From a virus, in IMG/VR virus record IMGVR_UViG_3300044797_000032, positions 1 to 32,003 of that record: a stretch of 32,003 nt of DNA; one strand, given 5' to 3'. The notes beneath the pieces are model-generated. The model ran no database searches. It was not told the DNA's origin and was given only the letters and a program-made list of their open reading frames with translations. Each line of letters opens with the position of its first letter. Position 1 is the stretch's first letter. Shown one piece after another: positions 1 to 32,003 of this stretch. The position numbers were made by a program, and so were the translations under genes.

Positions 1-141
1 GGCCTGTGGGATTGGATGCATGGCAACGGTCCTAGGACACCGGCAGTGGACCTGTTCAAAGACTATGTACAAGGGCTGATGCAGGGGCGGCACAGCGCGG
101 TTACAATCGGGCTCGGGGCCACACCAGATGGCCCCGCATAG
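1..141 (+). CDS. C-terminal fragment of an unidentified late protein
   Basis: Frame 1 is open from the window edge to a TAG at 139-141, giving the last 46 residues of a protein (GLWDWMHGNGPRTP near the edge, ending ATPDGPA). The start lies outside the window. I do not recognise the family. Another rightward gene begins 12 bases later with a good ribosome binding site, so this looks like the third-last gene of a rightward, probably late, operon. It could belong to a tail or lysis module, but nothing visible decides this. Confidence 0.55.
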   Translation, partial: GLWDWMHGNGPRTPAVDLFKDYVQGLMQGRHSAVTIGLGATPDGPA

Positions 142-153
142 TAGAAGGGATGT

Positions 154-327
154 ATGAAGGTCCCCAATAATAAATACTGCCCGCTTCAAGATTCACCGAG
201 CTATAAACCTGTCGATATTCCAAAGAAAATTGAGGCAAGAATACGGGCGGATTTAGCCGCTCAGCTGCACGAGATTGTAGCAAAATGGGAAGGTCGTTTG
301 TTACGTGACTATGTGGAGATACCATGA
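154..327 (+). CDS. Small hypothetical protein, 57 aa
   Basis: This short gene starts at ATG 154, 6-7 nt after an AAGGGA ribosome binding site, and ends in a TGA that overlaps the ATG of the next gene (ATGA at 324-327). That overlap is the main support for it being real. The product is soluble and charged (MKVPNNKYCPLQDSP at the start, then a helical stretch around EARIRADLAAQLHEIVAKWEGRLL). No transmembrane segment or known motif is visible. Its place between a cut-off gene and a secreted protein suggests a late or lysis-linked operon, but the function is unknown. Confidence 0.6.
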   Translation: MKVPNNKYCPLQDSPSYKPVDIPKKIEARIRADLAAQLHEIVAKWEGRLLRDYVEIP

Positions 328-611
328 AATTTTTAGCGCTTTTGTTCCTTATTCCGACCGCCGCCCTCGCGCAGTATCAGATGACGGTACACACGCAGAT
401 CACGACGCCTGAGATCGTGCTGCAGACCAATGCAAATCCTTCACTGAAGGTCGTACTGAAGTCAGGAATTAACGGACAGTTCCTGATAACCGGCTTTGCT
501 ACCAAGGCCCAGTGCGAAGCTTACGATCCGACGGCCGATTTCCAAGGCGTGACCTTCGACCTGCTGCCGGTGACTATCGTGATTGCGAGCACGTACTGCT
601 CCAAGAGTTAG
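324..611 (+). CDS. Secreted protein with signal peptide, 95 aa
   Basis: The protein opens with a textbook Sec signal peptide: MK, a hydrophobic core FLALLFLIPTA, then an ALA cleavage site before QYQMTVHTQ. The mature part of about 79 residues looks beta-rich and has two cysteines (residue 63, in AQCEAY, and residue 93, close to the C-terminus), which could form a disulfide in the periplasm. It is translationally coupled to the preceding 57-aa gene by an ATGA overlap. The TAG at 609-611 is followed, in the same frame and without another stop until 927, by an Ala-Pro repeat tract. Spanin-like or other envelope roles are possible for a late secreted phage protein, but no family match is evident. 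A shadow frame from 512 overlaps it and looks spurious. Confidence 0.75.
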   Translation: MKFLALLFLIPTAALAQYQMTVHTQITTPEIVLQTNANPSLKVVLKSGINGQFLITGFATKAQCEAYDPTADFQGVTFDLLPVTIVIASTYCSKS

Positions 612-632
612 TCCGGCCGAGGATGGAGGCTA

Positions 633-797
633 GCTGCTCCAGCTCCAGCTCCCGCTCCGGCTACGGCTCCAGCTCCAGCTCCAGCTCCCGCTCCGGCTAC
701 GGCTCCAGCTCCCGCTCCCGCTCCCGCTCCAGCTCCAGCTCCAGCTCCCGCTCCCGCTCCAGCTCCCGCTCCGGCTCCAGCTCCTGCTCCCGCTCCT
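633..797 (+). repeat. Hexanucleotide repeat tract GCTCC(A/C/G)
   Basis: About 27 tandem imperfect copies of a 6-bp unit (GCTCCA, GCTCCC, GCTCCG, with GCTACG variants) fill the gap between the rightward gene ending at 611 and the leftward gene ending at 821. All plus frames are open through it. One reads (Ala-Pro)n with occasional Thr and is in the same frame as the secreted 95-aa protein upstream. The others read Ser/Arg or Leu/Gln. No start codon lies in the Ala-Pro frame between 612 and the tract. Strand slippage is the likely source of the repeat. Alternatives are a lost C-terminal domain or stop-codon readthrough. Confidence 0.8.
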
Positions 798-820
798 ACG
801 GTACAAAAGCTTGCGCGTTA

Positions 821-1078
821 TCACTTTAGCACTCCGAAGCTCTCAATCATCGACTTCTGCACGTACCACGGACCGAGGAGGGCTTGGCAGTCCTTCCATG
901 CCTTATCGATGAACGCGCCGGTCTCATAGACGATTCCGGCGTCCTCCAACAGCACGCAGTCCTCGTTAACGCCGACGAGCCGGCCGGTGTAGATATACAC
1001 CGCGCAGAACAGCGTCACGCGCTCACCTAGCAGCTTGACCAGCCCTTCGCCCTCAACTTCTGTCACGATCTTCTTCAT
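821..1078 (-). CDS. Conserved phage protein, 85 aa
   Basis: Starts at ATG 1078 with an AGGAG 6-7 nt upstream. The protein begins MKKIVTEVEGEGLVKLLGE and contains GRLVGVNEDCVLLEDAGIVYETG. To my recollection this pattern occurs in short conserved proteins of many siphoviruses. The core (LFCAVYIYTGRLVGVNEDCVLLEDAGIVYETG) looks like a small beta-barrel, possibly Sm-like, but this is inference. It is the last gene of the long leftward unit and is separated from the gene before it by 148 bp containing an inverted repeat. Its expression may therefore be set separately. Confidence 0.75.
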   Translation of the reverse strand: MKKIVTEVEGEGLVKLLGERVTLFCAVYIYTGRLVGVNEDCVLLEDAGIVYETGAFIDKAWKDCQALLGPWYVQKSMIESFGVLK

Positions 1079-1103
1079 GCGATTCTCCTGTGGTTGAACT
1101 GGA

Positions 1104-1174
1104 GGCTAGCTGCCGGCCCCGAATGCGCAGCCCAAATGATTTCGCACACTCGTTGAATGGACCGGCAGCCAGCC
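1104..1174 (-). promoter_or_regulatory. Long inverted repeat in the leader of the 85-aa gene
   Basis: The 148-bp gap between the genes ending at 1227 and starting at 1078 holds 13-bp arms GGCTAGCTGCCGG (1104-1116) and CCGGCAGCCAGCC (1162-1174). They pair perfectly in RNA except for one G-U wobble. The intervening loop is about 45 nt. On the minus strand no T-run follows, so a leader structure or processing site is more likely than an intrinsic terminator. No other gene is supported in this gap. Confidence 0.45.
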
Positions 1175-1226
1175 GTTGAATCATACGCTCACGGCCTATG
1201 CACGCGGGCGATGTGGGCCAGCGGCT

Positions 1227-1397
1227 TCATGCGCTCGGATTCCCTGCGTCCTCTAATTCATAATCTCCGTCGTTGTAATCTTCTTCCTCGCAAATAGGAC
1301 ACGAACAGCCTCGGCAAAATTCTGTACCATGCTTCACGCACGACTTCATCCATTCGTAATCGAAGCCAGCACAGTCATCGCACGGACGGTCTCTCAT
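1227..1397 (-). CDS. Small cysteine-rich protein, 56 aa
   Basis: The start is set at ATG 1397 because it overlaps the upstream stop as ATGA (1394-1397). A longer reading to 1490 is possible but breaks the coupling pattern of this operon. The protein has three cysteine clusters: CDDC near the N-terminus, a single Cys in the middle, and CRGCSCPIC followed by a very acidic tail (EEEDYNDGDYELED). The Cys pairs suggest a small zinc-binding fold. It belongs to a run of tiny accessory genes. The function is unknown. Confidence 0.6.
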   Translation of the reverse strand: MRDRPCDDCAGFDYEWMKSCVKHGTEFCRGCSCPICEEEDYNDGDYELEDAGNPSA

Positions 1398-1687
1398 GGT
1401 GTCACCGGCCCCTTTGGCGGAGAGACCGGCGACGGGGCGGCGAGCCATGCTTTGATTTTCCGGCAGTCCGGGCATTCGGGCCATGCGCATATCGGAACCG
1501 TCAACAACTCCCGCGCCTCCCGCTCCCTCTCCAAAAGCTGATCGACGAGGATGCGTAGGGCGCGGCGGTCGGCATCCAGTGAATACCTGTCCTCATCGTG
1601 ATTCCATTCACCATTATTCCATTCACCAAAATCGTTTTGGGACGAATCATCCCGCGCACGGATCGCGTCGAGGTCGGTGGGGGTCAC
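1394..1687 (-). CDS. Hypothetical accessory protein, 97 aa
   Basis: ATG 1687 overlaps the upstream stop (ATGA at 1684-1687), and the stop overlaps the next start. The N-terminal half is acidic and Asn-rich (SQNDFGEWNNGEWNHDEDR). It is followed by a helical segment, RRALRILVDQLLEREREARELL, and a Cys motif, CAWPECPDCRKIKAWL. The last motif recurs in the neighbouring 78-aa gene (CPCPTCVRTKAWL), so the two share a C-terminal module. A small zinc-binding or protein-interaction domain is likely. The function is unknown. Confidence 0.6.
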   Translation of the reverse strand: MTPTDLDAIRARDDSSQNDFGEWNNGEWNHDEDRYSLDADRRALRILVDQLLEREREARELLTVPICAWPECPDCRKIKAWLAAPSPVSPPKGPVTP

Positions 1688-1896
1688 GCTGATTTTCCTG
1701 TGTCATCGGATACGGGCGGCAACCTATCCTCAATGACCTTAAGTACCGTACTGATGTGATTACATTTCAGGCAAAGAACTAGGCCATTTCCATACAGGCG
1801 CCACTCTTGCCCCTCGCAGCCGCATGTCCAGACTCCTCCGGCAGCGGAAGCTAGGTCAGTTGCATGAACGCGCTTAGGAAACTGTAAAACCGTCAT
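1684..1896 (-). CDS. Zinc-ribbon-like small protein, 70 aa
   Basis: The start is placed at ATG 1896 rather than the longer GTG at 1923. It overlaps the upstream stop as ATGA and has GGAGGG 6-7 nt before it. The protein (MTVLQFPKRVHATDLASAAG) carries WTCGCEGQEWRLYGNGLVLCLKCNH, two Cys pairs (CGC and CLKC) about 15 residues apart, typical of a zinc ribbon. It sits in the accessory gene cluster between two other Cys-motif genes. A nucleic-acid or protein-binding role is possible but unproven. Confidence 0.6.
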   Translation of the reverse strand: MTVLQFPKRVHATDLASAAGGVWTCGCEGQEWRLYGNGLVLCLKCNHISTVLKVIEDRLPPVSDDTGKSA

Positions 1897-2129
1897 TTCA
1901 CTCCCTCCGTTGCTTTCAGCCACGCCTTAGTTCTGACGCAGGTGGGGCAGGGACATGGCTGCACTTCGCAGAGGAAATTATTAAACAGCCACCGCGCCTC
2001 AGCGATCAGCGCATCGACGTCGGAGGCGAGGTAGAACTCGTGCATATCTGAGCCGCCCGGAAAACGCAGCATGTAAACATCCAGCGTCGGCACCGGGGCC
2101 ACATTCGTATCTCCACGCTGCTCGGTCAT
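1893..2129 (-). CDS. Hypothetical accessory protein, 78 aa
   Basis: Bounded on both sides by ATGA overlaps (2126-2129 and 1893-1896). The middle reads YMLRFPGGSDMHEFYLASDVDALIAEARWLFNN, where the phrase YLASDVDALIAEA resembles the linker found in many phage accessory proteins of the Ea22/DUF551 type. The C-terminus CEVQPCPCPTCVRTKAWLKA shares its Cys-x-Cys-Pro-x-Cys...KAWL motif with the 97-aa gene downstream. No catalytic residues are visible. Confidence 0.6.
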   Translation of the reverse strand: MTEQRGDTNVAPVPTLDVYMLRFPGGSDMHEFYLASDVDALIAEARWLFNNFLCEVQPCPCPTCVRTKAWLKATEGVK

Positions 2130-2782
2130 GTCTTGCTCCTCTCCGCGTCGATGGCGGCGTCAAGGACCTCGCGCCAAGTTCTATGTTCACCATCTGGTCT
2201 GGTGAACTCATAATAGGTATCGCTCACCAGTTGAGCAGCAGCATACGAGTCAGCACTACCAAGCCACCGATACCGCTCCGCATCCCGCTGAGCCTCGGCC
2301 AGTTGGGCGCGGAGGCGTCGAATCTCGTCATGGGCAGCGGCTAGAACAGCATCAGTCGTTCGTGGACAGTCGCTCACTTCCCCCTCCTTCGCCAGCGCGG
2401 CGTCAGCAGGGCTAGCAAAGTATCGTCTCAAAAACGAGTCAATGTCTGTCCAGCGTTGCCGTGCAAACGCTTCTTCTGCGGAAGATACGTAAGGCCCTAT
2501 CGGCCCTGAGTGATCTTGCGCGAAAAGAAGTAGGTCACAGGCTTCCTTGAGCGCAGCTTCAGCGGTTTCCGCGCGGCCCTGCATGGTCACTCGCAAATCA
2601 TGTTCGCGCTGACGCTCCCACGAAACACCTGAAAGTAAAGTTTGCATCCCTTCGTAGTGCTCGGCGCGCACAAACAATGTGGCATCAGGAACTATATTGC
2701 CTTTGATCGCCATGCGGTACTTAGTGTAGGAATCCGCAATTTCCTGTTCGCTATACCGTCGAACACTCGGTTTTCCCGTCAT
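2126..2782 (-). CDS. Modular phage accessory protein (AERYRWL-type C-terminus), 218 aa
   Basis: Starts at ATG 2782, three bases after the preceding stop. It opens MTGKPSVRRYS, echoing the VRRY start of the 186-aa gene just upstream. The central part is helical (EAALKEACDLLLF, then AAHDEIRRLRAQLAEAQRDAER, a probable coiled coil). The C-terminus AERYRWLGSADSYAAAQ...TWREVLDAAIDAERSK matches a widespread module attached to varied N-termini in phage accessory genes. The role is unknown. Such genes are typically non-essential and recombine as blocks. Confidence 0.65.
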   Translation of the reverse strand: MTGKPSVRRYSEQEIADSYTKYRMAIKGNIVPDATLFVRAEHYEGMQTLLSGVSWERQREHDLRVTMQGRAETAEAALKEACDLLLFAQDHSGPIGPYVSSAEEAFARQRWTDIDSFLRRYFASPADAALAKEGEVSDCPRTTDAVLAAAHDEIRRLRAQLAEAQRDAERYRWLGSADSYAAAQLVSDTYYEFTRPDGEHRTWREVLDAAIDAERSKT

Positions 2783-2785
2783 GGC

Positions 2786-3346
2786 TTACTCCTTCGCGGT
2801 CATGGCTGGCGGGTCGGGCAGCGGCATCCAGTGGGTGGCTTTCGCCAGGCAGCTCCATGTGCGATATCGCCCTAGGAACACATACGGCTTCCACGTCTGG
2901 ACGACGCCCTTATCGCGCCTCTCAAACAGAGGTTGCTCATGCGGCTCTCGTGGCACGACGTAAAAAAGCGATTCGCCTTCAGCGGGCGCCGTCTCAATCG
3001 GCTGCCACTCCACCTTCGCCAGCGCGGCGGCGAGTTGGGAGCGGAGGGCTGACATCGGATGCTGCGGGCATTGCTCAATGTGGGCCTTAAGCATGTCGGC
3101 TTTACTCTCTGGTGTCGATTCAGCAGGTCCATACCGATGACCACAATACACGCAGTTTATGTACATGCCGGATTGAAGATCACGTATCCAAGATGCCAAC
3201 CTCTCATTCTCCGCAGCGAGGCGGTCGAAGTCGGAGGCGAGGACGACGCCTACGGGCTCAGCATCTGCCAGTGGGATCAGCCCGTCGCCATCAGTTAGCG
3301 TGTGTACCATCGCGATGTACCGCCGCACCGGCGTCGAGTCTGTCAT
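2786..3346 (-). CDS. DUF551-containing accessory protein, 186 aa
   Basis: ATG 3346 overlaps the previous stop (ATGA). Residues 1-60 contain VRRYIAMVHTLTDGDGLIPLADAEPVGVVLASDFDRLAAENERLASW, the common phage opening that leads into a short coiled coil. A CVYCGHRY ... H ... C stretch at about 65-95 could bind zinc. The C-terminal third starts at WQPIETAP and ends TWSCLAKATHWMPLPDPP, which is the signature of the DUF551 domain (PF04448). DUF551 proteins are common in lambdoid and related phages. Their biochemical role is not established. Confidence 0.75.
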   Translation of the reverse strand: MTDSTPVRRYIAMVHTLTDGDGLIPLADAEPVGVVLASDFDRLAAENERLASWIRDLQSGMYINCVYCGHRYGPAESTPESKADMLKAHIEQCPQHPMSALRSQLAAALAKVEWQPIETAPAEGESLFYVVPREPHEQPLFERRDKGVVQTWKPYVFLGRYRTWSCLAKATHWMPLPDPPAMTAKE

Positions 3347-3555
3347 TTGACACCTGTTGGCGTTATCAGCATCCGCACCTGCATTCCTGGGCGGTAGGCG
3401 TCTGTCTCTGCGAGCGACGCAATGATGGAAATCACAGGGTCTTCTCCGAGTAGCTTCCCAGTCATGCGCGATCTCTCGACGTGGATATGCACTTTCACCT
3501 TTCCGCCGCCGTAGTTTTCCAATGACTGAACGTGTCCGAATACTTCGATGGTCAT
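3343..3555 (-). CDS. Hypothetical protein, 70 aa
   Basis: The start is chosen at ATG 3555. It lies one base after the upstream stop and is preceded by a strong GGGGGAGGAAGTGAA purine run. The longer reading to 3630 overlaps the neighbour without reason. The protein (MTIEVFGHVQSLENYGGG) consists largely of alternating hydrophobic residues (KVKVHIHVERS, VISIIASL, VRMLITP), suggesting a small beta-barrel. No motif identifies its function. Confidence 0.6.
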   Translation of the reverse strand: MTIEVFGHVQSLENYGGGKVKVHIHVERSRMTGKLLGEDPVISIIASLAETDAYRPGMQVRMLITPTGVK

Positions 3556-3556
3556 T

Positions 3557-3766
3557 TCACTTCCTCCCCCTCTCGCGCTTGCCGGCCCGGTAGCCGGAAG
3601 TCGAATCAGACGGTTCTTCGATACCGACAAACGCTGGCACTAAATTTCTCCAGCCGCCACTGCAGTTTTCGGCAGCACGTCTGCCGTGGTACGCCATATG
3701 CCAGACGCGGATTGCAGCTCCGTACGCGCTCTTCTCAAACCTGTCGCGAAGGGTGGGGCGGGTCAT
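3557..3766 (-). CDS. Basic hypothetical protein, 69 aa
   Basis: Coupled to the preceding gene by ATGA (3763-3766), with the next gene one base after its stop. The protein is basic (MTRPTLRDRFEKSAYGAAIRVWHMAYHGRRAAENC, ending AGKRERGRK). There is one obvious helical N-terminal segment and no transmembrane region. Nothing identifies its role. The purine-rich codons at its end also provide the ribosome binding site for the next gene. Confidence 0.55.
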   Translation of the reverse strand: MTRPTLRDRFEKSAYGAAIRVWHMAYHGRRAAENCSGGWRNLVPAFVGIEEPSDSTSGYRAGKRERGRK

Positions 3767-4032
3767 GGCTTGCCTCCAAGCGGCACATACGCTGGGAGTT
3801 CGCGCGAAACACTGATGGTGCGGCGCCGCCGATCCATCTCATACGTCATCGCCGCCACAAGGCTGGCCGCACCGATGCGCAGGTCTTGCAGCTTCTTGAT
3901 GTTCTCATCGATGCGCGCTACCTCATACTCCATCAGCTTCAGCGCCCGAGGCATGTTAGCCTCGTCGATGTCGCGCACCGGGATATCGTTAACGGTGAAT
4001 GGTTCTGGAGTCTTCTGATTTTCATTACTCAT
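3763..4032 (-). CDS. Hypothetical helical protein, 89 aa
   Basis: Starts at ATG 4032 inside an ATGA overlap with the upstream gene. The central region ANMPRALKLMEYEVARIDENIKKLQDLRIGAASLVAAMTYEMDRRRR is predicted helical with heptad-like spacing, so a dimeric coiled coil is likely. The short N-terminal part (NDIPVRDIDE) and C-terminal part (ELPAYVPLGGKP) look unstructured. No known domain is recognised. It lies in the accessory cluster of small genes. Confidence 0.6.
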   Translation of the reverse strand: MSNENQKTPEPFTVNDIPVRDIDEANMPRALKLMEYEVARIDENIKKLQDLRIGAASLVAAMTYEMDRRRRTISVSRELPAYVPLGGKP

Positions 4033-4304
4033 AAACTTTCCTTACGTATCAGATATGGGAATGTTTCAAGTGAGAAAAGTTGAACCTCAAACGCCAATAT
4101 CAATTTGCGCGATTGCTTTTCTTCCACGAATATCCCAATGAGCTTGTTGCGTTCTTTACTGTGTCGACGGGTTGGATAGTTTGTGACACGCAGCGCCATC
4201 TCATGACCCTCGGACTCTATGATTGGCATTGCTGGATGTGCGCGCCACAAATACCCGTGGCCATCTTTTGAGCCAACGCCACCGCCAATACCGACGACTA
4301 TCAC
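4029..4304 (-). CDS. Hypothetical protein, 91 aa (GTG start)
   Basis: The GTG at 4304 overlaps the upstream TGA (GTGA, 4301-4304) and has GGAGGA about 5-6 nt before it. The in-frame GTG at 4316 lies inside that binding site and is less likely. The N-terminus IVVGIGGGVGSKDGHG is glycine-rich and could suggest a nucleotide-binding turn, but no full Rossmann or P-loop pattern follows. The C-terminal half is basic (YPTRRHSKERNKLIG) then hydrophobic. The function is unknown. Confidence 0.5.
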   Translation of the reverse strand: MIVVGIGGGVGSKDGHGYLWRAHPAMPIIESEGHEMALRVTNYPTRRHSKERNKLIGIFVEEKQSRKLILAFEVQLFSLETFPYLIRKESL

Positions 4305-4645
4305 TGTCTCCTCCACAGCGCGACATCAATTCGCGCGTTGAACACGTCGCGCGGACCGTACATGCCCTCGCAGTAGTTCGCACCACAGTACCCGAGCACC
4401 GCGCCCTCGCTAATGTCCACGCCGACGCGGCCACGCTGCCAGTGCACGTCAATCCCAAGCGTGTCATAGCCGTACTCGGCGCGGTTCGCACCGAAGTGCT
4501 GCGACACGTGCGAGGTGTGCTGCGCCTCAGCATTTATCCGATCCGGGGCTAGGGCGCACCCGGACAGACCCCAAAGCAGCAGGACCACAACACCTAGCAA
4601 CGCCACGGCGAATACGCAATCGCCAACCAATCGCTTCCAGTTCAT
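4301..4645 (-). CDS. Predicted phage lipoprotein, 114 aa
   Basis: The start is ATG 4645, in an ATGA overlap and preceded by GGAAGGAGAG. The N-terminus is a lipoprotein signal: MNWKR, a hydrophobic core VFAVALLGVVVLLLWG, then the lipobox LSGC with the acylated Cys at residue 30 and Ala at +2. This predicts an outer-membrane lipoprotein in a Gram-negative host. The mature part has GYDTLGIDVHWQRGRVGVDISEGAVLG, like short beta-strands, and two more Cys (CGANYC). Early-expressed phage lipoproteins often act in superinfection exclusion or receptor blocking. That role is only an inference here. Confidence 0.65.
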   Translation of the reverse strand: MNWKRLVGDCVFAVALLGVVVLLLWGLSGCALAPDRINAEAQHTSHVSQHFGANRAEYGYDTLGIDVHWQRGRVGVDISEGAVLGYCGANYCEGMYGPRDVFNARIDVALWRRQ

Positions 4646-5097
4646 GATCCCTCTCCTTCCTGCCCGTCCCATGGGGACGGCTTGCGTGATAGTGATCCAA
4701 AGAGCAATGGTTCTTCTTTTAAATTGGCGCGGTCATAGTCGAGCATTCTCAAAGCAATCACCGCCTTCTGAGTGTCGATTGGTTGTGGCCCCTTGCAGAA
4801 TGTCGATATGCCGATATGCCGTATTGCTGGCGGTGGCTGCCCAGGTTTTACAAACACCACAGCGCCAGGTTGGTACCTTGCGGCCCCGTGCCCCGCCTCC
4901 CATTCGGCATCGACCATCGGCCGGCGCAGCGCGCTCCGATCCGGTGGCGGTAGCGGTGGCTCCGGGAGCCAACAGTACCGGAACCAGAACCGCGCCGCCC
5001 GGCGCCACAGCCGATGCGCTATCGGCACAGACCAATAGCAAACGACAAAGGCCACAAGGCCAATCAAGAACGAACCAAAGGCCGCTTGCGCGCTCAC
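4642..5097 (-). CDS. Single-pass membrane protein, 151 aa
   Basis: The GTG at 5097 overlaps the upstream stop as GTGA, so I prefer it over the longer reading to 5190. One transmembrane helix is clear at the N-terminus (AAFGSFLIGLVAFVVCYWSVPIA), followed by a basic stretch (HRLWRRAARFWFRY) that would keep the rest in the cytoplasm. The soluble part has PEPPLPPPD and YQPGAVVFVKPGQPPPAIRHIG. No known domain is seen. It sits next to the lipoprotein gene, so the pair may act at the cell envelope. Confidence 0.6.
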   Translation of the reverse strand: MSAQAAFGSFLIGLVAFVVCYWSVPIAHRLWRRAARFWFRYCWLPEPPLPPPDRSALRRPMVDAEWEAGHGAARYQPGAVVFVKPGQPPPAIRHIGISTFCKGPQPIDTQKAVIALRMLDYDRANLKEEPLLFGSLSRKPSPWDGQEGEGS

Positions 5098-5855
5098 GGC
5101 TTCACCTGATTGGCTGTGCCCTGTTCCGCGAGGCGCTTCATGTCCGCGAGCGCTTCCGCGTTGGACGCGAAGAAGTCCGACATCGCCCACGTCGGATCGC
5201 TTGCACGGTAAATCTGCATCGCGGCGAACGGCGTGGAGGTTGCTGCCTCCAATACCTTACCGGCCTCACCCGCCAGCGTCACGACCCATCCTGCGCGGCA
5301 GTGCGTTGTGCCGCAGTGCCACGATGACATATCCAGCGCGTTCGGCTGACTGGCGGCCTCATAGACCGCGTGGTGAATGTCGGGGATGACCGGAGCGGGC
5401 GGCATCTTCCATGCAGTTTCCGCGCTGTCGCCGCGCTTGTTCTCGCAGCGCGAGCAGCGCGAGCAGTCCGAGCAGTCCGAGCAGTACGAGCAGCGCGAGC
5501 AGTACGAGCAGTACGAGCAGCGCGAGCAGTACGAGCAGTACGAGCAGCGCGAGCAGTCCGAGCAGCCCGAGCAGCCCGAGCAGCGCGAGCAGTACGAGCA
5601 GTCCGAGCAGCCCGAGCAGTCCGAGCAGCCCGAGCAGTCCGAGCAGTACGAGCAGCCCAAGCAGCGCGAGCAGCGCGAGCAGCCAAAGCAGCCCAAGCAA
5701 CTCAAGCAGCGCGAGCAGTCCGAGCAGCGCGAGCAGTTAGTACAATTCTCGCAATTTTTCAGACTATCGAGCGCGGCCTGTGCGGCCTCGACAGAGCCGA
5801 AGTACTGGACCGAGCAGCGGTTGCCGTTTGCGTCCGTGAGCCATTCAGTAGTCAT
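5094..5855 (-). CDS. Cysteine-triplet repeat protein, 253 aa
   Basis: Starts at ATG 5855 with AGGGGATAAGAC before it. Residues 1-34 form a short globular lead (WLTDANGNRCSVQYFGSVEAAQAALDSL). From Cys35 to Cys137 there is a cysteine at every third residue, 35 in all, mostly C-S-x with x = R, D, Y or G. The C-terminal 110 residues form a separate domain (PPAPVIPDIHHAVYEAA, SSWHCGTTHCRAGWVVTLAGEAG, ASNAEALADMKRLAE) that I recall from other phage proteins next to similar repeats. A three-residue period could form a rigid solenoid or bind many metal ions, but neither is established. A 17-codon ORF upstream (5845-5898) overlaps its start and was not called. Confidence 0.75.
   Translation of the reverse strand: MTTEWLTDANGNRCSVQYFGSVEAAQAALDSLKNCENCTNCSRCSDCSRCLSCLGCFGCSRCSRCLGCSYCSDCSGCSDCSGCSDCSYCSRCSGCSGCSDCSRCSYCSYCSRCSYCSYCSRCSYCSDCSDCSRCSRCENKRGDSAETAWKMPPAPVIPDIHHAVYEAASQPNALDMSSWHCGTTHCRAGWVVTLAGEAGKVLEAATSTPFAAMQIYRASDPTWAMSDFFASNAEALADMKRLAEQGTANQVKP
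5445..5753 (-). repeat. 9-bp tandem repeat encoding Cys-Ser-x triplets
   Basis: The DNA of the cysteine repeat is built from 9-bp units (TGC TCN xxx read on the minus strand) repeated about 34 times. The central part is nearly perfect and the 5' end of the gene is more varied (NCENCTNC, CLSCLGCFGC). Such a tract is prone to slippage in steps of 9 bp, which keeps the frame and would let the protein change length between isolates. Other frames across the tract are open and give low-complexity shadows. Confidence 0.85.
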
Positions 5856-5894
5856 GTCTTATCCCCTGTGTCGATGCGGGCGAGCGCGGCGCGG

Positions 5895-6020
5895 TCATGA
5901 GTGCACCCAATGCCAGAAGAAATAGCACCCCAAAACTATCCCATACAGCAGCAGTATCCCGACGGCATACGCAATGGTGGGCTCGGGGCGGTAATGGTCG
6001 TCATCGTGTGGAATTTTCAT
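5895..6020 (-). CDS. Tiny single-pass membrane protein, 41 aa
   Basis: ATG 6020 is preceded by a perfect AGGAGG eight to nine nt upstream. The 41-residue product has an acidic N-terminus (MKIPHDDDHYRPEP) and one transmembrane helix (TIAYAVGILLLYGIVLGCYFF) ending in WHWVHS. It overlaps the end of the preceding 67-aa gene by 20 bp, as is usual in this operon. The negatively charged N-terminus would favour an N-out topology. A small inner-membrane effector or regulator is plausible. No family is recognised. Confidence 0.65.
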   Translation of the reverse strand: MKIPHDDDHYRPEPTIAYAVGILLLYGIVLGCYFFWHWVHS

Positions 6021-6204
6021 TGGCAGTTTCCTCCTGACTTCCGAATTGGACGGCGCAGTACTCGATTAGTGCCTGCGCAACCTCTGGCTCTAAGTAGATG
6101 GTGTTGCTATCGTAGTCGCCATTGTTGGTTGTCAACTTCACCATCCTATCCGCCATCTCGGCATACACCGAGTCGCCGAGATAAACCTTTTCACCGCTCA
6201 TCAT
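6001..6204 (-). CDS. Conserved phage protein (YLGDSVYAE family), 67 aa
   Basis: Starts at ATG 6204 (a second ATG follows at once) after AGGAGAATTA. The sequence GEKVYLGDSVYAEMADRMVKLTTNNG...SNTIYLEPEVAQALIEYCA follows a pattern I know from many siphovirus and myovirus genomes: a short beta-rich protein with the YLGDSVYAE opening and the NTIYLEPEV close. Its function is not established. It overlaps the preceding gene by 14 bp. Confidence 0.75.
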   Translation of the reverse strand: MMSGEKVYLGDSVYAEMADRMVKLTTNNGDYDSNTIYLEPEVAQALIEYCAVQFGSQEETANENSTR

Positions 6205-6439
6205 TAATTCTCCTTTCCTTCTGCCTTATGATCTTACGAACCGTCGGGGCACTTAACTCAAGCTTCATAGCAATCACACTCGATGTGTATCCATCAGCCT
6301 TCATCTTCAGAATCATATCCCGTGTTTCCGGTGTTACTTTGACTCGTTTGTCGCGGCGTAACTCCTCTGCTATAGAGTGCGCTTCGCGGACGGATTTTGC
6401 CGCCGTCAAACGGTCAGCTATTTTCTTTCGATCAGACAT
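6191..6439 (-). CDS. Helix-turn-helix protein, 82 aa
   Basis: The start is set at ATG 6439, preceded by GGAAGGAG at good distance. The longer reading to 6475 lies inside the upstream nuclease gene. Residues 45-75 (VTPETRDMILKMKADGYTSSVIAMKLELSAPTVRKIIRQ) form a classical helix-turn-helix of the resolvase or homeodomain-like type, with the recognition helix at APTVRKIIR. The N-terminal part is helical and basic. It could be a small DNA-binding regulator of this phage. No partner domain is present. Confidence 0.65.
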   Translation of the reverse strand: MSDRKKIADRLTAAKSVREAHSIAEELRRDKRVKVTPETRDMILKMKADGYTSSVIAMKLELSAPTVRKIIRQKERRINDER

Positions 6440-6795
6440 TGTTTGAACTCCTTCCAGTTCACTGAATTCTTCCATATCCGTTTCGCCACCAAGCGCAGAT
6501 TCTCTTGCGTCGCTAGGGTGGTGTCAACAAGGTTGTTGGTTGCTATGTAATTGAACAGCAGGTACTCTCTCCTAACACGCACAAACAGCCACCCTCGGCG
6601 TTCCCAGATAAAGTCACGTTGTAGCTCGTCCAGTTCAAACACCACCTTCGTCCGCGCCCGCTTCGGCCACTCGTCCAAAGCTTTTAGCTCTATCCATACC
6701 GTTCGGTCTATCTCTCGGAGATGCGCACTTAGGTCCGCAACACCAGAGGTGAATTGATCGGCATGTTTCATAGGTTTTGCCCAAGAGCCGCGCAT
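6418..6795 (-). CDS. PD-(D/E)XK-type nuclease (VRR-NUC or resolvase-like), 125 aa
   Basis: The protein has the core of a restriction-like nuclease: GVADLSAHL with the first catalytic Asp (about residue 20), then WIELKALDEWP carrying the Glu-x-Lys pair (about residues 36-38), and FELDELQRDFIWERRGWLFVRVRR as the following helix and strand. Short stand-alone proteins of this kind in phages are usually Holliday-junction-resolving or flap nucleases that serve replication and recombination. ATG 6795 lies 20 bp after the polymerase stop. The binding site is weak and the exact start is uncertain, since the frame is open further upstream. Confidence 0.65.
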   Translation of the reverse strand: MRGSWAKPMKHADQFTSGVADLSAHLREIDRTVWIELKALDEWPKRARTKVVFELDELQRDFIWERRGWLFVRVRREYLLFNYIATNNLVDTTLATQENLRLVAKRIWKNSVNWKEFKQCLIERK

Positions 6796-6815
6796 TCCCG
6801 CGAGAACATAGTCAA

Positions 6816-9542
6816 CTACACTTCTCTCAGCCAACGGATATTCTCCACCATCAGAATCGTGAACTCTTTCGGGACGGCCCCGACCACAGCGAACCACGAT
6901 TCCAACGCCGCTTCCTCAACAATCTTCTTGCCCAAGGCGACATACTTATCCGTCCCCACGCAGCACAGGACCTGCCCTGTATCGTCCTCCAAATTGAACA
7001 GCAGATACGCAGCCTTATCATCCGGCACGCGGCGCCCGTTCCTCTTAGCCAACCACTTCTCATCATTCTTGTCTCTCAAGTTCTTTTTCTTTAATCGTCC
7101 GATCACGCAGAAGTGCCCACCATCGGAGGATTCATTTATTTCCTGAATCTCGTGAACGTGCGTGATTGTCTTAAAGTGCTTCTCAGGCTCGGTATATAAG
7201 TGGCCCCATCGCTTTCGCGTCGGCGCATAGTCCGCATACTTCGACTCTCCCCCAAGTAGCGTAGCGTGCCGCTTACTTAGAGCGGTTCCCGCTCCCCGGC
7301 GCGCTAGGATTTCCCGCGCGGTTTTCTCCCCGACTCCCGGTAATCCGGTCAGCGGCCCGATCAGCGCCCCGTCAATCACTTCCCATCGATCCGTCGAGCG
7401 CTCACGGTCAACGGGAATAAACTCCAACTCACCATCGCGCATGATCTCGCGTAAGGTGGCCAGTACATTGTCCTCGTTGCGAGCGTTCCTTAAATTAGCC
7501 ACAGCGAACTCGGTTGGGTGATGCGCCTTCAGCCACGCTGTCCAATAGGAAACGAGCCCATAGGCGACGGCGTGCGATTTGTTAAATGACCATGAACCCA
7601 TCTGATCTATTGCCTTCCATATCCGGTTCACATCCTCCTCAGCAATCCCATTAGCCGTCGCACCAGCCTTAAACTGAACCCCGAACTTGGCAAATGCTTC
7701 GTTGCCCAATGTCTTACTCATCAACCGCCGAATCTCTGCCGTATCCTTCCATGAAAAGTTTCCCATCTCCCGGCAGATGCGCATTACCTGTTCTTGGTAA
7801 ATTATGCACCCATACTCCTCCCGCGTGTATGGTTCTAGGGCTGGGTGTAACGGGGCCACAACTCCTGTGTTCTTGCCCCTTATCCACCTTACGGTCTCGC
7901 CCCCCGATAGTGGGCCGGGGCGGGCGAGCGCTGTGATTGCGGATAGGTCCTGGAAGCAATCAATTTTGACTTGCTTCGCAACGGTCTGTAGCGCGTAGCC
8001 CTCGAACTGGAACACGCAACCATACTTGTGCGCATTCAGAAGATCAAACACCGCAGTGTCATCGAGCGGGAGCGCATACATCGCCTCACGGTCAAGGTCG
8101 ATAAGCCGGCAGCACTCCTCAATAACCGCTAGCGTCCGCAGACCTAGCGCATCAATCTTCAGCATGTTCAGCGACTCGGCCATTTTCTTGTCTATCTGTG
8201 CGCCGCCATCCTCCACCGCACAGTAGTTGGTCACCGCTTCGTTACACACTATGATCCCCGCCGCGTGTGTCCCGGCGGAGCGGGCGTGATCCTCTAGGCG
8301 ACCGGCAACCGCAAGTATTGGGTACTTCTCAAGGAGTGCCTTGCCAACTTCAAGTTGCTCTAGTGAATCGGACAGCTGGTTCCTATAGCGCATATCGCCG
8401 CTCGACCGCTCAATCATCACATCCTTAAGTTTATCAAGTTCCCACAACGGGACGCCGCCATGTTTCGCTACATCAGTGAGTGCGGACTTGGGCTTATATC
8501 GCATGATCGTACCGATTTGAGCGACGGAATGTGCACCGTACCGATCTGCGAGGTATGAAAGAACCATGTGACGTTCGGTATCGGGAAAGTCGATGTCGAT
8601 GTCCGGTAGGTCTGCGCGATTAAGGTCAATAAATCTCTCAAAGATAAGTCCGTGTCGTATAGGGTCCACTTCTGTGATTCGGGTGAGCCAGCATGCCAAA
8701 CTTCCACAAGAGGACCCGCGCGCAGGGCCAACAAGCATGTGTCGCTTGGCGTATCGAATAAGATCAGCGATGACGAGGAAGTAGTCAGCAAATGACTTTT
8801 CCTGTATGACATCGAGTTCATGTTTGAGCCGCTCCTTGTATGGCGATTTATTCAGCCCCCGACGTATCAACTCCGCACGGCACATTGCGGTTAGCTCGCG
8901 CTGCGGGTCTTTGACGGGATACTTGATATTCTCCACCTTTGGTAGAGGCGTGTCGCACTCCTCAACGATGGCCCGGAGCCGGTCTAGTTGTGCGTCGGTC
9001 GCGCCCTCAAGCAGTAGCTCCTCGCGGCTGAGGATGTGCTTCGGACCGGGCCGGGATTCCGCCTCCCGCCCGAGCATAAGGGCCCACGCCTCCCGGTCCC
9101 CAGGAACCGGGTAAAGGTTATCGGCGAAGGATAGCTGCAGACCGCTTGCAGCGGCTGCAGACCGGCGAACCACCCCCGGAACATAGCTCGCTAACGCCCG
9201 GGGGCCGGCTAGCGCCCGGGTGGCCTCCTGCAAGGCGCCCGGGACGGCCAAATACCAGTCCGAACCGGCTACCCGGGCCGGGTCGAGCGGCCCGGCCGGG
9301 GTCCCGTAGAGCGCCCGGAGCCCGGCCGGGGACCGGGGTATCGCCACAGCCCAGCGGTCTAGGAACGGGAACCGCCGGCCAAGCACAGCGTGCTTGCCCT
9401 GCCGCCCGCACTCCTTCGCGAACGGGACGTGGCCCCAACAGCCGTCGTCCGCGATCACACCACCATAAGCAGGCAACCGCGCCACAACTTCAGCTATCGG
9501 GCCGAACACTTTCCGAAAGCTGAATTCTGTGCGAACTATCAT
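6816..9542 (-). CDS. dnaE: DNA polymerase III alpha-type (DnaE-like) replicative polymerase, 908 aa
   Basis: This is a C-family polymerase. The palm holds LPDIDIDFPDTERH (residues 312-325), with catalytic Asp314 and Asp316, and KIDALGLRTL with the third Asp464. Residues 267-285 (KRHMLVGPARGSSCGSLACWL) and 540-548 (ARPGPLSGG) are further alpha-subunit signatures. A helix-hairpin-helix (LTGLPGVGEKTAREIL, about 731-746) and an OB-fold (about 808-905) follow. The N-terminal PHP region is short and lacks the usual His-x-His motif, so proofreading from it is unlikely. The DnaQ-like protein encoded four genes earlier may supply it. At 908 residues it is shorter than the bacterial enzyme (about 1160). 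The start ATG 9542 overlaps the upstream stop (ATGA). Confidence 0.92.
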   Translation of the reverse strand: MIVRTEFSFRKVFGPIAEVVARLPAYGGVIADDGCWGHVPFAKECGRQGKHAVLGRRFPFLDRWAVAIPRSPAGLRALYGTPAGPLDPARVAGSDWYLAVPGALQEATRALAGPRALASYVPGVVRRSAAAASGLQLSFADNLYPVPGDREAWALMLGREAESRPGPKHILSREELLLEGATDAQLDRLRAIVEECDTPLPKVENIKYPVKDPQRELTAMCRAELIRRGLNKSPYKERLKHELDVIQEKSFADYFLVIADLIRYAKRHMLVGPARGSSCGSLACWLTRITEVDPIRHGLIFERFIDLNRADLPDIDIDFPDTERHMVLSYLADRYGAHSVAQIGTIMRYKPKSALTDVAKHGGVPLWELDKLKDVMIERSSGDMRYRNQLSDSLEQLEVGKALLEKYPILAVAGRLEDHARSAGTHAAGIIVCNEAVTNYCAVEDGGAQIDKKMAESLNMLKIDALGLRTLAVIEECCRLIDLDREAMYALPLDDTAVFDLLNAHKYGCVFQFEGYALQTVAKQVKIDCFQDLSAITALARPGPLSGGETVRWIRGKNTGVVAPLHPALEPYTREEYGCIIYQEQVMRICREMGNFSWKDTAEIRRLMSKTLGNEAFAKFGVQFKAGATANGIAEEDVNRIWKAIDQMGSWSFNKSHAVAYGLVSYWTAWLKAHHPTEFAVANLRNARNEDNVLATLREIMRDGELEFIPVDRERSTDRWEVIDGALIGPLTGLPGVGEKTAREILARRGAGTALSKRHATLLGGESKYADYAPTRKRWGHLYTEPEKHFKTITHVHEIQEINESSDGGHFCVIGRLKKKNLRDKNDEKWLAKRNGRRVPDDKAAYLLFNLEDDTGQVLCCVGTDKYVALGKKIVEEAALESWFAVVGAVPKEFTILMVENIRWLREV

Positions 9543-9763
9543 GGCGCTGGTTTCTGCTTATTCGGCTTCTGCCAGTCCGCTATCTTGCATAACCAGCTCA
9601 TTTGCCGCGCGCTGATGGAAGTCTTGAGCCCGTGCACATTCGCCTTGCGGCTCATCTCATGCGCGAACTCCTCGGCGCTTTCGCCCTTCGCTTGAGAGAC
9701 GGCATCGAGACACATCTGTTTGAAATCCTTCTCATCCAAAAACCAATCCGCTGCTGTGGTCAC
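9539..9763 (-). CDS. Hypothetical protein, 74 aa
   Basis: The GTG at 9763 overlaps the upstream TGA (GTGA), and the stop overlaps the polymerase ATG, so it is tightly coupled to both. The protein is mostly helical (EKDFKQMCLDAVSQAKGESAEEFAHEMSRKANVHGL, then SARQMSWLCKIADW). The position directly before the polymerase suggests a replication accessory role, but no motif supports a specific one. Confidence 0.6.
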   Translation of the reverse strand: MTTAADWFLDEKDFKQMCLDAVSQAKGESAEEFAHEMSRKANVHGLKTSISARQMSWLCKIADWQKPNKQKPAP

Positions 9764-10041
9764 GATTCACCTCCAAAGAGAGCCGGCTCACAACCGGCTA
9801 ATTTTCTCAATACCAGATTGGTAGCTTCGTCAACAACTAACCTGTCCCCGCCAGCTGGAATGCGTGGTTGTCCTGAAGCACCAGACAAGAAAACTTCGCG
9901 AGCAAGTATGAGCTGCTCCGCCTTCAAAAATTTCCCTGCAATGTTCGCCATTTCTGCTGCCACCTTAAGGTCTCGCGTACCGTCGCGAACCTCATCGTAC
10001 AGAGCACTCATATCCTCTTTGATGTCTACCATAGTCTTCAT
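9760..10041 (-). CDS. Conserved phage protein, 93 aa
   Basis: ATG 10041 lies in an ATGA overlap and has AAAGGAGTTAAC before it, so I prefer it to the longer reading to 10122. The helical N-terminal half DIKEDMSALYDEVRDGTRDLKVAAEMANIAGKFLKAEQLIL resembles short proteins that accompany zinc-finger or HNH-type genes in many phages (pattern: L..LY..L..G......A..L.NIAGK). The zinc-finger gene upstream fits this pairing. No catalytic residues are seen. Confidence 0.65.
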   Translation of the reverse strand: MKTMVDIKEDMSALYDEVRDGTRDLKVAAEMANIAGKFLKAEQLILAREVFLSGASGQPRIPAGGDRLVVDEATNLVLRKLAGCEPALFGGES

Positions 10042-10787
10042 ACTGTTAACTCCTTTGTGAACCTTTTGACTCGTATAATAGACCGCTGAGCATCGACCAT
10101 TTCTTGCGGAATTTCCCCGCATGGCACAACCGTAAATCCAAATTTCTTTCGTAATTCTTTTGCTATGTGTTTTCTAACATAAGTATCCCCAAGTTGCCGA
10201 CAATCTTCTGCTTGCCAAGCCATAGTCTGCACGTTCTTCATTATGCGTCTTTGCTCTGGTGTTAAAGAGCGTATCGCTGCGCGATGCTGTGCTCTCATCT
10301 GTTTAATTAATTTTCGGGGCGCAGCGAAAGCAATAATTTGCGCCATAGTTAAAGGTCCTTTTCTTCTGGCAGCATTCCATCGTTCTTTGTTCTTTTCATA
10401 AGATCGGTGCCTTCGTGCAAGATATTGTCTAGGGTTCCTTTCCTTGCTTCTTTTTCGAAGCTCCTTGACCCTATCAGGGTTTGCTGCTTCCCATCGTTCT
10501 GTACGAATCTTCTGAAGTTTTTTATAATTTGGACTGTTTGCGCGCAGAAAGACATCCTTACATTTACGGCTGCAATATATTGCATTCCTACTCCGATTCG
10601 AGAATGCTGTGCCGCACTGACGGCACGTTGTTGGAGACAACAGCCTTAACGCTTTACGTCCATCACGTGCCACTTTATTCTTGGCAAGCTTCTCGGCGGG
10701 AGTAAGTTTTGCATAACGTTGTTTTGCGTAAGCAATCCTCTCCTCTTTGTGCTTTTGATAGTATTCATTCCGACTGAACGCGTTCAT
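10038..10787 (-). CDS. Zinc-finger DNA-binding protein, possible mobile insertion, 249 aa
   Basis: ATG 10787 follows GAAGGAGTTAACG at ideal spacing. The N-terminus is highly basic with repeated short helices (YYQKHKEERIAYAKQRYAKL). A treble-clef or ribbon motif follows at Cys55-x2-Cys58 and Cys72-x3-Cys76 (CRQCGTAF ... YCSRKCKDVF), then a long Lys/Arg-rich region (ERWEAANPDRVKELRKRSKERNPRQYLARRHR). This looks like the DNA-binding part of free-standing homing endonucleases, but I see no clear HNH or GIY-YIG catalytic motif. Its codons are visibly more A+T-rich than those of its neighbours, a sign of recent acquisition. Confidence 0.65.
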   Translation of the reverse strand: MNAFSRNEYYQKHKEERIAYAKQRYAKLTPAEKLAKNKVARDGRKALRLLSPTTCRQCGTAFSNRSRNAIYCSRKCKDVFLRANSPNYKKLQKIRTERWEAANPDRVKELRKRSKERNPRQYLARRHRSYEKNKERWNAARRKGPLTMAQIIAFAAPRKLIKQMRAQHRAAIRSLTPEQRRIMKNVQTMAWQAEDCRQLGDTYVRKHIAKELRKKFGFTVVPCGEIPQEMVDAQRSIIRVKRFTKELTV

Positions 10788-10798
10788 CGTTAACTCCT

Positions 10799-11422
10799 TC
10801 AGATAGTCAAAGTCCGGTAGCAATCAAGCAGGCGCTCAACATCACCCATGGCGCGGTGTGTCTGCTTGGTGTAGCGGTCGCCATAGACTTCCTTGCTCCA
10901 GTCATCGAGCCGAATCCGCTTGCCGCCCCGGTACTGGATTGCGTCGATGACGTCGCAAAACTCATGATCGGCCGATGGCTGCGGGGGCGGATAATCCACC
11001 ACTTTTCCTTTGGCGATGGCGTGTGCCACGGCAGTCAGTTGCCAGCGCTTAGCCTGAGCGCTGCAGTATGGGAACCGAAATTCCCATCCGATCCGCCGCA
11101 ACTCCCAGTACATTAGCTCAAGGTCAAATTCCACGTTGTACGCCACCACCGTCAGTTCCCCGAGCCAGAAGGGTAGGATTTGATCTATCAACACAGTGGG
11201 GAAGGTCCGCACCCCCGCCAGCATCGCGTCCGTTATGTCGTACCACTTCGCAGCTTCCGGCGGTAACGGGCAACCGGGGTTTATCAGGGTCTCAAAACGA
11301 TCAATCTCAACGAGATTGCTGTCCGTTTTGATTGCTGCGATTTCGACGATGCGCGGCTGACGCCCCGGATCATCACAGTTGCGTACTGGTCGGCCCGTAG
11401 TCTCGGTGTCGAAAAATATCAT
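10799..11422 (-). CDS. dnaQ: DnaQ-like 3'-5' exonuclease (DEDDh family), 207 aa
   Basis: All DEDDh motifs are present: Exo I FFDTETTG with Asp5 and Glu7, Exo II VAYNVEFD with Asp100, and Exo III THRAMGDVERLLD with His189 and Asp194. These residues bind the two metal ions of proofreading exonucleases, as in the epsilon subunit of DNA polymerase III. The likely job is to proofread for the phage DnaE-like polymerase encoded four genes downstream, whose own PHP domain looks degenerate. ATG 11422 overlaps the upstream stop (ATGA). A role in DNA repair is an alternative. Confidence 0.88.
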   Translation of the reverse strand: MIFFDTETTGRPVRNCDDPGRQPRIVEIAAIKTDSNLVEIDRFETLINPGCPLPPEAAKWYDITDAMLAGVRTFPTVLIDQILPFWLGELTVVAYNVEFDLELMYWELRRIGWEFRFPYCSAQAKRWQLTAVAHAIAKGKVVDYPPPQPSADHEFCDVIDAIQYRGGKRIRLDDWSKEVYGDRYTKQTHRAMGDVERLLDCYRTLTI

Positions 11423-11613
11423 GGCTTTTCATCCTTGCTCTTCATGATGCGAACGGCTCGGCTTTTTGCAGGAAGGTCCGGGTACTTGATCCGGTCGCAG
11501 AGCGCCAGGATCAGTTCGCACAAAGGCGACCCAATCATGGTTACCTTCTGTGCGTATTCGCGCGCCCGGCTTTCCAATTCTTCCGTTGTTAGTGTGTGTA
11601 AGTAAATGCTCAT
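11419..11613 (-). CDS. Hypothetical protein, 64 aa
   Basis: Both ends are ATGA overlaps (11610-11613 and 11419-11422). The protein is helical (TTEELESRAREYAQKVTMIGSPLCELILALCDRIKY) with a basic tail (KSRAVRIMKSKDEKP). There are no recognisable motifs. The gene sits between the MazG-like protein gene and the exonuclease and is probably co-translated with them. Confidence 0.6.
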   Translation of the reverse strand: MSIYLHTLTTEELESRAREYAQKVTMIGSPLCELILALCDRIKYPDLPAKSRAVRIMKSKDEKP

Positions 11614-11933
11614 TTCGTCAACTCCTCAAGCATTGCCCCATAAACCATGAGGTCATGCGCACTGTCGACATGTCCGCCGTTCGATAGCTGAGCAGCGTAA
11701 CGTTGTAACTTGCTCAGTGCTGCTAGGAAAGTAGCGAAGCGGTTGAAGTCCGCTATGCTGTCGAGATGTACACCGTCAGGAAACATCCCAACGAGCGAAT
11801 AGCCGATGTTCAGGTACGTATCGCCATAGATCGCGTTCCGCGAGCGAAACGTCGCGGCCCCGCTCTCTAGGAGGTCGGGCGCACGCATCCGCTCCTTGTA
11901 AGGTTGAGGCTGAATCGGTCCTGCTTCTTCCAT
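11610..11933 (-). CDS. DUF6378/MazG-like phage protein, 107 aa
   Basis: ATG 11933 has AGGAG nine nt upstream. The signature RSRNAIYGDTYLNIGYSLVGMF, then DFNRFATFLAALSKLQRYAAQLSNGGHVDSAHDLMVYGAMLEE, follows a pattern shared by many phage proteins. The all-helical fold with conserved acidic residues (YGD, GGHxDSAxDL) recalls MazG or DUF6378 nucleotide pyrophosphohydrolase-like folds. A house-cleaning role on nucleotides would fit the ThyX and modification-like genes just upstream. Catalysis is not demonstrated by the residues I can see. Confidence 0.6.
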   Translation of the reverse strand: MEEAGPIQPQPYKERMRAPDLLESGAATFRSRNAIYGDTYLNIGYSLVGMFPDGVHLDSIADFNRFATFLAALSKLQRYAAQLSNGGHVDSAHDLMVYGAMLEELTK

Positions 11934-11934
11934 G

Positions 11935-12399
11935 TTAGAAATCTCCTGGCGCCACCTGGGCGCATGGTATGCCTCGGCGCCGCCACATAGCGACTACCTT
12001 GTTACGGTCATCGAATACGAAGTCCACTTTGCTGCCATTTGCGATAACCTCATCCAACCACCGCTCCTTCAGCTTCTCATCCGGGGTGGTGTCGCCGAGC
12101 GGGCGCATCCGCAGGCCTATGCGCACCCAGTCCTCGTTGTCTAGCCAATAAGCTCTGGGTGTGTGGAATACGTTGTTGCTGAGCCACTCTATGGTCTGCT
12201 CGCGAACTTTTTCCGACCGCCCGGACCATATCTCTACGCCGCTAACAGGCCAAGAATTGATGACGTAGTTGAATATCTTCATAACACCAATCATCGGTGG
12301 GTCGTGAATGCTCATCGAGTTGAATGCATCATAGTCAGGGAGCAGGTAACGGCGCCATGAGCACTCGGCCAGCGTACCGTCGAGATCAAAAACTATCAT
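11935..12399 (-). CDS. HAD-superfamily phosphatase, PNKP 3'-phosphatase-like, 154 aa
   Basis: Motif I FDLDGTLA starts at residue 4, with nucleophile Asp and Asp+2. Motif II is WSGRSE, motif III is the Lys in EKLKERWLDE, and motif IV is FVFDDRNKVVAMWRRRGI. This arrangement is close to the phosphatase domain of phage polynucleotide kinase/3'-phosphatase, without the kinase. It may remove 3' phosphates from nucleic acids or dephosphorylate nucleotides for the neighbouring ThyX pathway. The ATG at 12399 is preferred over the GTG at 12402 because AGGAGG is then five nt away. The upstream stop overlaps by one base (TGATG). Confidence 0.78.
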   Translation of the reverse strand: MIVFDLDGTLAECSWRRYLLPDYDAFNSMSIHDPPMIGVMKIFNYVINSWPVSGVEIWSGRSEKVREQTIEWLSNNVFHTPRAYWLDNEDWVRIGLRMRPLGDTTPDEKLKERWLDEVIANGSKVDFVFDDRNKVVAMWRRRGIPCAQVAPGDF

Positions 12400-12608
12400 C
12401 ACGGCCTCCTAATCAATTTCAAGTTCCAGGCGTATGTCGCCTTGCTAATCTCCTCTTTACCGTAACGGACAAAGATCGTATCGCCATTGCGACTCAGACT
12501 TGTGACCACTCCGTGTTCGCAATCCTTATGGTCAGCCTTACCTTGAGCATGAAGCGGAATGTATAGGACTTCATCGCCGACTTGGAAGTTGTTCTCAAAG
12601 TCACTCAT
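12399..12608 (-). CDS. Small SH3-like barrel protein, 69 aa
   Basis: The ATG at 12608 overlaps the methyltransferase stop (ATGA). The longer reading to 12692 is only a shadow of that gene. The sequence FQVGDEVLYIPLHAQGKADHKDCEHGVVTSLSRNGDTIFVRYG reads as a KOW or SH3-like small barrel, conserved in pattern among many phages (VGDxVxYIPxHAxGDxxHxDCExGVVTS). The function is unknown. A nucleic acid or protein contact domain is plausible. Confidence 0.7.
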   Translation of the reverse strand: MSDFENNFQVGDEVLYIPLHAQGKADHKDCEHGVVTSLSRNGDTIFVRYGKEEISKATYAWNLKLIRRP

Positions 12609-13105
12609 TCTACTTTCCCCAGTTGGGTGAATAGTGCGAGGTTGCGTTCCACAACTCCGGCAATCAGACAGAAGTTCACCCTCAGGAGCCACTTACCCTT
12701 GTCCCCGTAGTAAGGAGTATCGAAGATGATCTTCCAAGTCTCCTCACACCACACTGAACGGTGATCAAGATCGTGCGCCTGCATCTGGCTGTTGTAATAC
12801 GGTGTCACGATGTTGGCGACGCCACCCGGTACCAGTACCCGCTCGAACTCTCTCAACATCATGAGTGCGTCGTGCCCGGTTAAATGCTCCAAGAAGTGGA
12901 AGCAATAGATCGTGCCGATTGTATCATCACCCTCACGAAGCAGCGCCATCGACAACGCATCCCACCCCGCTGCCCGTGTGTAGGGGGAGTCCTTGATCAC
13001 GGTATTGCCGCCAACATCGATGGCACAGAATCGGTTCGGTCCTGATTGAAGGTGCCCGGTGGAACGCTTCATGCCGAGCCACAAAAACTCTTCAAAGTTT
13101 TTCAC
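12605..13105 (-). CDS. SAM-dependent methyltransferase, class I, 166 aa
   Basis: Starts at GTG 13105, one base after the ThyX stop, and reads VKNFEEFLWLGMKRS. A short Gly-rich motif I (IDVGGN, residues 29-34) binds SAM, and a post-motif CFHFLEHL (69-75) is typical of the Methyltransf_11 group, followed by MLREFERVLVPGGVANIVTPYYNS. The core is compact with a brief C-terminal extension. Between thymidylate synthase and a HAD phosphatase, the substrate may be a nucleotide or modified base, but small molecules or proteins are also possible. There is no DNA methylase signature such as DPPY. Confidence 0.75.
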   Translation of the reverse strand: MKNFEEFLWLGMKRSTGHLQSGPNRFCAIDVGGNTVIKDSPYTRAAGWDALSMALLREGDDTIGTIYCFHFLEHLTGHDALMMLREFERVLVPGGVANIVTPYYNSQMQAHDLDHRSVWCEETWKIIFDTPYYGDKGKWLLRVNFCLIAGVVERNLALFTQLGKVE

Positions 13106-13106
13106 G

Positions 13107-13862
13107 CTACACCGCCTTTCCGTCGCGAGCGACGGGCGCAGCGGCATAGCGCTGGCCGTTAAATCGTTTGCGCGCTATCCATTTTGCTGACTCGTGGTCG
13201 AGACCTGCGAACCAGATAGGGCACTCCTTTTCGCCATACAGCGGAAAGGCACAGCTACCTTCCGCCACGCAGTGGACGTTGATAAACTCCTCGGCCCATG
13301 GGTGGACTTCGATAACGCACACCTTCATCGCGCGCATCGCGTCCTGGAACTCCTTCGCTGCGCGGGTACAGAGGCGCACCTTGGCCATCTCATGTAAGGA
13401 GCGCAAGCTGAATTGCGCTATGATTGAAGTGGTCATGTTTGTCGGCAGTAATCCACGGGCATCTTGAATTGGGACCCCAGCATCAATCAACTCGCTATAC
13501 GCGGCCAAAGATTCGTACACCGCCGCATCCCAGAGTACGGCCTCATCCAATGTGTCGATTGTATCGGGGCGGATTACCGGTTGCTCCCGCACATCCGTAA
13601 CCCGCTGCGACTGCTGGGCGTAGGAGCCGTGCCGATGGCGGACTAGCTCATGGGTGAAGGCACGCGTTACTCCTTCGATCATGAAGGTGTAAGAGACAAA
13701 CTCCCATGATGACTTGATCGTATTGAGCATATAGCTGAGGTGCTCGGCTTTTTTCTCCTCACTCCACGTCGCCGGATCATCCGCACTGCTCAGGCGCGTG
13801 CCCTTAGTACGTAACAAAAGATTGAGCGCATCGTAGGTGTAACTCATTAATGATATATTCAC
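13107..13862 (-). CDS. thyX: Flavin-dependent thymidylate synthase ThyX, 251 aa
   Basis: The defining ThyX motif RHRHGSYAQQSQR (Arg75-His-Arg to Ser85, Arg87) is intact. The second conserved block is present as DARGLLPTNMTTSIIAQFSLRSLHEMAKVRLC (about 134-165), with SLR in place of the usual NAR. ThyX converts dUMP to dTMP with methylene-tetrahydrofolate and FAD, feeding phage DNA synthesis. The start GTG 13862 overlaps the upstream stop (GTGA). A small chance remains that it makes a modified pyrimidine instead of dTMP, given its neighbours. Confidence 0.92.
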   Translation of the reverse strand: MNISLMSYTYDALNLLLRTKGTRLSSADDPATWSEEKKAEHLSYMLNTIKSSWEFVSYTFMIEGVTRAFTHELVRHRHGSYAQQSQRVTDVREQPVIRPDTIDTLDEAVLWDAAVYESLAAYSELIDAGVPIQDARGLLPTNMTTSIIAQFSLRSLHEMAKVRLCTRAAKEFQDAMRAMKVCVIEVHPWAEEFINVHCVAEGSCAFPLYGEKECPIWFAGLDHESAKWIARKRFNGQRYAAAPVARDGKAV

Positions 13863-14644
13863 GGCATCACTCCTTTGTGCAGATATTCGCGCCAGACTTT
13901 CCCATAGGTATCATCGAGCAGCCGGCTCCAATAAAAACGGTATGGCGTCCCGCGCCGCGACACATAAGCCGGATACTTCTCACGGCAATACTCCGCGCAT
14001 CGCTCAATCCCCACCTCCCGCGCCTCTCGGTTCCCGGTGGCCGTGGCGAGACCACCGGGGGAGAAGCGGTTTGCGACTTGATGGGCGAACACAGCGGTGT
14101 GTAGATACCAGGGGTACTTCGCCATAATCCCCCGGAACAACAATTCGTGATCCTCGAACTGTACGTCCAACTTTGGATCGTGCCCTCCAACTTCCATAAC
14201 TCGGCGCACATTCCATGCGGCGATCTGCAGGCCCATCGATCCTGTGTGGAGTACGGGGCGACCGCTATTCAGTGTGGCAGCATCCATGAACTGCCCATAC
14301 CCCGGCTTGACCGTTCCTATGCCGATGGCGCGCGTCGGCCCCCGGATAAAGGAAAGCAACGGGCGAATGGACTTGGTTGGCCTTATATCATCATCAGCCA
14401 TGATGATAGCAGCAAGACCTTTTTCAACGGCATCATCAAATATGCTTCGCCTTATCTGTCCGATCCCTAAGTTATCTCCGGGGGCGAGGATGCGGACTGC
14501 GGCGGTGAGCTCAGCGACAAATTCCGAATGTATTCTGGATTCACTACTCTCAACGACAAGTGTAATTGGTAGCTCTTGCTCTAGCCAGTACGGCATCACC
14601 TTCCGCAGTAGCGCGAGTCGGTCACGGGTGACGATGTAAATCAT
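13859..14644 (-). CDS. GT-A glycosyltransferase, resembling TET-associated glycosyltransferases, 261 aa
   Basis: The N-terminus IYIVTRDRLALLRKVMPYW is the sugar-nucleotide binding strand and helix. AAIIMADDDIRPTKSI gives the metal-binding DxD (Asp84-86). LGIGQIRRSIFDDA, GSMGLQIAAWNVRR and LDVQFEDHELLFRGI are the acceptor-side blocks seen in phage GT-A enzymes, especially the TAGT family that attaches sugars to oxidised or hydroxymethylated DNA bases. No TET/JBP gene is seen in the window. The ATG at 14644 overlaps the FAD gene stop. A surface glycan or protein substrate is an alternative. Confidence 0.72.
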   Translation of the reverse strand: MIYIVTRDRLALLRKVMPYWLEQELPITLVVESSESRIHSEFVAELTAAVRILAPGDNLGIGQIRRSIFDDAVEKGLAAIIMADDDIRPTKSIRPLLSFIRGPTRAIGIGTVKPGYGQFMDAATLNSGRPVLHTGSMGLQIAAWNVRRVMEVGGHDPKLDVQFEDHELLFRGIMAKYPWYLHTAVFAHQVANRFSPGGLATATGNREAREVGIERCAEYCREKYPAYVSRRGTPYRFYWSRLLDDTYGKVWREYLHKGVMP

Positions 14645-15555
14645 ACGATGCTCCTCATGAGATCGTAGTGACCTAGCGAGATCATCCCCCGGATTTTATG
14701 GAAGTCATCATACACATCATCCAGAAGTATGTTCCGCCACGTCGCAAACCTCCCAAGCGAGTACACGTTGTGCTTGAGTGTGAAGAGTAACAGCGTGTTC
14801 TTCCGCACATCGTCAGCGAGCGGATTGATCTTGCCGTACTCTTGGCGGACACATTCTATATAGACTCGTGGGCGCCACGATAGGCCGAATGCTTCCGTAA
14901 CATAATCGATGTCCTTATCGATGATCCTAGCGACCCCTTCCAGTATCAAGATCCCACCGGTCAGTGTGGCCCGGTATACGTTTGTTTCAGCCCCTGGGAA
15001 GTAGAGCGTTTGGTGCACATCACAATCAGCAAACGCATAACGCTTTACCCATATATTTGCATACCCGGGGGAGTCAACAGACTCACCGAGCAAGTTTGCT
15101 AGTGCAAAAATCGGTATGGTTGATACTACAGGAATATCCGAACGTCTTTTGCCATTTAGGCTTGATGCTGATAGGGACAACACAGGAGTGTTGAATTCGA
15201 TTCGCCCGTGGCACATAGCCACTAACTGCTCGTGTAAATCGTCCGGGGCGATGTACCGCTCGACCGGTGCCAGGTTCCAAATAGAACGGTCCTCCACCCT
15301 CCCCAAAACTTTCAGCGAATACTGGTTGGCATTCTGGACATTACAAACGTTGAATATCCTGCCATCTTTAACCAACCCTTTCCGCACCATTACCTTCCGA
15401 AAAGGAATCCCAAGCGCAGTCGCAATCTTCGACTCCCGAAAGCGTAGGACCGCTCGGTGTGCGGTGCGTCCTTCAGGACTATGCTCAAAGATCACTGCCT
15501 TTTTCTCTAGCGCCCCAGCTATACAGCCAGCGAGTCCGGCACCTAGAATATACAT
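14641..15555 (-). CDS. FAD-dependent oxidoreductase, 304 aa
   Basis: Starts at ATG 15555 after GGGAGAGTTGACGC. The very N-terminal GAGLAG (Gly5 to Gly10) with the following ALEKKAVIFEHSPEG is a Rossmann dinucleotide-binding motif ending in the acidic residue that holds the FAD ribose. VLRFRESKIATALGIPFRKVMVRKGLV and the C-terminal YSLGRFATWRNILLDDVYDDFHKI (flavin contact, resembling UDP-galactopyranose mutase or amine oxidases) support a two-domain flavoprotein. Phage flavoenzymes next to a glycosyltransferase occur in DNA-hypermodification clusters. Whether this one acts on a base, a sugar or an amino acid cannot be told from sequence. Confidence 0.72.
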   Translation of the reverse strand: MYILGAGLAGCIAGALEKKAVIFEHSPEGRTAHRAVLRFRESKIATALGIPFRKVMVRKGLVKDGRIFNVCNVQNANQYSLKVLGRVEDRSIWNLAPVERYIAPDDLHEQLVAMCHGRIEFNTPVLSLSASSLNGKRRSDIPVVSTIPIFALANLLGESVDSPGYANIWVKRYAFADCDVHQTLYFPGAETNVYRATLTGGILILEGVARIIDKDIDYVTEAFGLSWRPRVYIECVRQEYGKINPLADDVRKNTLLLFTLKHNVYSLGRFATWRNILLDDVYDDFHKIRGMISLGHYDLMRSIV

Positions 15556-15583
15556 GCGTCAACTCTCCCTATGATAGATGCGG

Positions 15584-15623
15584 AAAATCCCCAGTCTCTA
15601 CCCTTGAGGGATAGGGACTGGGG
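15584..15623 (-). terminator. Probable intrinsic terminator after the 224-aa gene
   Basis: A hairpin with long arms (CCCCAGTC at 15589-15596 pairing with GACTGGGG at 15616-15623, extended inward with one wobble and a mismatch) is followed on the minus strand by ATTTTC. It lies in the 77-bp gap between the 224-aa gene and the FAD gene. It may be a partial terminator that sets lower expression of the metabolism and polymerase genes downstream. Confidence 0.55.
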
Positions 15624-15632
15624 AACTGATCG

Positions 15633-16307
15633 TCACCCGCCGTTGATCTTCAGCAGGTCCCATCGAGCCATCGCCGCCAGAAGTCCGCTGGCCTCTGCTT
15701 CCTTCATCTTCAGAGACTCCACGCAGAACTTCACCATCGCGCCGTAGGAGATTCCATCCTTGCGGTTGGCGTGCTCATAGATTTTGTACCGCAACTTCTC
15801 CTTCTGCCACTTCGCGCCCGTTGCCTTTTTCGTGACGGTCACGCGGGCCGAGTCCTCATAAGTCGCTCGCTTTTCGCGCGGCTTCCGTTCCGCTTTCGGC
15901 TTCTTGGCCGCTGGGGGTTTCTTGGTCTTTGTCTTCTTGGTTTTCATGAGCTCAGTCTCCTCATTCGTTTCGGTTGGTGGTAGCTCGGGCGCCAGCGGTG
16001 CCTCGCCATTCAGGACTCTCAACAAACGCTCCATCCCCTTGGCCCTGGTCTCGAATCGGTGTACCGGAGTCGAGACTCCTGGGTGCTTGTTGTAAAAGCG
16101 CACAAGGTCGGCTGCGGTGAGGTCCCAATCTTCACGGTCAACTATGTGTTTTGGTAGGTCCTTGAACTGCTCTCCATCGCGGGCATCCTCTGCGAGCACT
16201 TCGTTGTCGTACTCGCCGAGTATCACATAGTTCTTCATGTCGAGCAGTAATGCTTTGCCCATACGTCGTATCTCCCGTTGTTTTCTAAATAGTTCGCTGG
16301 TGCTCAT
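15633..16307 (-). CDS. Lys-rich protein with winged-helix-like C-terminus, 224 aa
   Basis: ATG 16307 overlaps the DUF932 stop (ATGA). Residues 1-105 form a basic-acidic domain (DLPKHIVDREDWDLTAADLVRFYNKHPG). About 120-150 is a low-complexity linker (KTKKTKTKKPPAAKKPKAERKPREKR). The C-terminal 65 residues (KLRYKIYEHANRKDGISYGAMVKFCVESLKMKEAEASGLLAAMARWDLLKI) resemble a winged helix. This is compatible with non-specific DNA or RNA binding through the Lys-rich linker. No exact family is recognised. Confidence 0.65.
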   Translation of the reverse strand: MSTSELFRKQREIRRMGKALLLDMKNYVILGEYDNEVLAEDARDGEQFKDLPKHIVDREDWDLTAADLVRFYNKHPGVSTPVHRFETRAKGMERLLRVLNGEAPLAPELPPTETNEETELMKTKKTKTKKPPAAKKPKAERKPREKRATYEDSARVTVTKKATGAKWQKEKLRYKIYEHANRKDGISYGAMVKFCVESLKMKEAEASGLLAAMARWDLLKINGG

Positions 16308-17416
16308 GCCGCTAGGTCGAGAATCTTTCCAGCTTCCCGCTCCAACTTCACGCGCTGATCCTGGTAACCTATCTGCCGTGCGTAGGCCGTGATCCCTGTC
16401 ACGACATCAAACACGGACTCCATCGGCCGCTGCTCATCCGCGAGGAACGCCGCCGAGACGCCGGTGGCCTGCGCGGCGGTGAACCGCCGATTCTTCAGGA
16501 ACTCTGCCACATCGTCAATCTTCTTCTCCTGCGCGATCTTGAGCCGGTTAACGATGCCGGTTTCGGAAGCGTTCGCGTAGGCTTCGATGGTTGGGTGGAT
16601 CTCCTCCAAGAACCTGTCCGGAGCGCCGGCGGTGTGGCGGATGCGAAGTTCCTTGTATTCTTGCGCACCCCAGATGATCCGGTTACAGCACACATAGTCA
16701 AACAAAAACATCGCGAACCCCAGCGTGCAATCACCAACCTCTGAGTTCCAAACGATGAACCCCCGGGCGAAATCCCCATAACGGCCAGCGCGTCGGTTTG
16801 GGAGTGCGATGCGGTGCTTCTCGTCGGCGAGGAACACAAACATATCGCGGTCCGAAGCGTAGAGCGTGGTGTTATCCTTCGTGATGTGTACGTCCTTGCC
16901 GAACTCCCCCGGCACTTTGAAATCCCCAGTAACGCCATCCCCGAATCGGTTGACGAGTGCCTGGGTGATGGTCGCGTTCCATATCCTCCCATAGTTCGGC
17001 CCCGTCACCGCCCGCATCACCGGGGCGATCTCGGCCCTTGATTGCTCGGTGGTCAGTATCCCGATCTCCTCCACATCGCGGTGGAAACGGAGTCCGTAGT
17101 TGATACAATCGGCAGCCAGCGGCGCCGGTAAGTCCCGAAGATAACCAGCGGGGGCACCGGCGCGGTTGGCTATCTGTCCGAATGACCAGTGCGTCGCGGC
17201 GTACCCGTTCCCACGGGGGTCACAGATCGCGAGCCCCTTGTTATCGGTCCCTTCGACCGGAGCAACTTCAAGTCGGCGACTACTGACGACGCGGGAGTTG
17301 CTTGCCAGGCGAAGGGTCTTACAAAACACATTGAGATCGGTAAGGGAGGTGAACCGCTGGTCGGCGGGACGAGAGGCCCATTGCCGGTTGGCAATCATCA
17401 AGTTTCCATCAGCCAT
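16304..17416 (-). CDS. DUF932 protein, 370 aa
   Basis: The start ATG 17416 follows GGAGAATTAAC. The longer reading to 17485 is not supported. Features of the DUF932 family (PF06067, phage/plasmid-like protein) are a domain in the first 120 residues (THWSFGQIANRAGAPAGYLRDLPAPLAADCINYGL), then FVFLADEKHRIAL, RGFIVWNSEVGDCTLGFAMFLFDYVCCNRIIWG and a helical tail. DUF932 proteins are common in phages and plasmids. Their exact role is not known, although a link to DNA protection or repair has been suggested. It stands upstream of the FAD and glycosyltransferase genes. Confidence 0.88.
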   Translation of the reverse strand: MADGNLMIANRQWASRPADQRFTSLTDLNVFCKTLRLASNSRVVSSRRLEVAPVEGTDNKGLAICDPRGNGYAATHWSFGQIANRAGAPAGYLRDLPAPLAADCINYGLRFHRDVEEIGILTTEQSRAEIAPVMRAVTGPNYGRIWNATITQALVNRFGDGVTGDFKVPGEFGKDVHITKDNTTLYASDRDMFVFLADEKHRIALPNRRAGRYGDFARGFIVWNSEVGDCTLGFAMFLFDYVCCNRIIWGAQEYKELRIRHTAGAPDRFLEEIHPTIEAYANASETGIVNRLKIAQEKKIDDVAEFLKNRRFTAAQATGVSAAFLADEQRPMESVFDVVTGITAYARQIGYQDQRVKLEREAGKILDLAA

Positions 17417-17485
17417 GTTAATTCTCCAAATCAAATTCCCAGGACTGCGTGCCCGGGTGGTACGTTGGTAGCAATAACTACCCAA

Positions 17486-17513
17486 TTGGAGCCTCCTTCG
17501 GCGGAGGCTCCAA
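17486..17513 (-). terminator. Strong hairpin just after the 73-aa gene
   Basis: Eleven-base arms (TTGGAGCCTCC and GGAGGCTCCAA) with a six-base loop begin four bases after the stop of the 73-aa gene on the minus strand. Only TTGGG follows, so the U-run is poor. It may be a weak terminator or an RNA-stabilising stem. The rest of the roughly 100-bp gap to the DUF932 start contains only its ribosome binding site. Confidence 0.45.
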
Positions 17514-17517
17514 CAGG

Positions 17518-17739
17518 CTAGCGGCTAGTGGTCACCAACCACGCAGCATCGCTAATCGTCTTAGCGTGTCCGATCAGGGTGTCATTCCGGTACACATCCC
17601 ACCCGTTACCACGGCCGCTTGGCGTGTAGCGCTCCACAAAGTGGTAGTGCGTGCCGTCCGGCTTGTCGTATTCGAGGGGAGCCCCGGACCCGACCAGATA
17701 GGGTCGCAACTGGTCCTTGGTCACGATTGCCGTACTCAT
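17518..17739 (-). CDS. Hypothetical protein, 73 aa
   Basis: Starts at ATG 17739 in an ATGA overlap. The protein has alternating polar and aromatic residues (APLEYDKPDGTHYHFVERYTPSGRGNGWDVYRNDTLIGHAKTISDAAWLVTTSR), suggesting a small beta-sheet and one helix. No known motif is seen. It is the last of the three-gene block behind the first hammerhead ribozyme. Confidence 0.6.
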   Translation of the reverse strand: MSTAIVTKDQLRPYLVGSGAPLEYDKPDGTHYHFVERYTPSGRGNGWDVYRNDTLIGHAKTISDAAWLVTTSR

Positions 17740-17999
17740 CGCGTTAATACTCCTTCGGTTGATCGTTTCAAGATGTAGGCATCGATGGCCAGAGTCAGAA
17801 GCATCCTCTGATTGGCTCGGCCATCGATACTGCTAGCGTCCAGCATCAGCACCGCCCGCATCGTAGCCAGTAGCTCCTCGGCCCGCTCGATCTCGACCCG
17901 TAGCCGTTTGAGCCGTTCCTCGGCGATGCTACGGTGGAAGGCCACATCGATTTGCGCCCGCCTGAGCGGGCTAAGGCTATCAAGAGTTAGCTCAGTCAT
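17736..17999 (-). CDS. Coiled-coil protein, 87 aa
   Basis: ATG 17999 overlaps the previous stop (ATGA) and its own stop overlaps the next start. Nearly the whole chain is helical, with RSIAEERLKRLRVEIERAEELLATMRAVL as a clear heptad region. The C-terminus is short and basic. A structural or dimerising accessory role is possible. No family is recognised. Confidence 0.6.
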   Translation of the reverse strand: MTELTLDSLSPLRRAQIDVAFHRSIAEERLKRLRVEIERAEELLATMRAVLMLDASSIDGRANQRMLLTLAIDAYILKRSTEGVLTR

Positions 18000-18544
18000 G
18001 CGCCGACTCCTTGGGCTACCGCGATCAGCGCCTCAATTCGCGCGTCCGAGGCGACCAGAAGCTCAGCCACCTCCTTCGCGTCATAAACGGAAGCCGTCGT
18101 GTAGTTGAAGATGTTGGCCCCACGCGTAATGCGCAGCGTCGTGGAGCCGTTCCCTTTCGCTTGCGTTACGACTACGGTCGCTTTGCCATCGATGTATGCA
18201 ACGTGGCAACCATTCATGATGTCGGTCCACTCTAACACATGGATGGGAGGAGCGGGCGGTTGCACCATCGAGCGCAAGTCATCAGAGGCATTAATGTGCT
18301 CGATGATCTTGGACGCAATGTCATCGCTGCCCATGATCTCTGGTATCGCACGGAGGAATTCTGGTTGGTGCACAACCCAAGCTATCACCTCATCGGCATC
18401 GAGGCACTCAAGAAGTTCCTCGGCTTGTGGATCGAAAATCTCAATCACCTCGTTGAGGTCCAGCGCCTCGGTGATATCTTCCTTGGTGAGTGAAACTTCG
18501 ACTTCCTTCGTTACCGTAAAGCACTCATCTTTGTAATGTAACAT
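17996..18544 (-). CDS. Hypothetical acidic protein, 182 aa
   Basis: I chose ATG 18544 (MLHYKDECF) because its GGAGTTAATGACC leader aligns base for base with the leader of the 81-aa gene start at 19150. In-frame ATGs at 18550 and 18559 are alternatives. The first 100 residues are acidic and helical (EDITEALDLNEVIEIFDPQAEELLECLDADEVIAWVV). The second half has beta character (CHVAYIDGKATVVVTQAKGNGSTTLRI). The function is unknown. It is the first gene behind hammerhead ribozyme 1, whose predicted cleavage leaves a 59-nt leader. Confidence 0.7.
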   Translation of the reverse strand: MLHYKDECFTVTKEVEVSLTKEDITEALDLNEVIEIFDPQAEELLECLDADEVIAWVVHQPEFLRAIPEIMGSDDIASKIIEHINASDDLRSMVQPPAPPIHVLEWTDIMNGCHVAYIDGKATVVVTQAKGNGSTTLRITRGANIFNYTTASVYDAKEVAELLVASDARIEALIAVAQGVGA

Positions 18545-18570
18545 GGTCATTAACTCCATCAGATTGGGGC

Positions 18571-18632
18571 TGACTCATCAGTGCTGGTAGCCCAAAGCCA
18601 GCATACGCCGCTACGGTCGCGGCGTTTCGTCA
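18571..18632 (-). ncRNA. Hammerhead ribozyme type II, copy 1
   Basis: Read on the minus strand from 18632: helix II 3' arm TGAC, core GAAA (18628-18625), helix III with six-bp arms CGCCGC/GCGGCG closed by the A15.1-U16.1 pair, cleavage nucleotide A at 18604 (triplet GUA), helix I arms TGCTGG/CCAGCA around a 10-nt loop, core CTGATGA (18581-18575) and the helix II 5' arm GTCA (18574-18571). All invariant core positions match. The order of parts is the circular permutation called type II. The TGA stop of the 92-aa gene lies in helix II, so terminating ribosomes may block or delay cleavage. The predicted cut is between 18604 and 18603. Confidence 0.9.
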
Positions 18633-18908
18633 TCGGACATTTTTCATGAAGTGGTCATGTTCCACGTTGATTGCCAACTCAGCCATATCAAGTAGCTCAC
18701 TTGGTGCTAGGTTGAACCGGCGACCAACGCGAAGCGCCACTTGTCGCTGAGTCCTTTCCCATGCGTCGGCGTGCTGCGCATCGCTCCATTCGCCACCATC
18801 AAATTGGCGATCAGCATCGGAGCCGATAGCCGCCGCCAACGCGTAAGGTTGTATCGCGTGATTAAAAGCACGGACTGCCGGATAAAGAATTGATCGCTGC
18901 GCGGTCAT
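18630..18908 (-). CDS. Hypothetical protein, 92 aa
   Basis: ATG 18908 overlaps the 81-aa gene stop (ATGA). The protein has a helical N-terminal part (RSILYPAVRAFNHAIQPYALAAAIG) and a second helical region (SDAQHADAWERTQRQVALRVGRRFNLAPSELLDMAELAI). No motif identifies it. Its stop codon is part of helix II of hammerhead 1, so its 3' end is probably set by self-cleavage. Confidence 0.65.
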   Translation of the reverse strand: MTAQRSILYPAVRAFNHAIQPYALAAAIGSDADRQFDGGEWSDAQHADAWERTQRQVALRVGRRFNLAPSELLDMAELAINVEHDHFMKNVR

Positions 18909-19150
18909 GAGCACACCTCGCTTAGATCAACCATTGTTCCGTGACACACGATCTTCGTGACATCGATCTTGTACTCGGGGGCAGGGAACTTCTTCTGGAA
19001 CTCTTTCACAAGGGCAAGCATCTCTCGCTCCGTCACACAACTCCGCTCACTGGTTGAAAAGAAGTGAAGGTATGGCGGCTGACCGTTGATTGCTGCGCTC
19101 TTATTGCGCCGTGCGACGTTGATCTCATAATGATTCTGTACCATTGACAT
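18905..19150 (-). CDS. Conserved phage protein, 81 aa
   Basis: Starts at ATG 19150 (MSMVQNHYEINVA) after GGAGTTAACAATC. The phrases YLHFFSTSERSCVTEREMLALVKEFQKKFPAPEYKIDVTKIVCHGT follow a pattern I recall from several proteobacterial siphoviruses (YEINVA...YLHFF.T.ERS...E.....L...F...FP.PEY.). The function is unknown. It is the first gene after hammerhead 2, with a predicted 59-nt processed leader. Confidence 0.72.
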   Translation of the reverse strand: MSMVQNHYEINVARRNKSAAINGQPPYLHFFSTSERSCVTEREMLALVKEFQKKFPAPEYKIDVTKIVCHGTMVDLSEVCS

Positions 19151-19177
19151 GATTGTTAACTCCGATAGATTGGGGCT

Positions 19178-19238
19178 AGCTCATCAGTACGGGTGGCCCA
19201 GGGCCCGTAGACCCACCCCTGCGAGGGTGGGTTTCGCT
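19178..19238 (-). ncRNA. Hammerhead ribozyme type II, copy 2
   Basis: On the minus strand from 19238: helix II 3' arm AGC, core GAAA (19235-19232), helix III with seven-bp arms CCCACCC/GGGTGGG plus the A15.1-U16.1 pair, cleavage nucleotide C at 19210 (classic GUC triplet), helix I arms TACGGG/CCCGTA around a 10-nt loop, core CTGATGA (19187-19181) and helix II 5' arm GCT. Compared with copy 1 the helix sequences differ but still pair, while the core and the central TGGGC of the helix I loop are kept. That is strong evidence of selection on structure. The predicted cut is between 19210 and 19209. Confidence 0.9.
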
Positions 19239-19715
19239 TTTTGATTGGTAGACTGGAGAGCAGTAGAAGTCTCTCGTTGGGGTTATCGGCTATTCCTTAT
19301 CGAATCGTAGTACCGCGTGGGGAGTCGAGGTGGCACAGAGGCAGACCGTTCACCTTCACCGGGCGCCACTCGGGCGCGCTCGAAGGGGAAAGCGACTTTA
19401 CGCGGCGTGGCTTTCGAATAGCTCACACCCCCGGAATCGTCCGGTCTAGCGAGGGGCCTAGTAGGCTTCGAGGGCGTCCGTCGAGACTCACCCCCGTTCG
19501 GGGGAGCGGTCCGCGTCGGACCGCGCTCTGTATCTCTCTGGGCCTCCGGGGTCCCGCCCCGGGCTCCTCTCTAAGAGGAGACTAGATTATCGGCCAACAG
19601 CAAACAAAAGAAAACTACTTTCTTTCCCTTTAGAATCAAAGACTTGCACGCGATTACCACTCGTTTCAAGCCTAAAAACGGGTGTTTTCCGCAAACAAAT
19701 GGTTTGCGTAACGAA
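19239..19715 (-). other. 477-bp gene-free stretch with many hairpins, candidate structured RNA
   Basis: No convincing gene lies between the primase stop and hammerhead 2. Several stable inverted repeats are visible: CTCCTC/GAGGAG (19564-19580), CCGGGG/CCCCGG (about 19545-19561), GCGGTCCG/CGGACCGC (19506-19524), CCCC-GTTC-GGGG (about 19492-19503), CCGGA/TCCGG and GCCT/AGGC. The 19320-19590 part is very G+C-rich, while 19590-19715 is A+T-rich and holds a GCAAAC...GTTTGC palindrome (19691-19707). A plus-strand frame (19241-19585) is Arg/Ser/Gly-rich low complexity and unlikely to be a protein. I infer a 3' UTR or stand-alone structured RNA processed by hammerhead 2. A replication origin is an alternative. 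Confidence 0.5.
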
Positions 19716-21806
19716 CTACATATTATCACTCGCATAATCGTCGCGGAACTTTATGAGTGCGTGTTGTGTGCGTGCTGCGGCCGTGGTAGTAGGTATTAGA
19801 TCCCCATCATCACGGCCCTTGTCTATGGTCTCCCGCACTCTATCACGCGACACCGTCATGCCTTTCCATATCTCGGCGCGTAACTCCTTGTTGCCGAGAA
19901 TGCGGGACGGCGAAAAGGCAACACTCTTGTTGGCGGCATACCAGTTGTACAGTGACATGAGAATCTTCGCATGCGATTCAACGCCTATGAGCAACTCGGG
20001 CTCGAACCGCTCGAAGTCGAGCGCCTGACGGCGTAGCCAGAATGGCTTTGCCCTCGGCCCCTCATTCGACTTATTGTGTATGACCTGGATCAGATCTCCC
20101 GCTTCGATAACGCCAGCCGGTACATTCCCAAACATCCTCGCATCCGACATATCCGCCGCCAGTAGGCGGATACTGGATCGCGCAGCATCCACGAAGCCAG
20201 AGGCACCTCGGGCCGCATACAGCCCGGTGTCCCTCTCTTTCGCAGCGGCCTTGCCGGTGTGATGGCACAGCATCACCGTACACTCCATCTCGCGCGCTAT
20301 TCGCTCCGCGCTATTGATTAGAGCGGTGCCGACTTGGTTGCTATTCTCCTCGGCCCCGTTAAGCCTGCTGATTGGGTCCAGCAGTAATAGCTCCAACGGC
20401 CGGGGCAACTTCTCGATGAGTGCTTCGACTAGGCCGCTCTGTGCCGTCTCGCCACTGCGACTCGATATAAGGTACATCTCATACCCGACCGCCGAACGCA
20501 GAGTGAGATTGGCGAGAATTGATTGCTCGAATAATTCTATGCGTTCCGCACTCAGACCCTCCCCCCTCATCCGCTCCCGCTCCCGCGACACTATCCAAAA
20601 GAGCCGGCGCCGTAGGGCAGCCTCGTGCTCCTCGCACGCGATGTAGACGACGCGGCCTTGCTTTGTTGGCAGATCAAACAGATCACGACCCCCAGCAACA
20701 GCGACCGCCGCGCGGAGACCGAAGGTGGTTTTGCCGGCGCCACCTTCAGCAACCAACAGCCCCACGACCCCAGAGGGCAGTAGCGGTTCGATTGTGTAGG
20801 TGACGGGTGGCGGTGCGACAGATAACCATTCCGCATCGACCGTCGCAAACGAAAACGGCACCGGATCAACGGGCGGCTTCCCACCCGCCAGCCGCATAAA
20901 CTCGCGCGCCTCCTCGGGGCCGATTATTTCGGCGAGGGTTTTGTACCCGGGGATGCGCTTCCCATCCGCTATGGCCTTTTCGACCTGCTCCGCTGTCTTG
21001 CGCGTGGCGTCATCGGCGACGATGTCGCTGCTACCGTCGAGGATCTGCTGAACGGTATCGGTCGCGACTCCCGCACGGAGCAGCGTCCCAGCGACCGCCA
21101 TGTTGAGGTTATCTCGCTGGCCATCCGTCCAGTGCTTACTGAGTAGATCGGCTGCGGCTTCGACGTTGACTTGTCCGGGTGTATGGGAGGCTTTCGCCGG
21201 CATGCGCTCGATAATGTCGAGCCACTTCGCAACCGTCAGCCGGTTGCCGTCCGCGTCGATGGCGTAGTTGCGGGTGGATTCTGCATCGCCCCCGAAGTAC
21301 GGCAGATTTATGCCGCTGCCTGGCTCCCCATCCATGAGCCGTTCCTGCTTCGGGAACAGTTCGCACTTGGGCGGAGCGTGCACGGCAGCGGCCCAATCCG
21401 CCAGCTTCCCGCGCATATCCGTCGCCGATTCGGTGTAGGGGGAGTAGTGCGCTAGGTGGGAGCCGCCGCTCTTACTTAGCTCAACGATCAGCGGCAGCCC
21501 CCACCGCTTAATCGCCCGCGCCCATTTCTTCGGGTCCGTCGGGTACTCATCGATGTCGATCTTGCCCCAGCGGCAGGCGCCCGCTTTCGTTATCGGAATA
21601 ACGAGTAGACCTTTCACCCCATTAAGGTGTGCAATGAACTCCTCAATGGTTGGTGGACCTTTGATATCCTCATACTTCGGGACCCGTTTGCCTTTGGCCT
21701 CGATGGTTGTGTTCTTGAAGTCTGCTGTGTAGTGCCAGCTTTGATTGCCAGTGAAAACCCTCGCCATTCTTTGGGCGAGGGTTTTTATTTCCGCTGCGCT
21801 TGGCAT
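19716..21806 (-). CDS. Primase-helicase (AEP-type primase fused to RepA-like ATPase), 696 aa
   Basis: Residues 1-170 resemble an archaeo-eukaryotic primase: GKIDIDEY with Asp84 and Asp86, VELSKSGGSHLAHYSPY (109-123), and SGINLPYFGG. About 200-290 is a helical PriCT-like linker. Residues 345-480 are a RecA-like ATPase of the RepA/AAA_25 type, with Walker A EGGAGKTT (354-361) and Walker B LELLLLDPIS (Asp477). A further HHTGKAA and C-terminal winged-helix-like region follow. It probably primes and unwinds DNA for the phage polymerase. ATG 21806 has no clear ribosome binding site and is flanked by two hairpins, so translation may be regulated. A later ATG at 21767 is possible. Confidence 0.85.
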   Translation of the reverse strand: MPSAAEIKTLAQRMARVFTGNQSWHYTADFKNTTIEAKGKRVPKYEDIKGPPTIEEFIAHLNGVKGLLVIPITKAGACRWGKIDIDEYPTDPKKWARAIKRWGLPLIVELSKSGGSHLAHYSPYTESATDMRGKLADWAAAVHAPPKCELFPKQERLMDGEPGSGINLPYFGGDAESTRNYAIDADGNRLTVAKWLDIIERMPAKASHTPGQVNVEAAADLLSKHWTDGQRDNLNMAVAGTLLRAGVATDTVQQILDGSSDIVADDATRKTAEQVEKAIADGKRIPGYKTLAEIIGPEEAREFMRLAGGKPPVDPVPFSFATVDAEWLSVAPPPVTYTIEPLLPSGVVGLLVAEGGAGKTTFGLRAAVAVAGGRDLFDLPTKQGRVVYIACEEHEAALRRRLFWIVSRERERMRGEGLSAERIELFEQSILANLTLRSAVGYEMYLISSRSGETAQSGLVEALIEKLPRPLELLLLDPISRLNGAEENSNQVGTALINSAERIAREMECTVMLCHHTGKAAAKERDTGLYAARGASGFVDAARSSIRLLAADMSDARMFGNVPAGVIEAGDLIQVIHNKSNEGPRAKPFWLRRQALDFERFEPELLIGVESHAKILMSLYNWYAANKSVAFSPSRILGNKELRAEIWKGMTVSRDRVRETIDKGRDDGDLIPTTTAAARTQHALIKFRDDYASDNM
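21754..21785. promoter_or_regulatory. Perfect 12-bp inverted repeat at the primase 5' end
   Basis: AAAACCCTCGCC and GGCGAGGGTTTT flank an 8-nt loop. On the plus strand the stem is followed by TTATTT and has the form of an intrinsic terminator. On the minus strand the T-run is inside the stem. It lies over codons 8-18 of the primase reading frame, so it may stop antisense transcription or attenuate the primase message. Confidence 0.5.
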
Positions 21807-21811
21807 ATAAG

Positions 21812-21838
21812 GAGACCCCGTTCAACCCCCGGGGTCTC
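21812..21838 (-). promoter_or_regulatory. Hairpin between the 277-aa gene and the primase
   Basis: GAGACCCC and GGGGTCTC form an 8-bp stem with an 11-nt loop, in the 38-bp gap between the two genes. Only CTTAT follows on the minus strand, so termination would be weak. It occupies the place where the primase ribosome binding site should be and could repress its translation. Confidence 0.45.
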
Positions 21839-21844
21839 TCCGCT

Positions 21845-22678
21845 CTACATATCGCCTGCCTCCTGCTCGGTGGGATCCACGATGTGTTCGAGTTGGCGGT
21901 TGACGTTGGTCTGACTCTTGGCGAGTTCCACTTTGTCCCTGACCAGTTGGAGCGTTTGCCGGTCGGAATGGAGCGCGAGGAAACGAACCGTCCACGCGAA
22001 CCATGTGTTCTCGTTTTTGGTCCGCAATATGGTCCCCAACTCCCAAATCCCTGAGTGTAGGATCGGGCGCTTGGCACGGATGACGTTCCCTGCTCCGTCC
22101 TTTACTGGGACTTCGATCTTGGCTGATTCGACATCGATGTTCGTATTCCAATCACGCGCGACTTTCAGTTGTGACTTACTCATCGAGATGAGTGCTGGCT
22201 CGGTCTTGCTTTCCTCGGCGAAGAGCACGCACCAGAAGTTACGGTGCTCGGTCACTTCCTCTCCCTTGCCGTTGATGCGTCGTCCTTTGTCGTCTGGAAC
22301 GATCTTCGAAAACGTCATCATGTTGTCGGCGTGCGCTTCTTCTTCCCGCAAGAACCCACCACCCTTATCGCGTGGCGTCCAGTAGCAGAGGGAGTGGGAG
22401 CGGCGGACAACAGTCACGTGTACCTTGTCCATTGTCTTGCGCGTTACCGTGTTCAGGATCATCCCCGGTTGCGCATTAGCGATATAGCCCGGGCCACCGC
22501 GTTGAACGGCTGGGCTGAGAGCCTGGAGGACTGAGAGGAAAGGGACGGAATAGGCGCCTTGGTCGATGCCTTCGTAGAAGTCGGCAGCGTCATTGACGCT
22601 GAACAGCCCCAGATCTTCTGGCGGTGCTGCGGGCGGCGGGGTTGGTGTCGGCTTGGCGACTGGCTTCTTTGATGCCAT
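21845..22678 (-). CDS. Replication-associated protein, possibly ssDNA-binding, 277 aa
   Basis: ATG 22678 follows AAGGAGTTTAACC. The first 25 residues are a Pro/Ala/Lys-rich tail (KKPVAKPTPTPPPAAPPEDLG). The main domain (about 40-230) has SVPFLSVLQALSPAVQRGGPGYIANAQPGMILNTVTRK, then VTVVRRSHSLCYWTPRDKGGGF and FWCVLFAEE. I associate this pattern with phage proteins next to primase and helicase genes. The many strands and aromatic residues would suit an OB-like ssDNA-binding protein, but this is not proven. The C-terminus is acidic (HIVDPTEQEAGDM), as in many SSBs. Confidence 0.6.
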   Translation of the reverse strand: MASKKPVAKPTPTPPPAAPPEDLGLFSVNDAADFYEGIDQGAYSVPFLSVLQALSPAVQRGGPGYIANAQPGMILNTVTRKTMDKVHVTVVRRSHSLCYWTPRDKGGGFLREEEAHADNMMTFSKIVPDDKGRRINGKGEEVTEHRNFWCVLFAEESKTEPALISMSKSQLKVARDWNTNIDVESAKIEVPVKDGAGNVIRAKRPILHSGIWELGTILRTKNENTWFAWTVRFLALHSDRQTLQLVRDKVELAKSQTNVNRQLEHIVDPTEQEAGDM

Positions 22679-22680
22679 GG

Positions 22681-22869
22681 TTAAACTCCTTCTGTTACTG
22701 GTTCATGTTTGTTGAGGAAACGGTCCCGCTCCATCGAGGTTCGCTGTCCAGTGTCGATCCACTCAACCACCACTCGTGGTATTGGGTATGGGCGCTCCAC
22801 GACAATGCGAACAACGCGGCGACTGCGCTTGTTTATCCATCGAGTTTCTACTGGTACATAATCGGTCAC
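22681..22869 (-). CDS. Hypothetical protein, 62 aa
   Basis: I prefer GTG 22869, which has AAAGGAG six nt upstream. An ATG at 22896 overlapping the previous stop (ATGA) would add nine residues and is a fair alternative. The protein is basic in the middle (WINKRSRRVVRIVVERPYPIPRVVVEWIDTGQRTSMERDRFLNKHEPV), with short strands of a possible small barrel. It lies between two replication-associated genes. The function is unknown. Confidence 0.6.
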   Translation of the reverse strand: MTDYVPVETRWINKRSRRVVRIVVERPYPIPRVVVEWIDTGQRTSMERDRFLNKHEPVTEGV

Positions 22870-22892
22870 ATTAATCTCCTTTGCTGCTGATG

Positions 22893-23477
22893 TCATTTTG
22901 GCTTCTTGATCGTTGCGCGCTTGGCTTCGTAAACGCCAAAGATTGCCTTTGGTAATGGATCAGGGATCTTGGCCCCCGATTCCTTGGCCAACCGCTCCAG
23001 CGTCAACCGCTCCTTCACAAACGCTTTGAGTGTGTTGGCGTTGACGGCTGCTTTGTCTTGAAACTCATTCTCTGGTAGTGTTTCCTTGATCGAATCGGTG
23101 AAGGCTGTCGCTGCGCCATCCTCTCCTTTCCCAAATACGATGGAGACGACGCGCTTGATGAGTGAATCGTTGCCGGTCTTGCGCAACCACGCGAATGCCA
23201 TTGGTTGATTGGCCTCTGTTATTGAAGCTGCTACAATGTCCTTGACCTCGATCTTTTCACCAGTAGTAAGGGTCCATGAGGCAACACCCAACGCCGCCAT
23301 CGCCCCCGGCAACTCCTCCTCCTCGATACGGCGGACGCGCTCCTTAAGTACTGCCAGTGATTCCTCGGCATGTTTGACTTCCGATTGCGCAGCGAGAAGT
23401 GCGTGTGCCGCATCAGCAATTGATTGCAGTCCTTCCTGCGGTAAATCTTCAACGCTGTAGTCGAGCAGTTCCGGCAT
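22893..23477 (-). CDS. Conserved phage protein with coiled coil, 194 aa
   Basis: ATG 23477 (MPELLDYSVEDLPQ) follows GAGAGGAAT. The reading to 23525 lies inside the previous gene. Residues 15-60 are a coiled coil (QSIADAAHALLAAQSEVKHAEESLAVLKERVRRIEEEELPGAMAALGV). Later AFAWLRKTGNDSLIKRVVSIVFGKGED and NTLKAFVKERLTLERL follow a pattern seen in phage proteins between helicase and primase genes. It could be an assembly or loading factor of the replisome, but there is no direct evidence. It overlaps the previous gene by 29 bp. Confidence 0.7.
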   Translation of the reverse strand: MPELLDYSVEDLPQEGLQSIADAAHALLAAQSEVKHAEESLAVLKERVRRIEEEELPGAMAALGVASWTLTTGEKIEVKDIVAASITEANQPMAFAWLRKTGNDSLIKRVVSIVFGKGEDGAATAFTDSIKETLPENEFQDKAAVNANTLKAFVKERLTLERLAKESGAKIPDPLPKAIFGVYEAKRATIKKPK

Positions 23478-23847
23478 ATTCCTCTCCCATGAATGGTATC
23501 TGTGGAAGGACATCATACTTGTCATACCGCTTCGAGTGCCTCAGCTGTCGGGGGCTGCGACCGTATTGGGATACGCTTATCATCAGCATCAACCCATACA
23601 GCGTCATGTCCCCGGCCGCTAAGAAGTAGTCCGTGTCGACATCAAAGTTGAGCCTTAGTAGAGATCGCGTTACCTCGTCGCGAGCGGCAGCTACGCTCAG
23701 CATTATGGCTGGCTCCTCTGCCACCCACACCAACGCACCATACTCACGGATAATGGGTTCTGTGTCGAACTTCCATCGTCGTGTCGAGGTGTCCTTGTCA
23801 TAGTACAGAACTGGATGCGGTAAGATTACACGGGGCGGAATACTCAC
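23449..23847 (-). CDS. Hypothetical protein, 132 aa
   Basis: ATG 23847 overlaps the helicase stop (ATGA). The protein (PPRVILPHPVLYYDKDTSTRRWKFDTEPIIREYGALVWVAEEPAIML) has alternating hydrophobic residues and one hydrophobic helix around AAGDMTLYGLMLMISVSQYG. The second half is basic. I do not recognise a family. Its coupling to the SNF2 helicase suggests a shared function. Confidence 0.6.
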   Translation of the reverse strand: MSIPPRVILPHPVLYYDKDTSTRRWKFDTEPIIREYGALVWVAEEPAIMLSVAAARDEVTRSLLRLNFDVDTDYFLAAGDMTLYGLMLMISVSQYGRSPRQLRHSKRYDKYDVLPQIPFMGEEYAGTARLQR

Positions 23848-25322
23848 TCGTCCTCCTCGGTTAACCAGCGGCGCATCGCTGCTTGATCACCCTTGAACAT
23901 ATCAGCCATTGAACGGTGCTCCCGTAAGATGCGCAATATTTTACGGTCCACAGTGTTGATTGCAGTCAGATCTGTGTACGTTACCTTTTCGGTCTGCCCT
24001 ATGCGGTGTACGCGATCTTCGGATTGCCACCGGGCCTCAGCACTATAGTCATTCGAGAAATAGACAACGGTCGATGCTACGGTGAGGGTAAAACCGAATT
24101 TGCCAGACTTCGGATTCCCAACAAAGAAACGGCAGGCCGGATCAGTCATGAACTTGTCGATGTTCTCTGACTTTGCGACGCCATCCGTTTCGCCCCAATA
24201 GAGGGCACAGTTGCGGCGTCCTAGTGCGTCTGCTATGGCGCGAAGTTCTGCGCTATAACGGGCCCAAACGATTATCTTCTGCCTCTCATCAACTTCCTCA
24301 ACATACTGAAGTAATGATTGAACCTTTGGATTCGCGCCCTCGATAGCTACGGGCTCAGTGGCATCATCGTACTTTATGAATCCGCCCGCGATCTGTGAGA
24401 GACGAGTGAGGCGTGTGAAGGCGTGAGCAATGGTAATTGTGCCATCATCCAGTATTAGCAGCAGGTCTTGCTTTGCGGTTTCATATATTTCGCGTTGTCT
24501 ATCGGTAAGTTGTACCAATCGCTCATCATAAATCTTGTCCGGCAAATCGAGACATTCCTTTTTGGTTATTGTGAATGAATGCGAATCAATCAATCGCTTC
24601 AACTCGCCAAGATTCCGGTAACGGATGAGTTCCTTAAACGTGACCATCTTACCGAGCGCTCGCGCGGCCGGATTGTTACTGAGCATTGTTCTCTCACGCC
24701 ATTCACCATAGTGTGCCTTGAACGCTGTGAATGTATCGAACCCAAGCAATCCTGAGCCGAGAAATTCAAATTGCCAGTAGGCATTGAGTGGTGATTGAGT
24801 GATTGGAGTCCCCGTTAATAGTCGCCGGTAGATCGCATCACGCCCAACGCGTATTATGTTCTTGGTTCGTTGAGAACTGTTCTTGATTGTTGACGATTCA
24901 TCAACAGCAAGCAGCGTGCGTAGCAACTTCATCAACCGTTTCAAAAAAACTTCCGCTTTTGACTTCTTCATCGAAAACGCTTCCACATTCAGAACGATGA
25001 TTCGTAAGCGAGGTGACCCTTTACAGAGGGCATATGCATTGGCCTCGGCGATGAATCGCTTAGTATGGTTCGGGGTCCACACAAGCACGACGTGTGGAAC
25101 TGAAACAAGCTTTGGGACTTCGCGAAGTGCCCAGTTGAGATGGACGCCGCTTGGAGCAATGATTGCTATCTGATCAATCAATCTGTCCAAGAAAAGAGCT
25201 TCTGCCTCAGCTAGCTCAACATAGGTCTTTCCTGTGCCTTGCTCCATGAAGAAGCCGAATGCTTCCTGTTTGTAGGAGCGCGTGAGCGCTGTAGTTTGCT
25301 GAAAGAGCGCAGGTAATTTCAT
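23844..25322 (-). CDS. SNF2-family DEAD/DEAH-box helicase, 492 aa
   Basis: The start is ATG 25322 (MKLPALFQQTT) after GGGAGTTAACG. A reading up to 25541 would translate the repeat-rich regulatory region and is rejected. Motif I is EQGTGKTYVE (27-36), motif II is LAVDESSTIKN (DESS), and the C-terminal RecA domain has KIIVWARYSAELRAIADAL, FFVGNPKSGKFGFTL and motif VI WQSEDRVHRIGQTEKVTY, typical of SNF2 proteins. It is the first gene of the leftward unit. It probably remodels or unwinds DNA for replication or recombination. Short SNF2 proteins of this kind are common in phages. Confidence 0.9.
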   Translation of the reverse strand: MKLPALFQQTTALTRSYKQEAFGFFMEQGTGKTYVELAEAEALFLDRLIDQIAIIAPSGVHLNWALREVPKLVSVPHVVLVWTPNHTKRFIAEANAYALCKGSPRLRIIVLNVEAFSMKKSKAEVFLKRLMKLLRTLLAVDESSTIKNSSQRTKNIIRVGRDAIYRRLLTGTPITQSPLNAYWQFEFLGSGLLGFDTFTAFKAHYGEWRERTMLSNNPAARALGKMVTFKELIRYRNLGELKRLIDSHSFTITKKECLDLPDKIYDERLVQLTDRQREIYETAKQDLLLILDDGTITIAHAFTRLTRLSQIAGGFIKYDDATEPVAIEGANPKVQSLLQYVEEVDERQKIIVWARYSAELRAIADALGRRNCALYWGETDGVAKSENIDKFMTDPACRFFVGNPKSGKFGFTLTVASTVVYFSNDYSAEARWQSEDRVHRIGQTEKVTYTDLTAINTVDRKILRILREHRSMADMFKGDQAAMRRWLTEEDE

Positions 25323-25456
25323 CGTTAACTCCCTTCGAGAGCGACCGAGTATAGGAAGTGGGTTTGAAAAGGGAAGAAGTGAATTCCTCTGGAAGATGTT
25401 GTGCATATTCGGGGGTATTTTGCGAAAAGTAATGCTGGGTTTGACTGAGTAAATCG

Positions 25457-25761
25457 ACTTCGGCGACTTCGGCGGCGACTTCGGCGGAGCTTCTTCGCCG
25501 AAGTCCTGAAACCGGGGGAGCGAAGTACCGAATGGAACCAAATTCGGTACTCTCGCGATCCCCCCCCGTTAGGGGGGGGGTACCGCGTAAGTCGGCTCCA
25601 ACATAAAACCCCGATGAATTTTGAGGCGTTTTTCAACAAAAACATGCAGGCATGTAGCCGCCGAAGTCACCGCCGAAGTCAGATTTTGAAAACGCCGCAA
25701 ACAATCAAAAGGTAGTTTGCTTAAAATGGCCCCGACTTCGGCGGCGGTTTTCCGCCGAAGT
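25457..25761. repeat. Eight copies of GACTTCGGCGG or its reverse complement
   Basis: Copies in direct orientation are at 25457-25466, 25466-25476, 25478-25488 and 25734-25744. Inverted copies are at 25497-25506, 25658-25668, 25670-25680 and 25752-25761. Neighbouring copies within clusters are 9-12 bp apart, about one helix turn. The last pair forms a 10-bp stem with a 7-nt loop. This resembles iterons or operator arrays. Which protein binds is unknown. Confidence 0.85.
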
Positions 25762-25808
25762 GGGATTATGGGATTGGAAGGTCGCAAACAATCAGGAAGT
25801 AGTTTGCT
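25696..25808. repeat. Pair of 26-bp direct repeats with GCAAAC...GTTTGC ends
   Basis: CGCAAACAATCA...TAGTTTGCT occurs at 25696-25721 and 25783-25808 with a few central differences. Each copy is itself an inverted repeat (GCAAAC and GTTTGC, 12 nt apart). A related palindrome is found downstream of the primase gene (19691-19707, 4-5 nt apart), and a half copy GTAGTTTGCT lies in the helicase gene (25291-25300). A regulator binding site or a processing hairpin is likely. Confidence 0.7.
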
Positions 25809-25861
25809 AGCGTTGTGGTGGGAAACGCCGTAAACTTCGCCCTGGTTCAGGGAGTGGGTGC

Positions 25862-26425
25862 TTGGGGCTGACGATCAACCTTGATGTTGACGTTGGGATG
25901 CGCACGCTGCGCTCCACAAGTGTCGAAGTAAGAAAGGCGACCACGCGCGCTCTGAACCGAACAGCCGGGAATGCGAAGACAGCAGCGAATAAAACAATTC
26001 GTTCTGTTGGCTATAACATGAAGGCTGGCGATATCAACAAAGCTCTCAGGGTTGATAGGGCGACTGATGGTAAACTATCAGTAACGCTTAGTGCGAGTAG
26101 TAGGCCATTGCCTCTATCATACTTCAACCCTACTGGTGGCGGCACACCGCATCACCGTCTACCAATCAGAGTGCGCATACTTCGAACGACACAAACTCTC
26201 AAGCACGCATTCTTTCTACCAAACTCTGGTAAGAATGTATTCACGCGACGTGACCCAAAGTCTGGCTCTATCAGTAGGCGTCTACCAATACAGAAGATGT
26301 ATGGTCCATCAATCACTGATGCTTTCAAGAACGAACAAGTACAGACTGCCGTAGTGGCGCGTATTCGAGAGCAGTTCGCTAAGAACATAGCGCATGAGAT
26401 GGAGTACGTGGTTGCTAATAGATAG
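25862..26425 (+). CDS. Prophage minor tail protein Z-like (GPZ family), 187 aa
   Basis: The start is TTG 25862, with AGGGAG seven nt upstream. The next ATG would be 25898. The pattern fits the GPZ family (PF06763): VRKATTRALNRTAGNAKTAANKTIRSVGYNMKAGDINKALRVDRATDGKLSVTLSASSRPLPLSYF, then HAFFLPNSGKNVFTRRD and RRLPIQKMYGPSITDAF. In lambda, gpZ acts at tail completion and head-tail joining. Here the gene precedes the terminase genes, an uncommon place, with an A+T-rich gap after it. Confidence 0.8.
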   Translation: MGLTINLDVDVGMRTLRSTSVEVRKATTRALNRTAGNAKTAANKTIRSVGYNMKAGDINKALRVDRATDGKLSVTLSASSRPLPLSYFNPTGGGTPHHRLPIRVRILRTTQTLKHAFFLPNSGKNVFTRRDPKSGSISRRLPIQKMYGPSITDAFKNEQVQTAVVARIREQFAKNIAHEMEYVVANR

Positions 26426-26625
26426 CAATCATCAATCAATCAATCATATGATGATAATATATAATAACAATCAATCATTTATGGTTGATAGATTGCGCAA
26501 TGATATAGGTATGGTTGATATCTATCAATCAAACACGCGGGTCCTTAGGCATGCGGGCACGGTGCGGGACGCAGACGCGCATCATTTGAGGATTTTTGCA
26601 AGCACAAATCAAAGGGGTTTAACGG
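26426..26625 (+). promoter_or_regulatory. A+T-rich region before the terminase with IHF site; candidate cos or packaging site
   Basis: The first 110 bp are A+T-rich with tandem ATCA units. TATGGTTGATA occurs twice (26480-26490 and 26510-26520, exactly 30 bp apart), and its near reverse complement TATCAATCA lies at 26523-26531. AATCAATCATTTA (26469-26481) matches the IHF consensus at every position. TATAAT (26460-26465) could be a -10 box. In lambda, an IHF site flanked by repeats (cosB) stands just upstream of the gpNu1 gene. The same layout here suggests a packaging initiation site, but cosN itself cannot be located. The remaining 26532-26625 holds only the TerS ribosome binding site. Confidence 0.5.
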
Positions 26626-27141
26626 ATGAAAAAGAACGGTCATCTACCGCCACTCGTAGGTGCGGCGGAAATCGCGAAGATGTTCAGGACAACTACAGGT
26701 GTCGTATCGGAGTGGGTACGCACAGGCAAGATGAAGCAGGTATCAAAGGGGAGCTTCGACCCCTTTCAAGCAATCGCGGAATGGGAGATAATCAAGTACA
26801 GTCAGGAGGGTGGAACTTCGCCACGCTCCGTGATCGAACAGCAGAAGGCCAAGAAGCTGCAACGCGAGAACGCGACAGCCGAAGGTCGGTTGCTTCCTGT
26901 GGAACAATTGATCGAAGCGATGGAAAGCATGGCTGCGATCTTCAGTCAGTCCCTCTCCGCGCTCCCCGGACGTATTGCGTCGGCCGCATCAATGGCAGAA
27001 CCGGCGGTGTTGAGTGAAGCCGTCCGCGCCGAGTGTTCGCGAATTAGTGCTGAGCTTGCCGCCGCAAGTAAGGGCGCTTTTTATAGCGAGACTGCAGAAG
27101 TTAGCGACAAGGATCAGGACCCCGGACCAGTGGGCGGCTGA
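26626..27141 (+). CDS. Terminase small subunit, gpNu1-like, 171 aa
   Basis: ATG 26626 follows AAGGGG. The N-terminal winged helix-turn-helix (LVGAAEIAKMFRTTTGVVSEWVRTGKMKQV, residues 10-40) is the DNA-recognition domain as in lambda gpNu1. The middle reads FDPFQAIAEWEIIKY, then a coiled linker (EQQKAKKLQRENATAEGRLLPVEQLIEAMESMAAIFSQSLSALPGRI), which fits the gpNu1-type dimer and large-subunit contact region. It would recognise the packaging site, perhaps the repeats just upstream. It overlaps the large-subunit frame by more than 100 bp. Confidence 0.85.
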   Translation: MKKNGHLPPLVGAAEIAKMFRTTTGVVSEWVRTGKMKQVSKGSFDPFQAIAEWEIIKYSQEGGTSPRSVIEQQKAKKLQRENATAEGRLLPVEQLIEAMESMAAIFSQSLSALPGRIASAASMAEPAVLSEAVRAECSRISAELAAASKGAFYSETAEVSDKDQDPGPVGG

Positions 27142-29071
27142 GACCCGCGTCCTTCCAACAGGAGCAGCCGAGCCGGGACCATTCCGCCCCGAGCGGACCC
27201 CGTATATGATCCCGGTCATGCGCGCGTGTGTTGATCCGCGTGTGAAGCGCGTTACCGTCGTCTGCGGCGCGCAAATGGGTAAGACTGATTCGATTCTGAA
27301 TGTGATTGGCGCGCGTTTGGACGACAATCCCGCGCCCGTTCTGTACGTCGGGCCAACCAGATCGCAGGTTGAGAAGATCATCGAGCCACGGCTCATGGCG
27401 ATGATTCGATCTTCCAAGAACCTACGTGCGATCTACGCCAAGGGGAAAGCAAGCAGCAAGACTGCCAAGCGGATCAACGGCGTCCTGTGCCGCCTAGCGT
27501 GGGCCGGGTCTCCCTCTGAGTTGGCCTCGCAGGAGGCAGCCATTGCGGCGATGGATGAGATTGATCGTATGGCGTTTGACCTGCGCGGCGAAGGCTCGCC
27601 CATAGAGTTGGTTGATGCGCGGCTGGCAACTTTCCCTGGCAGCAAGCTGATCCTCACTTCGACCCCGACCGAAGGCAGCATCAACGAGTACCGCGACGAA
27701 CGCTCAGGCTTAGTTCATTGGGAACTGTCAGCGCCCGAAGATGTACGATCAACGGTGTGGCGTTCATGGCAAGAAGGCACCCGGCACGAGTGGGCGTGGC
27801 CGTGCCCTGATTGTTCACGGTATTTCATCCCCCGCTTTAACTTGCTGAAGTGGCCCGAGAAGTCTACCCCGGGGCAGGCCTTCAGGAAGGCGCGTTTGGC
27901 GTGCCCGGCGTGCGGGGTACTGATTGAAGATAGGTTCAAGGCTGCCATGAACCGGCGCGGCGTGTTTGCCGCCCCCGGGCAGTCTATCGATGATGAGGGG
28001 AACCTGAGCGGAGATTTCGAGTTCAACTCGCACGCTTCCTTCTGGATTTCTGGGTTGTGTTCACCTTGGCTATCGTGGGGGAAGCGGGCTGGGGATTTTG
28101 TTACGGCTGTGCGGTCAGGGGACACCGGCCGTATCCAAGCGGTAACCAATACCGGGTTCGGTGAGTTGTGGAAGTCATCTGGCGAATCCCTCCCATGGCA
28201 GGATATTCGGGCACTCGGCGCCGGCTACTCTCACACCGAGTTCCCTGCCGGGCCGATCATCCTTACGTGCGGTGTGGACGTTCAGCAGGACCGTCTAATC
28301 TATGTCATCCGTGGGTGGAGCTATAACCTTGAGTCGTGGCTGGTTGAGCACGGTGAGTTATACGGTGAGACTGTGTATGATCCGGTTTGGGGGTTGCTCG
28401 GTAATCTCCTGAATCGGACGTGGGGCGATCTGTCGATACGGCTCATGGTGGTTGACTCTGGGTATGCTCCTCGCGCTGGGCACACTACATCGGAAGTCGT
28501 GCTGCAGAATACGTGGCGCCGGCCAGACCATATGGTGTACAAATTCTGCCGCCAGTACTCTGGGCGCGCCGTACCGACCAAGGGCCACGATGAGCAGTCG
28601 AAGCCGTTGCACTCGGCCGAGATTGACATATTGATCAACGGCCAGACTATCAAGAAAGGCTTGCGCCTGTGGCATATTGATTCCAACTTCTTCAAGAGTT
28701 GGGTCTATGCCCGGTTGAAGCAGCCAGTTGATTCGAACAACGCGTGGCATCTCCCGCACGATGTGTCGGAAGATTACTGCATGCAGATCACAGCCGAGGC
28801 CAAGTTGGTCAAGGCCAGTGGGCGCATAAGTTGGATACGGTTGCGAAAGGAAAATCACGTACTTGATTGCGAGGTGCTGAACGTAGCGGCCGCGCATATG
28901 CTTTCCCTCCAGACCCTGCGCCCCCGAGGCGAGGAACCAACGGCAGCGAGTAAGGATCCATCTCCCGGTGCAGTTAGTCCCCCTGCTATCGTCACGCCGA
29001 GGCCGACTCAACCTTCGGTGGCGCAGGGCGTGCGGGCCCCGCAGAAAAATTGGATTAATGGTTGGAGATGA
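27014..29071 (+). CDS. Terminase large subunit, lambda gpA family, 685 aa
   Basis: The ATPase has Walker A GAQMGKT (85-91) and Walker B IAAMDEID (177-184). EPGPFRPERTPYM is the family's opening. A zinc-knuckle-like pair CPDC (264-267) and CPAC (297-300) follows. The nuclease centre is suggested by TCGVDVQQD (Asp422), LMVVDSGY (Asp481) and VLDCEVLN (Asp618). The start is uncertain: GTG 27014 has no good binding site and the homologous region begins near residue 35. All candidates overlap the TerS gene out of frame. This motor cuts and packages the genome. Confidence 0.92.
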   Translation: MKPSAPSVRELVLSLPPQVRALFIARLQKLATRIRTPDQWAAETRVLPTGAAEPGPFRPERTPYMIPVMRACVDPRVKRVTVVCGAQMGKTDSILNVIGARLDDNPAPVLYVGPTRSQVEKIIEPRLMAMIRSSKNLRAIYAKGKASSKTAKRINGVLCRLAWAGSPSELASQEAAIAAMDEIDRMAFDLRGEGSPIELVDARLATFPGSKLILTSTPTEGSINEYRDERSGLVHWELSAPEDVRSTVWRSWQEGTRHEWAWPCPDCSRYFIPRFNLLKWPEKSTPGQAFRKARLACPACGVLIEDRFKAAMNRRGVFAAPGQSIDDEGNLSGDFEFNSHASFWISGLCSPWLSWGKRAGDFVTAVRSGDTGRIQAVTNTGFGELWKSSGESLPWQDIRALGAGYSHTEFPAGPIILTCGVDVQQDRLIYVIRGWSYNLESWLVEHGELYGETVYDPVWGLLGNLLNRTWGDLSIRLMVVDSGYAPRAGHTTSEVVLQNTWRRPDHMVYKFCRQYSGRAVPTKGHDEQSKPLHSAEIDILINGQTIKKGLRLWHIDSNFFKSWVYARLKQPVDSNNAWHLPHDVSEDYCMQITAEAKLVKASGRISWIRLRKENHVLDCEVLNVAAAHMLSLQTLRPRGEEPTAASKDPSPGAVSPPAIVTPRPTQPSVAQGVRAPQKNWINGWR

Positions 29072-29072
29072 C

Positions 29073-29345
29073 GTGAGCAAGCCAATTCATCTCGACAACA
29101 TATCGCGCAACTGGGAGAACTTCCGGCAGCTGGCGATACACCCGACCGCTGCCGACAACCAACTTCGCGACATGCGCCGTTCGTTTTATGCCGGGGCGAC
29201 GATGATCCTGCAGCTTTGGGTGAAGGCGAATGAGAAGCTGACGGCTGCCGAGCGCGAGGCGCTCATCGCTGACCTGCACACCGAGATGCGCGCCAGCGTC
29301 GCTGACCCGGAGATACGGCCGATACTGCGGCAGAAAGTTGGATAG
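29073..29345 (+). CDS. Small head-module protein, 90 aa
   Basis: GTG 29073 starts one base after the TerL stop and has GGAG six nt upstream. The ATG at 29058 is less likely. The protein is helical (SKPIHLDNISRNWENFRQLAIHPTAADNQLRDMRRSFYAGATMILQLWVKANEKLTAAEREALIADLHTEM). I know similar short proteins between terminase and portal genes in phages. Their function is not established. Confidence 0.7.
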   Translation: MSKPIHLDNISRNWENFRQLAIHPTAADNQLRDMRRSFYAGATMILQLWVKANEKLTAAEREALIADLHTEMRASVADPEIRPILRQKVG

Positions 29346-29355
29346 GAGCGAGTTG

Positions 29356-29589
29356 ATGGCAAAAGTGCACGTAACCGTTGCGGAGAATACGCCGGACTCA
29401 AACAACCAGTCGGCCATCACCGACCCCGGGAAGAATTTCCCACCGGTCGATGCCCAGCAGATTGGCGGCGCTCCCGGCGCGTCCACCGTAGACCCGGTGG
29501 GGATGATTCGGTGCCGGTCGTGCGGCATGGCCACGCCGGCAAACGGAACGCGGTGCGTGCGGTGCAATACCCCGATTTCAGGCAAATGA
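29356..29589 (+). CDS. Zinc-ribbon protein in the head module, 77 aa
   Basis: ATG 29356 follows AGGAG at seven nt. The first 50 residues are flexible and rich in Asn, Pro and Gly (ENTPDSNNQSAITDPGKNFPPVDAQQIGGAPG). The end is a compact zinc ribbon, CRSCGMATPANGTRCVRCNT (Cys-x2-Cys, Cys-x2-Cys). This may be a small virion or assembly protein. No firm function is known. The tRNA-like element begins six bases after its stop. Confidence 0.68.
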   Translation: MAKVHVTVAENTPDSNNQSAITDPGKNFPPVDAQQIGGAPGASTVDPVGMIRCRSCGMATPANGTRCVRCNTPISGK

Positions 29590-29594
29590 TAGCA

Positions 29595-29671
29595 CGCACC
29601 GAAGCACGTGGGTGCAGTGTGATTCCACCCCTAATCACAACGGACGGGTTCAACTCCCGGTCGGTGCGCCA
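29595..29671 (+). tRNA. tRNA-like element (degenerate tRNA), 76 nt plus one flanking pair
   Basis: From 29596 to 29671 there are exactly 76 nt, ending in CCA. The acceptor stem is a perfect 7 bp (GCACCGA with TCGGTGC, extended by a C-G pair at 29595/29668). The T-arm has a TTCAACT loop with ACGGG/CCCGG, of which four bp pair. The rest is unusual: a short D-like stem GCAC/GTGC with only four loop nt, and a 7-bp anticodon-like stem TGTGATT/AATCACA with an 8-nt loop CCACCCCT and no U33. Decoding function is doubtful. The CCA overlaps the next gene's ATG. An attachment-site remnant or structural RNA is an alternative. Confidence 0.45.
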
Positions 29672-30324
29672 TGGTTGACATGTACACGCCGTATTACTAC
29701 CGCAGCCCGGATTCGTTGCCGACGCCGCTGAACATCCCCGACAGGATGCGGCAGAACGAGACCAACAGTTGGAACGATGATGAGTATGAGGATGTCAACG
29801 GCAACGTCTACTCCGCGAGCGTGTATACGCTCACTTATGTTCTGGCCGGGGCAAGCCTTGCTCCTGTGTCGCCGACGACGGCGCCGAGCCTTACGGGTAC
29901 GGCCGGGTGGACTACCAGCCTCACCCCCGCACAGGCAGCGCTCCTATTGCCTGGTGCTTATTGGTGGCAGGGAATACTTACTGCTCCAGCCAATCCACCC
30001 ACGATCCCGACGAACTTCCGTCTTGTTGCGGGCGAGGGGCAGCTCACAGTCGAGGTGGACCTGGGTGCATTGACCGGGCCATACGACGGCCGAACCACCG
30101 CGCAGAAAGCGCTCGCGGCGTGCGAGATGGCGCTGTCCACCTTCAACTCAAGCAACGGACTCATTAAGCGGTACAACATCGCCGGCCGCATGATGGAGTT
30201 CCAGGATACCAACCAGATCATATCACTGATCAATTACTGGCGCAGTCGCGTTGCCGCCGAGATCAGCACTCAGTACGGCGGCGCCGACCGGAAGCTACTG
30301 GCGAGGTGGTCACGTGCCCACTGA
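29671..30324 (+). CDS. Head-module structural or adaptor protein, 217 aa
   Basis: ATG 29671 is inside the CCATGG that ends the tRNA-like element. No ribosome binding site is visible before it or before the next ATG at 29680. The N-terminal part is aromatic (MYTPYYYRSPDSLPTPLNIPDRM), the middle has Thr/Pro/Ala-rich strands, and the C-terminus (TTAQKALAACEMALSTFNSSNGLIKRYNIAGRMMEFQDTNQIISLINYWRSRVAAE) resembles the helical end of gpW-type and similar phage structural proteins. It lies directly before the portal, with an 11-bp overlap. Confidence 0.65.
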   Translation: MVDMYTPYYYRSPDSLPTPLNIPDRMRQNETNSWNDDEYEDVNGNVYSASVYTLTYVLAGASLAPVSPTTAPSLTGTAGWTTSLTPAQAALLLPGAYWWQGILTAPANPPTIPTNFRLVAGEGQLTVEVDLGALTGPYDGRTTAQKALAACEMALSTFNSSNGLIKRYNIAGRMMEFQDTNQIISLINYWRSRVAAEISTQYGGADRKLLARWSRAH

Positions 30325-32003
30325 TAGCAACGGCATTGATTGGGCAAAGATTGATCAGCTGGTCAATCCAAAGCCGAAGCGTGCCCCACGCGCACGAAAG
30401 GCCAAGGCTGCAGCCGAGCCGAGAGCTGGCCTGACACCTGGGTCGTTCGCGGCGGCAGGCGGCGGGTATGAGCGGGCATTGCGGATGTACGCGTCTGCCA
30501 TCCCCAATCGCTTCAATCAAGGCTTCCCGAGCTACAACCTATCGGCCGACGCCGAGATGGTCACCTCTCTGCGGAACCTGCGGAGCCGCAGCCGGCAGCT
30601 GGTTCGAGATGCCCCGTTCGCCAAGAGCGCCAAGCGGGCGGTGGTGAACAACGTCATAGGGACCGGCATCAAGCTCCAACCAACCATCAAGACCGTCAGG
30701 GATACGTTTAAGACCAGCCTCAACCGCGCCGTACATGAGGAGTTCGATCATTGGATGCACGCGCACAACTGCCACACTGGCGGTGAGTTGCACTTCCATG
30801 ATCTTGAGCGCCAGCTCATGGGGCAGGTTTTCGAGGCTGGCGAAATATTTGTGCGAATGTGGCCGCAGAAGTTTGGCGACTCGGACATTCCGCTAGGGTT
30901 GGAAATAATTGAACCTGAGAGGATCGCGGATGGATATGCGCAGCCTGCGGGCGCGCATTGGGAAAATCTTATTCGTATGGGCATCGAGGTTGATGAATTC
31001 AAGCGGCCCGTTGCTTATTGGATTCGCGACCTTCATCCAGGCGACATCCGGCTCAACGTTGAGCGCACCGACCATTACACCCGTGTTCTGGCGGAAGATA
31101 TCATCCACCTGAAGATCATTGACCGTTGGCCGCAGACGCGCGGCGAACCGTGGATGCACGCCATAGCGCGCAAGCTCGCGGACATGGACGGGTACAGCGA
31201 GGCGGAGATCATCGCCGCACGCGGCGCGGCCTCCTTCATGGGGTTCATCGAGTCAGGGGAGCAGATTGATGTCTGGGGGCAGCGCGGCGCGGACAATACG
31301 CTGCAGATTGCTATTGAGCCCGGTAGCATTGCCAAGCTGGCGCCGGGCGAGAAGATGAACTTCAACAATCCGACGCGCTCGAACAATGAAGCATTCATGC
31401 GGCTGATGCTGCGGGAAACGGCGGCCGGACTCGGCATCAGCTATGAGGTCCTGTCGCACGACTACTCCCAAGCCAACTATTCCTCATCGCGGCTGTCGCT
31501 GTTGGATGAGCGGGATGTCTGGAAATCTTTACAGCTTTGGTTCATACGGACGTTCCGTCATCGGCTTCACAAGCGATGGATGCAGAGTGCGGTGGCCGCT
31601 AAGGCCATCCCAGGCATCGAGGCGCAGGATTTTTTCCTCGATATGCGTCGCTTTGAATCCGCGTTGTTTCGCCCTCGTGGTTGGCAATGGATCGACCCGA
31701 CCAAGGAAGTCACCGCCTACAAGGAAGCAACCAAGGCCGGGTACATCACCGTTGGCCAGGTTATTTCGCAGACCGCTGGCGGCGATGACTTGGAAGATGT
31801 CATGGAGGCGCGTACCGCTGAGCTGGAAGCGATGAAGGAACTTGGGCTTGTGTACGATACGTCGCCTGAGGTGTACGTGCCTGCGGAGTCGCGCGGCCAG
31901 GTCCTGATCGATAAGCAAGGCGCCCCCGCGCCGGCTGCCGTTGTGGCGGCGCAAGGCATGGCTGATGCCGGACTCAATCAACCAACGACCGCCGGGGCTC
32001 CGG
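30314..32003 (+). CDS. Portal protein, lambda gpB family, 5' part (563 codons)
   Basis: GTG 30314 follows GAGGTGG and overlaps the previous stop. The frame stays open to the window edge. The match to Phage_portal_2 (PF05136) is clear: SRQLVRDAPFAKSAKRAVVNNVIGTGIKLQP near residue 100, then QVFEAGEIFVRMWP, IIEPERIAD, WPQTRGEPWMHAIARKLADMDGYSEAEIIAARGAASF, GISYEVLSHDYSQANYSSSRLSLLDERD, WQWIDPTKEVTAYKEATKAGYITVGQVI. The first 45 residues are basic and Ala-rich. The portal ring connects head, terminase and tail. The C-terminus lies outside the window. Confidence 0.93.
   Translation, partial: MPTDSNGIDWAKIDQLVNPKPKRAPRARKAKAAAEPRAGLTPGSFAAAGGGYERALRMYASAIPNRFNQGFPSYNLSADAEMVTSLRNLRSRSRQLVRDAPFAKSAKRAVVNNVIGTGIKLQPTIKTVRDTFKTSLNRAVHEEFDHWMHAHNCHTGGELHFHDLERQLMGQVFEAGEIFVRMWPQKFGDSDIPLGLEIIEPERIADGYAQPAGAHWENLIRMGIEVDEFKRPVAYWIRDLHPGDIRLNVERTDHYTRVLAEDIIHLKIIDRWPQTRGEPWMHAIARKLADMDGYSEAEIIAARGAASFMGFIESGEQIDVWGQRGADNTLQIAIEPGSIAKLAPGEKMNFNNPTRSNNEAFMRLMLRETAAGLGISYEVLSHDYSQANYSSSRLSLLDERDVWKSLQLWFIRTFRHRLHKRWMQSAVAAKAIPGIEAQDFFLDMRRFESALFRPRGWQWIDPTKEVTAYKEATKAGYITVGQVISQTAGGDDLEDVMEARTAELEAMKELGLVYDTSPEVYVPAESRGQVLIDKQGAPAPAAVVAAQGMADAGLNQPTTAGAP

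Follow-up and report, generated by a model that had tools for sequence, protein, structure and literature searches.

Clusters of hammerhead ribozymes that flank prophage genes were described in 2011 by Perreault et al., who also proposed that these ribozymes divide phage transcripts into gene-length mRNAs (PMC3088659). Three tandem hammerhead arrangements cleaved in vitro in that work, the one from A. tumefaciens also in E. coli, and 4 of 18 consensus hammerheads were inactive (PMC3088659). In the haloviruses HF1 and HF2, the HHphage hammerhead is located 13 nt before an early replication gene, and the 5′ end of the helicase transcript was mapped within 3 nt of the predicted cut (PMC3088659). 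The Theta (HDV-like) ribozymes of gut phages also belong to the self-cleaving classes, but represent a different one and are tied to tRNA-based recoding and not to gene junctions (PMC10879173). Perreault et al. did not settle what hammerheads do in bacteria and their phages (PMC3088659), and an incomplete search of the later literature revealed neither work on phage hammerhead arrays nor an answer on their role.

The pair of hammerheads described here is located in the window, one complete IMG/VR viral contig of 32,003 bases. It shares with the RF02276 type II hammerheads the core, the open stem II, the closed stems I and III, the pseudoknot between loop I and the tail and the clustering next to phage genes, so that no difference was found in the ribozyme itself (PMC3088659). 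The HHphage hammerhead, although similarly placed directly upstream of a gene, is a core variant from viruses of halophilic archaea, whereas the window copies have the standard core. The ribozyme class, the prophage clusters and the processing idea are therefore already known (PMC3088659). Added here are copy numbers of up to 14, a measured order of stop codon, ribozyme, Shine-Dalgarno sequence (SD) and start codon, covariation between orthologous sites and cultivated Streptomyces phages with 9 to 11 copies.

Two type II hammerheads in a replication operon

The comparison with Rfam 15 (cmscan) resulted in two matches to RF02276 (Hammerhead_II) on the minus strand, HHR1 at 19239-19170 (47.6 bits, E = 5.8e-07) and HHR2 at 18632-18564 (41.2 bits, E = 2.8e-05). 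Both span positions 1-66 of the 66 model positions and exceed the gathering score of 37, and no further Rfam 15 family was detected in the whole 32,003-base record. The Infernal search proposed with the original prediction has thus confirmed what that prediction claimed, type II hammerheads inside a phage gene operon and directly ahead of genes, which is also supported by structure and position. The models for types I and III (RF00163/RF00008) had no match in the window or in 21 other records with arrays, and the control genomes were silent as well.

The catalytic core is complete in both copies, comprising CTGATGA, GAA with A15.1, and U16.1, and the permuted type II order (II-GAAA-III-UH-I-CUGAUGA-II) is present with loop-closed stems I and III and an open stem II. 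HHR1 (19170..19239, minus strand) reads AGC-GAA-ACCCACCCT..GGGGTGGGT-C^TACGGG..CCCGTA-CTGATGA-GCT, with helices II, III and I of 3, 9 and 6 bp, a C at H17 (NUH site GUC) and a predicted cut at 19210/19209 (GUC^UACGGG). HHR2 (18564..18632, minus strand) reads TGAC-GAA-ACGCCGC..GCGGCGT-A^TGCTGG..CCAGCA-CTGATGA-GTCA, with corresponding helices of 4, 7 and 6 bp, an A at H17 (GUA) and a predicted cut at 18604/18603 (GUA^UGCUGG). The invariant bases, the three pairing helices and the cut coordinates given in the original prediction agree with the sequence, the first two also with a strict descriptor that demands all core bases and three helices. This descriptor finds HHR1 and HHR2 in the window and nothing on either strand of 400 first-order Markov copies of it. 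Structure and the curated Rfam model both identify the two copies as type II hammerheads, for which self-cleavage is predicted.

Loop I (UGGGC) is identical in HHR1 and HHR2 and the tail GCCCC is able to pair with it, as in the known type II pseudoknot; in HHR1, the AGCCCC just before 19150..19169 would provide this partner. The pairing comprises 4 and 5 bp in the window copies and is supportive only, as the feature is not universal. The differences between the helices of the two copies, which had been presented as covariation, are real but constitute weak evidence with just two copies, and the real covariation comes from other phages. The plain minimum free energy (MFE) fold of HHR1 contains stem III, stem II and most of stem I. 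For HHR2, the MFE structure is a competing fold in which stem I is absent, so HHR2 may cut more slowly.

On the plus strand antisense to HHR1, a weak rnk_pseudo match (32 bits compared to a gathering score of 55) was rejected. The antisense of HHR1 stem III (19209-19237, plus strand), GGGTGGG TTTCGCTTTTTGA, resembles an intrinsic terminator, which is probably incidental.

The hammerheads are located in a minus-strand operon encoding an SNF2-like helicase, a primase-helicase (P0004), the DUF932-related P0005 (PHROG 1362), ThyX and Pol III alpha, whereas the terminase and head genes are oriented in the opposite direction. In the earlier description as an early unit, the term early is inferred from the gene content, which comprises replication and nucleotide genes. 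Each ribozyme runs straight into an SD and an ATG. Downstream of HHR1, the tail, the SD GGAG and the approach to the P0001 start codon (19150-19148) occupy 19150..19169 (minus strand), with 27 nt between the end of stem II and the ATG. P0001 (18905..19150, minus strand; 81 aa; PHROG 18878, E = 1.5e-10) is the first gene between the cuts and is followed by P0002 (18630..18908, minus strand) with an ATGA overlap; both are functionally unassigned. HHR2 stem II opens with the TGA stop codon of P0002 (18632-18630). HHR2 in turn is followed by its tail, the SD GGAG and the approach to the P0003 start codon (18544-18542) at 18544..18563 (minus strand). P0003 (17996..18544, minus strand; 182 aa, function unassigned) starts directly after GGAGTTAATGACC. 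The automated call placed the start in the same frame at 18550, which is 20 nt from HHR2 stem II, but the ATG at 18544 has the better spacing to the same GGAG. Protein family searches revealed no match for P0002 and P0003. The two copies had been placed ahead of successive protein genes; they do stand ahead of protein genes, but with the two-gene unit P0001-P0002 between them.

Between P0004 and HHR1, a region of about 475 nt (19240..19715, minus strand) has no long reading frame and, if HHR1 cuts, would become the 3′ end of the RNA released upstream. Several strong GC hairpins are found in it (CTCCTCTTAGAGAGGAG, CCGGGGCGGGACCCCGG, GCGGTCCGACGCGGACCGC and CCCCCGAACGGGGG). Its fold is no better than that of shuffled sequences (z-score -1.18), no Rfam family besides HHR1 was found, no convincing BLAST relative was found among the fetched loci, and a consensus scan revealed no sigma-70-like promoter on the minus strand. 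Possibly, this region is a structured RNA whose 3′ end is made by HHR1.

The window DNA between 16000 and 23000 matches annotated phages only over short stretches of the DUF932 gene. In IMG/VR, no relatives of P0004, P0003 and P0001 were found, nor orthologs by which stem covariation at the two window sites could be compared. Weak matches to P0001 were detected in phages of Brevundimonas, Pseudomonas and Roseobacter, including loci of Roseobacter phage CRP-9 and Brevundimonas phage Poludnitsa. For P0005, three related IMG/VR contigs (G040-G042) were found, none with a type II hammerhead, and the same holds for the annotated phages most closely related by DUF932 (S-ESS1, ZS04, Mae-JY30 and Cp1R7A-A1), which argues that this gene module can do without the ribozyme. 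In the Erythrobacter phage ZS04 (PV416405.1, 39144-40280), the DUF932-type protein, with 52% identity to P0005, is labelled as integrase, a name that is probably wrong given this match.

Placement and covariation of viral type II hammerheads

The core pattern was used to scan IMG/VR, resulting in 75 stretches, and these and other loci from the same records were surveyed. In total, 144 distinct type II hammerheads were found by the descriptor, and all copies are located on one strand in every surveyed locus. The richest records contain 14, 12, 11 and 11 copies according to a whole-record search with RF02276. Two copies within one unit, earlier regarded as notable, are indeed present in the window, but their rarity was overrated in view of such records and of the clusters published in 2011.

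An SD and a start codon within 70 nt follow 88% of the 144 copies, at a median of 25 nt from stem II, compared to 31% at random positions on the same strand and 20% on the antisense side. After clustering to 91 representatives, this rule is kept in 78. For 53% of these clusters, the open frame of the preceding gene terminates 1-10 nt upstream of stem II, compared to 4% at random positions. From both statistics, the arrangement is stop codon, hammerhead, SD and start codon; the ribozymes are thus placed like punctuation, on the coding strand and between genes. The median spacing within arrays is 702 nt, and most segments comprise one or two genes in a simple ORF call. The proteins downstream of 64 copies fall into 52 PHROGs, none of them with more than two members, and the lack of a common downstream family argues against gene-specific control. 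Among these proteins is the antirestriction protein ArdA, which was also seen beside hammerheads by Perreault et al. (PMC3088659). In one locus (L062, 4446-9172), the stems I and II of eight hammerheads are nearly identical, as would be expected if a cassette of hammerhead and ribosome binding site had recently been duplicated in a single phage.

Structured hammerheads are enriched in viruses. With one strict pattern, the full structure was present in 9 of 14 distinct matches on viral contigs, but in only 4 of the 72 matches from 257 Gb of genomes of bacteria and archaea (odds ratio 31, p = 2e-6, with the unstructured matches taken as chance background).

Compensatory changes were counted between orthologous copies, defined by the same downstream protein with at most 95% identity in different records. 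The base pair is kept in 117 of 130 double changes; at positions not forced by the descriptor, it is kept in 110 of 128, compared to about three in eight for random bases. This is strong covariation evidence, but not a formal test, as the comparisons are not mutually independent. A pairing of at least four pairs between loop I and the tail occurs in 69% of the survey compared to 32% after shuffling, and none of 500 shuffles exceeded 45%. The MFE structure retains stem III at the upstream 3′ end in 88 of the 91 clusters and stem I at the downstream 5′ end in 65. In the window, stem I of both predicted 5′ ends is 0.3-3.5 kcal/mol less stable than the MFE structure in a calculation limited to nested pairs, so protection of the 5′ end would be weaker here than across the survey. 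The accessibility of the SD showed no consistent change between the uncut and the cut state.

Probable mRNA punctuation and alternative explanations

In mitochondrial tRNA punctuation, structured elements between genes mark the cuts in a polycistronic RNA. The enzymes RNase P and Z cut there, whereas the phage RNA would cut itself. HHR1 and HHR2 probably act in this way, as self-cleaving punctuation that splits a polycistronic phage transcript. Stems I, II and III would fold during transcription, with loop I docking on the tail, and self-cleavage would follow after H17. On the gene side, the product would then carry a 5′-OH and the stem I hairpin at its front, with SD and ATG close behind, and the upstream product would end in the stem III hairpin with a 2′,3′-cyclic phosphate. 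Without any protein, the long operon RNA would be separated into several mRNAs. In the window, the predicted products of the two cuts are an upstream RNA with HHR1 stem III at its end, a two-gene mRNA of 606 nt (18604..19209, minus strand, from the cut positions) ending in the HHR2 stem III hairpin, and the remainder.

Due to the type II order, a hairpin would remain on either side of the cut, stem III on the upstream and stem I on the downstream RNA, whereas in types I and III, one end would remain open because of their order. Two hairpins, a 5′-OH and a nearby SD fit separate, decay-resistant mRNAs of gene length. Decay enzymes with a preference for a single-stranded 5′-monophosphate or 3′ end would have less access to such termini, and neighbouring genes could thereby have separate lifetimes and translation. 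Alongside the observed identity, structure and position of the ribozymes, the one-strand arrays and the compensatory changes, we infer cleavage in the cell, protection of the ends and a benefit for expression. The closest direct evidence comes from Perreault et al., with arrays cleaving in vitro, the Agrobacterium one also in E. coli, and the halovirus transcript whose end coincides with the cut (PMC3088659). If the reading is true, RNA alone would suffice for mRNA processing in some phages. Whether arrays of up to 14 copies in diverse tailed phages form a general protein-free system is more doubtful; tentatively, a whole early operon might be turned into gene-length mRNAs by ribozymes fitted between stop codon and SD, with the terminating ribosome gating the cut and a hairpin at both product ends.

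The competing reading that deserves most attention, albeit an unlikely one, is a regulated switch, in which cutting by active ribozymes is gated by salt, a ligand or the ribosome finishing the preceding gene, and cleavage would thereby serve as a readout of translation and set the expression of the next gene. The footprint size of a terminating ribosome is established, and such a ribosome would cover the GAAA strand. The short distance of at most 10 nt by which the stop codon precedes stem II in 53% of the clusters, the TGA of P0002 inside HHR2 stem II and the competing fold of HHR2 are in line with gating, as are the slow hammerhead variants discussed previously (PMC3088659). However, phage operons are compact anyway, so that stop codon and ribozyme are expected to abut without regulation; moreover, there is no common downstream gene, and 475 nt separate HHR1 from the preceding gene. 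A further reading, in our view improbable, sees functionless by-products, hammerhead cassettes with a ribosome binding site that spread by duplication and whose cutting is tolerated. HHR1 and HHR2 have loop UGGGC and the tail AGCCCCAATCT in common but little stem sequence, and the near-identical stems of L062 indicate that copying within a genome happens. Nevertheless, the compensatory changes at orthologous sites and the strict placement between stop codon and SD would hardly be expected unless cleavage at that place were under selection.

Release of the piece between two hammerheads, either for ligation to a circle or as an RNA in its own right, would suit RtcB with regard to the 5′-OH and cyclic phosphate ends, and in some Streptomyces phages back-to-back copies are only 65-67 nt apart. 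This is very improbable, as array segments usually carry one or two genes with ribosome sites, and Perreault et al. looked for circles and splice products but did not detect any (PMC3088659). Chance sequence is excluded on the figures obtained. Hammerheads are simple motifs, and in bacterial genomes most exact matches to the core pattern arise by chance (72 matches, of which 4 are structured), but both window copies pass the curated score, none of 400 random windows gave a match and both copies follow the general placement rule. The punctuation of mRNA thus remains the preferred explanation.

Arrays in cultivated Streptomyces phages

Array DNA from one of the viral records matches Streptomyces phages, and RF02276 matches were detected in the cultivated phages Alvy (11), phiScoe1 (10), Omar (9) and Andris (9). 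Since the host of Alvy is S. lividans JI 1326, the mRNA-processing idea becomes testable through the placement rule, the long one-strand arrays, the covariation and these phages, which raise its testability rather than its novelty. The known isolates PaP3, Bcep176 and Alderaan had no RF02276 match; the hammerheads of PaP3 and Bcep176 are core variants (PMC3088659). Aminoglycosides are ligands of hammerheads and also block phages of Streptomyces, with Alderaan as the phage tested (PMC9239200), and a link between both effects was dropped because Alderaan has no match.

In Alvy (NC_054669.1, 51395-51459 and 51462-51528) and phiScoe1 (OQ672741.1, 49366-49429 and 49431-49497), two type II hammerheads are located back to back on the same strand, 1-2 nt apart. 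If both copies of such a pair cut, an RNA of 65-67 nt would be released. Furthermore, the annotated starts of the Alvy (L104) CDS 89 (51201-51476), CDS 70 (45003-45833) and CDS 68 (44300-44677) are located upstream of or inside a hammerhead. The true starts probably lie after the ribozyme, and hammerheads can thus be used to flag probable wrong start codons in phage annotations.
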